64,000 nucleotides of DNA from Desulfoscipio geothermicus (GTDB lineage Bacteria; Bacillota; Desulfotomaculia; Desulfotomaculales; Desulfallaceae), in NCBI GenBank assembly GCA_016841205.1, contig JAENZP010000011.1:1-64000 (forward strand), in the 5' to 3' direction. The notes below the pieces were generated by a model, which was not told the DNA's origin, did no database searches, and was given only the letters and a program-made list of their open reading frames with translations. Shown in pieces: positions 1 to 64,000 of the stretch. A program made the position numbers and the translations under genes. Position 1 is the first letter of the stretch. The number at the start of each line of letters is the position of its first letter.

Positions 1-60
1 CCAATCACGACTGGCTTCCGATTTCCATCTCTTTGCACTGTTTAGTTTTCAAGGATCATT
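1..60 (-). other. rRNA operon leader, 16S gene just beyond the window edge
   Basis: Read on the minus strand, this end carries the TTGAAAACTAAACAGTG-type sequence found in the transcribed leader just before 16S rRNA in many Firmicutes. Tandem sigma-A promoters lie directly upstream on the same strand. The 16S gene itself is not in the window, so its presence past the left edge is inferred. Confidence 0.7.
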
Positions 61-86
61 CGGTGTTTTTCTCACCGACGAATTTT

Positions 87-116
87 ATTATATAACTTTG
101 TTTAAGGTTATGTCAA
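87..116 (-). promoter_or_regulatory. rRNA operon promoter, proximal
   Basis: On the minus strand, TTGACA (116-111), an 18-nt spacer and TATAAT (92-87): both hexamers match the sigma-A consensus perfectly. It lies 30 nt upstream of the conserved rRNA leader. Confidence 0.75.
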
Positions 117-213
117 TAGCAATTTGTGGTTTTATTCAGGAATATATACTACAAATTGCTATCATTACCCTGTTGTTCCATTTTTCATCACCTTATTAGC
201 AGCGACATTTGAT

Positions 214-242
214 AATATAGCACATTTTATTACACTTTGCAA
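214..242 (-). promoter_or_regulatory. rRNA operon promoter, distal
   Basis: On the minus strand, TTGCAA (242-237), a 17-nt spacer and TATATT (219-214). With the perfect promoter at 116-87 this gives the tandem arrangement typical of rRNA operons. Confidence 0.55.
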
Positions 243-293
243 GATGTATTAACAACTTTTTTTATAATTTCTACAAAAAAGTTGACTTAATAT

Positions 294-325
294 TAAAAAA
301 CCCTCCTCCACAAGGAAGAGGGTTT
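294..325 (-). terminator. Rho-independent terminator (minus) upstream of the rRNA promoters
   Basis: The arms 298-309 and 314-325 form a 12-bp stem with one mismatch, and on the minus strand a run of six T follows. It would stop minus-strand transcripts coming from the repeat region before they reach the rRNA promoters. Confidence 0.6.
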
Positions 326-344
326 CTATTCAGGCCCGCAATGA

Positions 345-730
345 CCTGCGCTACAACCATTATGATTATCTACGCAGCCCATAACAACCTTTCGGCTATT
401 ATAAACCATTCGACACCAATAATAATTTTTACTCGACCATTATAGATTCCTGATGAGCCTACAGCAACCTTCTCGACTACCGCAAACCCAAATAATCAAA
501 ACCTGGTTAGATCATTGATTTATGGGAACCTATAATAATCTTAGCTTGATCGATAAACATCCCTTACGATCATATGACAATCGTTTATGCTGCCATACAG
601 CCTGCCTAAACATTTACCAATCTACCCGCCGGCTATTATTGAGCCGACCAGACCCGGTATTAACCTTTGGCCGACTGTTACAGAGCCTTTAAGACCCTGC
701 AATAATCTTGGCTCGGCCATACGAACCTTA
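345..730. repeat. Degenerate tandem repeat array, about 40-42 nt per unit
   Basis: No gene is visible here. The stretch is built from diverged copies of one unit. Examples: 351-391 against 432-471 share CATTATRGATT, then AGCC and a closing CAACCTT, and 392-431 lies between them as a weaker copy. 629-667 against 671-709 align without gaps at a 42-nt offset. 529-549 and 695-715 share an AATAATCTT core. The copies are too diverged, and lack unique spacers, for a CRISPR array. Function unknown. Confidence 0.55.
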
Positions 731-844
731 TGTTACTATTATGTCTGTTAAATAAATATTAATGTAAAATCGTACCAATCACTAATAAGGATAGTTGACA
801 TTTAAGCACGAAACTAGTATTATAATTTTTGCATTGATTAGAAT

Positions 845-919
845 GCCGACGTGGCTCAGGGGTAGAGCAGCGCACTCGTAATGCGCAGGTCGTCGGTTCA
901 AATCCGACCGTCGGCTCCA
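845..919 (+). tRNA. tRNA-Thr (anticodon CGU)
   Basis: The acceptor arms GCCGACG (845-851) and CGTCGGC (909-915) pair perfectly. The D-loop GGCTCAGGGGTAGAGC, the T-loop GGTTCAAATCC and an encoded CCA (917-919) are all present. The anticodon loop CTCGTAA places CGT at 877-879, reading ACG (Thr). Its 3' end faces an integrase remnant, the usual setting for tRNA-targeted integration. Confidence 0.95.
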
Positions 920-930
920 GAAAACATAGT

Positions 931-975
931 AATGGCAAGGCTCCCTGCAACTTGGGACCTTGCCATTATTTTTTA
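931..975 (+). terminator. Terminator after tRNA-Thr
   Basis: A perfect 10-bp stem (931-940 with 958-967) is followed by a T-rich tract (966-975). It begins 11 nt after the tRNA 3' end. Confidence 0.8.
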
Positions 976-1124
976 TTTGCTGCTTCTCTTTGAGCATCAG
1001 GGTAAATATGCGCATAAATATCTCCTTTAATACCTATGCCCGAATGTCCAAGTCCGGCACTTATGGTCTTAAGGTTTTCATTCATTATAAGCAGCAAGCT
1101 GGTATGCGAGTGGCGCATGTATGA
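966..1124 (-). pseudogene. Tyrosine recombinase (phage integrase) C-terminal remnant
   Basis: The last 50 or so residues of a minus-strand frame match the catalytic end of tyrosine integrases: R-H-S-H at the Arg-II box, then LGHSGIGI, then DIYAHIYP with the catalytic Tyr. The N-terminal domains are missing. The frame continues upstream into unrelated transposase-like sequence (1190-1342), so the present ORF is a chimera of two relics. Its position at the 3' end of a tRNA gene fits an old integrated element that used tRNA-Thr as attachment site (inference). Confidence 0.7.
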
Positions 1125-1189
1125 AAAGAAAATGCCCCCCATTGTCAAATTGGTCATTACCCTCCTTTCTGTGTTTGTATGCTCAAACA

Positions 1190-1342
1190 GCTTCTTAAAG
1201 GCAAAATCGTTAACTGTGGTGACTTCTTGCAGCACTTCCAGAACTACCTTGCTTGTTCTGCTGAATAATGATTTCGCTTTTTATGTTTCCAGTATAACTT
1301 ACATTTTCGATTTTGTGTCTCACTCTATGGGAGCATTATAGT
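1190..1342 (-). mobile_element. IS3-type left-end remnant with start of OrfA (inverted copy)
   Basis: Read on the minus strand, this segment matches 2779-2925 on the plus strand over about 140 bp. Both contain TGCTCCCATA, GTGAGACACAAAAT and GTAAGTTATACTGGAAAC, and then the first codons of an OrfA-like transposase gene. This copy has lost its ATG (ATA instead) and carries a small deletion. The two copies point away from each other and enclose the gene at 1545-2627. Confidence 0.7.
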
Positions 1343-1544
1343 ATATACGGGAATTTCCATTATTACATATCGTTTATTGTCTTAATTAATCGAACTCTTA
1401 ATTGTAGGAAAATGGCATTCAATGAAGAAGTTTATATTAATGCGTACTGTTGGTGGTTTACTTCCAGCTTATGAGCATTATTTAGATGCCTATAATGTTC
1501 TATAACAAAAAGCTTTGATAATTGATTTATGAGGGGGTAATTAA

Positions 1545-2627
1545 ATGAAAAAAATAATTATTTTTTTCATTTTTGCAACTCTAATTATCTACAATGCAAT
1601 TCCAGTAAAAGCCGCTAACCAACCAATTAAAATTGTCGTAAATAACAGTTTAATCTATTGTGAAGCACCCCCTATAATGGTTAATGGAAGAGTTCTTGTT
1701 CCACTAAGAACAGTTAGTGAAGCTTTAAATGTTAAAGTTAATTGGACCCCAGAAGGTTATACTTATAATAAAATTACGAATCAAAATATACCCCATGGAA
1801 GGTGGCATGCATTTATAGAGGATGGAATGAAAAGAATTCAAGTTTTTCCCAATGACAAAATTGCCTTAGTTGATTTAGAAAATGATAACAAATTTATACC
1901 AATAACCCTTGATGTTCCTGCCCAAATAATAAACGGATATACTTTTATACCGCTTAGATTTGTTTCTGAAAATCTTAGTTGTAAGGTAAGTTGGGAACCA
2001 GATAATAATGTTGTTAATATAATACGCAATAATGAAGATTCAGCTAAAAAAATAGCTAAGAATTGGCTAGAATCTATCGTTACAGTAGTAACCGATAAAG
2101 GCATAGGGTCTGGTTTTTTATATTCTGAAAAAGATATAGATGGTTATATCCAAGTGATTACTTGTGCTCATGTAATTCAAGATGCAAAAACAATAACAGT
2201 AATTACTATGAATAAAGAAGCATATCCTGCTTATGTGTGGGACGATTACACACAATCGGAGTATCGTAAACCTGTAGACTTAGCGAGATTAAAAGTTTAC
2301 ATAGGTAACAATTCAGTTACAACAATCCCTCTTGAGATTATCGGTGACTCTTCTAATGTAGAGATTGGAGATCAAGTATTTATATTAGAGAACCCACAAG
2401 GTATGACTGGCAGAGCGTCTGAAGGAATAATAAGTCAAATACTGTATATAACCATTGACCAATGGAATATTAAGGTTTTTCAGACAACAGCGGCATTGTC
2501 TCCTAGTTCGAGTGGTTCTCCTGTATTTAATGAAGACGGACAGATTATTGGGGTATTATTTTCTAGTATAATTGAGGGTCAAAATATCAATTTTATAATT
2601 CCAAGTGGTTATATTATTTATACTTAA
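1545..2627 (+). CDS. Secreted trypsin-like (HtrA-type) serine protease with copper-amine-oxidase-like stalk domain
   Basis: A 360-residue exported protein. It has a signal peptide (about 1-24, ending VKAA), then two stalk repeats of the copper amine oxidase N-terminal-like family (about 27-160, with RVLVPLRTVSEAL and TFIPLRFVSENL). Such domains usually bind the cell envelope. A trypsin-like fold follows, with a visible triad: His209 (TCAHVI), Asp245 (VDLARL) and Ser323 (SSSGSP). There is no PDZ domain. The start is set by GAGGGGG 8 nt upstream. The gene is AT-rich relative to its neighbours and sits between inverted transposase remnants, so it may be acquired cargo. An envelope protein-quality role is inferred. 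Confidence 0.8.
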   Translation: MKKIIIFFIFATLIIYNAIPVKAANQPIKIVVNNSLIYCEAPPIMVNGRVLVPLRTVSEALNVKVNWTPEGYTYNKITNQNIPHGRWHAFIEDGMKRIQVFPNDKIALVDLENDNKFIPITLDVPAQIINGYTFIPLRFVSENLSCKVSWEPDNNVVNIIRNNEDSAKKIAKNWLESIVTVVTDKGIGSGFLYSEKDIDGYIQVITCAHVIQDAKTITVITMNKEAYPAYVWDDYTQSEYRKPVDLARLKVYIGNNSVTTIPLEIIGDSSNVEIGDQVFILENPQGMTGRASEGIISQILYITIDQWNIKVFQTTAALSPSSSGSPVFNEDGQIIGVLFSSIIEGQNINFIIPSGYIIYT

Positions 2628-2778
2628 ACTTTACTAAATAATCCTAAGTTTGTTATGGATACTTAAGTTGCTGTTAGTTTTAGTAAAATTTTGGCACAGT
2701 AGCTTATAATGACCTGTACCAAAATTAAAACATTTATTTAATTAGCTTTAGGCGGTTCATAAACAAAGGCACGACCTT

Positions 2779-3017
2779 TATAATGCTCCCATATAGTGAG
2801 ACACAAAATTGAAAATGTAAGTTATACTGGAAACATGAAAAAACAAAATCATTATTCGGCCGAATTTAAAAGCAAGGTAGTCCTGGGAGTGCTGCAAGAA
2901 GCCTCCGCAGTCAACGAAATTGCAGCTAAGTATGGCATAAGCCCTGCCATTTCACGACTTCCGGATCGTTATGCGAAAAGAAGCAGCTTTTTAAACTTTT
3001 ACCGTTACCGTCAATAA
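2779..3017 (+). mobile_element. Truncated IS3-type element: left end plus 5' part of OrfA
   Basis: After the shared end sequence (2780-2834) comes ATG at 2835, followed by KKQNHYSAEFKSKVVLGV and an HTH-like stretch EIAAKYGIS. This matches the N-terminus of IS3-family OrfA proteins. Similarity stops after about 40 residues, the rest is unrelated, and no OrfB exists. It is a dead element and the partner of the inverted remnant at 1190-1342. Confidence 0.75.
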
Positions 3018-3039
3018 TTAATAGCTTTTTTCCAAATGT

Positions 3040-4209
3040 TTACTCGTAAGAAGCCTCATAAATAGCAACACAATCTTCAATGCTGAGTTCTTTCCTGTCA
3101 CACAGGAAAAGTCCACCCATAGTTTCCTTAGCGTTTATAGCCAGCGTTTCAAATTCTTCCGGTTTGATTCCGTAATCGGACATTTTAAGGTCTGCAACAC
3201 CACAATCCTCTTGCAATTTCACCAACATTGAGATGAAATCCATCGGCTCTTTTGCATCTTCCATTCCCATGGCCTGTGCCATTTTTACGAATCTTTCATC
3301 GCCTACATGTTTGTTAATGAAGTGGGTAAAGTACGCCTTGCTAATCATGATTAGGCCTGCACCATGTGGAAGTTCCTGATGGTAGGCCGACATGGCATGT
3401 TCCAAGGAATGCTGGCTTGTGACGCGTCCAACACACATAACCACACCGGAAAGAGTATTTCCAAAAGCCACCTTTTCACGTGCGTCAATGTCATTTCCGT
3501 TTTTCACCGCTTTTGCTAGATTTTGTCCTATATTTTCAATAGCTGTAATGGCATACATATCGCTCATGAGGTTCGTTGCATTCGATACATAGCCTTCCAC
3601 ACTGTGGAACAATGCATCAAAACCTTGATAAGCAGTGAATTCGGGTGGTACAGTCAGCATAAGTTCAGGATCGACAATTGATAGCACCGGGAATAGTGAT
3701 TCATGTACGAACCCAGTTTTCTCATGGGTTTCTTTATTAGTTATTACTCCGCCCGCATCGGCTTCGGAGCCTGTTCCGGCTGTCGTTGTAATTGCAACAA
3801 CAGGGAGAGGCTTATTGGCTAGTGGTTTGCCTTTTCCAGTGCCTGAACCGATATAATCCCAGTAATCGCCGTCATTGGTTGCCATGACTGCCATTGCTTT
3901 GGCTGCATCCATGCAACTGCCGCCACCCAATGGGACAATGAAATCACAACCGTTTTCTCGCACAAAAGCAGCGCCTTCCATGACCGTTGATTTCAGCGGG
4001 TTAGCCTGTACTTTGTCAAATACAACGGTTTCCACACCGGCCTGATGTAGCTGTTCTTCCGTTCGTGCCAGATAGCCGTTGGCTCTTGTAGATTTTCCAT
4101 TAGAAATAACAATCATAGCTTTTTTGCCAGGCATTGTCTGAGTATGAAGTTTGTTTAATTGACCTTCCCCAAATAAAATTCTCGTTGGTACATACATATT
4201 AAAGCTCAT
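3040..4209 (-). CDS. Iron-containing alcohol dehydrogenase
   Basis: 389 residues, full length for the family of Fe(II)- and NAD(P)-dependent alcohol dehydrogenases that interconvert alcohols and aldehydes in the cytoplasm. The N-terminal half carries the nucleotide-binding GGGSCMDAAKA and TTTAGTGSEA motifs. The C-terminal half has metal-ligand sequences HSLEHAMSA and LPHGAGL. GGAGGG lies 9 nt before the ATG. It appears to be monocistronic. The substrate cannot be read from the sequence; butanol-, 1,3-propanediol- or methanol-type enzymes are all possible. Confidence 0.9.
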   Translation of the reverse strand: MSFNMYVPTRILFGEGQLNKLHTQTMPGKKAMIVISNGKSTRANGYLARTEEQLHQAGVETVVFDKVQANPLKSTVMEGAAFVRENGCDFIVPLGGGSCMDAAKAMAVMATNDGDYWDYIGSGTGKGKPLANKPLPVVAITTTAGTGSEADAGGVITNKETHEKTGFVHESLFPVLSIVDPELMLTVPPEFTAYQGFDALFHSVEGYVSNATNLMSDMYAITAIENIGQNLAKAVKNGNDIDAREKVAFGNTLSGVVMCVGRVTSQHSLEHAMSAYHQELPHGAGLIMISKAYFTHFINKHVGDERFVKMAQAMGMEDAKEPMDFISMLVKLQEDCGVADLKMSDYGIKPEEFETLAINAKETMGGLFLCDRKELSIEDCVAIYEASYE

Positions 4210-4417
4210 TACTAACCCTCCATTTATGATGATATTTCATATTAGAGTTTACCCTGAGTCAATCTGATGCGATGTAAAATTGTTCACTCACTTTACTGTA
4301 GTTTAACTTTTGAATAATAGCCTATCATTTGGAGTTAACTCCAAGTCAAGTACTTTTTAATAAGAGCGCATTAAAATTAAACTATACCTCAACCCTAATA
4401 ACAGAACCAATTAAAAA

Positions 4418-4448
4418 AGCCGGTTAAAGGTTAATCCCTTCACCGGCT
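4418..4448 (-). terminator. Terminator of the DUF5658 gene (minus)
   Basis: AGCCGGTTAAAGG pairs imperfectly with CCCTTCACCGGCT. On the minus strand six T follow (4418-4413). It lies about 160 nt past the DUF5658 stop. Confidence 0.6.
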
Positions 4449-4607
4449 AGCAAAACTCACTTATATCTAATTTCACATTCTCCCTCAGACCCATCTAGTC
4501 GACATAGCTAAAAAAGACTAAAATAGGAACAATTAAGTATTATGGGAGTAAATTAAAAGGCCATGACCTATGAAAAACTAAATAAGGAAATAGAATGCCA
4601 CATTATC

Positions 4608-4940
4608 TTAATTAATTGCAAACAACTGCCCCCACAAATGCCACCCGGTCAACATGGCATATAATACAAATAGCCCAATCATGTCCACTAGTATTACCCT
4701 GTTATGTTGCCACTTAGTTCGGACAAACCATACCCAGTAGAGGGCGGCGGGAATGATTAATAACTTATATAATGGAAACAGTGGTGTGTACAGTATGGCA
4801 TTAATAATGGGGTTGTGTTCCTCGGCCCCGTGAGAAATAGCACGAATGGTAGCTACGTAGTCGATAGCATTAAATATTACCAAACCAATAAGGACTTGAC
4901 GTAACACAGTATCATCTCCGGTAAATATTTGTATAGGCAT
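4608..4940 (-). CDS. DUF5658-like small integral membrane protein
   Basis: 110 residues with three or four predicted membrane segments (roughly 13-30, 45-70, 84-106). The stretch NAIDYVATIRAISHGAEEHNP, with its Asp-Tyr and Glu-x-Asn-Pro pattern, resembles the DUF5658 family of unknown function. The usual purine-rich ribosome binding site is weak (GAAAG). It lies inside the 3' arm of a long stem formed by the leader (4949-5027), which suggests translational control. No partner gene is adjacent. Confidence 0.6.
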   Translation of the reverse strand: MPIQIFTGDDTVLRQVLIGLVIFNAIDYVATIRAISHGAEEHNPIINAILYTPLFPLYKLLIIPAALYWVWFVRTKWQHNRVILVDMIGLFVLYAMLTGWHLWGQLFAIN

Positions 4941-4948
4941 ATGGTTTA

Positions 4949-5027
4949 CTTTCGATCAGGTATTTTACGGGCGACAATGCCAGGTTAAGCCTTCTGAGAA
5001 ATAGTCCTGTATCCCCTGATCGAAAAG
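4949..5027 (-). promoter_or_regulatory. Structured 5' leader that pairs with the ribosome binding site (candidate cis-regulatory RNA)
   Basis: The perfect 11-bp arms 4950-4960 and 5015-5025 (CTGATCGAAA core) enclose 54 nt. On the minus strand the 3' arm ends about 9 nt before the ATG of the DUF5658 gene and contains its only purine-rich ribosome-binding candidate. I could not match it to a known riboswitch class. Confidence 0.4.
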
Positions 5028-5366
5028 ACAAAGGTTTCAATTTATCAGGTAAAGTAATCCTTTTCATAAAGATTGACAATTTTTTATAGATTAATACTAA
5101 AAAGCATATTTAAATTGTTATCTTACAAAACTGTTCACTATCGCCCCGTTGCCCAAATGGCTTATGTTTAAAACATGAAAGCAAAATAGTTATTAAAGGT
5201 GAGAACATTAAATACTGGAGATGATTAACGTCGATAGAAGTGTTAAAAGATATCAACGTATATTGAAGGATTTTGTTATAGCTTCAAGAAATTTTAATTG
5301 GCTGAATTTATGGCCTCAAGTTAAAAGTCAAAATGCTCAGTAAAGATATACAAGGAGGCCTTTTCG
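5028..5366. other. Intergenic region with a possible 40-codon ORF
   Basis: This precedes the bactofilin-like gene. A TTGACA (5073-5078), 16 nt and TACTAA could be its distant promoter. An ATG at 5221 opens a 40-codon frame ending at 5343, but GGAG abuts the ATG directly and the peptide resembles nothing I know, so I do not call it a gene. Confidence 0.3.
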
Positions 5367-6524
5367 ATGAATATCAAAAAGCTGAAAAAGTGCGTTAGCG
5401 CAAAGATGCTTATCTTGATGCTGGTGCTGCTGACGGCAACACTCCTACCCGGTCATCTTGCGGCAGCAGACCATACCCCTGCCCAGAATTTAGAGTTCCT
5501 GGATAAGGAGCAGACGGTGAACGGACCTGGATTTTTTACAGGCAAACTGGTTAAGGTTGACGGGAACGTGGAGGGCACAACCTTTGCTTGCGGTCAGGAA
5601 GTGCGGATCAATGGGACGATCAACGGAGATTTATTTGTGGCTGCTCAAACAATTTCGATAAAAGGGAAAATTAACGGGAATATCTACGCTGCCGGCCAAA
5701 ACCTAAGAATTGGGACCCAAAGCACTGGAGATGTTTTTGCAGCAGGTCAGACAATTGATATTGCCAAAGAATCAGTAATCGGGCGTGATCTATTCGCTAG
5801 CGGACAGAGAATCTCGCTGGACGGCACAGTTAAACGGGATTTTCGCAGTGAAAGTTCGGAAGTTGTGATCAGCGGTTCCATCAATCGGAACGCGGAATTG
5901 GGTGCAGTAAACATTAGTCTGCTGGATGGCGCATTGATCAGTGGAAATCTTTCTTACAAAAGCGCGAATCAAGCTGAGTTTGCTCCCGAAGCGAAAGTAA
6001 GAGGCTTGACAGACTGGCAACACATAAAAACGTCCCCCAATCCAGAAAAAAGTACCCCTGCCAGTTCCTTTTTCAACATCTTGCTAAGTATCGCCAGCGC
6101 TTTACTGATCTGGTATCTGGTCAAAATATGGCGTCCGGAGCTTTGGGCCGGGATTGCCCGTCCTATCGCCGAACAACCGCTTAAAACGATAGGCATTGGC
6201 GTCCTTGCTTTTCTACTAACACCGCCACTGATAATCTTATTGATGATCACGGTCATTGGTCTGCCCCTTGGCATTATCTTGGGGCTTATGTATGGAATCA
6301 CGCTTTACCTCTCCAAGATCATTGTGGCAGTATTTGTGGGTTCATTGCTGACCGAGCGCTTAGGTTTGACGGAACGGCATAAAGGGGTCTGGCCGGTTCT
6401 GCTGGGCTTAGCAGTGCTGGTGCTGTTAATGAAAGTGCCGGCATTGGGCTTCCTGGTTTGGCTATTGGTAGTGTTTACCGGACTCGGTGCATTGATTTTG
6501 TCCAAGTACAAAGTAGCCGCATAA
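5367..6524 (+). CDS. Exported bactofilin-like beta-helix protein with C-terminal membrane domain
   Basis: 385 residues. A signal peptide or first membrane segment (about 14-34) is followed by roughly 170 residues of short repeats of the pattern hydrophobic-x-G-x-I-x-G-D/N. Examples are RINGTINGDLFVAAQ and SIKGKINGNIYAAGQ; these are typical of bactofilin-like polymer-forming beta-helices. A low-complexity linker (about 220-233) leads to four membrane segments (about 236-255, 273-300, 302-328, 343-380). Such proteins are thought to form surface or membrane-bound scaffolds. AAGGAGG lies 8 nt before the ATG. It appears to be a single-gene unit closed by the hairpin at 6549. Confidence 0.75.
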   Translation: MNIKKLKKCVSAKMLILMLVLLTATLLPGHLAAADHTPAQNLEFLDKEQTVNGPGFFTGKLVKVDGNVEGTTFACGQEVRINGTINGDLFVAAQTISIKGKINGNIYAAGQNLRIGTQSTGDVFAAGQTIDIAKESVIGRDLFASGQRISLDGTVKRDFRSESSEVVISGSINRNAELGAVNISLLDGALISGNLSYKSANQAEFAPEAKVRGLTDWQHIKTSPNPEKSTPASSFFNILLSIASALLIWYLVKIWRPELWAGIARPIAEQPLKTIGIGVLAFLLTPPLIILLMITVIGLPLGIILGLMYGITLYLSKIIVAVFVGSLLTERLGLTERHKGVWPVLLGLAVLVLLMKVPALGFLVWLLVVFTGLGALILSKYKVAA

Positions 6525-6548
6525 TTTTAAAGGTACACGCATTATAAT

Positions 6549-6566
6549 ACCCGGCTACTGCCGGGT
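6549..6566 (+). terminator. Terminator after the bactofilin-like gene
   Basis: ACCCGGC-TACT-GCCGGGT, a 7-bp GC-rich stem with a tetraloop, starts 25 nt after the stop. A moderately T-rich tract (TATCTTTACATTTTT) follows. Confidence 0.6.
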
Positions 6567-7006
6567 TATCTTTACATTTTTGTGGCTCATTCGCCAGTAC
6601 ATATTAACCATCATCTTGATATCATCAGGCTTGACTCCGCATAGACTTTTAAATAACCTCATCCCATGTGCTCATGAGTGATTTATCCCATGATAACCTG
6701 AGATTGATTTAATTGTTATACAAATATTTCATCCGTATACAGTATATTTAAATAATACTTGAAGGTAATAACGAATCTGTTGTTTAAATAGAAGTCTATA
6801 TCTTGTGAACGAATGGATGGTACAACGTTTTATGTAAGATATATAGGTAGCACTGAATTTGTGCCAATTTTGTGGCTAATTAAAAAATTTATAAGATTAG
6901 AATTTTATACGAAATAGCACGGATTTTGCTGTTAATCATTGACTGCATTAGTAGTACTTTATTACAATAAAAGTATAACTTATTAATAAGAAGGAAGGCA
7001 GATTTG
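6567..7006. other. AT-rich intergenic region upstream of pckA
   Basis: About 440 bp without a gene. It probably holds the pckA promoter, but I see no convincing consensus pair, riboswitch or repeat in it. Confidence 0.4.
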
Positions 7007-8587
7007 ATGAGTGAAAAAGGTTACCTTAATCAATTAGGCATCATAAATATTAAAAATGTGCATCAAAACCTTTCACCGGCCAAACTGGTGGAAATGGCTT
7101 TAGCCAGGGGCGAAGGGATCCTTGCCGCCAACGGTGCATTGAGTGTGGAAACAGGAAAATACACCGGCCGTTCTCCTGAAGATAGGTTCATTGTGGACAG
7201 CGAATCGACCCATGAAAATATTGAATGGGGCAATGTTAATCAACCAATCAGCGAGTCGGCGTTTAATCATCTCTACATGCGGCTGACTGCTTATCTGCAG
7301 GGAAAAGATATTTTTGTATTTGACGGATACTGCGGTGCCGATCCACAATATAGTATGCCGATTACAGTAATCAACGAATATGCCTGGCAAGGTCTCTTCG
7401 CAAACCAGCTTTTTGTCCGTCCCAAGGCTGATGAATTAGTAAATCATGAACCTAAATTTACCGTTATTTGTGCTCCTGGATTTAAAGCTGTTCCAGAATT
7501 GGATGGAACCTATTCTGAAGCATTTATCATTCTGAACTTCGATAAAAGAGTGGTCATCATTGGAGGTTCCAGTTATGCCGGGGAAATAAAAAAATCAATC
7601 TTTACAGTAATGAATTATCTGTTACCGGAACAGGGCATCTGCCCTATGCATTGCTCCGCCAATGTTGGTTCCAACGGCGAAAGCGCTGTTTTCTTCGGCC
7701 TTTCCGGCACCGGTAAAACCACCCTTTCCGCCGACCCCGAGCGTTTTCTCATCGGAGACGATGAACACGGCTGGACGGATCAGGGCGTTTTCAATTTTGA
7801 AGGTGGATGCTATGCAAAATGCATCAACTTATCCCAGGAATACGAGCCACAAATTTGGAATGCCATTCGTTTCGGCAGTGTTGTGGAAAATGTAATTATT
7901 GAGCCGGAATCCAGAAAACCTGATTATAACAGTGAAGCCATTACAGAAAACACCCGGGCTGCTTATCCGGTTGACTATATTCCCAATGCTGTAATCCCCG
8001 GTGTGGGCGGTCACCCGAAAACCATTATTTTTCTTACTGCGGATGCCTTCGGTGTCATGCCCCCCATTTCCCGCCTAACGCCTGAGCAGGCTATGTATCA
8101 TTTCCTTTCCGGTTATACCAGCAAACTGGCCGGAACAGAACGAGGCATTACCGAACCCAAGGCCACCTTTTCCACGGGCTTTGGCGGACCATTCCTGCCC
8201 CGTCGCCCCCTTGTTTATGCTGAAATTCTCCGAGAAAAGATTGAAAAATATAATACCCAGGTTTACCTGGTGAACACCGGCTGGACCGGTGGTCCTTACG
8301 GAGTCGGTCAAAGAATGAACCTCAAATATACCCGCGCTATGGTCAGCGCTGCCCTGCACGGCGGTTTTACCGAAGTTGAATTTAAGAAAGATCCCATTTT
8401 TAATATAGAGATTCCTCAAAGCTGCCCCGGTGTGCCGGCTGAATTGCTGAATCCGAAAAACACTTGGTCTAATCCTAGTGAATATGACATCCAGGCCCGA
8501 AAACTAGCCATGCTTTTCAAAGAAAACTTCAATAAGTTTAAGGGAATGTCTGAGGCTGTGATAGCAGCCGGTCCTACCATCGACTAA
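7007..8587 (+). CDS. pckA: ATP-dependent phosphoenolpyruvate carboxykinase
   Basis: 526 residues, the usual length. It catalyses oxaloacetate + ATP to PEP + CO2 + ADP, linking C4 acids to gluconeogenesis in the cytoplasm. The kinase-1a P-loop reads GLSGTGKTT with Lys237, followed by [16 protein letters not shown] (metal-binding Asp) and the late [14 protein letters not shown] motif. AAGGAAGG (6991-6998) fits the ATG at 7007 (8 nt) better than the TTG three bases earlier. It is monocistronic and ends in an unusually long perfect palindrome. Confidence 0.95.
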
Positions 8588-8594
8588 TTTGGCC

Positions 8595-8658
8595 TTTAGG
8601 TAAGCGTAAGAAATCCCCACTTTGTAATTAAAGTGGGGATTTCTTACGCTTACCTAAA
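8595..8658. repeat. 29-bp perfect inverted repeat between convergent genes
   Basis: Arms 8595-8623 and 8630-8658 are perfect complements over 29 bp with a 6-nt loop. It begins 7 nt after the pckA stop and ends 21 nt before the convergent gene. It is much longer than a normal terminator stem and lacks a clear T-run on either side. It probably works as a bidirectional terminator. Confidence 0.7.
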
Positions 8659-8679
8659 TGTTCAATCCCATTGGGCTTA

Positions 8680-9372
8680 TTAATCAAGCTTACCATCTGC
8701 GTTCAAGTCATTAAAGAGTTGTTCATATGTTTCTGTCGCCTGTTTTATGAAGCTATCGATAGCACTGATATCAAATTGTTGGGTTACACTGCCAGAAGCA
8801 GTATTAATATCAAATTGAATCTTCAAAGTATCAAAATCTCGATTGAGAACTGATACTACATTTACTTCATTGCTGTATCCAGCTAATTCCCAAAAAACTC
8901 TGGCTACTGACCTCAAAGTCCATTCCACAGGTTCATTTTCTAAATAATAAACAGTTGGGGTTACAAATTTTGTATAAATATGGGGATTGAAGTCGTGCTT
9001 TACGCAAGTTGTATTTAAGGCAAGCCCATTGAGCGAAAAGTGGAATAAATCCAGCAATATTTGAAGGATACTTAAAGCTTTATCTTTGAAAATACCGATA
9101 TCTAGCACATTGGCGCCTTTTTCATCATTCAATTTATGTTTAATATCGATACGCTTTCTATATAACATTATTTCCCAATCGCCATTAACTGTATCTAACC
9201 GGGGTCTTATTATGGGTTGCTGAATAACAGAATCACTTTCTAAAAAAGTGTTCGGTACCAATTCGTATTCTTGAAATGCTTCAGTTAATTTCACCATCAT
9301 CTGTAATGAGACCGAGATATCTTTAAAGTCTCCGAAAACACTGATTTTGTAATTCGTATTTATATCCATCAT
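8680..9372 (-). CDS. Uncharacterised cytoplasmic protein
   Basis: 230 residues, no signal peptide or membrane segment; I do not recognise the family. The C-terminal third has an acidic helical end (IDSFIKQATETYEQLFNDLN), and the central region alternates beta-like strands. The general look (RIDI.., ..LNRDFDTLKIQFDI) is vaguely like the TIGR04255 group of sporadically distributed proteins, but that is weak. The minus-strand leader GGGAGATGGGG precedes a tandem ATG-ATG start. Confidence 0.6.
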   Translation of the reverse strand: MMDINTNYKISVFGDFKDISVSLQMMVKLTEAFQEYELVPNTFLESDSVIQQPIIRPRLDTVNGDWEIMLYRKRIDIKHKLNDEKGANVLDIGIFKDKALSILQILLDLFHFSLNGLALNTTCVKHDFNPHIYTKFVTPTVYYLENEPVEWTLRSVARVFWELAGYSNEVNVVSVLNRDFDTLKIQFDINTASGSVTQQFDISAIDSFIKQATETYEQLFNDLNADGKLD

Positions 9373-9539
9373 TGTTTTACCCCATCTCCCTATACCTGTT
9401 ATTATATACCTAATATATCAAAACTTAATGAATAAGCAATTATCGCAACTTGCATGATGGCCGCATGACCATGTTAATAGAATTAGAATAAGTATTTATG
9501 GACAGAATATATTAAAATCCTTGTTGGAGGTTGGTTCGT

Positions 9540-9995
9540 TTGGTTATTAAAGATACAATTACAAGAGGTTTTATTGCCGGCGTAATTGCTGGCGTACTAA
9601 TGAACATAATAAGCTTCATATCTTATTATCTAGGTATTGCCAAATTGCGGTTTTTAGATTGGCCAAGCATTATTATCACAGGCCACGGTCCGGCTAATGC
9701 TTTATCAGCTTTGTTTTTTATGATCGTCCAATTAATTTTTGTGGGTTTTTTAGGGTGTATATTCGCATTACTTATTTCCAGACTTACGACGAGTATGAAT
9801 CATATTTTTAAAGGTTTTCTTTTTGGCGTAATATCCTGGTTTGCTATATATGGACTAACATATATAGCAGATGTACCTAAGCTTACGCCCCTAGACATGG
9901 GTACAGCAATAACAGACTTTATAGGTGCCATTGTTTTTGGGATAGTGTTATCTGAAACACTAAATCGATTAGATACGAAGGATAAATTGTCCTAA
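9540..9995 (+). CDS. Small membrane protein with four predicted membrane segments
   Basis: About 151 residues with hydrophobic segments near 8-29, 52-80, 92-112 and 125-145 and a short charged C-terminus. Family not recognised. A TTG at 9531 touches GGAGG (9526-9530), so the in-frame TTG at 9540, 9 nt from GGAGG, is the better start. No adjacent partner suggests its job. Confidence 0.65.
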   Translation: MVIKDTITRGFIAGVIAGVLMNIISFISYYLGIAKLRFLDWPSIIITGHGPANALSALFFMIVQLIFVGFLGCIFALLISRLTTSMNHIFKGFLFGVISWFAIYGLTYIADVPKLTPLDMGTAITDFIGAIVFGIVLSETLNRLDTKDKLS

Positions 9996-10075
9996 ATAAC
10001 TTGCGCTCGGGCTGAGGCCGGCGGGGCAACAGCAATACCTACACATCTTGAAGATCATGGAAAAAGGAAGTCATA

Positions 10076-10219
10076 ATGAGCAAGAAAGCCCCATATAAAG
10101 AAGAATTCATATTGCGATTTGGTATATCACTCTGCAGGAAACTGCAGCCATTTGTTGAAAGTGATCGTATGGCAGCGCGTATTTGTTCGCCAGGACATAA
10201 CCTTAATAGCAGACATTAA
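10076..10219 (+). CDS. Possible small protein, 47 residues
   Basis: ATG at 10076 follows AAAAGGAAG at good spacing. It encodes a basic peptide beginning MSKKAPYKEEFILRFGISLC and ending HNLNSRH. It is plausibly expressed from its binding site, but it could also be the tail of a lost gene. No homolog is recognised and nothing else lies in the 230-bp gap. Confidence 0.35.
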   Translation: MSKKAPYKEEFILRFGISLCRKLQPFVESDRMAARICSPGHNLNSRH

Positions 10220-10226
10220 TAATAAG

Positions 10227-10697
10227 CTACAAACGAAGGGTTGCAATTAATCGTTTAGGCCGCAGCAGCAGGTCCAGGCCATCAGTGATTTCTTTTACCG
10301 CTAGATCGGCGTTTTGCAGTGCCTGCACGGAGGTTCCTTCCGGTCCTAATATGACAATACCCAAGGCTGCTTTCGCCAGCATCAGCCTATCGTTGGCTCC
10401 ATTGCCTATCGCCACGGTAAACTCCGCTCCCAGTGTTTCAACATAGGCTTCTTTTGCTTCACCCCCAACCGGCTGGGACAGGATATGAACTATACCGTTG
10501 ATGTCTTTGCACTCACTCTGGCACTTACCGAAGGTGTCAGCAGTTAGTATGTGTACCTCCAGACTCTTGCTAAGCTGGTTTAAACCCTCCTCGACTCCGG
10601 TTAGCAGTAAACCGTCTTTGGCTATCGTGCCATTGTAATCCACCACGATGTATTTGAGCTGCAGCGTACCGCGGCCGGGTATATCCACTGAAATCAA
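10227..10697 (-). CDS. HAD-family hydrolase, soluble P-ATPase-like
   Basis: 156 residues of the HAD superfamily. The nucleophile motif is DYNGTIA (Asp about 20), motif II is LTADTFG, and the acidic motif is GNGANDRLML. The absence of a membrane domain and the similarity of the motifs to the phosphorylation/hydrolase unit of P-type ATPases place it with the small stand-alone 'ATPase P' proteins, presumably phosphatases of unknown substrate. It lies downstream of the true P-type ATPase gene on the same strand, but a terminator (10889-10916) separates them. Confidence 0.75.
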   Translation of the reverse strand: MISVDIPGRGTLQLKYIVVDYNGTIAKDGLLLTGVEEGLNQLSKSLEVHILTADTFGKCQSECKDINGIVHILSQPVGGEAKEAYVETLGAEFTVAIGNGANDRLMLAKAALGIVILGPEGTSVQALQNADLAVKEITDGLDLLLRPKRLIATLRL

Positions 10698-10888
10698 GCT
10701 TTCACCCCATTTCCTGAACTATTCCTTAAACTATAATGTAAAATTTGTCATTTAACAAGTTTTATGATGTGAGACATGGCCGTCCACATGGATGATGTGG
10801 GGCTTATGGTTACCCAAGTCAACGGCAAAGGTTATATAAAATTTCAAAACATGGGCGGCTAATAATCTATAAGCTAAAAGCCCACTAG

Positions 10889-10916
10889 AAAAACGCAACC
10901 CCCAAACGTTTGGGGG
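10889..10916 (-). terminator. Terminator of the P-type ATPase gene (minus)
   Basis: The 18-bp palindrome CCCCCAAACGTTTGGGGG (10899-10916) is followed on the minus strand by GTTGCGTTTTTC. It lies 63 nt past the stop codon at 10979. Confidence 0.7.
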
Positions 10917-10978
10917 CTATGTTTAGGTCCAGACACTCTATTTTCTTGTTAATCGCCGCTTAATAAATTCTTTGTAAT

Positions 10979-13501
10979 TTATTTTTTTACTTGCTTTTTC
11001 ACAAGCTTCACAAAATCATACCACAATACAGATACTGCTGCGATACCCAAGGCTGTGAAAAGCTGTCCGATTGTAAGAGGCGAAAACTTTAAAAACTCAT
11101 GCAATGGGGTATACAGAAGTAACAGCGTCCCAACAATCGTTCCAATATTAACCACCCACATCACCTTATCCTTTGCAAGTCGTTTTACAGATTGAACCAC
11201 AAAGTCGTGGTCAGAGCTGTTAACCTGTACCAGGAACAGGTTGGCAAGAATAATAATTACAAGGCCCATTGTACGAGCAAGCGGTGCATCATTAGGATTT
11301 TGATAAAGTATTAAATAGTAAGCTCCAAAGGAAGCCAAGAAGATTATGATACCCTGCAACCCACTCTTAAGTAGAGTTCTTGCATTCAAAATATTTTCTC
11401 TCGGATTACGAGGCTTTCTCTCCATAATGTCAGTTTCTGCAGGCTGACGCTCTAACACTATAGAACATGTAGGATCAATAACCAGTTCCAGCAATACCAC
11501 ATGGAGAGGAAGTAAAAATAAGTTTGCTGGATAAACACCTAAGATCGGTGCCAGCAATGAAGAAAAGGCAATAGGAATGTGAATGGTGAACACATAACCT
11601 ACCGCTTTGCGAATATTATCATAAATCCTCCTACCATCCCGAATTGTATGGACAATAGTAGAAAAATTATCGTCCATCAAAATAAGGTCAGCTGCTTCGC
11701 GTGATACCTCCGAGCCTCGTTTGCCCATAGAAATACCAATGTCCGCATATTTCAAAGCCGGTGCATCATTGACGCCATCACCTGTCATTGCTACAATTTC
11801 CCCGTTCGCTTTAAATGACTTGACGATACGCATTTTATGCTCAGGTACCACACGGGAAAAAATATTGACCTCTTTGACTTGCTCCTGCAATTCTTCGTCG
11901 GTCATGTTATTAAGTTCATCACCTGTGATGATATTATCGCTGTTTGGCATTCCAATCTGCTTTGCGATGCTGCTGGCGGTAATACCGTTGTCTCCTGTAA
12001 TCATAACAACACGCACACCGGCTTTCGTACACTGTTTTATGTCTTCTTTGACAGATTCTCTGGGAGGATCAGCAAGCCCGATTAAGCCGCAGAGAGTAAG
12101 CGTACAAGCTGTAAGCTGGGTTGGAATATCGCCTTTGCTTACAGGCTTCATAATACCAACAGCAATCACTCGAAGACCTTGTTTTAACATGTCAAGAAGT
12201 TTAGCTTCTGCCTCTTTACGCTCGATATCATTCAGATTGCAGATAGCCAGAATTCGTTCAGGAGAACCCTTTGCCGCAATGATGATTTCATCATCATGTT
12301 TCCAGACATGCCCCATCATTTTCAATTCGTTAGTAAAAGCATATTCTGTGATCAACTCGCCGCCAAAAAGATGCTCTTTAGTAATGCCTAACTTCTCACA
12401 ATAAGTAAGCATTGCTTTTTCCATAGGGTCATAGGTATCAATTTCACAGCCAAGTCCCATAGTTTCACATAGCTTCATATTATCATTATCTACTGCCCAG
12501 ATATCACGAACCGTCATTTGGTTCATCGTAACGGTTCCTGTTTTATCTACACATAGCACAGAAACAGCACCTAAGGTTTCAACAGATGGCAACCTGCGCA
12601 CCAAAGACTGCTGTTTGGCAAGTCTCCATGCCCCCATAGAGAGGAAAACTGTCAAGATAACAGGAAATTCTTCCGGAATCATTGCCATAGCAAGGGTAAT
12701 ACCGGAGAGAATGCTTTCAATCAGCCGGTCGCCAAATGTATGGTCAGGGATATTAAACCAGGTAATAAATCCTACAGACGCAAACAAAACAGCAGCAATG
12801 CCGGCACAAAGCTTAACAAGACTTTCGGTTTGTTTTTGCAAAGGCGTAGGAGATTCCGGTGCAGACGCTATATTTGCACCAATTTTCCCGTATTCTGTGG
12901 CAACTCCGATTTTATCAACGAGCACATACGCGCTGCCTTGTGTTACCAAGGTTCCGGCATAGCAGTAATCCTTGCGCCAATAATCGGAAGAAGGTTCGGC
13001 ATTTTCAACGGTGGTTTTCCAAACGCCTTCCGCTTCGCCGGTCAGAGAGGACTCATCCACACATAGATCGCTTGCTTTTACTACCTCTCCATCAGCAGGA
13101 ATTTTTACACCTTCGGAAATCAGCATAAGATCGCCGGGCACTAAATCGCTACTTGCAACGACAATTTCTTTTCCGTCACGTATGACTGTGCTATGAGGTG
13201 CGGATAAGTCTTTAAGTGCATTTAGTGTTTTGTCGGTTTTCCATTCCTGTATCACATCAATACTGATTACACCGACCACAAAAATTAGCATAATTGCGCC
13301 GTCACGCGGTTCCCCAAGAATAAAATAAATGATTGCTGCCACAATAAGCAGTAAAAACATTGGCTCACAAACGATGTGAAGCACTTTACTGAAAAAGCTT
13401 TCTTTTTTCTTTGGGGTCAGTTCGTTTTTCCCATACCGTTCCTGACGTTTTCGGGCTTCATCGCTAGTCAAGCCCTGCAGGATTGTTTCTTGTTCTATCA
13501 T
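10979..13501 (-). CDS. Cation-translocating P-type ATPase, probable Ni2+/Co2+ exporter (NiCo riboswitch-controlled)
   Basis: 840 residues with a complete P-type layout: cation_ATPase_N (1-70), paired helices, A domain (LTGEAE), and M4 with PEEFP at 276-280. Phosphorylation site Asp319 lies in CVDKTGT, the hinge is TGDGVNDAPALK, and a four-to-six-helix C-terminal domain follows. By overall type it resembles Ca2+ ATPases, but M4 has PEEFP where Ca2+ pumps have PEGLP. The 5' leader is a NiCo riboswitch (13595-13735), which normally controls Ni/Co efflux genes, so I infer export of those ions rather than Ca2+. GGAGG lies 9 nt before the ATG. Confidence 0.85.
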   Translation of the reverse strand: MIEQETILQGLTSDEARKRQERYGKNELTPKKKESFFSKVLHIVCEPMFLLLIVAAIIYFILGEPRDGAIMLIFVVGVISIDVIQEWKTDKTLNALKDLSAPHSTVIRDGKEIVVASSDLVPGDLMLISEGVKIPADGEVVKASDLCVDESSLTGEAEGVWKTTVENAEPSSDYWRKDYCYAGTLVTQGSAYVLVDKIGVATEYGKIGANIASAPESPTPLQKQTESLVKLCAGIAAVLFASVGFITWFNIPDHTFGDRLIESILSGITLAMAMIPEEFPVILTVFLSMGAWRLAKQQSLVRRLPSVETLGAVSVLCVDKTGTVTMNQMTVRDIWAVDNDNMKLCETMGLGCEIDTYDPMEKAMLTYCEKLGITKEHLFGGELITEYAFTNELKMMGHVWKHDDEIIIAAKGSPERILAICNLNDIERKEAEAKLLDMLKQGLRVIAVGIMKPVSKGDIPTQLTACTLTLCGLIGLADPPRESVKEDIKQCTKAGVRVVMITGDNGITASSIAKQIGMPNSDNIITGDELNNMTDEELQEQVKEVNIFSRVVPEHKMRIVKSFKANGEIVAMTGDGVNDAPALKYADIGISMGKRGSEVSREAADLILMDDNFSTIVHTIRDGRRIYDNIRKAVGYVFTIHIPIAFSSLLAPILGVYPANLFLLPLHVVLLELVIDPTCSIVLERQPAETDIMERKPRNPRENILNARTLLKSGLQGIIIFLASFGAYYLILYQNPNDAPLARTMGLVIIILANLFLVQVNSSDHDFVVQSVKRLAKDKVMWVVNIGTIVGTLLLLYTPLHEFLKFSPLTIGQLFTALGIAAVSVLWYDFVKLVKKQVKK

Positions 13502-13594
13502 AAAAAAGTTACCTCCACTTTGCCTTTCGGCTGATTAAGATAGCTCTACGGCACTTCATAGACTTTTAACAACTAATGTTCCGAATAGGAGTAT

Positions 13595-13735
13595 AAAAAA
13601 ACACACTTGTGGAACATACTACTGTCCCACAAATGTGTTAAAGTACACCATTTGCTGCCGTTAGGTTACGGCCCAGCCCCAGGAACCTTTGGCAAGGTCC
13701 CTCGCCTGCTCAGTTTGTACTGTAGATTTATATGC
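13595..13735 (-). promoter_or_regulatory. NiCo riboswitch (czcD motif) with intrinsic terminator
   Basis: The minus strand carries ACTGAGCAGGC (13714-13704), GGGCTGGGCC, CGGCAGCA and then ATTTGTGGGACAGT (ending 13621). These are the ordered conserved blocks of the cobalt/nickel-sensing czcD RNA. The 3' part forms a terminator: ACACATTTGTGG pairs with CCACAAGTGTGT and is followed by seven U (13601-13595). Metal binding is known to favour readthrough in this class. A second copy controls the CDF gene at 32175-32285. Confidence 0.88.
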
Positions 13736-13755
13736 AGTGCAAAGAGTTCTTGTTA

Positions 13756-13784
13756 TTGTAATACATGTTTATACCGTATGTCAA
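13756..13784 (-). promoter_or_regulatory. Promoter of the P-type ATPase/riboswitch transcript
   Basis: TTGACA (13784-13779), a 17-nt spacer and TTACAA (13761-13756) on the minus strand, about 25 nt before the aptamer. Confidence 0.6.
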
Positions 13785-13831
13785 GTTCGTCTTATGTATT
13801 TCAGGACTATATAAAACATACCTTAACGAAA

Positions 13832-14233
13832 TTATTCCACATGGACCCCGATTGCGATCAGAATAAGAACAGCAATTGTTCTATGCATCAAAAGCCATGT
13901 TCCACCTCTTTTTTTTACCTTACTTCCGTATATACCAAGCCCAACCTGCAAAAGCATGATTCCTGCTGCAATTACCCCGGTAGTATTCAGGCCGTATTGA
14001 CTAAATTGGATCAAAAAGTGCAGAAGCAAGAAGGCGATCGTCAATACACCAAATAAATTATGCCTTTTTACAATGAATTTCATAAATTTAGTAAAGGAAC
14101 TATATAATTTTTCATTTATTATTAATTCATTTCGATATTTCTTATAGATGAATTTAACTAAATAATTTAGAATTGCTAATAAATATAATAATACAGTGAT
14201 ACTGCCAAAAAGACTTCCTATTTCCTTAAACAC
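13832..14233 (-). CDS. Four-helix membrane protein, cytochrome b561/ferric-reductase-like
   Basis: 133 residues with four hydrophobic helices (about 10-28, 60-80, 87-105, 113-131). Histidines sit on three of them: KRHN and LLHF on or near helix 2, LMHR and GVHVE around helix 4. This fits bis-His b-type haem binding as in ferric-reductase-like or b561-type membrane domains (inference). It has no flavin domain. The start is GTG, with GGGAGG 8 nt upstream. Family not firmly identified. Confidence 0.55.
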   Translation of the reverse strand: MFKEIGSLFGSITVLLYLLAILNYLVKFIYKKYRNELIINEKLYSSFTKFMKFIVKRHNLFGVLTIAFLLLHFLIQFSQYGLNTTGVIAAGIMLLQVGLGIYGSKVKKRGGTWLLMHRTIAVLILIAIGVHVE

Positions 14234-14582
14234 ATAAAAACCTCCCTTCGTATTAAATTTTTATGCAAGTGTTATAATTAAATACCTGAAATTATCATTG
14301 ATGGCTATTTATAGCAATATAAGCGAATACACTTCCTCCAGAGCGATAAATCTAGACCACCAGAAAAAATCCATCCTGGAAAATAGAACCGCAAACAATG
14401 CTGCCATTATTGGAAAAGAGGCGTGGCTTGAAGTTAAACAGCAGGACAAAAGCCAATGGAAGAAGACGACCTGGAAGTTGACGTTATACCCGGCCCAGGC
14501 GCTCGGCTACCTGGGCCGCTTGCTCCTTGATTTTCTTGGGCATTTCCCGGCCCAATTGCGGATCGTTAAGTCTCCGCTTCCT
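14234..14582. other. Intergenic region with a minus-strand coding relic
   Basis: No intact gene. Just after the PiT stop, the minus strand stays open for about 33 codons ending PKKIKEQAAQVAERLGRV-stop (14490-14580), without a start or binding site. This looks like the tail of a lost gene. Its end contains a 9-bp inverted repeat (14491-14499 with 14510-14518) that might act as a weak terminator for the PiT transcript. A plus-strand frame over this region runs into the PiT gene antisense and is not credible. Confidence 0.35.
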
Positions 14583-15581
14583 TTAAATGATAATAGAAGT
14601 GACCAGGTAGAGCAGACCTGCCATTAAGGAGGTTACGGGCAAGGTAATCAGCCAGGCGGTGACCATTTTTTGCGCCGTCCCCCATTTTACCGAATAGAAA
14701 CTTTTGGCGGAACCAACGCCCATGATGGCGGAAGATATTACATGGGTAGTGCTCACAGGCTGGCCTAGTGCAGTAGCGGCGAGAATTACCGTGGCTGACG
14801 ATACATCAGAGGCAAAACCACTCATGGGCTGCAACTTAATGATTTTAGTGCCCACCGTTTTGATAATTCTCCAGCCACCGATCGATGTCCCCATAGCCAT
14901 AGCTATAGCGCAGGATAATTTAACCCAAAATGGTATCTCCATTGTTGTATGAAGCCCACCCGCGATTAGCGCAAAGGTGATAATACCCATTGATTTTTGG
15001 GCATCATTGGTGCCGTGGCTGAATGCCTGGAACGCAGCGGTGAATATCTGCAGCGACCTAAAACTGCGGTTTGCAGTATGGGGATTGACATTTTTAAAGA
15101 TAAACCTCAGTATCGACATGATTACATAACCAACAGCAAAGGCTGCAAAAGGTGAAAAGATCAGCGCTTTAATAATATTAATAAAACCTTCTAAATTAAC
15201 CCCGGATAAGCCTGCGGCAGCAACTACCGAACCGGCTAATGAACCGATCAAGGCATGGGAGGAACTGCTTGGTATACCGTAATACCAGGTTATCAGGTTC
15301 CAAACAATGGCTGACATTAACGCGACTATAATAACGGCCAGGCCGTTTTCCAGTTGAAACGGGTCGGCAATTTGGCTGCCAATGGTTTTAGCCACACCCG
15401 TAAAAGTTAATGCGCCAATTAGATTCATTAAAGAAGCTAAAATAATGGCTATCCGCGGAGTCAATGCCTTAGTAGATATGGAAGTAGCAATGGCATTGGC
15501 GGTATCATGAAAGCCGTTGATAAAATCAAAGGAAAGGGCCATCACAACCACAATGAAAATTAAAATAATAGTTGAATCCAT
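14583..15581 (-). CDS. pit: PiT-family inorganic phosphate permease
   Basis: 332 residues with about ten membrane segments. The two family signature repeats are visible: GFHDTANAIATSI near the N-terminus and GTNDAQKSMGI in the second half. It imports metal-phosphate with protons or Na+. GGAG is 7 nt before the ATG at 15581; a GTG eight codons earlier is less likely. The upstream region (15657-15713) is nearly the same as that of pstC, including TTTACA repeats, so it is probably PhoB-regulated. This is unusual, as many pit genes are constitutive. Confidence 0.9.
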   Translation of the reverse strand: MDSTIILIFIVVVMALSFDFINGFHDTANAIATSISTKALTPRIAIILASLMNLIGALTFTGVAKTIGSQIADPFQLENGLAVIIVALMSAIVWNLITWYYGIPSSSSHALIGSLAGSVVAAAGLSGVNLEGFINIIKALIFSPFAAFAVGYVIMSILRFIFKNVNPHTANRSFRSLQIFTAAFQAFSHGTNDAQKSMGIITFALIAGGLHTTMEIPFWVKLSCAIAMAMGTSIGGWRIIKTVGTKIIKLQPMSGFASDVSSATVILAATALGQPVSTTHVISSAIMGVGSAKSFYSVKWGTAQKMVTAWLITLPVTSLMAGLLYLVTSIII

Positions 15582-15656
15582 ACATAATCTCCTTATGAAT
15601 TGCACATCTCTTTACTACCCAATCTACAATTTTCTAATCCGTCGATACATTCTTAC

Positions 15657-15713
15657 CTACTCTAGCAAATAATTATTAAACTGAGATTAACTTTTTGTAA
15701 AGTTTGTAAACGC
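15657..15713 (-). promoter_or_regulatory. Pho-type promoter block upstream of pit
   Basis: On the minus strand, GTTTACAAACTTTACA gives two TTTACA-like half-sites at an 11-bp pitch, as in Gram-positive pho boxes. After an AT-rich stretch comes TTGCTAGAGTAG, whose TGCTAGAGT can serve as an extended -10. The same arrangement with the same spacing lies upstream of pstC at 24709-24764. Confidence 0.6.
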
Positions 15714-15794
15714 TTTGATTTAAGACAAAACCATTACTTTATCAATTATAGAATAAACCTTGGTTCTTTTTGTCACGATTATTTCTCCCATATG

Positions 15795-16220
15795 TTAACA
15801 GTCTCTTTTGACTATGGTTATATCTTTAATCTTCACTGAAAGTTCTTTTATATTCTTTTCGATCTGCTCAATTACATGCTTAAACTCTTCATCACTTTTC
15901 CCCGTTGGATCTTCAAGTCCCCAATCTTCTTCATACTTACTTGGTAGAAACGGGCAAACAACGTTGCACCCCATTTTAATTACTATATCAACTGGAGGAA
16001 TATCAGTTAATAATTTTGGATGTTGTGTTTTCTCCATATCTATATCATAAATCTCTTTCATCAACCTAACTGCATCTTGATTAATTTCAGGTTTTGTTTC
16101 CGTTCCGGCAGAAAAGCTCTCAAAAACATCTCCGCCAAAATGTTTCCCAAGGGCCTCTGCTATTTGACTGCGGCATGAGTTATGGACACATATAAAAGCA
16201 ACTTTGTATTTTTTTGACAT
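15795..16220 (-). CDS. arsC: Arsenate reductase, thioredoxin-coupled ArsC type
   Basis: 141 residues of the low-molecular-weight phosphatase fold. The P-loop CVHNSCRS places nucleophile Cys11 and Arg17 in CX5R. Cys85 and Cys89 match the redox pair used by thioredoxin-dependent ArsC to reduce arsenate to arsenite. A shorter loop or phosphotyrosine phosphatase activity cannot be excluded. GGAG lies 9 nt before the ATG. There is no arsR or arsB nearby. Its neighbours are phosphate-uptake genes, which is sensible because arsenate enters through phosphate transporters. Confidence 0.85.
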   Translation of the reverse strand: MSKKYKVAFICVHNSCRSQIAEALGKHFGGDVFESFSAGTETKPEINQDAVRLMKEIYDIDMEKTQHPKLLTDIPPVDIVIKMGCNVVCPFLPSKYEEDWGLEDPTGKSDEEFKHVIEQIEKNIKELSVKIKDITIVKRDC

Positions 16221-16549
16221 TAATTAAATTCTCCTCTTCATTGCATTTAAAAAAGCAAAAATATTATGGTTCCGCATACATTTAACCTGTCTTTCAACTT
16301 TTTATTCATTTCATCCTCCAAATTAAATTTTCCTGCAAAGGAAGTAAAACAGCCCTCGGGAAGGTCAAAAAGTGGGTCCCAGGGCATTGTTATTAAAATA
16401 TTTACGAAAATAAAAAGAGACCTCCAATCAAGGAGATTCTCATTCTGCTGGCTGATCATTTTTACCCTATTACAATTTGTTGGCAGTGTTTGTAATATAA
16501 ACCCGTTCGATTAACTTCTTTAGCATTATATTCGGAGAAGTCTTCAAAG
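16221..16549. other. Intergenic region; doubtful 70-codon minus-strand ORF
   Basis: A minus-strand frame (16459-16247) contains MPWDPLFDLPEG and a hydrophobic tail but lacks a binding site and a recognisable family. I treat it as chance or a relic. No hairpin or promoter of note is visible. Confidence 0.25.
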
Positions 16550-17293
16550 CTATTGGGCTTTGGCAAATTGCTGCGACTGTTGTTTGTGGTAAACCAAGAA
16601 CTCACTAATTTTATGTGTAGAAGAATTTAGTATCTGTTCCTTGCGAATTCCTGCTTGCACGGCCAAAGCCATCGCATTAGTATTTTCCCCAACATTATAA
16701 CAAATGTGAGCATCGCTGTTGATACAGACTAAAACGTTGTGTTTCTTGGCCATCTTGGCAAACTGATTACAAAATGTGTAACTGCCCGGTCTCACGGTAA
16801 AAGAACTGTTATTAATTTCTAGTGCTTTATTGTATTCCTTGGCTGCAAGAACTACTTCTTCCACATTAACCGGGTATTTTGGATTGCCCGGGTGCGTTAT
16901 GATGTGAACGCATGGATTCTTGATGGCCGCTATCATGGCCTGAGTGTTTTCATCAATACTGGTTCCAGTATATCCAGCCGAATCATGGAATCCTGCCAAA
17001 ACGATATCCAAATAATCAGTTAGCACACGTTCTGACATATCAATGTTACCTTGCATATCCAGGATATTAGCCTCCACGCCCCGCAGAACCTCAACTCCCT
17101 GCATAACCCGGGGTAAAGATATCATATTTGTAAAATGGTACCAGTGTGGCGCCCCCGGCATCTTTAACCCGTGATCAGTAATTGCGACCATTTTCAGTCT
17201 TTTTTCGCTTGCACTTTCAACTATTTCTTTAATAGTGCTATACCCATGACCGCTGGCAGTAGTATGAACGTGCAAATCAGCTTCTAATTTCAT
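16550..17293 (-). CDS. PHP-domain phosphoesterase (YcdX-like)
   Basis: 247 residues. The metal-binding PHP signature is complete: HVH near residue 9, TDHG near 40, a Glu in GVEANIL, HPGNP in the middle and SDAH near 206. This is the layout of YcdX-type trinuclear-metal phosphatases, which act on small phosphorylated compounds; the substrate is unknown. A perfect AAAGGAGGTGAT precedes the ATG. It lies between arsC and the phoB operon but has its own upstream region. Confidence 0.85.
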   Translation of the reverse strand: MKLEADLHVHTTASGHGYSTIKEIVESASEKRLKMVAITDHGLKMPGAPHWYHFTNMISLPRVMQGVEVLRGVEANILDMQGNIDMSERVLTDYLDIVLAGFHDSAGYTGTSIDENTQAMIAAIKNPCVHIITHPGNPKYPVNVEEVVLAAKEYNKALEINNSSFTVRPGSYTFCNQFAKMAKKHNVLVCINSDAHICYNVGENTNAMALAVQAGIRKEQILNSSTHKISEFLVYHKQQSQQFAKAQ

Positions 17294-17751
17294 TTATTTA
17301 TCACCTCCTTTGAACTTATTATAAAAAGTAAACTTTAATTTAGTTTGTTGTTTATGTTAATTTTGTGTTATATTTCAGCTCTCATATTCCAAAAAGACTG
17401 CTGACAATTTTTCTGCCAACGGTCTGTGTAGCTTAAAAATACAGTCCCCGTATGCTCCCAAAGCCCCTACCCTGAGGAATTATAATAATATTTACATTAA
17501 CTTAACACTTTTTTAAAACACTAGAAATCAAACCTTTACATATAAACATTAAAATTTAATAAAGAAATTATCACCCGGAAGGTGCTGGGCATGAGCTATA
17601 AAATACTGGTTGTGGATGATGAAAACATCCTGGAATGATCGATACTCACTTGACTCCTCCAGTATTATGATTTAGCATTTATCTGAAACAATATAAACAA
17701 TTTTAGTTTTTCAATAATCTTTACGGGAACCCTATAGCGGAGGTTTAATTA
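17294..17751. other. Promoter region of phoB-phoR with a possible pho box and a gene relic
   Basis: The TTAAC-rich stretch at 17492-17520 (CATTAACTTAACAC followed by TTTTTTAAAACAC) could be an autoregulatory PhoB site. A truncated response-regulator start (17591-17638) lies within this region. Nothing else is visible. Confidence 0.35.
17591..17638 (+). pseudogene. Response-regulator N-terminal fragment (15 codons)
   Basis: ATG at 17591 preceded by GGAAGG opens MSYKILVVDDENILE and then stops. The true regulator 113 bp downstream starts MAYKVLVVDDEKSIV. The fragment is therefore the beginning of a second receiver domain, left by a deletion or a partial duplication. Confidence 0.65.
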
Positions 17752-18462
17752 ATGGCATATAAGGTACTGGTTGTTGATGACGAAAAATCAATTGTCAGGC
17801 TGATAACCTTCAATCTTGAAAAGGAAGGTTTTAAAACTTTACAGGCCAGTAACGGGGAGGAAGCTTTGCGCCTGATAAACGATCAAAACCCGGACCTGGT
17901 GCTCCTTGATTTAATGCTGCCGGTGTTGGACGGGCTGGAAGTCTGCCGCCGCATCCGCCAGGAAGGCCATTCGGTGGCGATCATTATGCTTACCGCCAAA
18001 GACCAGGAAATTGATAGGGTACTTGGGTTGGAACTTGGAGCTGATGACTATATTATCAAACCATTTAGTCCGCGGGAACTGGTAGCCAGAGTAAGGGCAG
18101 TACTCCGGCGGACCTCAGCACGTAATGACTCGCTACATGAAAAAAATCCCCTTCCAGGTGAAAAAATTAGCATCGATGGATTAGTTATCGATTCAAACAA
18201 ATATGAGGTGAAAGTGAACGATAAACCGGTGGAGGTTACCCCAAAAGAATTTGAACTCCTGTACTTTTTAGCCAGAAATGCAGGCAGAGTTATGACCAGG
18301 GATAACTTATTGAACAATATATGGGATTACGCTTTTGACGGCGATACCAGGATTGTTGATGTCCACGTGAGCCATCTCCGGGAAAAAATTGAGGCGAATC
18401 CCAAAAATCCGGTATATATAAAAACGGTTAGGGGAGTAGGATATAAATTCAAAGGGGACTAG
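17752..18462 (+). CDS. phoB: Phosphate-responsive response regulator, OmpR/PhoB family
   Basis: 236 residues. The receiver domain (1-120) has acidic residues Asp9/Asp10, phospho-acceptor Asp53 and a late Lys in IIKPF. The winged-helix output domain (about 150-234) contains VTPKEFELL and the recognition stretch TRIVDVHVSHLREKI. It is followed after 9 bp by its histidine kinase and lies next to the pst genes, so the PhoB (PhoP) role is well supported by context. GGAGG is 9 nt before the ATG. Confidence 0.9.
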   Translation: MAYKVLVVDDEKSIVRLITFNLEKEGFKTLQASNGEEALRLINDQNPDLVLLDLMLPVLDGLEVCRRIRQEGHSVAIIMLTAKDQEIDRVLGLELGADDYIIKPFSPRELVARVRAVLRRTSARNDSLHEKNPLPGEKISIDGLVIDSNKYEVKVNDKPVEVTPKEFELLYFLARNAGRVMTRDNLLNNIWDYAFDGDTRIVDVHVSHLREKIEANPKNPVYIKTVRGVGYKFKGD

Positions 18463-18471
18463 GTATAAACA

Positions 18472-20250
18472 GTGATAAAGTTTAAGCGCTTAAAATGGAA
18501 GTTTATCGCAACCTGTATCAGTCTGGTAATAGTTTCTATGCTGATCCTAGGTGTTTATCTACTACAATCCCTGGAAAAATATTACTATCATAATTTAGAG
18601 ACCCGCCTAAAAAACGAGGCCCTGTTAATATCCCACCTGTTTAAAGGAATGCCTGGCGGCTGGAATCTACCTGCCATGGAAAAGGTTGCCGGTCAGATTG
18701 GCAGTGACATAAATGCCCGTGTAACCATTATTGATATTAATGGCACCGTGCTGGGAGATTCTGAAGAAGACGCCACGCGAATGGAGAACCACCTGACCAG
18801 ACCGGAACTGCAACAGGCCCTGGCCAAGGGATCAGGAATGACTATTCGCTATAGCAGCACTTTAAAAAGCGATATGATGTACGTAGCCGTACCGATTCTG
18901 TCTAATGATAAAATGATTGGATTCGTACGCACCGCTGTTTCCCTTGCCGCAATCAAGCAGTCCTTATTTAACCTGCGGTCGGTGGTAGAACTAGCAATTT
19001 TACTGGTCGCACTGATAACGCTGCCGGTAAGCCTTGTCCTGGGTAGAAAGGTAACTGAACCGTTGGAGCGCTTAATAGATTTCGCAAAGCGCATTTCCAG
19101 CGGAGATTATGACCACCGGGTTAGTATAAAAAGCAGTGATGAAATAGGAGAACTAGCCAACACTCTTGAAGAAATGTCCGAAACCATTAAAGAGAAAGTA
19201 CGGCAGGTAACAGAAGGCAAAAATAAGTTAGAAGCAGTGTTGGCCAGTATGACCAGCGGAGTTATATTTGTCAATAAGAAAGGTCAGATAAGCCTGGTAA
19301 ACCCGGCCGCGGAGAAGTTTCTCGCATTTCTGGCCCCAAAGGATGCAGATATACCCCACGCTACTTCTATCAGATACCCCAAATTATCCTCAGCCATCAA
19401 TGAAGCTCTTCAAACTGGCAGGCACGTGAAACAACAACTTAAATTACCTGTTCCCCGGGAAACTACCCTTGAGGTGGCCATATCCCCTTTCCTGGACGAA
19501 GAAGGGCAATTAAACGGGGTTGTAGCTGTACTCCACGATATTACCCAAATAAGAAAACTGGAAAGAATGCGTACAGAATTCGTCGATAACGTCTCCCACG
19601 AGTTAAAAACACCGGTTACCGCCATAAAAGGGTTTACTGAGACCCTCCTGGATGGAGCCATGTACGAAAGCGGGACATGCCGGGAATTTGTAGAAATTAT
19701 CGACCAGGAAGCCGGGCGGTTAAGCCGGTTGATTCAAGATCTGTTGGATCTCTCCAGAATTGAGTTTAAAAGAGTAAATACAAAGCTCAGAAAAGTAGAC
19801 CTTTTATCAATTATTCGCAATACCGTAATTAAATTGCAGGGACATGTGGAAAACTCAGGCCTGGAGTTTATCATGGACCTGCCCGAAAAAACTATGCCGG
19901 TCAAAGTAGACAGCGATATGATCGAACAGGTTTTATTTAACCTAATTGACAACGCTGTCAAGTACACACCGGCGCATGGCCGCATTAAAATTGAGGTAGA
20001 CGAATCAGAAAAGGACATTACTGTATGGGTGCGCGATACCGGTATCGGTATACCGCGGGAAGACCTGGACAGGGTATTTGAAAGGTTCTACAGAGTGGAC
20101 AAAACCAGAAGCCGCGCCATGGGCGGAACTGGTTTGGGACTTAGTATCGTTAAACATATCATAGATTTTCACGGAGGTATCGTGGGGGTTGAAAGTACTC
20201 CAGGCATTGGTTCCAATTTTTATTTTACATTGCCAAAGGTTAATGACTAA
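18472..20250 (+). CDS. phoR: Phosphate-sensing histidine kinase PhoR
   Basis: 592 residues. It has a first membrane helix (about 10-30), an extracytoplasmic sensor segment, a second helix (about 170-190), a HAMP domain (about 190-243) and a PAS domain (about 248-355). HisKA has His376 in VSHELKTP. The ATPase domain has NLIDNAVKYTP, DTGIGIP and GGTGLGLSI. It autophosphorylates and passes phosphate to PhoB at low phosphate. The start is GTG. The gene lies 9 bp behind phoB in the same transcript, and a perfect hairpin follows 27 nt after the stop. Confidence 0.9.
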   Translation: MIKFKRLKWKFIATCISLVIVSMLILGVYLLQSLEKYYYHNLETRLKNEALLISHLFKGMPGGWNLPAMEKVAGQIGSDINARVTIIDINGTVLGDSEEDATRMENHLTRPELQQALAKGSGMTIRYSSTLKSDMMYVAVPILSNDKMIGFVRTAVSLAAIKQSLFNLRSVVELAILLVALITLPVSLVLGRKVTEPLERLIDFAKRISSGDYDHRVSIKSSDEIGELANTLEEMSETIKEKVRQVTEGKNKLEAVLASMTSGVIFVNKKGQISLVNPAAEKFLAFLAPKDADIPHATSIRYPKLSSAINEALQTGRHVKQQLKLPVPRETTLEVAISPFLDEEGQLNGVVAVLHDITQIRKLERMRTEFVDNVSHELKTPVTAIKGFTETLLDGAMYESGTCREFVEIIDQEAGRLSRLIQDLLDLSRIEFKRVNTKLRKVDLLSIIRNTVIKLQGHVENSGLEFIMDLPEKTMPVKVDSDMIEQVLFNLIDNAVKYTPAHGRIKIEVDESEKDITVWVRDTGIGIPREDLDRVFERFYRVDKTRSRAMGGTGLGLSIVKHIIDFHGGIVGVESTPGIGSNFYFTLPKVND

Positions 20251-20277
20251 ACAAATGGCATGACATTGAAGTCCGGA

Positions 20278-20318
20278 AATTTAAGAGGCAGACTTTAATA
20301 AAGTCTGCCTCTTAAATT
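20278..20318. terminator. Bidirectional terminator between phoR and pstS
   Basis: The 20-nt arms 20278-20297 and 20299-20318 are perfect complements (AAGAGGCAGACTTT core). It separates convergent phoR and pstS; T-rich flanks lie on the plus side. Confidence 0.75.
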
Positions 20319-20328
20319 GCTTATTTAT

Positions 20329-21213
20329 TTAATCTATACGGATGTAGCCAACTTCCTCAACTATATCTTGACCTTCAGTACTGAAACCGAAGTCCAGGAA
20401 AGCTTTGGCAAGACCTTTAGCTTCACCAATGGTATACATGTACAGGTTACGTACTATAGGATATTCACCGCTCTTAGCTGTTTCAACGGTAGGTTCCACA
20501 GGGCTTTTGCCCTCAGCGCTAACCGGCAGGCCTTTGATCGAACTGCCTATAAAAGCTAAGCCACAGTAGCCGATGGCTGTTTCTTCCTGGGCAATAGAGC
20601 TGGCCATAGCAGCATTAGAAGCAGCACTCCGTGCGTTGGCAACAAATTCTTCTTTTTCCAGGACACTCTCTTTGAAATATTCGTAAGTGCCGGAACTGCT
20701 GTCCCTGGTATAAACCAGAATTTCCGCATCTTTACCGCCCACGTCTTTCCAGTTGGTGATCTTACCGGTAAAGATGTCCTTTAGTTGAGCAAGGCTAAGA
20801 GACTTCACAGAGTTGTCCGGGTTTACGATAACAGCCAGGGCATCCAGACCCACCACGTATTCTTTAACTTCACCTTTGATTTGTTCCTTTTCTTCGTCTT
20901 TCATTTCGCGGGAGGCCATCGCAATTTCAGTGGTGCCATTAATAAGCGCTGCAATACCATTGCCGGAGCCCGTACCGGATATTACTACATCAACTTCCGG
21001 ATTTTTCTCATTAAATGCTTCCGCCCAACCCTGGGCAATGGGGGTTACTGTGGTGGAACCGTTAACCTGTAAGGAACCGCTTAATTCCGTGGCATTTTGC
21101 TGTTCCTGCTGTCCCTGTTCTTTGTTGTCTCCGCTCCCGCAACCTGCTGCCAAACCAGCAGCCAGCAATAAAACAACCAGTAGTAATGACATACGAGACC
21201 ATTTTTTAAACAT
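20329..21213 (-). CDS. pstS: Phosphate ABC transporter substrate-binding lipoprotein PstS
   Basis: 294 residues. A lipoprotein signal ends in LAAGC (Cys25), then an acidic/Gln-rich linker, then the phosphate-binding fold with GSTTVTPI, GTGSGNGIAAL and RDSSSGTYEYF, which bind the oxyanion. GGGGAG is 8 nt before the ATG at 21213, better than the two ATG codons upstream. It lies last in the block, behind a terminator at 21362-21391. Its own upstream region holds TTTAC repeats, so it is likely transcribed separately under PhoB. Confidence 0.9.
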   Translation of the reverse strand: MFKKWSRMSLLLVVLLLAAGLAAGCGSGDNKEQGQQEQQNATELSGSLQVNGSTTVTPIAQGWAEAFNEKNPEVDVVISGTGSGNGIAALINGTTEIAMASREMKDEEKEQIKGEVKEYVVGLDALAVIVNPDNSVKSLSLAQLKDIFTGKITNWKDVGGKDAEILVYTRDSSSGTYEYFKESVLEKEEFVANARSAASNAAMASSIAQEETAIGYCGLAFIGSSIKGLPVSAEGKSPVEPTVETAKSGEYPIVRNLYMYTIGEAKGLAKAFLDFGFSTEGQDIVEEVGYIRID

Positions 21214-21258
21214 ACTCATCTCTCCCCTTTTTATTTTTACTAAACTATCTTGTAACAA

Positions 21259-21330
21259 TATAGCAAACAGTTTTTAATTTGGATTAAAAGCTATGTAAAT
21301 TAAGTAAATTTTAGATTAAGGTTTAATTAT
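21259..21330 (-). promoter_or_regulatory. pstS promoter with pho-box-like repeats
   Basis: On the minus strand, TTTACTTAATTTACATAG (21311-21294) has two TTTAC half-sites 10-11 bp apart, followed by TTTGCTATATTG as a possible -10. It fits PhoB control of a separate pstS transcript. Confidence 0.45.
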
Positions 21331-21361
21331 CTCCCGGTCGATATAAATATCTTTATAATAT

Positions 21362-21391
21362 ATAAAAACCGCCTGCTTAAAAAGGCGGTTT
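21362..21391 (-). terminator. Terminator after phoU (minus)
   Basis: AAACCGCCT pairs with AGGCGGTTT (9 bp), and on the minus strand a T-rich tail (TTTTATATAT) follows. It lies 10 nt after the phoU stop and separates it from pstS. Confidence 0.7.
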
Positions 21392-21401
21392 GAATAAAGA
21401 G

Positions 21402-22091
21402 CTATTCTTGGGGGTTAGTTTTATTCACCGTGCTCATGTCACCAAGCTCAAGTCTTTCTCCGGTAATCATATAAATAATCCATTCACTTAGGTTTGTGGC
21501 ATGGTCGCCGATACGTTCCAGATATCTGGCAATAAATAAAAGGTACATAGATTGCTTAATAGTTCTGGCATCTCCGGTCATTAATCCAACCAGTTCAATA
21601 AAAGTATCATTGTATAGTTTATTTATGTCACGATCATGCAAGGCAGCTTCAAAGGCTGTGTCACGGTCCTGTTTTATGAAGGCGGTCAAATTTTCTCTAA
21701 CCATTTGCTGCGCCAGCTCAGCCATACGCGGCAAATCTACCAGGGGCTTAATAAAAGGCTCACTGCCTATTTGCAGAACAACTTTACAAATATTGCGGGC
21801 GTAGTCGCCCATCCTTTCCAGATCAGAGTTAATTTTAAGCGCCGTGCCAATAAACCTGAGATCACGGGCCATAGGCTGTTGCAGCGCCAGTAGTGAAAGG
21901 CACGCGCTCTCAATGGTTAGTTGCAACTGGTCTATTTTATCGTCGTCCATGAGCACCTTTTTCGCCAGTTCCAAGTCCTGGTTTACCAAAGCCACTGCTG
22001 CCATATCAATTGCATTCTCAACCAGATTACCCATTTGCAATATATCGTTTCTTAATTTGCTTAGCTGTTCCTGAAAAGATTCTCTTACCAT
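21402..22091 (-). CDS. phoU: Phosphate signalling protein PhoU (copy 1)
   Basis: 229 residues, all-helical, with two PhoU repeats marked by the metal-binding DLERMGDYARNI and YLERIGDHATNLSEWI motifs. PhoU links the Pst transporter to PhoR and damps phosphate uptake. It begins 14 nt after pstB in the same transcript; GGAG is 9 nt before the ATG. It is closely similar to the second phoU at 24860-25552, including SFQEQL near the N-terminus and LALQQPMARDLRFIGTA. Confidence 0.92.
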   Translation of the reverse strand: MVRESFQEQLSKLRNDILQMGNLVENAIDMAAVALVNQDLELAKKVLMDDDKIDQLQLTIESACLSLLALQQPMARDLRFIGTALKINSDLERMGDYARNICKVVLQIGSEPFIKPLVDLPRMAELAQQMVRENLTAFIKQDRDTAFEAALHDRDINKLYNDTFIELVGLMTGDARTIKQSMYLLFIARYLERIGDHATNLSEWIIYMITGERLELGDMSTVNKTNPQE

Positions 22092-22105
22092 GCTGGAAAT
22101 CTCCT

Positions 22106-22867
22106 TTATCCAAATCTGCCGGTAATATAGTCCTCAGTGCGCTTTATCCGCGGTGCTGTAAATATAATGTTAGTCACATCATATTCAATCATTTCACCAT
22201 TAAGGAAAAAACCCGTAAAATCAGAAACCCGTGCAGCTTGCTGCATATTATGGGTAACAATTACAATAGTATAGTTGCTTTTTAACTGGTGAATTAGGTC
22301 TTCCAGTTTGGCGGTTGAAATTGGGTCAAGGGCAGAGGCCGGCTCATCCATAAGTATGACCTGCGGGTCAACCGCCAGAACCCTGGCAATTACCAACCTC
22401 TGCTGTTGCCCACCGGATAACCCCAGCGCCGATTTATGCAACCTATCCTTTACCTCATCCCAAAGCGCCGCTGCTCGCAAGCTATTTTCAACGATTTCAT
22501 TTAAATCATCCTTTTTTTTACGGCCATGAATACGCGGGCCATAAGCTATATTATCGTAAATAGACATGGGAAACGGGTTGGGTCTCTGAAAAACCATACC
22601 AACTTTCTTGCGTAATACCACCGGGTCTACCCCGGCGTCATAAATACTTCCCTCATCAAGCAGTACTTCTCCCTCAATTCTGGTCCCGTCGATGACATCA
22701 TTCATACGATTCAAGGTCCGCAAAAAAGTCGATTTACCACATCCCGAGGGACCAATCAAAGCCGTTACCGTGTTTTCCTTAATTGGCAAACTGACATTAA
22801 TTAAAGCTTGAAATCCTTTGTAATACAGGTTGAGGTTTCTGGTTTCCATTTTATTTTTATTGCCCAT
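22106..22867 (-). CDS. pstB: Phosphate ABC transporter ATP-binding protein PstB
   Basis: 253 residues. Walker A is GPSGCGKST, the signature LSGGQQQRL, Walker [11 protein letters not shown] and the switch His lies in VTHNM. The typical PstB C-terminus [12 protein letters not shown] is present. It drives phosphate import with PstA and PstC at the membrane. AAAGGGTGA favours the ATG at 22867 over one eight codons earlier that would overlap pstA. A dead copy of the C-terminal third lies at 25568-25777. Confidence 0.93.
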
Positions 22868-22890
22868 GTAATCACCCTTTAACATATTCA

Positions 22891-23739
22891 TTACCGCATT
22901 CGTTTTAGCCTCATTTTCGTTCGTATAACAACCGCAACCAGATTCATAGAACCAACTATGGCCAACAGAACCAGCGCAGCCCCGAAAGCCATCTGCTGAG
23001 ATACATTGGGCACTTCCGTGGATACAGCATAAAGGTGGTACGGCAGCGCCATTACCTGGTCGTATATGGAATCAGGCAGCCTGGGAGTATAGACCACCGC
23101 CGCGGTAAACATAATCGGCGCTGTTTCACCCGCTGCCCTGCCAATACCTAGTATGGTTCCGGTAAGTATTGACGGTAACGCCACCGGCAACACAACGCGG
23201 TGAACGGTTTGCCACTGGGTTGCACCCAGGGCTAGGCTGGCATAACGATAGCTGTCCGGAACCGCCAGCAGTGCTTCTTCGGCGGTGGAGATAATTATGG
23301 GCAGAGTTAAGATACCCAGCGTGAGCGCACCGGCAGCCAGGGATCTCCCCAGGCCAAGTGTCAGCACGAACAGCCCCATGCCGAATAGCCCGTATACCAC
23401 CGACGGTACTCCGGCCAGGTTGATAATAGCTATCCTGATAAGTTTAGTAAAAAAATTCTCCCTGGAATATTCAACAAGATAAATGGCAGTGCCTATGCCT
23501 AACGGCAGAGCTACAAGTATAGTCCCCACAGTGAGCGCCATTGTACCGATAATAGCTGGAAAAATCCCACCCTCAGTCATAAATTTGCGCGGTGGCTGCG
23601 TCAAAAACTCCCAGGTCAGCGCCGGCCATCCTATCCAGACCAGATAGCCGATAATGGCCAGTACCGGGATAATAGCCAAAAAAGTCAGCACCGCCAGCGC
23701 TCCGAAACCAGCTTTCTCCTTTAACCTTTTATTCATCAT
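22891..23739 (-). CDS. pstA: Phosphate ABC transporter permease PstA
   Basis: 282 residues, six membrane segments. The coupling-helix motif [23 protein letters not shown] holds the EAA-type loop that contacts PstB. The ATG overlaps the pstC stop (4 bp), indicating translational coupling. It forms the channel with PstC. Confidence 0.92.
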
Positions 23740-24635
23740 AATGAAGCGCCTCTTTTAACTGAAGAAGTTTTAGTAAATATAAGGTCTGTTATTAAGTTTA
23801 TTACAAAGGTAATGGTGAATAAAACTATGCCCAGCCCGAACAAGGCTTGGTAATGCAGACCGCCTTGGACCGTTTCACCCATTTCCGCAGCTATGTTCGC
23901 AGTTATAGTACGCACCGGGTCAAATATTGAATGAGGAATAATCATAGCATTACCGGCCACCATTAATACCGCCATAGTTTCGCCAATTGCCCTGCCCAGT
24001 CCCAGCATGGAGGCGGCCATCAAACCCGAGCGGGCACTGGGCAGCACAATCTTAACGGTAGTTTCCCACCTGGTAGCTCCCAGGGCCAGTGATGCCTCCC
24101 TATATTCACGGGGAACAGCATCCAAAGCATCTTCTGAAATACTTACAACCGTAGGAAGCGCCATGATGGCCAGTACCAGTGCGGCAGTAAAGGCTGTAAG
24201 TGCGCTGGGCAAGTTAAGCAAATCCTTAATTATGGGAGCCAGCACCGTCAATCCTAAAAAACCGTATACAACCGAGGGGATACCGGCAAGCAGCTCAATA
24301 ACTGCTTTGGCAATCTCACGAACGCTGCGCGGCGCCACCTCGGCCAGAAATACCGCTATGCCGATACCCGCCGGAATCGCAATTATACCGGCGCCCAACG
24401 TTACTATAATGGAACCAATTATCATCGGTAGTGCACCGAAATAAGGCGGCTCTGAAACCGGTAACCATTTGGTGCCAAAAATAAAGTCCAGCACACCAAC
24501 GTAATGAAAGGCACCAATGCCTTCCCGGAATAACAAGAAAAAAATAAGAAAAAGTATTAATATAGAAGTCCCTGCAATTAAACCCAAAAGATATTTGATA
24601 CCTTTTTCATAGTAATAAGATAGCCTTGTCTTCAT
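23736..24635 (-). CDS. pstC: Phosphate ABC transporter permease PstC
   Basis: 299 residues, six membrane segments. The EAA loop is [18 protein letters not shown] and the family stretch IPSVVYGFLGL is present. It is first in the pstC-pstA-pstB-phoU transcript. The upstream block (24709-24764) is shared with pit and holds TTTACA repeats, supporting PhoB activation. Confidence 0.92.
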   Translation of the reverse strand: MKTRLSYYYEKGIKYLLGLIAGTSILILFLIFFLLFREGIGAFHYVGVLDFIFGTKWLPVSEPPYFGALPMIIGSIIVTLGAGIIAIPAGIGIAVFLAEVAPRSVREIAKAVIELLAGIPSVVYGFLGLTVLAPIIKDLLNLPSALTAFTAALVLAIMALPTVVSISEDALDAVPREYREASLALGATRWETTVKIVLPSARSGLMAASMLGLGRAIGETMAVLMVAGNAMIIPHSIFDPVRTITANIAAEMGETVQGGLHYQALFGLGIVLFTITFVINLITDLIFTKTSSVKRGASL

Positions 24636-24708
24636 TCGAAGCCTCCAAACTAAACATCATTTGTACTTAACTGCCCTAACCGTTGCCTAAACTTTACTTG
24701 CTTCTTGT

Positions 24709-24764
24709 CTACTCTAGCAAATAATTGTTAAAAATAAATTGACTGATTGTAAGGTTTGTAAACG
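24709..24764 (-). promoter_or_regulatory. Pho-type promoter block upstream of pstC
   Basis: On the minus strand, GTTTACAAACCTTACA followed by an AT-rich spacer and TTGCTAGAGTAG. It matches the pit block (15657-15713) at most positions and with identical spacing, so the two very likely bind the same regulator, presumably PhoB. Confidence 0.65.
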
Positions 24765-24800
24765 TAGTATTTAAATTTCATTAATAAAAAAGAAAAAAAT

Positions 24801-24827
24801 AAGGGGCAACCCATAAGGTTACCCCTT
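24801..24827 (-). terminator. Terminator after the second phoU (minus)
   Basis: AAGGGGCAACC pairs with GGTTACCCCTT (one mismatch), and on the minus strand ATTTTTTTCTTTTTT follows. It cuts the second phoU off from the pst operon downstream. Confidence 0.8.
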
Positions 24828-24859
24828 GTCGATTAACAAACAGACTGGTTGCTGCTAAC

Positions 24860-25552
24860 TTAGCCATTTACACGAAATAGTTCATTTTCTACATTGCCTT
24901 CTTTTAATTCCAACCTTTCTCCTGTGACCATGTATACAATCATCTCGCTTAAATTTGTGGCGTGGTCACCAATTCTTTCCAAATACCTGGCTATAAATAA
25001 TAAGTAAACAGCCTGCTTGATATTCCCGGGATCCCTGGCCATTAACACTTGCAATTCATTAAAAACCTTGGTAAAGTAAGCATTTATATCATTGTCAAGC
25101 AGTGCTGTCTTCAGGGCCATTTCGCGGTCCTGATTAACATAAGCCGTTAAGTTATCCCTAATCATTACCTGGACTAAATCGGCCATGAGGGGGATATCTA
25201 TCAGCGGCTTAATAAACGGTTCATTACCTATTGATACAACAACCTTGGCGATGTTACTGGCGTGATCGCCCATCCTCTCCAAGTCAGTGATAATTTTTAT
25301 AGCAGTCCCAATAAATCTAAGGTCACGGGCCATAGGCTGTTGTAATGCCAGCAATGACAGACACCTGCCTTCTATCTCCAGCTGCAGCCGATCAATATTT
25401 TCATCGTTCATCGCCACCTGTACAGCAAGTTCCAAGTCCTGGCGCTTTAAAGCATCAACTGACATCTCAATAGCGTTTCCCACCATTTTACCCATAAGCA
25501 AAATATCGTTTCTCATTTTATTAAGTTGTTCTTGAAAAGACTTTCTGGCCAT
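24860..25552 (-). CDS. phoU: Phosphate signalling protein PhoU (copy 2)
   Basis: 230 residues with the same two metal-binding motifs as copy 1 (DLERMGDHASNI and YLERIGDHATNLSEMI). GGGGG lies 7 nt before the ATG. It is followed by its own terminator and preceded 16 nt upstream by a decayed pstB end. The pair thus repeats the pstB-phoU order of the intact operon and looks like the residue of a duplicated module. Whether it still signals to PhoR or does another job is open. Confidence 0.9.
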   Translation of the reverse strand: MARKSFQEQLNKMRNDILLMGKMVGNAIEMSVDALKRQDLELAVQVAMNDENIDRLQLEIEGRCLSLLALQQPMARDLRFIGTAIKIITDLERMGDHASNIAKVVVSIGNEPFIKPLIDIPLMADLVQVMIRDNLTAYVNQDREMALKTALLDNDINAYFTKVFNELQVLMARDPGNIKQAVYLLFIARYLERIGDHATNLSEMIVYMVTGERLELKEGNVENELFRVNG

Positions 25553-25567
25553 TTTTTAGCCCCCTTT

Positions 25568-25777
25568 TAAACGAAACGACCTGTGATGTAATCTTCCACA
25601 CGCTTATCCCGTTACGTGGTAAATATTTATTGAGTTGCCAATTTTCAATTATTTAACCATTTAAAAAACAAACCATAATCCAAGATATGAGCGTTCTGCG
25701 ACATATAATTAGTAGCTGTTATAATAGTATAGTTGTTTTTCAACTGGTAAATCAAGCATAAATTTTTGACTAGAAAT
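25568..25777 (-). pseudogene. pstB C-terminal remnant
   Basis: Read on the minus strand, the fragment gives LIYQLKNNYTIIITATNYMS, which aligns to [18 protein letters not shown] of PstB. It then breaks, and resumes as IFTT[22 protein letters not shown], the family C-terminus. The Walker and signature parts are absent, an internal stop and deletions are present, and the His switch is lost. It lies 16 nt before phoU copy 2, as pstB does before phoU copy 1. Confidence 0.8.
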
Positions 25778-25880
25778 GTATTGAGTTCTCTCTAAATGTT
25801 CCCATGTAGATTTTATAAACTATACAATTTAATATCAGTATACTATTGATACACTTAAAATGCTTTTATTTAGTATTAAA

Positions 25881-25907
25881 AAACCAGGGATAAAGCCCTG
25901 GTTTTTC
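25881..25907. terminator. Hairpin terminator in the relic region
   Basis: AAACCAGGG-ATAAAG-CCCTGGTTT is followed by TTCTT on the plus strand and by a T-run on the minus strand. It serves no obvious intact gene now; it may have ended the relic at 25939-26098. Confidence 0.6.
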
Positions 25908-25938
25908 TTGTAACCGCCATTTCATATTAATCTGAAGA

Positions 25939-26098
25939 TTACATAGTTCTTAACGTTATTCTTCGTTCTATTTCATTCAAGCCACTTGTGAAACTTGATA
26001 TGTCTACCAGCAGCTATCCCAGTGAAAATATTTTTAATTCGAGCTACCGTATCTACATACGAACTTACATATATAGTTTTTTGTAGAGGATTCAACGG
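25939..26098 (-). pseudogene. YhcN/YlaJ-type lipoprotein gene, C-terminal remnant
   Basis: The minus strand matches the last 53 codons of the intact gene at 29919-30407. VARIKNIFTGIAAG aligns with VTRIKKVSQGISSG, and after a frameshift SFTSGLNEIERRITLRTM aligns with SFTSELGEIGRRITPRTM and the same stop. It is frameshifted and lacks its front, so it is a dead paralogue. Confidence 0.75.
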
Positions 26099-26170
26099 AC
26101 GTAAACATAAAAAAATTTAGCTTGCGCAAAATAGATCCTATAGTGTCAATAAAAAATGCGGGAGGCCGAA

Positions 26171-28090
26171 ATGTGCAAGCGACATAAACAAAACCTTCTC
26201 ATTGCCACCCTTGTAGCATGCCTGGTGTTAGCCGGAAGTTACAGCTACTTAAACCAGGAAAAGCCAGTTTCGATTTTAAGCATGCAGGGAAAGACCGTGG
26301 TAATTGACCCCGGTCACGGTGGCGATGATCCAGGCTGCGTGTACAAAGATGCAATTCAGGAAAAGGACATTACCCTTGCGGTAGCGCGTGAACTTGCCCA
26401 AATGTTAAAGGCTGAAGGTGCCACTGTCAGGCTTACCAGGGAAGGTGACTATCAACCTGGTTGTAAATTATTTTTTAAAAGGTTTTGCTTTTGGCAACCA
26501 CCAAAAGATAATTTGGATGAACGAGTTGCTGTGGCGTCAGAAAGCAAAGCGGATATTTACGTAAGTTTACATATTAACTCCTCTCTTAAAACAAATAAAG
26601 CCGGAGCGGTGGTATTTTATAATCAGACCAATCGTTTAGGCCAGTACCTGGCGAAAAACATCCAACAGGAACTAAGACATATTCCCGAGGTGGTTAAAAG
26701 AACCAGTCATGACAGGGATTATTATATATTAAACCACCTAGCCATACCTGCCGCAGTAGTAGAGCTGGGCTACATATCCAACGATAAGGACCAGCAGCAT
26801 TTAAAAGATGCCATGTACCGCGAAAAACTGGCCCAATCGGTCTGTGCGGGGATAGTCAATTATTTTAATGATTCCAAGGAAGTAACTCTACCCGGAAATC
26901 CGAAAACGCCTACCCCGGACCAGGCCAATAATAAGACCGTCAATGAACCCAAATTAAATCTATCGCCTAATTTATATTTTTTGTCTAAAAACAAAGCAAG
27001 ACTTTTTCTCGCTTCCGAAGAAATGGCTCCTATAAACATGGTCGATGTTTCGGTGGAAGAGTTGGCCCGGTCGGCACTTAAACAGTTGACGGATGGTTCC
27101 AGACAGACCAAAGACTTGATTTCCTGCATACCGGATGGCATGACCATTAGTGATTTAAAAGTATCGGGATCTCTGGCTACGGTTGACCTGTCAACAGTAA
27201 GCAGAAAACCCGGTTATATCGGCAGTGAAGAGGAATGGACCACAGTTAGTTCGATTGCCTATACCCTTTTTGAATTACCGGTTATCCAAAAGGTTCAAAT
27301 ATTGATTAACGGGCAGCCAAGTAAAACCCTGGCCGGACATATCGATATTAGTGAGCCGTTATCACGTAGTAAATTGCCTTTAACTAAAATTGCCGGGGGT
27401 ATAATGGAAGGCAACAAAGCCAAAGTAGCTATTGTTATTGATGACTTTGGCCAAACCTATCCCGGTGGGGCAAAAGAAATGCTTTCCATTGACAGGCCAT
27501 TAACTTTTGCTGTAATGCCTAATGGTGAATATTCACGCCAGCAGGCCGTGCAGGCCGCAAAGCGGGGGTTCGAGATAATCGTGCACTTACCGATGCAGCC
27601 GGTGAGGGGTAAGCCCAGTTGGCTGGGACCCGGTGCTATAACTGCTGACATGACCGCGGAGGAGATCCGCCGGCAAGTGCGCCGAGACTTCGCCCAGGTG
27701 CCGTATGCCAGCGGGTTCAATAATCATATGGGTTCCTTGATTACGGCGCGTGAGGAACTGATTCGCCCGGTGCTCGAGGTGGCTAAAGAAAAAGACTCCT
27801 TTGTGCTGGATAGCCTAACCTCCGGTAATTCTAAAATTATTCCCATGGCCGAAAGCTTGGGGATAGCCCATACCAAGAGGGATGTATTTCTGGATGATAT
27901 TAAAAACGAAGCCCAGATGAAAAAGCAGCTGGAACTATTGGCAGACAAGGCACTAACCCAAGGCAGCGCCGTAGGTATCGGGCATGTGGGTGTGGATGGC
28001 CCAAAAATGGCCCGGGCAATAAAGGAAATGATACCGGTAATGGAAGCCAAGGGAATTGAGTTTGTCTACCTGTCGGAATTGGTATATTAA
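26171..28090 (+). CDS. Triple-domain cell-wall protein: N-acetylmuramoyl-L-alanine amidase, GerMN domain and YibQ-type divergent polysaccharide deacetylase
   Basis: 639 residues. A single N-terminal membrane anchor or signal (about 8-28) precedes an Amidase_3 domain (about 40-235) with zinc ligands in DPGHGGDDPG, SLHINSS and VELGYISN. A GerMN domain (about 270-390, with LEELARSALKQL-like helix and VDLS) follows. The last 220 residues match the divergent polysaccharide deacetylase (YibQ) family: VAIVIDDFGQ, FAVMPN, HLPMQP and FNNHMGS. Each part alone occurs in spore-formers; all three in one chain is uncommon. GGGAGG fits the ATG at 26171. A second amidase follows 21 bp later, probably in the same transcript. 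A role in spore cortex or cell-wall remodelling is inferred. Confidence 0.85.
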   Translation: MCKRHKQNLLIATLVACLVLAGSYSYLNQEKPVSILSMQGKTVVIDPGHGGDDPGCVYKDAIQEKDITLAVARELAQMLKAEGATVRLTREGDYQPGCKLFFKRFCFWQPPKDNLDERVAVASESKADIYVSLHINSSLKTNKAGAVVFYNQTNRLGQYLAKNIQQELRHIPEVVKRTSHDRDYYILNHLAIPAAVVELGYISNDKDQQHLKDAMYREKLAQSVCAGIVNYFNDSKEVTLPGNPKTPTPDQANNKTVNEPKLNLSPNLYFLSKNKARLFLASEEMAPINMVDVSVEELARSALKQLTDGSRQTKDLISCIPDGMTISDLKVSGSLATVDLSTVSRKPGYIGSEEEWTTVSSIAYTLFELPVIQKVQILINGQPSKTLAGHIDISEPLSRSKLPLTKIAGGIMEGNKAKVAIVIDDFGQTYPGGAKEMLSIDRPLTFAVMPNGEYSRQQAVQAAKRGFEIIVHLPMQPVRGKPSWLGPGAITADMTAEEIRRQVRRDFAQVPYASGFNNHMGSLITAREELIRPVLEVAKEKDSFVLDSLTSGNSKIIPMAESLGIAHTKRDVFLDDIKNEAQMKKQLELLADKALTQGSAVGIGHVGVDGPKMARAIKEMIPVMEAKGIEFVYLSELVY

Positions 28091-28111
28091 CAATCATACT
28101 TGGAGATTAGC

Positions 28112-28915
28112 ATGAAAAAAATATTTATCATATTTTACTCATTAATTTTTGTTTTATATTATCCTCATATAGCTGCCACAGCTAACCATGCGGCAGCAAA
28201 AAATCTTCTTGAATCTAAAATCATTGCCATTGATCCCGGGCACGGAGGTTATGATCCCGGCACAATATGGGGAGATATTAATGAAAAAGATATTAATCTA
28301 GCAATATCCCAGAAATTGACCAAACGTCTCGAGAGCTATGGAGCCAAAGTAATATTAACCCGGAACGGTGATTATAATTATGCAATTGCCGGACTGCACG
28401 GACGTGATGCCAAACGCTACGATCTAAATCAAAGAATTAAACTCATTGAGTCTCAAAAGGCTGATACTGCACTTACTATTCACGTAAACAGCGTAACAAA
28501 AAATTCGTATGAGGGTGCTGAAGCTTTTTATCACCCTAAATCACAGGAAGGTAAAAAACTAGCTTTGGCCATTCAGCAAGAACTTAGAACCATTCCTGGG
28601 ATGGAGAAAAGAATGCCTAAATTTAGTGACTGCTATATGCTGCGCAATACCAAGATGCCTGCAGTGCTGGTGGAAGTCGGTTATTTAAGCAACCCCCACG
28701 AAAGAAAGCTTTTACAGGACCCCCAATATTGGGACACCCTGGCCGGTAAAATCACCGATGGGATAGTAAACTATTATAATGCACCGGATGATGTTATTGG
28801 CCAAGGATTTTGGCAAGAAACAACCTCAAGTACTTACTTTATGATAAAGTTATTGGAGTACTCATTTAATTTCGGTAAAAATCTTGAAACTGAGTGCGAT
28901 TGCATTATTCATTAG
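28112..28915 (+). CDS. Secreted N-acetylmuramoyl-L-alanine amidase (Amidase_3, CwlD-like)
   Basis: 267 residues. The signal peptide (about 1-26) is followed by an Amidase_3 domain with the four zinc/catalytic sites: DPGHGGYDPG, Glu in NEKDIN, TIHVNS and VLVEVGYLSN. It cleaves the amide between muramic acid and the stem peptide. A 40-residue C-terminal tail lacks a known binding domain. GGAG (28102-28105) sets the ATG at 28112. It shares its fold with the first domain of the preceding protein and probably arose by duplication. Confidence 0.88.
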   Translation: MKKIFIIFYSLIFVLYYPHIAATANHAAAKNLLESKIIAIDPGHGGYDPGTIWGDINEKDINLAISQKLTKRLESYGAKVILTRNGDYNYAIAGLHGRDAKRYDLNQRIKLIESQKADTALTIHVNSVTKNSYEGAEAFYHPKSQEGKKLALAIQQELRTIPGMEKRMPKFSDCYMLRNTKMPAVLVEVGYLSNPHERKLLQDPQYWDTLAGKITDGIVNYYNAPDDVIGQGFWQETTSSTYFMIKLLEYSFNFGKNLETECDCIIH

Positions 28916-29047
28916 AAGGTAATAATTGGCCTGCCCTCAAAAAAAGGTTTTATGATAAAATAATTAGGCTTGACCAACCACAAGGATACATTTTTTAACA
29001 ACTAACTGATTTTTTAGTATGTTAATCAGCCAATAAGGAGGAAATGA

Positions 29048-29734
29048 ATGTTTAATTATAAAAACAAGCTTTATTTATTCATAGCCTTAGCGCTTGTTGC
29101 ATTTTTAGTGATATTACCGGGCTTTTTACCCGCAGATAACTTGCTCGGACAGCTGACTTTACCACAAAAATCCTTAGGCGCAGAGCAGGCACCTAATGTA
29201 CCATTTAAAGATATCCTGGCTGCCAAGGGTATCGTGCCCGGCGCAAGCCAAGAACTAAAAATAATCGTTGATAAGTCAGACAAAACTTTATCTATTTATT
29301 TTAAAGACAGTCCGCTAAAATCTTATCACGTGGAATTAGGTGAGGGAGGTACGGGGGACAAGCAGGTTGCCGGGGATCATAAGAATCCGGAAGGCCAATT
29401 TTACGTAAGTGAGAAATCTGTATTGTCTCCACCCGACCAATACCTTGGGTCAAGATGGATGAGACTGAGTTACCCCAATATAGAAGATGCACAGCGGGGC
29501 TTAAATAGCGGATTGATCAATAGGCAGATTTATAATGAAATTGTAGCTGCTATCAGCAATGGTACAACCCCTCCGCAGCGTACCGCACTGGGTGGCGGAA
29601 TAGGCATTCATGGTGGTGATGTGCCGGCATTTAACGACAATTGGACTTGGGGCTGTATCGGTCTGGCTAACAGGGATATTGAAGATTTTTTTAATTACAT
29701 CTCTGTAGGTACTCCAGTCATTATCCAAAAATAA
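29048..29734 (+). CDS. Exported L,D-transpeptidase (YkuD family)
   Basis: 228 residues. An N-terminal membrane anchor (about 9-26) is followed by a YkuD domain (about 74-227). The catalytic motif is visible: His188 in GIHGGD and nucleophile Cys203 in TWGCIGL. It forms or remodels 3-3 cross-links in peptidoglycan outside the membrane. AAGGAGGAAATGA precedes the ATG. It follows the two amidases, and a strong terminator comes 50 nt after the stop. Confidence 0.9.
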   Translation: MFNYKNKLYLFIALALVAFLVILPGFLPADNLLGQLTLPQKSLGAEQAPNVPFKDILAAKGIVPGASQELKIIVDKSDKTLSIYFKDSPLKSYHVELGEGGTGDKQVAGDHKNPEGQFYVSEKSVLSPPDQYLGSRWMRLSYPNIEDAQRGLNSGLINRQIYNEIVAAISNGTTPPQRTALGGGIGIHGGDVPAFNDNWTWGCIGLANRDIEDFFNYISVGTPVIIQK

Positions 29735-29782
29735 AACATCCTGTTTTTGATTCTAATTCTACTGGTATTTGGTATATCACAC

Positions 29783-29815
29783 ACCAAACGCTCCAAAAGG
29801 AGCGTTTGGTTTTTT
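29783..29815 (+). terminator. Terminator after the L,D-transpeptidase gene
   Basis: ACCAAACGCTCC-AAAA-GGAGCGTTTGGT, a perfect 12-bp stem with a tetraloop, is followed by TTTTTT (29810-29815). Confidence 0.92.
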
Positions 29816-29918
29816 CACCTTCAAAATTCCTCTTTTCCGTGCATAGACCCCGGTTAGGCGAAATCTTAGCTACCGCTCTGGGGGCAGGGTCGGGTAAAGT
29901 ATACGGCGTTGTTAAGAT

Positions 29919-30407
29919 TTACATTGTTCTTGGTGTTATTCTCCGTCCTATTTCGCCCAATTCACTTGTAAAGCTGGATATCGGTTTGCCGGAGGATATC
30001 CCTTGGGACACTTTTTTAATTCGCGTTACCCAAGCCACATCTGAACTAACATATACTGTTTTTATAGAGGGTTCTACGCCTTTAATTTTTTTGATTACTT
30101 CGTCTTCCACAGCTATGGTTTTGTTTTTTTCTATATTTGAGTTTATGTCCAGACCGATATAAGCCTTATCCCCCGCCACCACCACAGTAGACCGCTTTAC
30201 GCCGCTAACCATGTCAGCTTCCCGGGCAATGCGCGCTGCTTTATCCATACTCGCTTTATCAGTTTGGGTTAGATTGGTGTTAGTTTGGGTTTGATTGGGC
30301 GCTGTTTGAGTCGGGCCTGGTTTCCGGGCAGCGGAACAACCGCTAAAAATGAATAAGGACATAACAAATAAACTCAAGATCAAAATGGAGAATTTCTTTG
30401 TATTCAT
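29919..30407 (-). CDS. YhcN/YlaJ-family sporulation lipoprotein
   Basis: 162 residues. The lipoprotein signal ends FSGC (Cys about 23), then a Thr/Asn/Gln-rich linker and a domain with DMVSGVKRSTVVVAGDKAY and a C-terminal amphipathic region. This matches the spore-cortex-associated YhcN/YlaJ family. GGAG is 8 nt before the ATG. A truncated, frameshifted copy of its 3' end lies 4 kb to the left (25939-26098). Confidence 0.85.
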   Translation of the reverse strand: MNTKKFSILILSLFVMSLFIFSGCSAARKPGPTQTAPNQTQTNTNLTQTDKASMDKAARIAREADMVSGVKRSTVVVAGDKAYIGLDINSNIEKNKTIAVEDEVIKKIKGVEPSIKTVYVSSDVAWVTRIKKVSQGISSGKPISSFTSELGEIGRRITPRTM

Positions 30408-30940
30408 AGTATCACTCCTTAAATGGTTTTTAGAATTGTAATAATTTTAACAAAGACCAATCCAACGTCTATTACTGTTTCTAATTACCCGACCAGTATT
30501 AACCGGATTTCATAATTAATCTCTATTTAATTTTCTTCTCTCCTCCTCTTTTTATTTACCCTTTATTATTTAAAAACTTTCTTTTTTTATACGAGTAGAT
30601 AATGTGGAATATTACACTACGACTCCTTGAGTCTTATAAACGGGCTTTAATGCAATAATAATCTTCTTAATCTACAAGCTGTATTGTAGAAATACATTTT
30701 TTTTGCAGAGTGCAAAAAAAATAACCCAAATAATAGGTCAATACAGTTAAAAAAAAATTGTTCCAGCGCTAAAATTAATACTAAATCATGCAAGGGTGAA
30801 CAGCTATTTTCAAAAAGCCAGGGTGATCATATAAGCGGTTTTATTGTTGTTATTGCTGCCATAAACACCCAGGATAGCTAATCAAGTATCCGGGTATCAT
30901 TGAATTGTAATAAACTAAAATTTCAAAGGAGGCCTTTCGG
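30408..30940. other. AT-rich intergenic region before the DUF1657 gene
   Basis: About 530 bp without a credible gene. It must hold the promoters of the YhcN-like gene (minus) and the DUF1657 gene (plus), but I find no clear sigma-A pair. A sporulation sigma factor may be used for both (inference). Confidence 0.4.
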
Positions 30941-31147
30941 ATGAGTGTTGGAACTCAAGTCAAACAAACCCTGGCCGGGCTGAAAAGTGCCCAGGCTAGC
31001 TTGGAAGTTTTTGCCATGCAAACTCAAAATCAGCAGGCTAAAGACCTTTATACCAACGCGGCCCAGCAGACCCAGGCCATTATTGACAGCTTAGAACCCA
31101 GGATTACTGAGATTGAGCAGCAAGAGCCACAATATAAAGGGTTCTAA
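30941..31147 (+). CDS. DUF1657 small protein
   Basis: 68 residues, all-helical and Gln/Ala-rich, beginning MSVGTQVKQTLAGLKSAQAS. This is the length and pattern of DUF1657 proteins that accompany sporulation and spoVA-type genes in Firmicutes; the function is unknown. AAGGAGG lies 10 nt before the ATG. No spoVA gene is nearby here. Confidence 0.85.
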   Translation: MSVGTQVKQTLAGLKSAQASLEVFAMQTQNQQAKDLYTNAAQQTQAIIDSLEPRITEIEQQEPQYKGF

Positions 31148-31158
31148 TATTTTTTATC

Positions 31159-31188
31159 CGGCCATCACAATTCTTATGGTGATGGCCG
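31159..31188. terminator. Hairpin between convergent DUF1657 and CDF genes
   Basis: CGGCCATCAC pairs perfectly with GTGATGGCCG around a 10-nt loop, 12 nt after the DUF1657 stop. A clear T-run is missing on either strand, so its terminator role is likely but not certain. Confidence 0.5.
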
Positions 31189-31214
31189 TACTACTACCAT
31201 TACGCACCTTAATT

Positions 31215-32132
31215 TTATGGACGGTGTTCCTGTTGCTTGATATTACCATTAATCGGTTGTTCTTCTTCGCTGACAGGATCTATATGTATATTTACCCGCG
31301 TGTTTCTAAACTCTTCCCACATAGCCTTTTTAAGGCACCCAATAATTTCATGTATTTCTAAAGCCGTAGCATATTGGTCAACAGTAATATGAAAATCGAT
31401 ATGTTTCATATTACCTGATTTTCGAGTCTTAAGCTTGTGAAAACCCTTAAATTTATCGCTATGTTTTTCTATAACTTTTATTATTTGGGCTTCTTCTGCA
31501 TCTGCCAACTTTGTATCCAAAAGATAATCAAAGGCATTTTTACACAGCTCCCACGCTTCTTTGATGATAAGCAGGGCAACCAAAATAGCTACAATTGGAT
31601 CAATTATATGCAGTCCAGTTAGTTTAATAAGCACCAGGCCAACGGCTACCCCAAAAGATGTATAAACATCAGTTTTCAGGTGTAAGGCATCTGCCTCAAG
31701 GGCCATCGAATCCTCTTCACGGGCAACCTTATATAACTTTCTTGAGACCAGAAGATTTATTAAGGATGCACCTAACATAACTGCAATAGCCAGGGTAGTC
31801 TGTTCAATTTCAACAGGTGCATAGATTTTGTTGATAGCTTCCTTTAAAATCATTCCGGCCGCAATAAAAATTAAGAGGCCTTCGGCTATGCCGGAGATAT
31901 TTTCTATCTTACCATGACCGTAAGGGTGCTCCCGATCGGCGGGTTTGGCGGACTGTCTGACGGAGAAAAACGATATAAATGATGCAATTAGATCCATTCC
32001 CGAATGGATCGCTTCCGAAATGATACTTACTGAACCGCTTAATATGCCTGCTATAACTTTTAAAATTATTAGTGTTGCATTGGATATAATCGATAATAGC
32101 GCAACTCTAGCCCTTCTGTCCCAGGATCCCAC
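31215..32132 (-). CDS. Cation diffusion facilitator (CDF) exporter, probable Ni2+/Co2+
   Basis: 305 residues with six membrane segments and a cytoplasmic C-terminal domain (about 210-295). Metal-site sequences are EAIHSGMDL in helix 2 and HLKTDVYTS in helix 5, giving HxxxD at both positions, and HPYGHGKIE lies between them. CDF proteins exchange metal for protons. The NiCo riboswitch leader (32175-32285) argues for cobalt/nickel as substrate. The start is GTG, with AGGAGG 8 nt upstream. Confidence 0.88.
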   Translation of the reverse strand: MGSWDRRARVALLSIISNATLIILKVIAGILSGSVSIISEAIHSGMDLIASFISFFSVRQSAKPADREHPYGHGKIENISGIAEGLLIFIAAGMILKEAINKIYAPVEIEQTTLAIAVMLGASLINLLVSRKLYKVAREEDSMALEADALHLKTDVYTSFGVAVGLVLIKLTGLHIIDPIVAILVALLIIKEAWELCKNAFDYLLDTKLADAEEAQIIKVIEKHSDKFKGFHKLKTRKSGNMKHIDFHITVDQYATALEIHEIIGCLKKAMWEEFRNTRVNIHIDPVSEEEQPINGNIKQQEHRP

Positions 32133-32174
32133 CAGTAAAACCTCCTAAACTTTTATAGCTATGCTGGTAGTACT

Positions 32175-32285
32175 AAAAAACATCTGTAGAACATTCTACT
32201 GTCCCACAGATGTTGCATCTGCTGCCGTCGCCAGCCCGGCCACATGAACCCATACAAGTGTTCATAGCCTGCTCAGTTTATACTG
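32175..32285 (-). promoter_or_regulatory. NiCo riboswitch (czcD motif) with intrinsic terminator
   Basis: On the minus strand: ACTGAGCAGGC (32277-32267), GGCCGGGCTGG, GCGACGGCAGCAGATG and ATCTGTGGGACAGT, in the same order as the copy at 13595. The 3' hairpin (32212-32181, CATCTGTGG with CTACAGATG) is followed by UUUUUU (32180-32175). CDF genes are the type target of this riboswitch class. Confidence 0.92.
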
Positions 32286-32314
32286 TAGATTTATATGCAA
32301 AGAAATTATTAATT

Positions 32315-32344
32315 ATATTATTCCTTGCAAGTAGTGTTTGTCAA
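32315..32344 (-). promoter_or_regulatory. Promoter of the CDF/riboswitch transcript
   Basis: TTGACA (32344-32339), an 18-nt spacer and TAATAT (32320-32315) on the minus strand, 30-40 nt before the aptamer. Confidence 0.6.
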
Positions 32345-32503
32345 ACAATATTAACTTACAAACATTAAATCCTAAGTCTTTATAATTCCCCTCCTATACA
32401 CGCCAACCGAAATATCCTCCGTTAATGGAAGCAGTGGAATATTTGTTGCAGCATAACCACCGACTCAAAAAGGGACAATAAAATGGAGAAGGAGGTTATT
32501 TAC

Positions 32504-33496
32504 ATGAAGCAGGCAAGAGCAATTATCATTATGCTTATTACGATCTTGCTTGGAATATTGCCAGTGCATGGTGATTATTCAAGCGCAGCAGAAGATGCTG
32601 CCTTATGTCTAATTCATGAAGTTAACCTTGGTAATAAAGAAAATCAGTTGGAACTCGGAGGTTACAGCAAATCCAAACAGATCGGTTCAAAGGATGACAG
32701 TGTATATAAAGAGTTTCCTGGCATGGATAAACCATACACCGGCCCCTTGCCCTGGAAGAGAGACCCCAAATTCCTGGAAACCATCAAGAAACACGATACA
32801 CCCGTGCTGATGGCCGCATATAAGGCTACTCTACCGGACCCGATACAGGCGGAAGGCTATAACATTGGGCTGGCGGCGGAGCAATTGGCCGGAAGCGTGG
32901 TACAGCCGGGTGAGGCTTTCTCACAAAACGGAACGATCGGGCCATATACCGAGTACCGTGGCTATCAAGCCGGCCCTACATATGCGGGCAATCAACTTGT
33001 TACCACTGTAGGCGGCGGGGTGTGTAAAATTGCCTCCTTGCTATACAACGTGGTTACTTTTAGCGACCTAAATGTGCTCATGCGCAGTTGCCATTCCATG
33101 ACCGTCCCTTACGTTCCCCCGGGGCAGGACGCTACTGTATATTATGGAGTTAAAGACTTTCGCTTTTTAAATAATTCAGACAGCCCGATTGTTATATGGT
33201 CTCAAAAGGTTGGAGATACCCTTTATATGGCTTTATACGGCCGCCAGAAACCACCCAAAGTAACCTGGCACCACACGGTACAAAAAAGGCTTAAATACTG
33301 GACTGAATACCGCTATAATCCCAACCTCTCGCCAGGCATGGAAAAAGTGACGGCCCCGGGACAAGACGGCTATGTAATTAAGTCGTGGGTGACCGTGGCA
33401 ACACCCGATGGCAAGGTTACCACCAAAGAAAAAGGCGGCAGTTGGTATAACGCCAGCCCGCGCATCATTGAGCGCGGGCCGCGCAAACAGCCATAG
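32504..33496 (+). CDS. Exported VanW-family protein
   Basis: 330 residues: a signal peptide (about 1-27) and a VanW domain (about 130-285) with the family signature GGGVCKIASLLYNV, then HSMTVPYVPPGQDAT and the strand-rich end. VanW proteins occur beside some vancomycin-resistance genes and in spore-formers; their chemistry is unknown. AAGGAGGT sets the ATG at 32504. It converges on the decarboxylase gene with an 8-bp gap. It is paralogous to the lipoprotein at 35237-36142. Confidence 0.82.
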   Translation: MKQARAIIIMLITILLGILPVHGDYSSAAEDAALCLIHEVNLGNKENQLELGGYSKSKQIGSKDDSVYKEFPGMDKPYTGPLPWKRDPKFLETIKKHDTPVLMAAYKATLPDPIQAEGYNIGLAAEQLAGSVVQPGEAFSQNGTIGPYTEYRGYQAGPTYAGNQLVTTVGGGVCKIASLLYNVVTFSDLNVLMRSCHSMTVPYVPPGQDATVYYGVKDFRFLNNSDSPIVIWSQKVGDTLYMALYGRQKPPKVTWHHTVQKRLKYWTEYRYNPNLSPGMEKVTAPGQDGYVIKSWVTVATPDGKVTTKEKGGSWYNASPRIIERGPRKQP

Positions 33497-33504
33497 GAAA
33501 CAAT

Positions 33505-34971
33505 TTATTTGACCACCCGCAGGGTATAGATATTTGGGTCGCTGCAACCCTGGAAATGTGCGCCCAAATCCCGCTTTACGATGAGGTAATTCACAATTTC
33601 ACCGGTCACTTTTTCGCCGGGGCAAAGTACCGGTATACCAGGGGGGTAGCAGGCAACGACTTCGGTACTTATCCTGTCCACGGCTTCCTCCAGGGGTAAA
33701 GTGGCTACAGGAGCAACAAAAGCCTCCCGGGGTGGAATAACCAGCTCGGGTATCCCGGGGGTAACATTTACCATCCTAATAGCACTGTTTGCTCTGACTT
33801 GGTTTTGGACAATATATTTTCGCATATCTTTTAATGCCCTGAGGAAATATTCAGTGTCTGTGTGACAGTTACCAAAGCCGACAATTAGCAGCAAATTATA
33901 TACATCTGACATTTCCACCTGGATATGATGCTGCTCTCTGAGCCACCGTTCAGCCCAGAGTCCGGTAACTCCCAATTTTCTAACTGAAATAGTTACCTTG
34001 GTGGAATCGAGGCCACAAACCCCGTTCCTGCCGATCATCTCATGTCCCAAAACTGAAAAACCCGGAATGGAATTAATCTCACGCCTCAGGTAATTAGCCT
34101 GTTCTAGGGCGTAATGAAGCAGCTCTCTTCCTCGGGCTGCCATCTGAGCCCTGGCTGCATCCAGGGAGGCCAGCAAAAGGTAGGAGGTACTGGTGCTTTG
34201 GAGGAGCCTTAAGCAAGCCTCCACTCTTTGCTTATTAATTATATTTCCCTTAATATGCAGCATGGAAGCTTGGGTAAAAGCCGACAGGATTTTATGGATG
34301 CCCTGAACCGCGGCATCCGCTCCACTTTCCAGGGCGGTCCGGGGCAAATCCTCATGAAAATGCAGATGCGGTCCGTGTGCTTCATCAACCAGCAAGGGAA
34401 TATTGCGGGCGTGTACGATTTCAGCAATGCGCGGAACATCTGAAGTTATTCCATGATAGGTAGGGTTGACCAGAATAACAGCCTTCACGTCGGGATGGCC
34501 ATCCAGGCTACGGGTGATTGTTTCAGGAGAGGTGCCCACAGGAATCCCATAATCGTCGTCATATTCCGGTTTAAAGAATACCGGATAAGCGCCGCTTAAA
34601 ATGATCCCGCTTAATATGGAACGATGCATGTTCCTGGGTACTAAAATCTTATCACCCGGGTTGCATACGGTCATAACCAGGGCTTGTAGCCCACACGAAC
34701 TGCCATTTACTAGAAAATAGGAAAAATCTGCACCGAAAGTTTCCGCTGCCATTGTCTGGGCTTCTTTAATAACCCCGTGGGTCTGGTGCAGGTCATCCAT
34801 ACCCGGAACATTTGTAACATCAGCGGCAAAAACTTTATTCCCTAAAAAGTCATTTAATAAGTTATCATTAACCTGTTTACCCTTGTGGCCGGGCATATGA
34901 AACCTGACCGTCCCATCATCAATATACCTCTGCAGTGCATCAATTATTGGTGCATTTTGTTGATTATACAC
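33505..34971 (-). CDS. Orn/Lys/Arg decarboxylase-family PLP enzyme
   Basis: 488 residues. The aminotransferase-fold N-terminal part contains FHMPGHKGKQ near the start, LVDEAHGPHLHFHEDLP and the PLP lysine motif GIHKILSAFTQ. A C-terminal domain of about 120 residues follows, with CYPPGIPVLCPGE. This is the SpeA-type short Gram-positive group that decarboxylates arginine, lysine or ornithine to the polyamine precursor. The substrate cannot be decided. The start is GTG, with GAGGTG 8 nt upstream. Confidence 0.88.
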   Translation of the reverse strand: MYNQQNAPIIDALQRYIDDGTVRFHMPGHKGKQVNDNLLNDFLGNKVFAADVTNVPGMDDLHQTHGVIKEAQTMAAETFGADFSYFLVNGSSCGLQALVMTVCNPGDKILVPRNMHRSILSGIILSGAYPVFFKPEYDDDYGIPVGTSPETITRSLDGHPDVKAVILVNPTYHGITSDVPRIAEIVHARNIPLLVDEAHGPHLHFHEDLPRTALESGADAAVQGIHKILSAFTQASMLHIKGNIINKQRVEACLRLLQSTSTSYLLLASLDAARAQMAARGRELLHYALEQANYLRREINSIPGFSVLGHEMIGRNGVCGLDSTKVTISVRKLGVTGLWAERWLREQHHIQVEMSDVYNLLLIVGFGNCHTDTEYFLRALKDMRKYIVQNQVRANSAIRMVNVTPGIPELVIPPREAFVAPVATLPLEEAVDRISTEVVACYPPGIPVLCPGEKVTGEIVNYLIVKRDLGAHFQGCSDPNIYTLRVVK

Positions 34972-35182
34972 CTACAATTCACCTCGATTTTAACGTTACT
35001 CTCTTACTATTCTGGAGCGGTTTAATATGTCACATTTAAAAGCGAGGTAATAAATGACTGCAAAAATTTGAGGGATATAGTACAGCAAAATAAATTTAAT
35101 GAAAGTGCTCCGAATAATCACTAACAGTACGGGGTATAATTCTAAGACTCCCTATCCTTACTAATAAAAATGTAATGTTTAC

Positions 35183-35213
35183 ACAGCCCCCGGTTTAGAC
35201 AACCGGGGGCTGT
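35183..35213. terminator. Hairpin terminator downstream of the VanW lipoprotein gene
   Basis: ACAGCCCCCGGTT-TAGAC-AACCGGGGGCTGT, a perfect 13-bp stem, lies 24 nt beyond the stop of the minus-strand VanW gene. The T-tract is weak. Confidence 0.65.
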
Positions 35214-35236
35214 TGTGTTACAGCAATAAAATAAAT

Positions 35237-36142
35237 TTATCTGCCTCTGGCTATAATTCGGGGTCCGGGAGCATAGGCGCTTATCCCCAGGTCTTTGGTT
35301 TCTTCTTTACTGTTTTTTTCGATTAGAATCCAGGAATGCACCGTAATTCCCTGGGAACCTTCGTGAATTACCTTTTCGGCGCCTTTTGGAAGTGTGGCTT
35401 CACTAACATATTCTGTCCATGTTTCAGACTGACTCAAAGTTTTATGCACCCAGCTTACCCGGGGCGGTTTGGTAACACCGTAAAAAGCCATGTATAAAGT
35501 ACCATCGATGTTTTTGGCCCAAATGAGAATAGGGCCATTTGTGTTATTTCTGAATTTAAAATCTTTAGTACCATACGATATTGTTGCATCCTGTCCAGGC
35601 GGTACATAAGGAACAGTCATGGAATGCGGGTGCCGCTCAATAATCTCTTGGTTGGCAAGGATAGCCACATTGTACATTACTGAAGCAATTTTGCATACGC
35701 CGCCGCCCACAGTTGAAACAATGCGGCCTCCGCTGTACATTGGACCAGGCTTAAAACCCCGCTCAACGGAACGCCAGCCAATTCTGGCGTTAAGGGAAAA
35801 CACTTCTCCCGGTTTAACCACCGCCCCGCGCAAATAATCAGCGGCCCGGGAAATGTTATGGCGTTCATAGAGAATCGGATCCGGCAGGGTGGCCTGATAG
35901 CTGGCCATTAGTAATGGTGTGCCGGCTTCCCTTTTGGCTTTGATAAATTCCCGGTCTTTTTCCCAGGGCAGGTTTATGCCGTTTTTTTCGTTTCCAGTGT
36001 CCTTTGTCGGAATTTTAGTATCGCTTTGTTGCTGTGCCGTGTCTTTTACCTGTACCGGCTTTTTCTCAGGCCTTCCCGCGGCACACCCGAAAATGAAAAG
36101 TGCCAGCAATACTACCGGCAGTATCACCATGCGGAACCTCAT
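35237..36142 (-). CDS. VanW-family lipoprotein
   Basis: 301 residues. The lipoprotein signal ends FIFGC (Cys20), a charged linker follows (about 21-60), and then a VanW domain with GGGVCKIASVMYNV and HSMTVPYVPPGQDAT. The two motifs are nearly identical to those of 32504-33496, but this copy is lipid-anchored rather than secreted. The ribosome site is GGGGGC. They presumably act at the wall, with one soluble and one tethered. Confidence 0.8.
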   Translation of the reverse strand: MRFRMVILPVVLLALFIFGCAAGRPEKKPVQVKDTAQQQSDTKIPTKDTGNEKNGINLPWEKDREFIKAKREAGTPLLMASYQATLPDPILYERHNISRAADYLRGAVVKPGEVFSLNARIGWRSVERGFKPGPMYSGGRIVSTVGGGVCKIASVMYNVAILANQEIIERHPHSMTVPYVPPGQDATISYGTKDFKFRNNTNGPILIWAKNIDGTLYMAFYGVTKPPRVSWVHKTLSQSETWTEYVSEATLPKGAEKVIHEGSQGITVHSWILIEKNSKEETKDLGISAYAPGPRIIARGR

Positions 36143-36517
36143 TTTATCGCCCCCATTTCAAGTGTACAAGTTATTATGTCCTTACCTGCCCTAAGGGAAA
36201 ACAGGTAGATGCACCCAAATGCGGCATAACGGATTGGATTCTTCAGAAGTCCAGAGTTTTAATAAGTTAAATGTTATGTTAAGCAAAAGACAGCTAAATG
36301 TCATATTATACCATAAATTCTATCTATAAAAGATTAACACTTGTTATGAACAATAACAAGTTGGTGGTATTGAATAACACTAATGTTTTTTTTGGAACAG
36401 AAGGAACTTTTTGTATTAGGGAGAAATTAAAATATAATTGTAATTATTACCCGCAATGTCTATTTTTAGCATAATTTAATATAAATTTCAGAAGCTTGTC
36501 TTAGGGGTGATGATATA
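36143..36517. other. Intergenic region with a short inverted repeat
   Basis: 375 bp of AT-rich sequence. ACTTGTTAT (36339-36347) and ATAACAAGT (36353-36361) form a 9-bp inverted repeat with a 5-nt centre, a possible operator for the following gene. No gene is visible. Confidence 0.35.
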
Positions 36518-37921
36518 GTGATTCAAGCATGGGGAACATTCATTGTCAAAGAAAAATATACTTATAGAACTTCGGCATATCTACAGTGGGGATCTTCAAG
36601 CCGACCTTTAGGTGCAGTTATAATGCTCAAACCAAATAACGTAAAGTTAGAACTGCCACAAGAAGGCGCTAGTAAACCAATAAGTGGACCTATTGCCCTT
36701 GACCCCACTATGAAAGAATTAGTGGAACTTGTTGAATTAATGAAACCAAAATCAGGTGTTAATGGCAGGTTATATATCTATAATCTGTTCCCTTTACAAA
36801 ACACTTCTGATAATAATGCCGAAAAGCTATTCAATACGCTATGGGAGCAAAATGAAAAGTTAGTTAGGAACTTACCTGAAGACAGAGAAAAATTATTGGG
36901 GTGGTTTAAGGAATACCCCTGGGTGTTAATTTGTTGGGGTTGCAGATACAATTCCCCATCTCTTAGGGAACTGAAGTTACTATGGAAATCCCTTATAATA
37001 GATGCAGGAACTCCGATTTTGGGCAAACCCGGAGAAACGGAATGGGATTATTATCATCCAGGTCCTCGGTTAATGGAAAGAAAGAATTTGTATAAAGAAG
37101 AAATATTGAGTCAGTATTATGATTTAATCAAACAAAATAACTATCGCACTTATGACAATATTTTTGACATAAATGATATTATTAATTATAAGTTAAATAA
37201 TATCAAAAAAAATATTAGGGAATACCATGACCGGTATGAATACTGCATAAAACCCGATTACGGAGAAAAGCACAACGGAGTCCTATTACATAGCATTCAG
37301 TTGGGTGATATTTTCCCGATATTACTTGAGATGGATAACGGAATTATTCTTGTTGCTATTATATTTTACAAAAGTTCATTTAACCTAGAACAAGTATTGA
37401 CCTGGTTAAATACTTTCAAGGTTTATATTGGCCGAGCTGGCCAAGAAAGTTATAAGATAAGTAAATGCAGTAAAGTTTTAAAATCAATCAAGTTTAAAGG
37501 GCAATTAATCGCTACTTATTATAAAGGCAATCAGGTTGTGGAATTAGCAGCCGGCGCCATTAAAGAAACAACAAAAAATTATAAATATAAGTATCAAAAG
37601 ATAAATACCTGGCAAGCCACAAATACACAAAGTGGAGTAACCGTCTTACTCAATGGTAATATTTTAAACGGAATTCCTAAAATAGAATTGGTTAAATCAA
37701 AGGATATAATAATATCAAATGGAAATTGTATCGTTGCAGACTATATTGATGCGTATGGAGATGGAATAGGGTTTTATAGAAAGGAAGACCGTCTAATTCC
37801 TGTCGCGTATTTGTTAAACAATAATACAACTGTGGAAATACAAATTACTAAACGTACTAATGGCGGGAGGTTGTGTGTAGTTAAATATAAATATTATGTA
37901 TTCGATATTAAAAATATTTAA
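36518..37921 (+). CDS. Uncharacterised protein with DUF1643-like N-terminal region
   Basis: 467 residues, no signal or membrane segments. Residues about 30-185 show the DUF1643 pattern: LKPNNVKLELP, ALDPTMKELV, YIYNLFPLQ and LICWGC, with the conserved Asn-Leu-Phe-Pro core. The remaining 280 residues are Lys/Tyr/Asn-rich and unrecognised. The gene is clearly more AT-rich than its flanks, which suggests transfer. The start is GTG, 8 nt behind AGGGGTG. DUF1643 proteins are often phage- or defence-associated, but no such neighbour is present; function unknown. Confidence 0.6.
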   Translation: MIQAWGTFIVKEKYTYRTSAYLQWGSSSRPLGAVIMLKPNNVKLELPQEGASKPISGPIALDPTMKELVELVELMKPKSGVNGRLYIYNLFPLQNTSDNNAEKLFNTLWEQNEKLVRNLPEDREKLLGWFKEYPWVLICWGCRYNSPSLRELKLLWKSLIIDAGTPILGKPGETEWDYYHPGPRLMERKNLYKEEILSQYYDLIKQNNYRTYDNIFDINDIINYKLNNIKKNIREYHDRYEYCIKPDYGEKHNGVLLHSIQLGDIFPILLEMDNGIILVAIIFYKSSFNLEQVLTWLNTFKVYIGRAGQESYKISKCSKVLKSIKFKGQLIATYYKGNQVVELAAGAIKETTKNYKYKYQKINTWQATNTQSGVTVLLNGNILNGIPKIELVKSKDIIISNGNCIVADYIDAYGDGIGFYRKEDRLIPVAYLLNNNTTVEIQITKRTNGGRLCVVKYKYYVFDIKNI

Positions 37922-38173
37922 TTAGTGCTTGCTGAACTAAACAAAAAACAATAAAATCAACGATTGAGGAGCATATTTGTCAAAATAAGATACACGGAAA
38001 ATGCGTTAAAGATGGCAGCAAACATATTGCTGCACCACTCCTCGCCCCCTGTTCGGCATATGTCGACCGGGGGTTGCGCGTTTTAGGGTATAGGGAACGA
38101 GGGGTCAGACCTTCACATTTGACATGCTAAGCCAGGTGCGTTGAAAACCGGCTGCCTTGTAATTGTGCAGAGG
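37922..38173. other. Intergenic region, GC-rich patch
   Basis: Contains CGCCCCC...GGGGGTTGCG (about 38043-38079), an imperfect hairpin, and a stretch GGGGTCAGACCTTCACATTT like the heads of REP-type repeats linked to IS200-type transposases. A related GGGGTCAGGCTT lies at 49393-49404. No gene is visible. Confidence 0.3.
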
Positions 38174-38863
38174 TTATTTTTTTGCACTTTTATCAAAAGC
38201 ATGTAACCCTACAATACAGCCTATAAGCCACAACCCTCCTGCTGCAAAACCGGCGAGGACATCACTTGGAAAGTGTACCCCCAAATAGATACGGCTTATC
38301 CCAATAGCTATAATTAATAAGACTGTAATTACGGGTACATACCAGCCGGGCTTTGATTGTTCACGTAAATTAAGCCATAAGAGGTAACCCAGCATACCAT
38401 AAAAAGCTGTGGACACCATAGCGTGCCCACTTGGAAAACTATATCCGCCAACTTCAATCAAATGCTGAATATCAGGCCGGGCACGCCGAAAAGCTGTCTT
38501 TAGCACTAAATTCAACAACCACCCACCCGTTAGGCAAATTGTTAAGATAGCTGTCTGCCTTACGTGTTTTAATCTAAAAAGCCAAAATCCGCCAATAACC
38601 AGCATTAGCCCAAACTCTATGAAAGCTGAACCTAATTGGGTCAGGATAATTGCCAACTTGGTTAGTTTCACAGATGTAAATCCCCGAATATAGTCGCCAA
38701 TTATGATGTCAAAAGATAAAAGTTCATTATCCAAAAGGTCTTTAGCAAGATCTGCGAACAGAAATAACAGAAGCGACCCAGTAATAAAAGCCCAGGTAAT
38801 ATACGATCCAAACTTGATAATAGGAAGCCGAAGCCACTCTCTCTTTCCATTGGAAGAAGCCAT
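38174..38863 (-). CDS. PAP2-family membrane phosphatase
   Basis: 229 residues, six membrane segments. The three phosphatase motifs are present: KTAFRRARP (KX6RP), PSGHA and SRIYLGVHFPSD. Such enzymes dephosphorylate lipid phosphates, for example undecaprenyl pyrophosphate or phosphatidic acid, on the outer membrane face. GGGGGT is 8 nt before the ATG. Confidence 0.88.
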   Translation of the reverse strand: MASSNGKREWLRLPIIKFGSYITWAFITGSLLLFLFADLAKDLLDNELLSFDIIIGDYIRGFTSVKLTKLAIILTQLGSAFIEFGLMLVIGGFWLFRLKHVRQTAILTICLTGGWLLNLVLKTAFRRARPDIQHLIEVGGYSFPSGHAMVSTAFYGMLGYLLWLNLREQSKPGWYVPVITVLLIIAIGISRIYLGVHFPSDVLAGFAAGGLWLIGCIVGLHAFDKSAKK

Positions 38864-39009
38864 GGAAATTTACCCCCAGACTCAACAAAGTATAAAATCT
38901 CTAGTAGTTTATATATCACGGTTAAATTTCCTTTAGAAAAAATGCATAATAAACGTCTGTTTTTAAGAACTTTTAGGTTCCATTATGATTTCCTTAAAAA
39001 AACCACGCT

Positions 39010-39237
39010 TTAATTAAATAAAAGATGATCTGACAACTCAAACGTGGAGAAGTCCAGATACTTTTGGTTGTTCTTACCTAGCAGCAGACTATTTCCATAA
39101 ATAATAAAAGCTGCCCCATAACTGGACATAACAGCGGATACAATTGTCTGCAATCTAAATACTGTCCCCAAAACGAAGGCGGTAACGGGGTTTAGAATCA
39201 ATACTACTATCGCATAAAATATCAATAAAAGCTGCAA
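39010..39237 (-). CDS. Possible small membrane protein
   Basis: 75 residues with two hydrophobic stretches (about 3-26 and 33-53). There is no recognisable ribosome binding site before the ATG, and the upstream region overlaps the promoter zone of the divergent msrAB gene. Family unknown; may be a chance frame. Confidence 0.35.
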   Translation of the reverse strand: MQLLLIFYAIVVLILNPVTAFVLGTVFRLQTIVSAVMSSYGAAFIIYGNSLLLGKNNQKYLDFSTFELSDHLLFN

Positions 39238-39274
39238 TATTATAGTTAAATGAAAAATTCGGGGTGAGTTAATT

Positions 39275-40246
39275 TTGATTACGGCAAATAAAAAACAACC
39301 TTTAGAGCTAGCTACCTTTGCAGGTGGCTGCTTTTGGTGTCTAGTCGCTCCTTTTCAGCAAATACCTGGAGTGGTTAAAGTAGTGTCCGGTTATACCGGC
39401 GGTCACAAAGAATTCCCTACCTATGAGGAAGTCTGCTCTAAAACAACAGGACATTATGAAGCCGTTCAAATAACCTTTTATCCTGATTTGTGCTCATATG
39501 AAAAATTACTTGCCACGTACTGGCGTCAGATTAACCCCACAGATACCGGAGGCCAGTTTGCCGACCGTGGACAATCATATAAAACGGCAATTTTTTATCA
39601 TAGCCAAACCCAAAAGCAAAAGGCTAAGGCATCTAAAAAGACAATTGAAGAAAGCGGCCGTTTTGACCTGCCCATTGCCACGCAAATCATCGAAGCTACC
39701 CGCTTTTACCCTGCCGAGGAATACCATCAAAACTACCACAAAAAAAATCCCGAACATTACGATATGTACCGTCAGGGCTCGGGACGTGCCAATTTTACGG
39801 AAAAGTACTGGGGAAAAGATGCAGACAGGAAATTACTTAAGCAAAGACTAACCAAAGTCCAATATGAAGTAACCCAGAATAACGCTACGGAGCCGCCCTT
39901 CAAAAATGAATACTGGGATCATAAGCAGGAAGGCATATACGTGGATGTAGCTTCCGGCGAACCATTGTTTAGCTCCTTGGATAAATTTGATTCCGGATGC
40001 GGTTGGCCCAGCTTTACCAAACCGCTCCACCAGGAGAAAATCAACGAGCATCTGGACAAAAGCCATAACATGCTCCGTACTGAGGTTAGAAGCAAAGAAG
40101 CGGATTCTCACCTAGGTCATGTATTTGATGACGGCCCGACCCCAACGGGTTTGCGCTACTGCATTAACTCAGCAGCACTACGGTTTATTCCCAAGGAGGA
40201 CCTGGCAAAAGAGGGTTATAAAGATTACCTCAGTCTTTTTGATTAA
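39275..40246 (+). CDS. msrAB: Bifunctional peptide methionine sulfoxide reductase MsrA-MsrB
   Basis: 323 residues, a fusion of both stereospecific repair enzymes. The MsrA domain (about 10-160) has the catalytic Cys19 in GGCFWC. The MsrB domain (about 180-320) has [18 protein letters not shown] and the catalytic Cys in RYCINSAAL; the zinc CxxC pairs of some MsrB proteins are absent. It reduces methionine-S- and -R-sulfoxide in the cytoplasm. The start is TTG, with GGGGTGAG upstream. Its hairpin terminator is at 40302. Confidence 0.94.
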
Positions 40247-40301
40247 AAAGTTAGCTACATAATCCTATAAGAGTTGGGCTATTCTTTGTGTAGGCAATTG
40301 A

Positions 40302-40333
40302 GCCAGTATTCGCAAGGGATTGCGAGTACTGGC
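40302..40333 (+). terminator. Terminator after msrAB
   Basis: GCCAGTATTCGCAA pairs with TTGCGAGTACTGGC (14 bp, one G-T pair), 55 nt after the stop. The following T-tract is short. Confidence 0.6.
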
Positions 40334-40545
40334 ATATTATTTACATAGCTTCTTTTATGATTTTACGGCTAACTTCCAACGTAACCGCTCCAGTTTCGGA
40401 CAATTTTGTTATACCATGCTTTTCTAATTCAGTATAATTTAATGCTTATTGCGGAGAACTTTTTAGCCCACTAGCGCGTCTTAATTATAAAAGTGGTTAT
40501 ATATCTTGAAAATAAAAAAGCGTGAAAAGTTAGGACGGTGTATTA

Positions 40546-41424
40546 ATGCGCAAGTTATTATTTTTAACGCTAACTGTTTTGCTTCTATTGATCGTTAGCG
40601 GTTGCGGAAGTGCAACAGACAACACGCCCGCTCCGAACGGCAAAAGTGACCAGTATGCTAATCATGCTGCCGATATGTCTACTGAACAAACAGGAAAAAC
40701 AGAGACGGATGAAGACGGTCAGTCCGACGTACAGCAAAAAATGATTACCACCGTAAACCTGGTAATGGTTGTGTACGACGTCGAAAAAGCCGTCTCAGAG
40801 ATTGATAAAATACTCCCGGAAGTTAACGGCCATATCCAAGTTGCCAATCTTTGGCATACCAACGACCAGCCCGAGTGTAGTTTAGTATTGCGAATGCCCG
40901 CAGAAATGGTGGATAAGGCCTTGCCCCGCTTAGAAGCCCTGGGTCGGGTCGATAATAAGAACATTGCTAGTCAGGATGTCACCGAAGAGTATTACGACAT
41001 CGAAGCACGTAATAACAACCTCAAAAAACAGGAGGAACGGTATCTCGAGTTGCTGAGCAAGGCAAATACGGTTAAGGATATGCTAGAAATTGAGAACCAA
41101 CTAGCCCGGATACGCGGTGAGATTGAATCCCTTGAGGCCAGGCTAAAGGTACTAAATAACAAGGTGGACTTGGCCACCTTAAACGTGAAGCTCCGTTCGC
41201 CCCAGGGATTATCCACCGGCGAAACATTGCGGGGACCCTTCAGCCAGCGAATACAGGCCGGATGGCAGCGTGGTGTCAACGGCATGATCAACCTTGTTCA
41301 AGATCTGCTTGTTCTAGCGGTTATATTATTGCCCTATACACCTATTTTTGCCGTGGGCGGTTACCTCTTCTACCGTTTATATAAAATACGACTGACAAGA
41401 AAAAATAGCAGCGGTGAGAAATAA
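40546..41424 (+). CDS. DUF4349 lipoprotein
   Basis: 292 residues. The lipoprotein signal ends VSGC (Cys20). The DUF4349 region (about 66-225) has a strand-rich start (MITTVNLVMVVYDVEKAV) and then a long coiled coil (about 150-205, EEYYDIEARNNNLKKQEERY). A C-terminal membrane helix (about 247-272) and a basic tail follow. This is the usual architecture of the family, which probably is an envelope protein. It is followed after 14 nt by another lipoprotein, so they are probably cotranscribed. Confidence 0.82.
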   Translation: MRKLLFLTLTVLLLLIVSGCGSATDNTPAPNGKSDQYANHAADMSTEQTGKTETDEDGQSDVQQKMITTVNLVMVVYDVEKAVSEIDKILPEVNGHIQVANLWHTNDQPECSLVLRMPAEMVDKALPRLEALGRVDNKNIASQDVTEEYYDIEARNNNLKKQEERYLELLSKANTVKDMLEIENQLARIRGEIESLEARLKVLNNKVDLATLNVKLRSPQGLSTGETLRGPFSQRIQAGWQRGVNGMINLVQDLLVLAVILLPYTPIFAVGGYLFYRLYKIRLTRKNSSGEK

Positions 41425-41438
41425 ATGGAGGTTAAAGC

Positions 41439-41894
41439 ATGAAAAAACGCAGGTTAACAGCACTTTTGGGAATTTCTATTTTTCTCTCCTTATTAATGAC
41501 AGGCTGTAATACTTTTTATTGTCGTTCTGATAAAGATAGCCAAACGGGGCTGCAAATATATTCTAAAACGACAAGTTTAGGTTCTATAGATAATAATTTT
41601 GACACACAAAGGTTTTCATATTCCATATACCTAACCAATGAGGATAGTAAAAAACAATATGTTAAATGGATTGAACCTGTTTTAGGAGATAGCTTTGCTA
41701 AGCGGGTAACAAACCAAGATTTAAAGGTTAATGTAAATAAGCCGATAGAAGCAAATGAAACCATTGAAATTGAAGGGGAGTTGGTTTTTGACAGCAGCGA
41801 TTTATCAAAACAAGATATATTCGATTTAGAACCTTATATCACTGATATAAAAGTTGTATCCGAAAAAGTCATTAATGTAGAAACAAATGATTAA
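41439..41894 (+). CDS. Small lipoprotein of unknown function
   Basis: 151 residues. The signal ends MTGC (Cys about 23). The mature part is a predicted beta-rich domain with a late IEGELVFDSSDLSK. Family not recognised. ATGGAGG precedes the ATG and the gap to the DUF4349 gene is 14 nt, so the two likely form an operon. Confidence 0.65.
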   Translation: MKKRRLTALLGISIFLSLLMTGCNTFYCRSDKDSQTGLQIYSKTTSLGSIDNNFDTQRFSYSIYLTNEDSKKQYVKWIEPVLGDSFAKRVTNQDLKVNVNKPIEANETIEIEGELVFDSSDLSKQDIFDLEPYITDIKVVSEKVINVETND

Positions 41895-41974
41895 CCGAAC
41901 TCACCTATTTTAATATTTTCAATGATAAAGGAAGAAAATAACCTCAACGATAAAAAATCTTTGGAGGACTATCT

Positions 41975-43588
41975 ATGCCAAAAAACGTCGCAGCAACTAT
42001 TTTAGATCAGCTTGCTACTTGGGGTGTAAAGAAAATTTACGGATTTATCGGAGATGATGTATTCCACCTTTTCGATGCCCTGGCCAGCCAGTCTCAGATT
42101 GAATTTTACCAGGTACGCCATGAGGAAACCGCAGCTTTTATGGCTTCAGCCCATGCCAAACTAACAGGCGAATTAGGAGTCTGCCTTACAGATGGCGGTC
42201 CAGGTACGCTGCACCTGTTAAACGGCCTGGCAGACGCCTATGCGGACCGGGTGCCTGTGCTTGCGCTTACCGGGCAGGTTGCGCGTAAAGACATCGGAAC
42301 CAACGCCAAACAGTATATAGATCAACAATCTTTGTTCAGGCCCCTGGCTGCTTATACTTCCCTGCTTTGCGACCAGGCCAACGTAACGGATGTCTTAGGA
42401 AAAGCTTACCGTTGCGCCGTTACAGGGCGGTCGGTGGCCCATGTCAGCGCGCCTATGGATGTGCTGCCCATGCCCTGCGATGCCGAGATTTTACCTGCTG
42501 CCCCTTATCTAAATACGTATCCAGCGTCATCAGCCCAGGTGATCGACAGTGCCGTGGCTATGATGGAGCAGGCCAACCGCCCGGTGCTTCTCATCGGCGA
42601 AGGGGGGCGTCTGGCCGGGGCTCTGCTGACGGAACTATCTGCACGTTGGGGGGCTGCTATAATTACTACCCTGCAAGGCACAGGAGCTGTTGATTGTGCT
42701 CAGCCATTATACATCGGCGGGCTGGGACATGCCGGCACCCCGGCAGCAGCCAAACTTTTGAGCCAGGCTGATTTGTGCCTAGTGGCCGGGGCAAATTGGT
42801 GGCCCCAAAAGTATGTGCCCCGCAATATTTCAATGATACAAATAGCCCAAAACCCCTCCGATATCGGCGCAACCACGCCAGTGTCCTATGGCGTGGTTGG
42901 CGATACCGAATCGATCTTGAAACATATTTTAGCTCAAGCCCATTTAACTACCAATCAAGAATGGATTAAAAATATTGAACAGGAAGCTGCAAACTGGCTT
43001 AGCCAACTTGAACAGGAAGTTAATGCTCCTGGTTCCCCGCTTCATCCGACTGCTGTAATCAGGGCTGTGCAAAACGCGGTTGCGGATGATACCATAATAT
43101 GCCTGGATACCGGCGATCATACTGTGTGGTTTGGCCGAGCTTTCCGGCCTAGTAGACAGCGTGTTTTACTCTCCGGCAAATGGCGTTCTATGGGTTTTGG
43201 CCTACCCGCAGCTCTAGCTGCCAAGATTAACCGCCCTGACCAAAAGGTGTTGGCTCTGGTGGGTGATGGCGGCCTGGCCATGAATATGGGGGATTTCCTT
43301 ACCGCCGTTAAATACAACTTGCCGGTTACTGTGGTTGTTATGAATAACCGCTCTCTTGCAATGGAGAAGAATAAAATGCTTGCCGGCGGCCTTACTCCAG
43401 AAGGAACATCACTATTAAACCCTGATTTTGCCAAATTCGCTGAATGCTGTGGCGGAAAAGGTTATAAAGTGGAGCATGCGGATGAATTGAATGACGCACT
43501 GCAGGCAGCCATTAACAGCGAACTGCCCACAATAGTGGATGTTCAAGTGGCTGACTTGGCAGTGCCTGGAACAGCTATGCCATCATAA
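41975..43588 (+). CDS. Thiamine diphosphate-dependent enzyme, pyruvate oxidase/acetolactate synthase-like
   Basis: 537 residues with the three ThDP-family domains: the N-terminal pyrimidine-binding domain with catalytic Glu in RHEETAAFMA (about 50), a central domain (about 185-310), and a C-terminal diphosphate-binding domain. The metal motif GDGGLAMN leads to NNRSLAMEKNK. The overall likeness is to PoxB-type pyruvate oxidases rather than to biosynthetic IlvB, and no small regulatory subunit follows. Pyruvate or another 2-oxoacid is the presumed substrate. GGAGG is 8 nt before the ATG. Confidence 0.82.
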   Translation: MPKNVAATILDQLATWGVKKIYGFIGDDVFHLFDALASQSQIEFYQVRHEETAAFMASAHAKLTGELGVCLTDGGPGTLHLLNGLADAYADRVPVLALTGQVARKDIGTNAKQYIDQQSLFRPLAAYTSLLCDQANVTDVLGKAYRCAVTGRSVAHVSAPMDVLPMPCDAEILPAAPYLNTYPASSAQVIDSAVAMMEQANRPVLLIGEGGRLAGALLTELSARWGAAIITTLQGTGAVDCAQPLYIGGLGHAGTPAAAKLLSQADLCLVAGANWWPQKYVPRNISMIQIAQNPSDIGATTPVSYGVVGDTESILKHILAQAHLTTNQEWIKNIEQEAANWLSQLEQEVNAPGSPLHPTAVIRAVQNAVADDTIICLDTGDHTVWFGRAFRPSRQRVLLSGKWRSMGFGLPAALAAKINRPDQKVLALVGDGGLAMNMGDFLTAVKYNLPVTVVVMNNRSLAMEKNKMLAGGLTPEGTSLLNPDFAKFAECCGGKGYKVEHADELNDALQAAINSELPTIVDVQVADLAVPGTAMPS

Positions 43589-43622
43589 GCAACGCAAAAA
43601 TTGCTTGGGCTCAAATGCAATT

Positions 43623-43656
43623 GGGACATTCCTCAGATAAAGGTGTGTCCTTTTTT
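43623..43656 (+). terminator. Terminator after the ThDP-enzyme gene
   Basis: GGGACATTCCT pairs (with mismatches) with AGGTGTGTCC and is followed by TTTTTT (43651-43656). Confidence 0.7.
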
Positions 43657-43853
43657 ATTGACAAAAATCTCATCCTAAAATTTCCACAGCAACGACTTTT
43701 TCAGGTGACATCTGGAACAATTTTTACCACCCGCTGTAAATCAAATAGGTTTTTATCTAATCAGCTTCCCCGTAAAAATGCTATAATAAAGCTATGAAAA
43801 ATAGATATATGCTAGTGATCAGTACCATAGGTGATGAACGAAAGGTGATACGG

Positions 43854-44762
43854 ATGTATAAACAGCGTAAAAAAGCAAACTGGCAGGTATGGTGGAGGCT
43901 GTTACGGCCCCATACACTGACTGCTGCCTTTGTTCCCGTAACAGTTGGTACAGCACTGGCTCTTCAAGTGGGACAAGTTAACTTTCCCTTGTTTTGGGCC
44001 ATGCTGTTGGCATCATTGCTCATTCAGGCAGCCACCAATATGTTTAATGAATACTACGATTATGTAAAAGGCTTGGACACTCCGGAATCCGTGGGCATAG
44101 GCGGCACCATTGTCCGCGACGGTGTGCAGGCTTCTACAGTCTTATATATTGCTCTAGCCTTTTATGCCCTGGCTATTATCGCAGGGTTCTATATTTGCGC
44201 TGCCAGCAGTTGGTGGCTTGCCGTTGTGGGGCTTGCTTGCATGGCTGCCGGTTACCTTTATACCGGCGGGCCGTATCCTATAGCCTATACTCCGCTAGGA
44301 GAACCACTTTCCGGAGTTTTGATGGGCATGATCATTATTCTTATTTCTTTCTTTATCCAAACTAACACTGTAACTTTACAAAGTGTGCTGGTTTCTGTTC
44401 CGATCACTGTACTCATCGGCAACATTATGCTGTCCAATAATATCCGGGACCTAGACGGCGACCAAGCCAAAGGCCGCCACACCATGCCAATACTAATTGG
44501 CAGGAACAGAGCAGTTATGCTTCTCGCGGTAATGTTTATTTTCTGTTATCTCTGGATTGCCGGCCTGGTGCTGCTGAACATCATTACACCGTGGTCCTTG
44601 CTGGCCCTGGGCAGTATTCCTAAAGCCCGGCGGGCCGTTAACGGTTTCCGTGGCAAAAGCCTGGCAGTAGAAATGATGCCGGCTATGCAAGCAACCGCCC
44701 AGACCAATACTATTTATGGGTTTTTATTGGCCACCGGGCTGGCTATAAGCTGCTGGTTTTAA
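43854..44762 (+). CDS. UbiA-family prenyltransferase, MenA-like
   Basis: 303 residues with eight or nine membrane segments. The two prenyl-diphosphate/Mg sites are NEYYDYVKGLD (about 66) and NNIRDLDGDQAKGRHTM (about 200). The second site and LRPHTLTAAFVPV near the start fit MenA (1,4-dihydroxy-2-naphthoate prenyltransferase) of menaquinone synthesis. No other men gene is adjacent, so another aromatic substrate is possible. AAAGGTG favours the ATG at 43854 over the ATG at 43794, which lacks a binding site. Confidence 0.8.
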   Translation: MYKQRKKANWQVWWRLLRPHTLTAAFVPVTVGTALALQVGQVNFPLFWAMLLASLLIQAATNMFNEYYDYVKGLDTPESVGIGGTIVRDGVQASTVLYIALAFYALAIIAGFYICAASSWWLAVVGLACMAAGYLYTGGPYPIAYTPLGEPLSGVLMGMIIILISFFIQTNTVTLQSVLVSVPITVLIGNIMLSNNIRDLDGDQAKGRHTMPILIGRNRAVMLLAVMFIFCYLWIAGLVLLNIITPWSLLALGSIPKARRAVNGFRGKSLAVEMMPAMQATAQTNTIYGFLLATGLAISCWF

Positions 44763-44855
44763 CCATCTCGTTTTTCTTATTGGAACATTGAAGTTTTTTA
44801 TATTAATCGGATATGATATATAGAGAAAGATGTTTACCGAGGGAGGATTAATATT

Positions 44856-45149
44856 ATGGAAGAATGGGTAACCTTAAAGTCTTTATTTGATACTGAAGAG
44901 AAAGCATTAAAAACCGCCAATATTGTGGCTACTACAGAAGCCAGACTGGCCAGTGAGCCGCACGGCCCTCAATACGAAGTGGAAACCAGAATTGAACAGT
45001 TTGGAGACAAATGGCAGGTATCCTGGCGTAAAATGTTTGTTGGTTTTAAATCCGGTTGCGGCGGGTGCCAGTCCTGCCAGCCACCAGCACCTAAACGCAC
45101 CGGCACTGGCACGGGCAAGGTTATCCCTTTTAGAAAACCCACTGTTTAG
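44856..45149 (+). CDS. Small cysteine-containing protein of unknown function
   Basis: 97 residues, no membrane segment. A short conserved-looking domain (FDTEEKALKTANIVATTEA, EVETRIEQFGDKWQVSWR) is followed by a CGGCQSC motif (about 73-79), which could bind metal, and a Lys/Pro-rich tail. Family not recognised. GGGAGG lies 10 nt before the ATG. Confidence 0.65.
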   Translation: MEEWVTLKSLFDTEEKALKTANIVATTEARLASEPHGPQYEVETRIEQFGDKWQVSWRKMFVGFKSGCGGCQSCQPPAPKRTGTGTGKVIPFRKPTV

Positions 45150-45185
45150 TATGCCGGTATTTATTTTGCATATTATTTAATTATT

Positions 45186-45224
45186 TAGCCTGTCTGTTTG
45201 AATTCTTTTAAGGCGGACAGGCTA
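45186..45224 (+). terminator. Hairpin after the small Cys protein gene
   Basis: TAGCCTGTC pairs with GACAGGCTA (9 bp) around a 21-nt loop, 36 nt past the stop. The T-tract is weak. Confidence 0.5.
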
Positions 45225-45285
45225 TAAATAATTACCGGTTATTAAAAGACCTTGTTCAAAAATGGTCATGAAGAAAGGGTACAAG

Positions 45286-47196
45286 ATGAGCTTATTAATT
45301 GCTGAAAATATTTCTAAAAGCTACATTGATAAAAAACTGCTCAATAATGTTAATCTCAGCTTAAATGATGGCGATAAACTGGGGTTAATCGGTATTAACG
45401 GCGCCGGCAAGTCCACGCTGCTTAAAATTATTGCCGGAGTGGAAAAAGCGGACGAAGGACAGGTCACTAAAGGGAATACAATGCAAATAGCCTACCTGCC
45501 TCAAAATCCTGATTTTGATGACCGGGCTACGGTACTAGAGCAGGTTTTCAAAGGTGACAGTCCTATAATGAAGTTAATCAGGGAATACACCACTTTCTTG
45601 GGCGACCCGGATACCTCCAGCGAGCAAGTTGTTCAACTAACCCGCGATATGGATGCCCTGAATGCCTGGAACCTGGAAAGTGAAGCGCAGTCCGTCCTGA
45701 CTAGGCTGGGTATTAGTAATTTTAATGTCCCCATCAACACTTTATCCGGTGGGCAAAAAAAAAGGATCGCGCTGGCGGCAGCGCTGGTTAACCCTGCTGA
45801 TTTACTTATTTTAGATGAGCCAACCAACCACCTGGACAATGAGGCCATCGACTGGCTGGAGCAATACTTAAATAAGAGAAAAGGTTCCCTGCTCATGATT
45901 ACCCATGACCGGTATTTCTTAGACCGGGTGGTCAATCAGATTATTGAACTGGACAGAGGCAGCCTTTATCTGTACAAAGGCAATTACAGCTACTACCTGG
46001 AGAAAAAAATTGAACGCGAAGAAATAGAGCAATCCACCGAGCTAAAAAGGCAAAGGTTGCTTAAAAAAGAACTGGCCTGGCTCAAAAAGGGAGCTAAAGC
46101 CAGATCCACCAAGCAAAAAGCCAGAATAGACCGTTACCACAAGTTAAACAACCAGCCCGTTAGTCAAAAGAGTGAGCAGATGCAAATATCCGTACCCTCC
46201 AGCCGCCTGGGCAAGAAAACCATTGAGCTGAAGCAGGTTTGCAAAGCTTTTGACGGCACCAGAATAATAGATAATTTCAGCTTTGAGCTAGCCAGAGATG
46301 ACCGGGTCGGTATCATTGGTCCTAATGGCAGCGGCAAGTCAACTCTTTTAAATATCATCTGCGGCCAGGTACGGCCGGACAGCGGTACGGTGGACACCGG
46401 AGAAACGGTTAAAATAGGGGTGTTCTCCCAGGAAATGCAACATATTGACGATAGTTTGAGAGTTATCGAATATATTAAGGAAGTAGCAGAATATTTAAGC
46501 TCATCAGAAGGGAATAAAATAAGCGCCTCGCAGATGCTGGAGAGGTTTTCGTTCCCCCCCCACATGCAGTGGAGCCTGATTGAAAAGCTTTCCGGCGGGG
46601 AGAAAAGAAGGCTGTACCTGCTTAGGGTGCTTATGGAAGCGCCCAATATATTACTTTTGGACGAGCCTACCAACGATCTGGATATAGCAACGCTAACCAT
46701 TTTGGAAGATTATCTTGATGATTTTAACGGGGCGGTGGTGGCTGCTTCCCACGACAGGTATTTTCTAGACCGCATAGCGGAAAAGATTTTGTCCTTTGAG
46801 GTAGACGGGCACATTGGACAGTACACCGGCAACTATTCGGACCACAAGGCTAAGCACAGCGACCAGGCCGTAGATAAAATAAACAAAGTAGTATCGGATA
46901 AGATTATTGTCCCAAAACAGCGGGAATATCAGCTGGAAGAGCAAATAAAAAAGAAACCGCTTAAGTTTACTTATCAGGAGCAAAAAGAATACGATAAAAT
47001 AGACGATATCATCGCCGGACTGGAAGATCAAATAAAACAGCTGCAAATTCAAATTAATAAGGCCGCTGCTGATTACGTCCTATTGCAGCAGTTAGTAACC
47101 GAAAAGGATGAATTAGACAGACAGCTCCAAGAAAAATTGGATAGATGGGTTTACCTGAATGAGCTAGCTGAAAAAATAGCTAAGGGAACTCACTAG
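45286..47196 (+). CDS. ABC-F family ATP-binding protein (Uup-like)
   Basis: 636 residues, no membrane segments, two ABC domains. First: GINGAGKST, LSGGQKKRI and LILDEPTNHLD. Linker helix (about 245-300) rich in Lys/Arg/Glu. Second: GPNGSGKST, LSGGEKRRL and LLLDEPTNDLD. A C-terminal coiled coil (about 560-630) is typical of Uup-like ABC-F proteins that act on ribosomes or branched DNA. AAAGGG sets the ATG at 45286. Its stop codon overlaps that of the convergent flippase gene by 4 bp. Confidence 0.9.
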   Translation: MSLLIAENISKSYIDKKLLNNVNLSLNDGDKLGLIGINGAGKSTLLKIIAGVEKADEGQVTKGNTMQIAYLPQNPDFDDRATVLEQVFKGDSPIMKLIREYTTFLGDPDTSSEQVVQLTRDMDALNAWNLESEAQSVLTRLGISNFNVPINTLSGGQKKRIALAAALVNPADLLILDEPTNHLDNEAIDWLEQYLNKRKGSLLMITHDRYFLDRVVNQIIELDRGSLYLYKGNYSYYLEKKIEREEIEQSTELKRQRLLKKELAWLKKGAKARSTKQKARIDRYHKLNNQPVSQKSEQMQISVPSSRLGKKTIELKQVCKAFDGTRIIDNFSFELARDDRVGIIGPNGSGKSTLLNIICGQVRPDSGTVDTGETVKIGVFSQEMQHIDDSLRVIEYIKEVAEYLSSSEGNKISASQMLERFSFPPHMQWSLIEKLSGGEKRRLYLLRVLMEAPNILLLDEPTNDLDIATLTILEDYLDDFNGAVVAASHDRYFLDRIAEKILSFEVDGHIGQYTGNYSDHKAKHSDQAVDKINKVVSDKIIVPKQREYQLEEQIKKKPLKFTYQEQKEYDKIDDIIAGLEDQIKQLQIQINKAAADYVLLQQLVTEKDELDRQLQEKLDRWVYLNELAEKIAKGTH

Positions 47197-48797
47197 CCCC
47201 GCCCGATCTTTTCCAGAAAAGCAGCTATCCGCCTACCACCGGGCAATCGGCGCACATCTTCGGCCCGCACACCACCCAGGCATAAAAGGGCTGTGGGGTA
47301 AAGCACCGCGCCGGCCATCACGGCCAGCATAGTAGGCCAGGTATTACCACCCATTTCTCTTACACTCACCTGGAAAACGGCCCACACACCGGCGGACATA
47401 ATCAGCGTAGCGGGCACGGACCGGGACAGCATTTCCCACAGGTTAAATCGCAGGCCCGCCAGGCGGGACAGCGCTGTTACATTGAGCAGCGAGGAAATCA
47501 CAAAGATAACCACGGTGCCATAAGCGGCGGCCCGGATACCCCAAATGGGGGTCAGGTAATATGTAATGGCGATTTCAAAAAAAATGCCGAACACCAGGTT
47601 ACGTACAGGTACTATGGCCTTACCCATGCCCTGCAGCGCCCCCGCCGTAACCAGGTGCACCGACCAAAATATCACCACGGCGGACACAGCGGCCAGGGAT
47701 ACCCCGGCTGCCGCTTCGGCAAACAGCAGTTCGGTTAGCTGAGGGGCCAACATATATAAGCCGGCCGCAGCAGGCAGGGCAAACATTACAGCCAGCCGCA
47801 ACGCCTGAGCCAATTGGTACCTGATTCGTTCCATATTTTGCAGCGCAAAAAACTCCGCCACTGAGGGCACCAGGCTGGAACCGAGTGAAACAGCGAGAGC
47901 AATAGAAATATTGATAAAAGCCATTGCCATTTGGTTATATTGCCCGAACATGGCCACAGCCTCCTGGTGGCTGTAGCCCGCAAACTGAAGTCGATCGATA
48001 ATCAGCCACTGGTCGATAAGATGAGTAATGGACATGGCCACCGAGGCAAACGATACCGGTATCGCCACGCTAAATATCCGCTTAAGCAGAGACAGCGTTC
48101 CCTCCCTGGCCCCGGATAAATCCTGGCCGGCCAACTCAAACATATCCCGTCGCTGCCAGCGGAAAAGGAAAACCAGCATCAGCGTGGCCCCAACCGCTCC
48201 GGGCACAGCACCAAAGTTAGCCCCGGCTGCGGCAACGGCTAAGCCCCTCGGCAGCAGCAGGTAACTAAACAGCAAGGTGGCCCCCACCAGCATTACCTGG
48301 TCGGCCAATTGCGAGTAAGCTACGGCCCGCATATTCTGCAGTCCCTGAAAAAATCCCCGGTAAGCAGCGGTAATAGCGGCAAAAAAAATCACCGGGGCTA
48401 TGGCTTGCATGCCTAGGTAAGCCTCGGGTATTTGCACTAAACCACGGTCAATAAGCCAGCCCGCACCGAAAAACAGCAATAGCGCAAAGGTAGCACCCAG
48501 CACCAGCATGGCGGCACGGGCCACCCGGAAGGTGCGCAACGCATCGCGGTAATGCCCCAAAGCCATTTTTTCGGATACTATGCTGGCCACAGCCACCGGT
48601 ATGCCGGCTGAGGAAAGAGTGAAAAACAACAAATAAATTTGGTTGGGCACGGCATAGATACCCAGCCCCTCGGCACCCAGCAAACGACCCAAGGGTATGC
48701 GGTAAACCGCGCCTAATATTCTAATGATCATCCATGCAACGGTCAGGGTCATAGCACCCTGCAGCACTGTTTGCTTGTTCAATAGTTTATTAGCCAT
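47193..48797 (-). CDS. MOP-superfamily polysaccharide/lipid flippase, SpoVB-like
   Basis: 534 residues with about fourteen membrane segments, the MOP-flippase layout. Similarity in the first helices (GAMTLTVAWMIIRILGAVYRI) and length point to the SpoVB/MurJ-type group that moves lipid-linked precursors, needed for spore cortex or wall. GGGAGA is 8 nt before the ATG at 48797; an open frame to 48962 has no binding site. It overlaps the end of the ABC-F gene on the other strand. Confidence 0.82.
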   Translation of the reverse strand: MANKLLNKQTVLQGAMTLTVAWMIIRILGAVYRIPLGRLLGAEGLGIYAVPNQIYLLFFTLSSAGIPVAVASIVSEKMALGHYRDALRTFRVARAAMLVLGATFALLLFFGAGWLIDRGLVQIPEAYLGMQAIAPVIFFAAITAAYRGFFQGLQNMRAVAYSQLADQVMLVGATLLFSYLLLPRGLAVAAAGANFGAVPGAVGATLMLVFLFRWQRRDMFELAGQDLSGAREGTLSLLKRIFSVAIPVSFASVAMSITHLIDQWLIIDRLQFAGYSHQEAVAMFGQYNQMAMAFINISIALAVSLGSSLVPSVAEFFALQNMERIRYQLAQALRLAVMFALPAAAGLYMLAPQLTELLFAEAAAGVSLAAVSAVVIFWSVHLVTAGALQGMGKAIVPVRNLVFGIFFEIAITYYLTPIWGIRAAAYGTVVIFVISSLLNVTALSRLAGLRFNLWEMLSRSVPATLIMSAGVWAVFQVSVREMGGNTWPTMLAVMAGAVLYPTALLCLGGVRAEDVRRLPGGRRIAAFLEKIGRG

Positions 48798-48855
48798 GTA
48801 GTTATCTCCCGCGATGCATATATGAAAATCAACTCGGATCCTACGGACTCCCGGT

Positions 48856-49383
48856 CTACACAAGCTGATACTTGCCACCGGGATCAGGTTGTATCCCCTC
48901 TGCAGCCAGCAAGCGCGCCTTCCACGCAAGGCCACAACCAAAACCACCAATACTGCCGTCACTGCGGATTACCCGATGACAGGGGACAACCAGCAAAATA
49001 CGGTTTGCTCCCAAAGCGCCACCCACTGCCCGTGTGGCCCGGGGACAGTTAATCTGGGCGGCTACCTGTCCATAGGACAGCAGCGTACCGTACCGGATCT
49101 CCCGCACCGCCTGCAGCACTCGCTGCTGAAAAGGCGTAAACACCGACCAGTCCACGGGAAAATAAAGCTGCACCCGTTTCCCGCTAAAAAAGCGATTCAG
49201 CGCTTGCACCAGACCGGTGAGCACATGACCGGGCTCCGGCGGCACTACCGGGCACCCCTCCTTTACCCCCAGCCAAAACAGATGGCGCATGCACTCCTCA
49301 ACACTGGACTGAGGCAGCGTCAACGCCACCAACCCGGCCTCACTGCGAGCAGCGCCCACCCAACCGGCTACCGTATCCATCAT
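48856..49383 (-). CDS. ogt: Methylated-DNA--protein-cysteine methyltransferase (Ogt-type)
   Basis: 175 residues. The active site PCHRV with the alkyl-acceptor Cys is preceded by RAVGGALGANRIL and followed by GGFGCGLAWKARLL, as in Ogt/MGMT. The protein removes methyl groups from O6-methylguanine in a suicide reaction. The ATG at 49383 (tandem with 49380) fits the domain start; no strong ribosome site is visible. A REP-like GGGGTCAGGCTT sits just upstream (49393-49404). Confidence 0.85.
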   Translation of the reverse strand: MMDTVAGWVGAARSEAGLVALTLPQSSVEECMRHLFWLGVKEGCPVVPPEPGHVLTGLVQALNRFFSGKRVQLYFPVDWSVFTPFQQRVLQAVREIRYGTLLSYGQVAAQINCPRATRAVGGALGANRILLVVPCHRVIRSDGSIGGFGCGLAWKARLLAAEGIQPDPGGKYQLV

Positions 49384-49508
49384 CCAAATTAAGGGGTCAG
49401 GCTTATATTTTTTTAAAATTACTAGCTTATTTGAATATATCAATATAATACCCCTTATTATTAGCAAATATATCTACTGGCAATTAGTCTTATCATACCA
49501 TGCAATAC

Positions 49509-50423
49509 TTAGCTATTATTGGCTATATTATTATCAACCGACTGATTCTCCGGTTGGGTAGTTGATTTAATAAATATCACCAGACCAGTAATAATAATCA
49601 ACCCACCCGCCACCTGTAACGGAACAGGCACCTGGTGGAAAATAAAATACGCTAGTATGGTAGCCCCTACCGACTCACCTAATATGCTCACCGATACCAC
49701 CGCCGCTTTGACATAGCGCAGCGCCCAGTTAAACACGGTATGCCCCATAATGGTAGGCACCACGGCCAGCAGCACAAACATCAGCCAGGTGCTGGGCGGA
49801 TAGGGAGCAAGAGGTAGTTTATACACCACTGCCATCAGGAACAAAGCAACAAAAGAGGACCCGAAAACCATAGTTATATAAGGCAGCAGCGACAGATGCT
49901 CCCTTACTCCCCGACCCACTAACATATAGCCCGATATAAAAATGGCCCCAAGAAAGGCCAGCAAATCACCCCATAGGGCCTGCCCCCCTACCTGAAAGTC
50001 GCTAATTCCCACTACAACACTCCCGGACAACGCTAAAGCAGCACCCAGCAGCCCCCCACGGGATATCTTTTCTTTGTAAAACAAGTAGCCGCCCGTAATA
50101 ACAAAAAGGGGCTGCATATCCACCAACACGATGGAACTGGCTATGGAAGTATAGTTCAGTGATGTTATCCACGTGGCAAAGTGCAAGGCCAGCATTATAC
50201 CCGCTCCACAGGCCAGCAGCACATCCCGCCGGGTTAGTTCCCGCAGCTCACGCCGCCCCGTAACCAGCGTCACCGGCATCAGCAGCAATACGGTGAAACC
50301 CAACCGGTAAAGAGCAATAATCAGCGGTGGTGCCGCGGCAGCCTTCGTAAATATAGAAGAAAATGCAGCGGCCAATACGCCCAGCAATATCGCAAGGTAA
50401 GGATTTATGATTGGTTGCGACAT
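49509..50423 (-). CDS. EamA/DMT-superfamily permease
   Basis: 304 residues with ten membrane segments in two EamA repeats (about 10-140 and 155-290). Such transporters export or import amino acids, nucleotides or other metabolites; the substrate is not readable. GGGAGTG lies 9 nt before the ATG. It is upstream of ogt on the same strand with a 125-bp gap, so it may be a separate unit. Confidence 0.82.
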   Translation of the reverse strand: MSQPIINPYLAILLGVLAAAFSSIFTKAAAAPPLIIALYRLGFTVLLLMPVTLVTGRRELRELTRRDVLLACGAGIMLALHFATWITSLNYTSIASSIVLVDMQPLFVITGGYLFYKEKISRGGLLGAALALSGSVVVGISDFQVGGQALWGDLLAFLGAIFISGYMLVGRGVREHLSLLPYITMVFGSSFVALFLMAVVYKLPLAPYPPSTWLMFVLLAVVPTIMGHTVFNWALRYVKAAVVSVSILGESVGATILAYFIFHQVPVPLQVAGGLIIITGLVIFIKSTTQPENQSVDNNIANNS

Positions 50424-50540
50424 TTTATGTACTCACTCCCTTGCTATGCCTGTATTGAGCGCGAATATTAAGTCGTATTTTATTAATATGCTGTTAAGCT
50501 CCAGATAGCTTCTAGATAACAACGGTTTAATCCAACCACC

Positions 50541-51488
50541 TTACTTAAACAGCTCCGTAGATAAATACCGCTCCCCGGTATCAGGGAAAATAACCACAAC
50601 GGTACGTTCACGGTTTTGCTCCCGCCCGGCCAGTTCCCGTGCCGCATAAGCCGCCGCCCCCGAGGAAATGCCTACCAACAGTCCCTCTTCCCGGGCCAGG
50701 CATCGGGCAGTCTCTATTGCTTGATCACCGGTCACCTTAATAATTTCATCCAGTATAGCTACATTGAGCACCTGAGGTACAAAACCGGCCCCAATGCCCT
50801 GGATCTTATGTGGGCCCAGCTTGCCACCGGACAGTACAGGTGATTCGGCAGGTTCCACCGCCACCACCTGTAAAGAAGGGTTTCTTTCTTTAAGAATCTC
50901 ACCAATACCTGTTATAGTTCCCCCGGTACCCACCGCTGACACCAGCACATCCACTTGCCCGGCAGTATCCCGCCAGATTTCTTCGGCCGTAGTAGCCCGG
51001 TGCACGGCGGGATTGGCCGGATTGTCAAACTGGGCCGGCATAAAAGCACCCGGGGTTTGCCGCACTAGTTCAATAGCACGATCTATGGCCCCGGCCATAC
51101 CCTCGGCCCCGGGTGTAAGCACCACTTCGGCCCCCATTGCCCGGAGCAGGCTTTGCCGCTCCACGCTCATGGTTTCAGGCATGCAGAGGATACAGCGATA
51201 ACCCCGGGTGGAACAAACCATCGCCAGCCCGATACCGGTATTGCCACTAGTGGGCTCGATTACTACGCTGCCTTTAACGCTACAACTACCCAGCAAGCCG
51301 CTCTTTTCCGCTTCCTCAATTATAGCCAACGCTACCCGATCTTTAATACTACCGCCCGGGTTAAAATACTCCAGTTTTGCCAATATCCTGCCCAACAGGC
51401 CGCTGCCAAAGCGCTTCAGCTCATAAAGGGGCGTATTACCGATTAATTGCTTGATATCGTAAGCAAATGATATAAAAATCACATCCAT
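50541..51488 (-). CDS. cysK: Cysteine synthase (O-acetylserine sulfhydrylase)
   Basis: 315 residues of PLP fold type II. The lysine is Lys49 in [10 protein letters not shown], the substrate loop is [11 protein letters not shown] and the phosphate loop is GTGGTITG. It makes cysteine from O-acetylserine and sulfide. A near start at codon 1 has only a weak AAGG site; the Met at the first codon fits the usual length. No cysE is adjacent. Confidence 0.9.
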
Positions 51489-51868
51489 AACCTTAATTTT
51501 ACATACACGAGTTTACTTTATCATTAGCGGCGGAGCTTGTCAATTAAGGTCGTATCTGTATGATTTTTAAGCATAGACTACCTTCTAGGGAATCCTAATT
51601 AGGGATCTGAACCAAACTTATTTTATAAAATATCATAAAGATGATCTCTCAAAACCAGATTATACCTTTAGAGATGTCGCAGAAAAAAGGATAAAAAAAC
51701 ACTGTCTTTGAGGCGTGCCATAATACATTAATATTGTTTAGCATTGGTATTAATTTTAGCAGTATCAACCTGATCTGTGAGTTTGCCTACCCAAGTCTTA
51801 AAATAATTTACTCTAATTTGGGAATCAATAATTTAGAAATTAGCAATTTTAGAGGGAGGTAGTTTTTT
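51489..51868. other. Intergenic region before the GMC dehydrogenase cluster
   Basis: 380 bp, AT-rich. It should hold the divergent promoters for cysK and the membrane gene at 51869. I see no clear riboswitch or T-box features. Confidence 0.35.
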
Positions 51869-52261
51869 ATGTGGGACGGTTGGCCAATAACCCGTATCCT
51901 ACTATTATTTACAGGTTTTGCCTTTTTCATGATTTCATTACAGGTCACTATTTTTCATTCTCGTCAGAATTTCCGGCACTGGGCCATGTATGGACCTGTA
52001 ATCGGCGGCCCAATAATGGGCATATTTGCTATATTACTGTCTTTTTATAATATCCCTATATTACGTACCATCCTGGTAGTTTTATTATTTGCTGGTGTGG
52101 CTTTGGGCATTACAGGGTCAGTTTTACATGTTTACGGCATTGGACAACGGGTTGGCGGATATGGGGAATCGCAAAACTTTCTTATCGGGCCACCGTTAAC
52201 ATTACCGGCAATGGTAGCTGCCATGAGCATCTTGGGTTTAATTGCTCTGTATTGGAGGTAA
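51869..52261 (+). CDS. Membrane protein of a GMC dehydrogenase cluster
   Basis: 130 residues with four predicted membrane segments (about 9-29, 42-62, 65-88, 108-128). Family not recognised. GAGGGAGG precedes the ATG at good spacing. The next gene follows after 4 nt, so it may anchor or take electrons from the enzyme below (inference from operon order). Confidence 0.7.
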   Translation: MWDGWPITRILLLFTGFAFFMISLQVTIFHSRQNFRHWAMYGPVIGGPIMGIFAILLSFYNIPILRTILVVLLFAGVALGITGSVLHVYGIGQRVGGYGESQNFLIGPPLTLPAMVAAMSILGLIALYWR

Positions 52262-52265
52262 CGGC

Positions 52266-52874
52266 ATGCAGGAAAACAGGACAAGATATCCAGGTTATGA
52301 CATATTAAACGAAAAAGAACATTGGGATGAGCATACCTGGGAAATTGTTTTAAAAAGGCTGGGGCCTTTTCCCAAATATAAATTTTTAAATGATAATGAA
52401 GCTAAAATGATTTTTACCATAGCCCAGCATATTGTCTATGACAACAGGAATGAAATTTTAGATTTTGTTTTATATCATATTGACAGCACACTCACTTCAC
52501 CAATAGGAGAGGACCAGCGTAAGGTTGGTACTCCTGAGCAAAAGGTATTAGTCCGCGAGGGGCTTAAGGCAATAGATAAGCTGGCGAAAAAACAATACGG
52601 AGCACGTTTTTTGGAAACGGACGTACAGCAGCAGTTATCCATTTTAGCAGCTGTGCAAAAGGGAAAAGCTGTGCCGATGGATGAATGGCAGACCATACCC
52701 CAGAAGGAGTTATTTAAAAAACTAGCTACGCAAATTACCAGCGCATATTACTCTCATCCAACCGTATGGTCTGAAATAGGGTATGGTGGACCTGCCTATC
52801 CCCGTGGCTATGTGCGCGTGGAAAGAGGACTAACTGATCCATGGGAGGCTAAAAGAGATGCCAACGAATCATGA
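52266..52874 (+). CDS. Gluconate 2-dehydrogenase subunit 3-family protein
   Basis: 202 residues with features of the PF13618 subunit-3 family: a short N-terminus, then an all-helical core (FLNDNEAKMIFTIAQHI, AAVQKGKAVPMDEW) and a C-terminal stretch WSEIGYGGPAYPRGY. No twin-arginine signal is visible, unlike the classical subunit. GGAGG (52256-52260) sets the ATG at 52266. It overlaps the GMC gene by 17 bp, indicating translational coupling. Confidence 0.82.
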   Translation: MQENRTRYPGYDILNEKEHWDEHTWEIVLKRLGPFPKYKFLNDNEAKMIFTIAQHIVYDNRNEILDFVLYHIDSTLTSPIGEDQRKVGTPEQKVLVREGLKAIDKLAKKQYGARFLETDVQQQLSILAAVQKGKAVPMDEWQTIPQKELFKKLATQITSAYYSHPTVWSEIGYGGPAYPRGYVRVERGLTDPWEAKRDANES

Positions 52875-54492
52875 CTATGTTTCACATGATTGTGACCATT
52901 ATGACGGACACAGGTATAATCATTTAAATAAAAGAAAAAATGGTAACGGAGCAGATATATGCATAGTTGGCGCAGGCGCTGCCGGTGGAGTGCTGACTTA
53001 CGAGCTAAGCAAGGCCGGTTTTAAGGTAGTGGTTATCGAAGCCGGGCCTTTCTGGAACCCGCAAACAGACTTTGCCAGCGACGAGCTTTCTATGCAGAGC
53101 CTGGCATGGAATGATACCCGATTGGTAGCGGGCAATGATCCGCTGGCGATGGGTCATAACAATTCCGGGCGCGGCGTGGGCGGAGGTACCGTGCATTTTA
53201 CAGGAGTTTTTTACAGGTTCCACGAAAGTGATTTTAGGGTAAAAACCCTGGACGGTGTGGCGGATGATTGGCCTATTACATATAAGGACTTGGAACCTTA
53301 TTACAAAAAAATAGAAAAAGATATTGCCGTATCAGGACCTAAACATTTCCCCTGGGGTCCTTTCCAGGGGCCGTATCCCTACCCCCAGCGTGAGCCTATT
53401 AGCGCCAACGCGCAAGTTTTTAGAGAAGGCTGCGAAAAGTTGGGTATAAGAAGTTCAGTGGCCCCCCTGGCTATATTATCTGCTCCTTTTGACGGACGTC
53501 CGCCCTGCATAAACAGGGGTTTTTGCAACCAGGGTTGTAAGCCCAACGCCAAGTTTAGCACGCTTATACATCACATACCCAAGGCTATCGGCCACGGGGC
53601 AGAAGTGCTCAGTGATTGCATGGTTACCAGGGCTGACGTTGACAAGACCGGAAAGGTGACCGGAGTTACTTTTGTACATGATGGTAAAGAATACTTTCAA
53701 AAGGCCAAGCTAACCATCATATCTGCTTTTTGCATTGAAACTCCCAGACTGCTGCTGCATTCAGCATGTCCACAGTTTCCCGACGGACTGGCCAACAGCA
53801 GCGGCATGGTTGGCAAAGAATTAATGACTCACAGCGGACATGATATTTATGCCAAGTTTGATGACGAAGTTCGAATTTACAAAGGTACACCTGTTCTAGC
53901 TGTATCTCAAGAATTTTATGAAACCGATCAATCACGAGGATTTGTTAGAGGTTATACCTTCAATGCACACGGGGCAAGGCCGTTAGGACTAGCCAAAAAC
54001 CTGGTATCCAAAGCAGGCATATGGGGTCAAAAACTATATGACATCATGAGGGATTACAATTTCTATGCCCAAATTACTCTGGTGGGCGAAGTGCTCCCCA
54101 ATATTAATAATTCAGTGACATTGAGTGATGAGAAAGATGAGTATGGAATGCCTAGACCCATTGTAACTTTTAGTTACGGCGAAAATGACAACAAGCTGAT
54201 TGCCCATGCAGTGGGTAAAGCTAATGAAATACTGAAAGCTGCAGGCGGTGAACCGGCTTTCGTTATTGCCGACACCGGTCACTTGATGGGTACATGCAAG
54301 ATGGGAAATGATCCGTCGAATTCAGTAGTGAATAGTTTTTGCCGCAGTCATGATATACCCAACCTGTATATATGCAGTGCGGCTGCTTTTGTTACCTCCG
54401 GCGGCTGTAACCCTACGGAAACAGTGATGGCCATTGCAGCCAGAACAGCGGATCATATTATCGAAGAAGCTAAAAAAGGTGCATATAACTAA
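52858..54492 (+). CDS. GMC-family FAD-dependent oxidoreductase
   Basis: 544 residues. The FAD-binding motif is GAGAAGG near residue 40, followed by the GMC signatures GRGVGGGTVHF and, near the C-terminus, HLMGTCKMG and GCNPTETVMAIA. The leading 25 residues are His/Asp-rich (HDYVSHDCDHYDGHR), which is unusual. It is the flavin subunit of a sugar/alcohol dehydrogenase like gluconate 2-dehydrogenase. The cytochrome c subunit of that enzyme is missing; a membrane protein is encoded instead. Confidence 0.85.
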   Translation: MPTNHDYVSHDCDHYDGHRYNHLNKRKNGNGADICIVGAGAAGGVLTYELSKAGFKVVVIEAGPFWNPQTDFASDELSMQSLAWNDTRLVAGNDPLAMGHNNSGRGVGGGTVHFTGVFYRFHESDFRVKTLDGVADDWPITYKDLEPYYKKIEKDIAVSGPKHFPWGPFQGPYPYPQREPISANAQVFREGCEKLGIRSSVAPLAILSAPFDGRPPCINRGFCNQGCKPNAKFSTLIHHIPKAIGHGAEVLSDCMVTRADVDKTGKVTGVTFVHDGKEYFQKAKLTIISAFCIETPRLLLHSACPQFPDGLANSSGMVGKELMTHSGHDIYAKFDDEVRIYKGTPVLAVSQEFYETDQSRGFVRGYTFNAHGARPLGLAKNLVSKAGIWGQKLYDIMRDYNFYAQITLVGEVLPNINNSVTLSDEKDEYGMPRPIVTFSYGENDNKLIAHAVGKANEILKAAGGEPAFVIADTGHLMGTCKMGNDPSNSVVNSFCRSHDIPNLYICSAAAFVTSGGCNPTETVMAIAARTADHIIEEAKKGAYN

Positions 54493-54627
54493 ACTTAATT
54501 ATTTTGATTATCCTAGAATCACATTATTGCTAAAAATACATCAGCTTGGAAGTCTAAAAAGGCTCTTAGTAGAATTAAAGCTAAGGAAAATTATGTTGAG
54601 CGTTTATGACAATAACAAAAATCTTGG

Positions 54628-54666
54628 CGTCCGGAGTTTTCCTAATAAAGGCTACCGGACGTTTTT
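54628..54666 (+). terminator. Terminator after the GMC cluster
   Basis: CGTCCGG (54628-54634) pairs with CCGGACG (54655-54661) and is followed by TTTTT (54662-54666). Confidence 0.65.
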
Positions 54667-54890
54667 CTTTCAAAGGTAATATTTATTATCAAGAGTCAGC
54701 ATAAATGTTTATCTTTTGTTCCCGCTAATGACTATTGTGCATAGTCCATATTAAACTGATTAAATAAATTAAATTTATAAAACCTAACTAAACAAAACAA
54801 ATGAAAAATAACAGTTTTTATGCCTTCTTGTTGGCAAACTGTGGGAAGCTTTATTTAAGACGGAATTATAAAGAATTTCGTATAAATGAT

Positions 54891-55769
54891 TTATAATTCC
54901 ATTTTACGAAATTGCAAATCCAACAGATGAATTTCTTGTTTTGCATTGTTTGCATGATTGCTGATAAAAATTTCTGCAAACTTACTTCTGTAAATACCTT
55001 TCAATATTATTTTTAATAGGCATGTAGGACATAATAAAAATATATTTAGTTTGAAAGGCGTAATTGGTATATTCCTTTTTTTCAATAAGCGATAATAGTC
55101 TTTTAATTCCATACACATTTTTTCTATTGCAAGTCTGTTTTTTGCTGTCGTATACGCAGTACCACCATCATAATAAATTGCATTTGCCATTGGAATAACC
55201 ATTGCAAGATGGCTTTTCTGCCAAGCATCCATATTGTTACAAATGTTGTATGGGATTTTTGATGTTTTAAATATCTTTGCAAGCTGCCGCAACCGATCGG
55301 TGTTCATACCGCTTACCTCTCCAAAAGTTGTGGGCTGAATGATGTACGGTGTTAATCGGTAATAAAGAACACCTTCTTCTATACGTCCACCCGCACCGGG
55401 AAAGGCTGCAATCAGTCTATCCCTGCCTACAATATTTCCCCATTCATCATAACCTTGCGGATTATTTACCATTGTGACAATTGTATTACTTCGATTTAAT
55501 TTTATTTCATTGAGTGCTTCAATTATTTGTTCAAGACGTACAGCAGCAAAAATGAAGTCATAAAAATCATTATTATTAAGTTTTGATATTACATTTACAT
55601 TTGCTTTTAAAATATTACCATTATCCACATAACGCAAGCCATTAGTTTTTAATTCGATAAATCTGCTACCTCGCGCAAGTATTGTAATATCGAATCCTGC
55701 ATTAGAGAACTTCATCGAAAAAATACTCCCGATTACTCCCGCACCAATGATCAATATTCTGTATGACGT
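54891..55769 (-). CDS. Ketopantoate reductase-like (ApbA/PanE) protein with ACG in start position
   Basis: About 293 residues. The Rossmann motif GAGVIGSIF is near the N-terminus and the family stretch WQKSHLAMVIPMAN carries the catalytic Lys region. These enzymes reduce 2-dehydropantoate with NADPH. The perfect GGGAGG (55783-55778) is 8 nt from an in-frame ACG (55769-55767); the first standard start is a TTG at 55754, 23 nt from the site. Either ACG is used or the start has decayed. It lies in a region of dead genes, so its activity is uncertain. Confidence 0.65.
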   Translation of the reverse strand, partial: TSYRILIIGAGVIGSIFSMKFSNAGFDITILARGSRFIELKTNGLRYVDNGNILKANVNVISKLNNNDFYDFIFAAVRLEQIIEALNEIKLNRSNTIVTMVNNPQGYDEWGNIVGRDRLIAAFPGAGGRIEEGVLYYRLTPYIIQPTTFGEVSGMNTDRLRQLAKIFKTSKIPYNICNNMDAWQKSHLAMVIPMANAIYYDGGTAYTTAKNRLAIEKMCMELKDYYRLLKKRNIPITPFKLNIFLLCPTCLLKIILKGIYRSKFAEIFISNHANNAKQEIHLLDLQFRKMEL

Positions 55770-55807
55770 TTTTTACACCTCCCATCATATATTTCAGATC
55801 CCCGAAA

Positions 55808-55935
55808 TTATCTCTTTTGCTCTTTTCTAGGAAACAACGCTAATAAAAATAATACCCCTGCACAAGCAGAAGTTGAAATTACAGCCAGTTGGATGCTATC
55901 GGAAATATTGATGAAATAAATAAATAATCTTGATT
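55808..55935 (-). pseudogene. C-terminal fragment of a membrane transporter (probable)
   Basis: The minus strand stays open for about 42 codons ending in a hydrophobic helix and a basic tail (VLFLLALFPRKEQKR-stop). It lacks any start or binding site. It resembles the last helix of an MFS-type transporter, but only loosely. Confidence 0.35.
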
Positions 55936-56034
55936 AATCCATACTTATTTATAAATATCCTCTTGTCAAAGCTAATTTATTTTTTCTAAATAAACCTAAT
56001 ATTGCCTTGCATTCTAACCTCCTCCTTAAATTCT

Positions 56035-56892
56035 TCAGCGATACGTATCTTTTTTGTTATATTTAATATCGGTAACCTCACAATGATACCAACTGAAATC
56101 TCCAGTCTTTAATTTCCAGATTACTTCCCCTTTAGCAGGAATCCTAATCCCATTAAATTCCTTATAATCATCCATTTGAACCGACCAGGTTTCCAATACA
56201 AACTTTCCATCAAATTCCCCATATCGTTCAGCAATAAAGTTTATAACTTCACCCTTCTCGTTAAACATAAATACTCCTAATGCAGTTACTCCTTTATAGC
56301 TCATAGTAGCTTTTGCAGAATTTGCATCGATTTCTTCCCATATAATGTACTTGCTTAAAGCAGCAGACGGGAACCACACTATCTCAGCGAGATATCGTAC
56401 CAGCGTACCCTGGTCTATTTCTTTTCCTTTGGAATCCGCGACCGTTATTAATGAAAGAACTTTTATAAGCATGTTTCCTTGGCCTTGATCATACTTATCT
56501 CTTCCTACAATATGCACTAATGGAGCAGCTTTAATTTTAGCCTTCCAAATAAAGCCCGGTTCGTCTATCTTAAAGTACTGTTCCGCTTCAACAGGCATCC
56601 AGGACTGTTCTGCTTTTAATCTCATCGTTGCTTTTTGTTTTAAGTAAGCTGTTTTAATTCTTTCTTTTCCAATTACCTGAGAGTATTCCATCCATTTTTG
56701 AACGTTGGGCGGCAATCTTTCCAAATCGGCTTTCTGAATAATCTCATCCTTGTATTCAACAAAATTTAAAAACTCTGTAATTTCTTTTTTAACACTTTTA
56801 TTGAATTGAAAATTTGCTATTGATGAAACTGTTATAACCAAAACAATAATGGAAAAAATAGCACAAAGTATTATTAGGACAATTTTGAGCAT
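56035..56892 (-). CDS. DUF6544/DUF6920-type membrane-anchored protein
   Basis: 285 residues. A single N-terminal membrane helix (about 4-26) is followed by a predominantly beta domain with RLPPNVQKWMEYSQVIG, WFPSAALSKY and the C-terminal FNGIRIPAKGEVIW. These are features of the DUF6544 (DUF6920) family, often near regulators and transporters, function unknown. AAGGGG lies 8 nt before the ATG. Confidence 0.75.
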   Translation of the reverse strand: MLKIVLIILCAIFSIIVLVITVSSIANFQFNKSVKKEITEFLNFVEYKDEIIQKADLERLPPNVQKWMEYSQVIGKERIKTAYLKQKATMRLKAEQSWMPVEAEQYFKIDEPGFIWKAKIKAAPLVHIVGRDKYDQGQGNMLIKVLSLITVADSKGKEIDQGTLVRYLAEIVWFPSAALSKYIIWEEIDANSAKATMSYKGVTALGVFMFNEKGEVINFIAERYGEFDGKFVLETWSVQMDDYKEFNGIRIPAKGEVIWKLKTGDFSWYHCEVTDIKYNKKDTYR

Positions 56893-56941
56893 ATCGACAA
56901 CCCCTTAATAATTTTTAGGATCCTTAGAATACGATATCCTT

Positions 56942-57150
56942 CTATTTGAAAATAAAATAAGCAAGTGATCCAAAAACTATAACGTAAACTGCAAGCACGG
57001 CAAAACTGCTTAACTGGTTAGCGCTATTTGTAAAATCTAAAAGCGTCATACTGAATGAAAAATAAGAGGTTATTAATAATGATCTTGTTTGTTCTATTAA
57101 GCTGGCAAGTATCTGTAGAACAAGAAATATTCCTATACCTACGCCGATAC
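56942..57150 (-). pseudogene. ABC-2-type permease C-terminal remnant
   Basis: The minus strand reads GVGIGIFLVLQILASLIEQT and FAVLAVYVIVFGSLAYFIFK-stop, about 68 codons of two membrane helices as in the end of ABC-2 permeases. The frame is closed upstream by a stop and has no start. It looks like the end of a lost drug- or lipid-exporter subunit. Confidence 0.7.
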
Positions 57151-57191
57151 GATTCCGTCAATCTTTATCATTGGCCTATTTATCATGCTGA

Positions 57192-58172
57192 TTACAACCT
57201 CCCTTGACAGTAATTTATAAAATGTCTTTCCAGCCAGTCAGAAAGTATTCTTGATAAGTCAGTATGGACGGGTAGGCCAGTAGTTGCTTTGTATTGCTGT
57301 TTGAAATTTATGGCTGAAACAGGTCCTGTGTATTCTTTCAACCCATGATCCATATTTTCAATAACGTGGCATTCCACTTCTCCTTTTGCTATACCGAGAA
57401 CATCTTTTATTCTGTCAGGGTTAGCCTGAAAATCTTTGGAACCGGTCACGGCTAATACCGGGCATGCTGCTTTTTTCAGATCATCGAGGACATTATAAGC
57501 TAAATGTTCCCTAAACCATTTTGCATTCATTTTCACGAAATTATATTTTAAGATATCTGCATCTGATTCCTGAATTCTTCGTAACAGTTTTTGAGCTTGC
57601 CTTTCTCCCAATTTATCGACCCTTGTTAACCGAAATAAAAAACCTTTGAACCCTTTGGAATCAAGCAGCTCCGCATAAGCTATTGCACGCTGGCGCTTTA
57701 AAGCAGCCTCTAAAGGCTCAGCAGCTCCTGATAGTAAAATTAAACCGCTTACAGGTTTGCGGGCATTTGCTGCTGTCACCAGGATACAACCCTCGCTGTG
57801 TCCCAGAAGAATAATATTGTTCTTATCTACTAAGAGATGTTTTTTAATAAATTCCATATTTACATCAATATCATCAACCAGATCCCACATACCTGTCTTA
57901 AGATAGCTTCCTCCGCTTTGGCCTACACCTCTCTTATCATAGCGTAGGGTAATAAATCCAAGCTTGGTTATAATTTCAGCCAGTTTCTTGTAAATATTGG
58001 TGTTTAGCTTCATCTTTTGTACATTTCCATCACGGTCAATTTCCCCTGAACCCGAAACAATTAGTACCACAGGATATTTCTTCTCCATATTCTCTGGAAT
58101 CGTAAGCGTACCTTTTAGTTCATGCTTTCCGCTAACCGTTACCTGTTCTTCTTTGAAGTTAATACAACCCAT
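57192..58172 (-). CDS. Alpha/beta hydrolase
   Basis: 326 residues. The hydrolase fold has the nucleophile elbow LGHSEGC (Ser near 125), the acid in TGSKDFQANP and the His in NMDHGLK. An internal helical cap (about 155-225) includes RVDKLGERQAQ. Substrate unknown; esterase or peptidase activities are common. GGGAGG is 9 nt before the ATG. It is the second gene after the regulator at 58209, 36 bp away and on the same strand. Confidence 0.85.
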   Translation of the reverse strand: MGCINFKEEQVTVSGKHELKGTLTIPENMEKKYPVVLIVSGSGEIDRDGNVQKMKLNTNIYKKLAEIITKLGFITLRYDKRGVGQSGGSYLKTGMWDLVDDIDVNMEFIKKHLLVDKNNIILLGHSEGCILVTAANARKPVSGLILLSGAAEPLEAALKRQRAIAYAELLDSKGFKGFLFRLTRVDKLGERQAQKLLRRIQESDADILKYNFVKMNAKWFREHLAYNVLDDLKKAACPVLAVTGSKDFQANPDRIKDVLGIAKGEVECHVIENMDHGLKEYTGPVSAINFKQQYKATTGLPVHTDLSRILSDWLERHFINYCQGRL

Positions 58173-58208
58173 TTAAACACATCCTCCCTTCCTTTTAATT
58201 TTTTCTTT

Positions 58209-58766
58209 CTATTCATTTTCTTTTTTTGAGGGATTGCAGAGCTGAGGAAGTACAATAGTTGCTATATTCCTGGGCTTCCTACCGGGTGCTGGCTCATTAT
58301 GTGCAACCTTCTGGAGCGCATCTGCAATTGTTCTTTGCAGTTGGACGAATTCCTCATCGTTCAAATAAACTGTTGCCAGACGATAACCGACTCCATCCGA
58401 TATTAAATCAAATTTATCCTGGCTGAGGTATTTTTCAAAATCGCCTAAAAGGTTGGTCAGAAAAGTAAAGAAATATCTAAAATGGTCTTCTCTGGTAGCG
58501 TTATCTATATCCTCTTTTGTCAAATGTTCAACATGCTCAGCCAAACTGTATACCTTCTCTACAGTACCCCTTACCTGATTCTCTTCAACCACGGTAATAA
58601 TTCCCGCTTCCAGAAGCTTATTCAAATGTCTGTACATAGTAGCTTGCGGAACATCAGGAAGCAATTCATTAATCTGTTGGACCGTCAACCGTCTTCCACC
58701 AATTAAAGTTTGAATAGTCCTCATACGAATCGGATGCAGCATTATGTCTATTTTTGATTCTTTCAT
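58209..58766 (-). CDS. Winged-HTH transcriptional regulator (ArsR/HTH_20-like)
   Basis: 186 residues. The N-terminal winged helix-turn-helix (about 5-90) has LTVQQINELLPDVPQATMYR as the helix-turn-helix and KLLEAGIITVVEE as the wing. The C-terminal part is helical. A binding site AAGGTG sets the ATG at 58766 rather than a 24-codon longer frame that reads through a palindrome. It precedes the hydrolase gene and sits directly behind a perfect 26-bp inverted repeat, its likely operator (inference). Confidence 0.8.
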   Translation of the reverse strand: MKESKIDIMLHPIRMRTIQTLIGGRRLTVQQINELLPDVPQATMYRHLNKLLEAGIITVVEENQVRGTVEKVYSLAEHVEHLTKEDIDNATREDHFRYFFTFLTNLLGDFEKYLSQDKFDLISDGVGYRLATVYLNDEEFVQLQRTIADALQKVAHNEPAPGRKPRNIATIVLPQLCNPSKKENE

Positions 58767-58769
58767 CAA

Positions 58770-58837
58770 TGTCACCTTCAGTAATATTATCATTATTAAT
58801 ATTATTATTGTTAATGATAATATTACTGAAGGTGACA
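58770..58837. repeat. Perfect 26-bp inverted repeat over the regulator start
   Basis: Arms 58770-58795 and 58812-58837 are perfect complements (CACCTTCAGTAATATTATCA core) with a 16-nt AT-rich centre. The left arm includes the ribosome binding site of the regulator, and the right arm duplicates it in opposite orientation. It could be an operator, an RNA hairpin, or the scar of an inversion. Confidence 0.7.
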
Positions 58838-58938
58838 TCTGTCAAGTATTTTTATCCAATATCCTTAGAAATCCCTCTATTTTTCGCATTTGCCCTATTT
58901 GCGGATACAAGCTTATTTGGGGGGGAAAGTAGAATAAT

Positions 58939-59136
58939 TTATGGTGGATATAATTTAGATGCTAATAGTAAAGCATTTATCCATAATAATATACTAGTTA
59001 TAAAAAACATGCTTTGAATGCCAAAATGGGCTGCCACTTCTCCTCCTAATACTGAGCCTCCAAATATGCCTAAATATTGCGCAGATATGTTAAATCCCAA
59101 AACTCTACCGATAAGGAAATCCGATGTGATTTTTTA
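58939..59136 (-). pseudogene. MFS transporter C-terminal remnant
   Basis: The minus strand reads DFLIGRVLGFNISAQYLGIF, then GGSVLGGEVAAHFG and FFITSILLWINALLLASKLY before a stop. This is the penultimate and last helix region of multidrug-type MFS transporters. A stop and unrelated sequence lie upstream and no start exists. Confidence 0.75.
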
Positions 59137-59159
59137 ACCAGAGCATTAAGTGACGAAAG

Positions 59160-59297
59160 CAAACTGCAGAAGCCGGAGTAAGTTTAGAGCAGATTATGCA
59201 GCAGCTGGGCCACAATGACGACGACACGACGAAAAACATTTACCAACATGTAACCAAGCCGAAAAAGAAAGAAGCCTCTCAAAAGTTTGTGGACTAA
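59160..59297 (+). pseudogene. Tyrosine recombinase C-terminal remnant (second)
   Basis: The plus strand reads EAGVSLEQIMQQLGHNDDDT and then TKNIYQHVTKPKKKEASQKF before the stop at 59295. This is the LGH...Y catalytic end of integrases. Upstream similarity breaks after about 10 residues. With the MFS and ABC-2 relics it marks an old mobile insertion. Confidence 0.75.
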
Positions 59298-59393
59298 TGA
59301 GAGGCATCTAATATGTGTCTTATGTGGGCAGAATGTGGCAAATATGATTTGCCTACATTAAAATCCTTGATATTTTTGGGCTGTAAGGCTGTC

Positions 59394-61034
<1,641 letters not shown>

Positions 61035-61113
61035 TTAAACTTACCTCCTTCAATTGGATATATGCTCATGTTAAATAACTTTCTAAAAAAGCTGACTTAA
61101 CAGCTCACACAGG

Positions 61114-61398
61114 TTACTCGATAACACCGAGAACGTCCATTTCCCGTAAAATCAAGTACTCAACGTCGTCGATTTTGATTTCATTACCCGCATACTTGGA
61201 AAACAGTACCTTATCCCCTGCTTTCAGATCAATAGCTACGCGCTGCCCGTTATCCAACAGACGGCCCGAACCCACGGCCACTACTTCGCCTTGCTGCGGC
61301 TTTTCTTTGGCCGTATCCGGCAGCACAATACCGCTTTTGGTTACTTCTTCGCTAGGCATAGGCTTAACAACTACCCGATCGCCTAAAGGTCTTATCAC
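61114..61398 (-). CDS. groES: Co-chaperonin GroES
   Basis: 94 residues, the lid of the GroEL chamber. Visible are the N-terminal RPLGDRVVV, the mobile loop [18 protein letters not shown] and the late [11 protein letters not shown]-like strand. The start is GTG behind AAGGAGGGG. It is transcribed with groEL; the upstream region contains a perfect CIRCE. Confidence 0.97.
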
Positions 61399-61450
61399 AA
61401 AAACCCCTCCTTAATATTATTTGATAAAGTATTGAGCGGTTTTATTATTG

Positions 61451-61477
61451 TTAGCACTCATTAATACCGAGTGCTAA
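61451..61477 (-). promoter_or_regulatory. CIRCE operator (HrcA binding site)
   Basis: TTAGCACTC-N9-GAGTGCTAA, a perfect match to the CIRCE consensus. It lies between the promoter and groES, so HrcA repression of the heat-shock operon is expected. Confidence 0.97.
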
Positions 61478-61489
61478 CACCCAAGTAAT

Positions 61490-61518
61490 ATAATATAGAA
61501 CGAGCCAGCCAAAAGCAA
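61490..61518 (-). promoter_or_regulatory. groES-groEL promoter
   Basis: TTGCTT (61518-61513), a 17-nt spacer and TATTAT (61495-61490) on the minus strand, 13 nt before the CIRCE. Confidence 0.65.
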
Positions 61519-61717
61519 GTATTTTTTAACAAGAAATTACCCTTATTTTTTAAAAATAGGACAATTTATTAAAATATTACTCCGGCTTTCTCCTTCTATA
61601 TGATTATTGGAGCCTAATTTTAAACTGTCTAATCTTTTTAGACTCCTAGAAATATTTTCCCACAATTAACTCAATTTCATACAATAATTTTCCAAAAAAT
61701 TATCGTAATGTTTTTTA

Positions 61718-62212
61718 CTACTCCACACTGCCGCAATCTGTAGCCAGCCCTGTAAGTATTTCCAGACCGTGAGGCAGTGCAGGCAAAATTGCTTCCAGGC
61801 ACTCCCGCACCCCTTTGGGGCTACCTGGTAAATTAACAATGAGTGTCTTGTGCCTAATGCCCGCCACTGCCCGGGAAAGCATGGCCCGGTTGGTTTTTTT
61901 CAAGCTTTCCATGCGCATAACTTCGGCTATGCCCGGTGCCTCACGGTGGATAACCGCCCGCGTAGCCTCGGGAGTATTATCCCGCAGGCTAAAACCAGTA
62001 CCCCCGGTGGTTAAAATAAGTTCATGCTGGCCACGGTCAGCTAATTCAATTAATGTTTCCACGATAACGTCATAATCATCTGGGATAACCCGGTAATCTC
62101 CTACCGTCCAGCCCTGCTGCTCTATCAATTCCCTAATTATACCGGCACTAAGGTCCTCGCGCTCGCCACGCGAACCCTTATCGCTCATTGTTAAAATGGC
62201 CGCTTTGAACAC
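61718..62212 (-). CDS. mogA: Molybdopterin adenylyltransferase MogA/MoaB
   Basis: 164 residues of the MoCF-binding fold with TTGGTGFSLRDNTPEAT and NLPGSPKG, the molybdopterin-binding loops. It adenylylates molybdopterin before metal insertion by MoeA. The start is GTG behind GGGGGC. It is 270 bp downstream of the moeA-type gene on the same strand, supporting a molybdenum-cofactor role. Confidence 0.9.
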   Translation of the reverse strand: MFKAAILTMSDKGSRGEREDLSAGIIRELIEQQGWTVGDYRVIPDDYDVIVETLIELADRGQHELILTTGGTGFSLRDNTPEATRAVIHREAPGIAEVMRMESLKKTNRAMLSRAVAGIRHKTLIVNLPGSPKGVRECLEAILPALPHGLEILTGLATDCGSVE

Positions 62213-62482
62213 GTTTTAAGCCCCCTTAAGAAAGTACTCCTATCATTACAAACTACTTTCTATTTATAAATAAAACATTTTACGTTTCTTTACCTATATA
62301 TGTAATATTAACCGATTTTTTCTCATAATAAGGCCGGCTATATTTTTGTGGAGACCCGCCACAGGGAGCGTACATAGTGTCGCCCTCAGTGACGGTGAAC
62401 AGATTGCCGGGTATCCGGGCATCACGATAGCATTAGCAAGCTTTGCCCGGACCAACCGGATGAGTATTTACACCCCGCCCCA
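62213..62482. other. Gap between moeA-PBP and mogA, with hairpin
   Basis: TCCGGGCA (62418-62425) pairs with TGCCCGGA (about 62444-62451), 8 bp. It is GC-rich in parts (62345-62480), in contrast to the AT-rich rest. A structured leader, such as a molybdenum-cofactor RNA, is conceivable but I cannot match a consensus. Confidence 0.3.
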
Positions 62483-64000
62483 CTATTCCCGGCTGTCGTA
62501 CATTATTTTGCCACAGTCCCGCAGGTCGTAACCGCCCAGAGCGTTGACTTCCTGCTGGAAGGCAGGCTCTGCCATTACCTCTAACAGGCGCTGGATATAC
62601 AGTGTATCGTAGTAGGGCCCCGGAATACACAAATCATAACGTTCCTCCATCACAGGCACAAAATCCAGTCCCAAGGCTAGAGCCGCGGCTCGAATACCCA
62701 TGCCGGCATCGGCCGATCCCGAGGCTACCGCCGCTGCCACAGCCATATGAGTGTATTCCTCATGCTCGTAGCCCTTGATATCGTCCGGGTTAATGTTATG
62801 TTCTTGCAATTTATAATCAAATAGAATGCGCGTGCCCGCGCCCCGCTGCCGGTTTATGTAGCTGAGTCCCCCGGCTGCCAGGTCCTCCACCCCACGAATA
62901 TTGTGGGGATTACCGGGCGCCACCATTAAACCTTGCTCCCGGTGTACTAAATTGACCAGCACTACAGGCTGTCCGGCCAGCAATCGCTTAATGTAGGACA
63001 CGTTATAATCGCCGGTTTTCTCGTCCAGCAAGTGAGTACCGGCACAATGTGCCTCGCCCCGTTTCAAGGCGCTCAAGCCCCCCAGACTGCCAACGTTGGC
63101 CGAGGAAAGAGTGGCGACGGGATATTTTTTGCGCAGATGGTTGGCCAACACATCCAGGGTAATGTCGTGGCTGCCGATAATCACTGTTGTCTCCCGGATC
63201 TCCTCCAGCGGGCGCATCAATTCCACCGTCACGGAATCCCCGGCGTTGTAGCCCTCAGAAAGCCTGGGCACCCGCAACATGCCATCAGCCCGTACCATCG
63301 ACATAATAACCCCGGCCCCCCGGGAAATGGCCGTAGCAATTATCTTATCTCCCACCTGGCCCATTTTAACCCGCACAAATTCTTCAGTACCCATAGGTGA
63401 TACAATTTTACGGGATACTATAGCGTTGGCTTTTTCCCTCGCGGGCGGCGCCGCGCCCAGCTTGTTGTAAATGATTGGCCTGACGAACAGCTCAGCTGCC
63501 ACTACCGCCGACACCGAGTAGCCAGGCACACCAACCACCGGCTTGCCGGCCACTTCGCCCAGTATCACAGGCTTAGCAGGCTTAATGGCTACCCCGTGGG
63601 TGAGCACACGCCCCAACTCACCAATAAGCTCAGCGGTGAAGTCCTCCCGTCCCGCTGAGGAACCGGCGTTAATCAATACCACGTCAAAGTCCGATACCGC
63701 TGCCTGCAGCCGCTCTTTGAGGGCCTGGTAGTCATCGACGGTAATTTCATGGCGTATGGGGACACCGCCCCATTTGGCCACCATTGCTCCCAGCACCCGT
63801 GTATTGTATTCGATAATATCACCAGGCTTAAGCGACACCCCGGGTTGCACCAACTCGGTGCCAGTGGGTAAAAGCGCCACCCGGGGTCTGGGATGCACAG
63901 CGATTTCCGTTAGACCGCCGGCCAGTATACCACCCAGGTCAACTGGACGTAACCGGTGGTTAGCGGGTACAATCATTTCGGTAGCCACCACATCCTCGCC
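62483..64000 (-). CDS. moeA: Molybdopterin molybdotransferase MoeA fused to a PBP-like domain (5' end outside the window)
   Basis: 505 residues visible; the frame is open to the edge (GEDVVATEMIVPANH) and the start lies beyond 64000, so the GTG at 63991 is not the start. The MoeA part (to about residue 275 visible) has LRPVDLGGILAGG, PTGTELV, NAGSSAGRED and a C-terminal subdomain. It joins metal to adenylylated molybdopterin. The last 220 residues resemble the periplasmic-binding-like (PBP-like_2, PF12727) domain, with RKKYPVATLSSANVGSLGG and INRQRGAGTRILFDY. Such fusions occur in clostridia and archaea; ligand unknown. mogA follows. Confidence 0.88.
   Translation of the reverse strand, partial: GEDVVATEMIVPANHRLRPVDLGGILAGGLTEIAVHPRPRVALLPTGTELVQPGVSLKPGDIIEYNTRVLGAMVAKWGGVPIRHEITVDDYQALKERLQAAVSDFDVVLINAGSSAGREDFTAELIGELGRVLTHGVAIKPAKPVILGEVAGKPVVGVPGYSVSAVVAAELFVRPIIYNKLGAAPPAREKANAIVSRKIVSPMGTEEFVRVKMGQVGDKIIATAISRGAGVIMSMVRADGMLRVPRLSEGYNAGDSVTVELMRPLEEIRETTVIIGSHDITLDVLANHLRKKYPVATLSSANVGSLGGLSALKRGEAHCAGTHLLDEKTGDYNVSYIKRLLAGQPVVLVNLVHREQGLMVAPGNPHNIRGVEDLAAGGLSYINRQRGAGTRILFDYKLQEHNINPDDIKGYEHEEYTHMAVAAAVASGSADAGMGIRAAALALGLDFVPVMEERYDLCIPGPYYDTLYIQRLLEVMAEPAFQQEVNALGGYDLRDCGKIMYDSRE

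Follow-up and report, generated by a model that had tools for sequence, protein, structure and literature searches.

The transition-metal P-type ATPases are mostly of the P1B class, and genes known to be controlled by the NiCo (czcD) riboswitch class include some for P-type ATPases. The published accounts of this class conflict and lean to Fe(II) as the sensed ion. The class was described as responding to Fe(II), with Co and Ni too scarce in cells (PMC7689651, PMC9434800, PMC11477304), while PMC7689651 also calls the cognate metal unclear and two reviews still place Ni/Co first (PMC9481103, PMC7266159). A PfeT-like P1B exporter of Listeria is apparently controlled by a czcD RNA and reportedly conferred resistance to Fe(II), some to Mn/Zn and none to Co (PMC7689651). 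In C. difficile an orthologue of a lactococcal Mn-protection protein, the P-type ATPase CD2503, lies behind a Mn riboswitch (PMC11477304). The locus described here resembles the Listeria system in the NiCo RNA that apparently controls a P-type ATPase exporter, but its pump falls below the P1B cut-off and has PEEFP in M4. Like the CD2503 system, as described, it has a metal riboswitch in front of a P-type ATPase gene, whereas the riboswitch there is of another class.

The locus spans positions 10979-13784 of a 64,000-nucleotide stretch of Desulfoscipio geothermicus DNA (the window; GCA_016841205.1, contig JAENZP010000011.1, positions 1-64,000), and its features are listed in Table 1. Its RNA is unremarkable for the class, sharing the full-length match (model positions 1-96, with a score well above the gathering threshold of 37 bits), the conserved G-rich cores and the overlapping terminator in the style of an ON switch; the difference lies in the controlled gene, a P2-like ATPase instead of czcD. 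With an E value of 5e-15 a chance match was rejected. The final 20 nt of the aptamer form the 5' arm of the terminator, and two terminator-like sites occur in 13500-14300 on both strands, compared to 0.3 per shuffle. Within the class, G50-G52 and G96-G98 (numbered by the first row of the alignment), putatively the guanines of the metal-binding junction, are invariant in 22/22 aligned NiCo RNAs, a cruder string test on 95 NiCo RNAs recovered GGGC in 87 and GGGA in 93, and a strict finder located an overlapping terminator in 66 of the 74 leaders examined. The original prediction of a NiCo RNA with an overlapping intrinsic terminator, upstream of a type II-like ATPase with PEEFP, is borne out by the covariance search, the folds and the reading frame. 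Its sigma-A promoter fared less clearly: the match is good and fittingly placed, but since shuffled sequence yields promoter-like sites of this level just as often (3.7 per shuffle, against 3 in the sequence itself), the call is backed by position alone. The neighbours of the ATPase gene, a PHO4 transporter and a sub-threshold DUF4405, gave no metal clue, and a profile search of ORF 10227-10697 returned no Pfam match.

Table 1. Features of the ATPase locus and of the second NiCo RNA in the window
Feature	Position	Strand	Details
P-type ATPase ORF	10979-13501	-	840 aa, P2-type-like; PEEFP (M4) 276-280; M5 H641; M6 E672/D676/C679
Ribosome-binding site GGAGG	13512-13516	-	10 nt upstream of ATG; read from sequence
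Intrinsic terminator hairpin	13639-13600	-	17-bp stem with a loop of 6, followed by a T run (tail TTTTTATACT); minimum-energy folds
NiCo (czcD) riboswitch aptamer	13723-13620	-	Rfam RF02683, 73 bits, E 5.2e-15
Sigma-70/sigma-A-type promoter match	13784-13755	-	TTGACA-18-TACAAT, consensus agreement 11/12
CDF (cation efflux) transporter gene	31215-32132	-	PF01545 E 1.4e-53, PF16916
Terminator hairpin overlapping second aptamer	32179-32214	-	15 bp
Second NiCo aptamer	32286-32197	-	Rfam RF02683, 72.8 bits, E 5.9e-15

The window also holds a second NiCo RNA, absent from the original prediction, which precedes a CDF gene. The two aptamers of Table 1 are the only RF02683 matches in the 36-contig genome.

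Of the 80 ATPase loci nearest to this one, 75 have an intact NiCo leader, so that a coincidence at a single locus was rejected. Among the remaining five, one leader is interrupted by N, one locus lies at a contig edge and three close relatives have no leader (L091, L093, L095); the ATPase of Enterococcus gilvus, with 62% identity, is likewise without one. In a sample of the phylum comprising 398 genomes, that of the window included, the leader precedes 21 of 22 testable PEEFP ATPases, the 22nd having N within its leader, compared to 0 of 21 other P2-type ATPases. Two candidates per genome were scored in the underlying protein search, which overlooked two PEEFP ATPases already detected through their RNA (G148, G441). 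When it was repeated with a query from the distant group, only these two were added, both with leader; two fragments known through the RNA alone (G303, G283) are excluded from the 21/22. At the E. gilvus locus and at 19 loci from the set of 21 with other P2-type ATPases, Rfam searches returned tRNAs only and no NiCo RNA. By both counts the pump subfamily goes with NiCo RNAs in the sampled Bacillota, and the leader is specific to the PEEFP clade within the phylum sample.

Of 95 NiCo RNAs in a census, 59 precede CDF genes and 28 precede P-type ATPases, 27 of which carry PEEFP, the 28th running off its contig ahead of M4. The other eight have neither a CDF nor an ATPase gene as longest downstream ORF: two lie at contig ends (L138, L161), four near a kinase-like ORF (L013, L015, L122, L123), one next to other ORFs (L022), and one has a CDF gene further downstream (L174). 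Clustering of 1000 neighbouring ORFs from the 80 ATPase loci revealed no common partner gene; the largest group, from 10 loci, is antisense to the leader, followed by two groups from 8 loci each, one a kinase-like ORF, the other a regulator of the ArsR type.

The protein belongs to the P-type ATPase superfamily (DKTGT at 319, GDGVNDAP at 574; TIGR01494 281.6 > 62.3) and contains the domains E1-E2_ATPase, Cation_ATPase_N and Cation_ATPase_C. A P1B heavy-metal ATPase was rejected, since the TIGR01525 score of 249.4 stays below 346.25 and M4 is not of the CPx/SPC type, and the cut-off for MgtA-type Mg2+ ATPases was not reached either (TIGR01524 327 < 610.75). With the P2A Ca2+ ATPases PMR1, SPCA and LMCA1 the pump shares ∼30% identity, the domains and, in a moderate AlphaFold model (pLDDT 77.7, pTM 0.64), the fold; a search with this model gave SPCA1 and the Listeria Ca2+ pump as top matches, confirming the P2 fold and nothing further. 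CD2503 is presumably a P2A pump of the PEGLP type. The fold matches, together with a PMR1-type Ca2+ ATPase as best curated model and the retention of E277 and D676 of the Ca2+ site, would suit a Ca2+ pump that is only incidentally under a metal riboswitch. However, all three curated Ca2+ cut-offs are missed (PMR1 522.8 < 798.3 bits; SERCA 417 < 703.4; PMCA 370.7 < 507.05), and in a quick, unrooted tree the family and the P2A Ca2+ ATPases lie on opposite sides of a branch with 100% SH-aLRT.

The ion site differs as well. The SERCA Ca2+ ligands in M4, M5 and M6, which we take to be E309, N768, E771, N796, T799 and D800, are not retained as a set: the window ATPase has H641, I644, E672 and I675 where 24/24 other P2 rows of the alignment have N, E, N and T. 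LMCA1, the solved Listeria Ca2+ pump, has Ala at position 644 and Asn at 675 in place of the Glu and Thr of SERCA-type rows, so the loss of these two alone does not exclude Ca2+. LMCA1 keeps both N, however, so that H641 and E672 replace Asn even relative to this pump. Met272, Glu278, His641 and Cys679 occur in 115/115 family rows and 0/24 other P2 rows, E278 having partly served to sort the rows, and E672 in 112/115 and 0/24. Judged from the alignment, the Ca2+ site of the family has been remodelled around Met, His, Glu and Cys. A plain Ca2+ pump was rejected on the curated cut-offs and these residues, and with a leader specific to the PEEFP clade in the sample we regard incidental control of a Ca2+ pump as very improbable. 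The missed cut-offs, the altered ion site and the NiCo RNA linkage instead give good support to transition-metal export, and since the pairing of RNA and pump recurs across many clostridia, the family as a whole probably exports a transition metal and not calcium.

The original prediction had also proposed PEEFP as a specificity signature. This is only partly borne out. Plasmid relatives from sphingomonads and Mesorhizobium, at which our own model found no NiCo leader, share the motif, so PEEFP by itself does not mark Ni/Co; a larger set of residues tells the family apart (M272, E278, H641, E672, C679). Among the papers searched, the string matched only an unrelated one from 1811. Two of 12 annotated plasmid relatives adjoin CDF and/or CzcA/CusA RND genes. 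The other 10 lie amid stress, carbon-metabolism or unrelated genes, which counts against extending metal export to the wider clade.

The analysis itself shows an RNA match with its overlapping terminator, a systematic linkage and altered residues; ligand, direction of transport and ion are inferred. We favour, as rather likely, an ON switch acting on transcription that serves the export of a transition metal, with Fe(II) as the most likely ion and Co/Ni as secondary cargo. When the cytoplasm contains little Fe(II) (or Co(II)/Ni(II), in overload), RNA polymerase would halt at the hairpin; with metal bound, the aptamer would retain the 20 nt of the 5' arm, termination would be prevented and the ATPase made. 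The ATPase would then most likely export the sensed metal, together with the CDF exporter encoded downstream of the second NiCo RNA.

The claim that the ATPase exports Ni/Co and not Ca2+ is well supported as to a transition metal rather than Ca2+, but less so as to Ni/Co as physiological ion, given the leaning of the literature. Clostridial acetogens and syntrophs depend on Ni and Co enzymes, and a Janthinobacterium relative has a CzcA-type RND cluster and a CDF gene beside it; both points would fit an unchanged switch and pump with Ni2+/Co2+ as physiological ion. For a C. botulinum czcD RNA, aerobic in-line probing reportedly gave binding of Ni (6.5 µM) and Co (13 µM) and of no iron (PMC7689651). 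Against this, Fe(II) is favoured by affinities determined anaerobically and by calculations of metal availability in cells, the occupancy calculated for aerobic E. coli being 74.6% Fe, 9.7% Mn and 0.01% Co (PMC9434800), and the Listeria exporter protects against Fe(II) and not Co(II) (PMC7689651). We consider Ni2+/Co2+ unlikely here, if a serious candidate.

The CDF protein behind the second NiCo RNA reads HxxxD/HxxxD, unlike the DxxxD of Mn CDFs, and Rfam found no Mn riboswitch in the 76 of 80 loci submitted. Both argue against a broad divalent pump (Fe, Mn, Co, Ni, Zn) or a mainly Mn2+ pump, for which the Mn-riboswitch P-type ATPases of the C. difficile type are the precedent. According to PMC7689651, Mn, Fe, Co, Ni and Zn all activated a czcD RNA in E. 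coli and Mn is one of two metals deemed available enough to bind it, but the RNAs bind Mn with affinities of 11 µM and 220 µM. Such a pump seems improbable to us. The favoured Fe(II) reading is itself drawn from czcD RNAs other than this one and from metal availability in E. coli.

Members of this P2-class subfamily are currently annotated as calcium or 'cation' pumps. We tentatively propose, as possible if not quite probable, that the whole subfamily consists of dedicated Fe(II) (transition-metal) exporters with a Ca2+ site rebuilt by Met, His, Glu and Cys, which throughout the anaerobic Bacillota have stayed under an iron-sensing czcD riboswitch and have moved, leader included, to Sphaerochaeta and, MAG binning permitting, to a Chloroflexota lineage. 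If so, a likely misannotation of the subfamily would be corrected, and the riboswitch-marked P2-like clade would allow a test of whether a calcium-pump scaffold has been adapted to transition metals and offer a natural system for asking which metal, iron or Ni/Co, the czcD RNA responds to in cells.

The ATPase gene of the window is preceded by a NiCo (czcD) RNA, the match to the RF02683 model lying above the gathering score of 37 bits. As the original prediction had proposed, this RNA overlaps an intrinsic terminator. When folded to minimum energy, the isolated aptamer makes a 3' helix of its own, which is replaced by the terminator hairpin in the longer transcript. The sigma-A promoter proposed with it is present as a sequence match, but such a match is equally frequent by chance and only its position argues for it. 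A GGAGG stands 10 nt 5' of the ATPase ATG. The small ORF behind the ATPase gene gave no Pfam match; we take it to resemble a soluble HAD/P-type ATPase-like protein. A second NiCo RNA with its own 15-bp terminator, also overlapping the aptamer, precedes a CDF gene whose product carries HxxxD in both of its metal motifs. Since these two RNAs, one before the CDF gene and one before the ATPase gene, are the only NiCo matches in the genome, the switch is coupled here to two kinds of exporter.

Features around the two NiCo RNAs of the window
Feature	Position	Strand	Remarks
Promoter match TTGACA-18-TACAAT	13784-13755	-	
NiCo (RF02683) aptamer	13723-13620	-	cmscan with Rfam 15: whole model, 73 bits, E 5.2e-15
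17-bp terminator hairpin and T run	13639-13600	-	shares 20 nt with the 3' end of the aptamer
ATPase ORF	10979-13501	-	840 aa, PEEFP at 276-280
156-aa ORF	10227-10697	-	about 280 bp behind the ATPase
Second NiCo RNA	32286-32197	-	72.8 bits
CDF transporter gene	31215-32132	-	behind second NiCo RNA

Among the best 80 of 319 ATPase loci from GTDB genomes (69-89% identity; mostly clostridia, together with Sphaerochaeta and Dehalococcoidia, Holophagales and Bathycorpusculum MAGs), 75 have an intact NiCo leader. Rfam at its own threshold detected it in 70 of 76 loci (20/20, 19/19, 16/20 and 15/17), while a model of our own, built from 22 NiCo leader RNAs, recovered L073, which falls under the Rfam threshold, and four loci outside the Rfam run (L079, L081, L082 and L084). 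At L071 a run of N interrupts the leader and the 3' part of the aptamer is still seen, L085 has just 25 bp upstream of the ATPase, and no NiCo leader was found at L091, L093 and L095. With a strict finder, a terminator beginning within the aptamer was detected in 66 of the 74 leaders examined (excluding L094). L091 and L095, from an archaeal (Bathycorpusculum) and an acidobacterial (Holophagales) MAG at 69% and 71% identity, respectively, group with a leader-carrying copy from a Chloroflexota MAG, reflecting either gene transfer with leader loss or a binning error.

The same link was seen in a phylum sample of 398 genomes, drawn without regard to their closeness to the window, which includes the window's own and may overlap in species with the nearest relatives. 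The ATPase search gave 45 matches at E <= 1e-135. PEEFP ATPases at 57-100% identity occurred in 15 genomes, 14 of them with the leader; in the fifteenth (G165) the aptamer starts and then runs into N. Those at 39-46% identity occurred in eight genomes, five with the leader and three with only 156, 25 and 6 bp upstream, too short to be judged, and a second query from this group added two genomes (G148 and G441), both with the leader. A NiCo leader is therefore present for 21 of 22 testable PEEFP ATPases, although both searches score two candidates per genome and leaderless members may have escaped. In contrast, none of the 21 non-PEEFP matches showed a NiCo leader even at E <= 5, although each has 755 bp or more of upstream sequence, free of N over the 500 bp 5' of the start. 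The converse census typed the longest ORF downstream of every NiCo RNA above the gathering score except the window's two (n=95) and yielded 59 CDF proteins, 28 P-type ATPases and eight ORFs of neither type. PEEFP was found in 27 of these 28 ATPases, the remaining one (L131) leaving the contig before M4, and no PEGLP or P1B type occurred among the 27. In one genome the PEEFP ATPase behind an intact NiCo leader is split into two pieces, with an in-frame TAA (G484:C1:657701-660198; L207, L240).

The family also differs from other P2 ATPases in its ion site. We aligned 92 relatives with at least 57% identity (a few leaderless ones included), 12 from Bacillota at 39-46%, both sets containing near-duplicates, 11 plasmid relatives and 24 other P2 ATPases. 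M272, E278, H641 and C679 (window ATPase numbering) are present in 115/115 family rows and 0/24 other rows; E278 partly reflects the sorting of the rows, while the other three are independent of it. E672 follows with 112/115 against 0/24. The other P2 rows have V272, N641, N672 and P679 as well as E644 and T675, the latter two positions being I, rarely V or M, in the family. PEExP is incomplete in a few family rows (S at 277 in one, N at 277 in one, and A at 280 in two). Compared to the solved Listeria Ca2+ pump LMCA1, the family has Val replaced by M272, Ala by E278, Asn by H641, Asn by E672 and Pro by C679. Since LMCA1 itself has Ala at 644 and Asn at 675, neither of these positions sets the family apart from every Ca2+ pump. 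In SERCA numbering, the changes presumably correspond to N768 to His and N796 to Glu, with E309 and D800 retained. Having a His and a Met in the ion site is characteristic of transition-metal binding rather than Ca2+ binding. Curated family models place the window ATPase outside the named Ca2+, Mg2+ and P1B families.

A quick maximum-likelihood analysis of 71 rows gave a branch with 100% SH-aLRT support between 50 family rows and 21 other P2 rows. Within the family, NiCo-linked rows appear in two separate places, and in one of these they are interspersed with leaderless plasmid relatives; the tree tool flags long branches (Chryseobacterium and others), leaving the deep order uncertain. PEEFP had been proposed as a possible specificity signature, but it also occurs on Sphingobium, Novosphingobium, Sphingomonas and Mesorhizobium plasmids without a detected leader, and therefore PEEFP alone is no marker of the NiCo regulon. 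Plasmid loci were searched with our own model, trained on clostridial RNAs, and E. gilvus with this model and Rfam. Gene neighbourhoods outside clostridia are mixed. On a Janthinobacterium plasmid CzcA-type RND genes, a CDF gene and the ATPase gene follow one another on one strand, and on a Chryseobacterium plasmid RND genes start at the third gene upstream. A Simkania match with RND genes was discounted, its pump being of the PEGLP type. The other ten of 12 annotated plasmid relatives (Enterococcus, Sphingobium, Novosphingobium, Nostoc, Mesorhizobium, Paraburkholderia, two Sphingomonas and two Variovorax) neighbour stress, carbon-metabolism or unrelated genes, with a copper ATPase near one Variovorax copy and molybdate transport genes near one Sphingomonas copy. 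Due to these mixed neighbours, the case for metal export by the wider clade is no more than suggestive, while for the NiCo-linked members it is well supported.

The NiCo RNA is a known class, and P-type ATPases are among its known targets. The literature searched contained neither its near-exclusive link to a single P2-like clade nor the rebuilt ion site of that clade, although the key original papers on the class may contain part of this. An ORF of about 240 aa resembling protein kinases (two examples tested matched Pkinase at E 5e-26 and 4.3e-26) recurs in NiCo-controlled loci, behind the RNA (L013, L015, L122, L123), behind the ATPase (L070 5901-6614, L075 6042-6761, L204) or behind a CDF gene (L174), at some loci accompanied by a small GSG/His-rich zinc-ribbon protein; it is possibly an unrecognised member of the NiCo metal regulon. 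An ArsR-type regulator near the ATPase in eight of the best 80 of 319 loci (e.g. L036 5676-5999; HTH_5 E 3.4e-15 in the one tested) could provide a second metal control or be unrelated. At one Acetobacterium locus (L076), Moco, fluoride and NiCo riboswitches lie inside 2.6 kb (295-411, 1756-1815, 2790-2884).

Passages of PMC7689651 give anaerobic affinities of a czcD RNA of 61 nM for Ni, 120 nM for Co, 93 nM for Zn, 400 nM for Fe and 11 uM for Mn, deem binding in the cell possible for Fe(II) and Mn(II) only, and describe the cognate metal of the class as still unclear. The same passages report that a Listeria P1B exporter, apparently under a czcD-type RNA, confers resistance to Fe(II) and some to Mn and Zn, but not to Co. 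A calculated occupancy of 74.6% Fe, 9.7% Mn and 0.01% Co appears in an excerpt of PMC9434800, which considers it apposite to revise the documented selectivity to Fe(II), and the class is entered as Fe(II) riboswitches in a section of PMC11477304. Export of Ni/Co would agree with a C. botulinum RNA, which bound Ni/Co and not iron when measured in air (PMC7689651, same passages), and with parts of PMC9481103 and PMC7266159, where Ni/Co are named first or alone. On this balance we favour Fe(II) and regard Ni/Co as rather unlikely. Of the Ni/Co export originally predicted, metal export itself is well supported for the NiCo-linked ATPases, whereas Ni/Co had been taken from the family name and the weight of these papers lies towards Fe(II).
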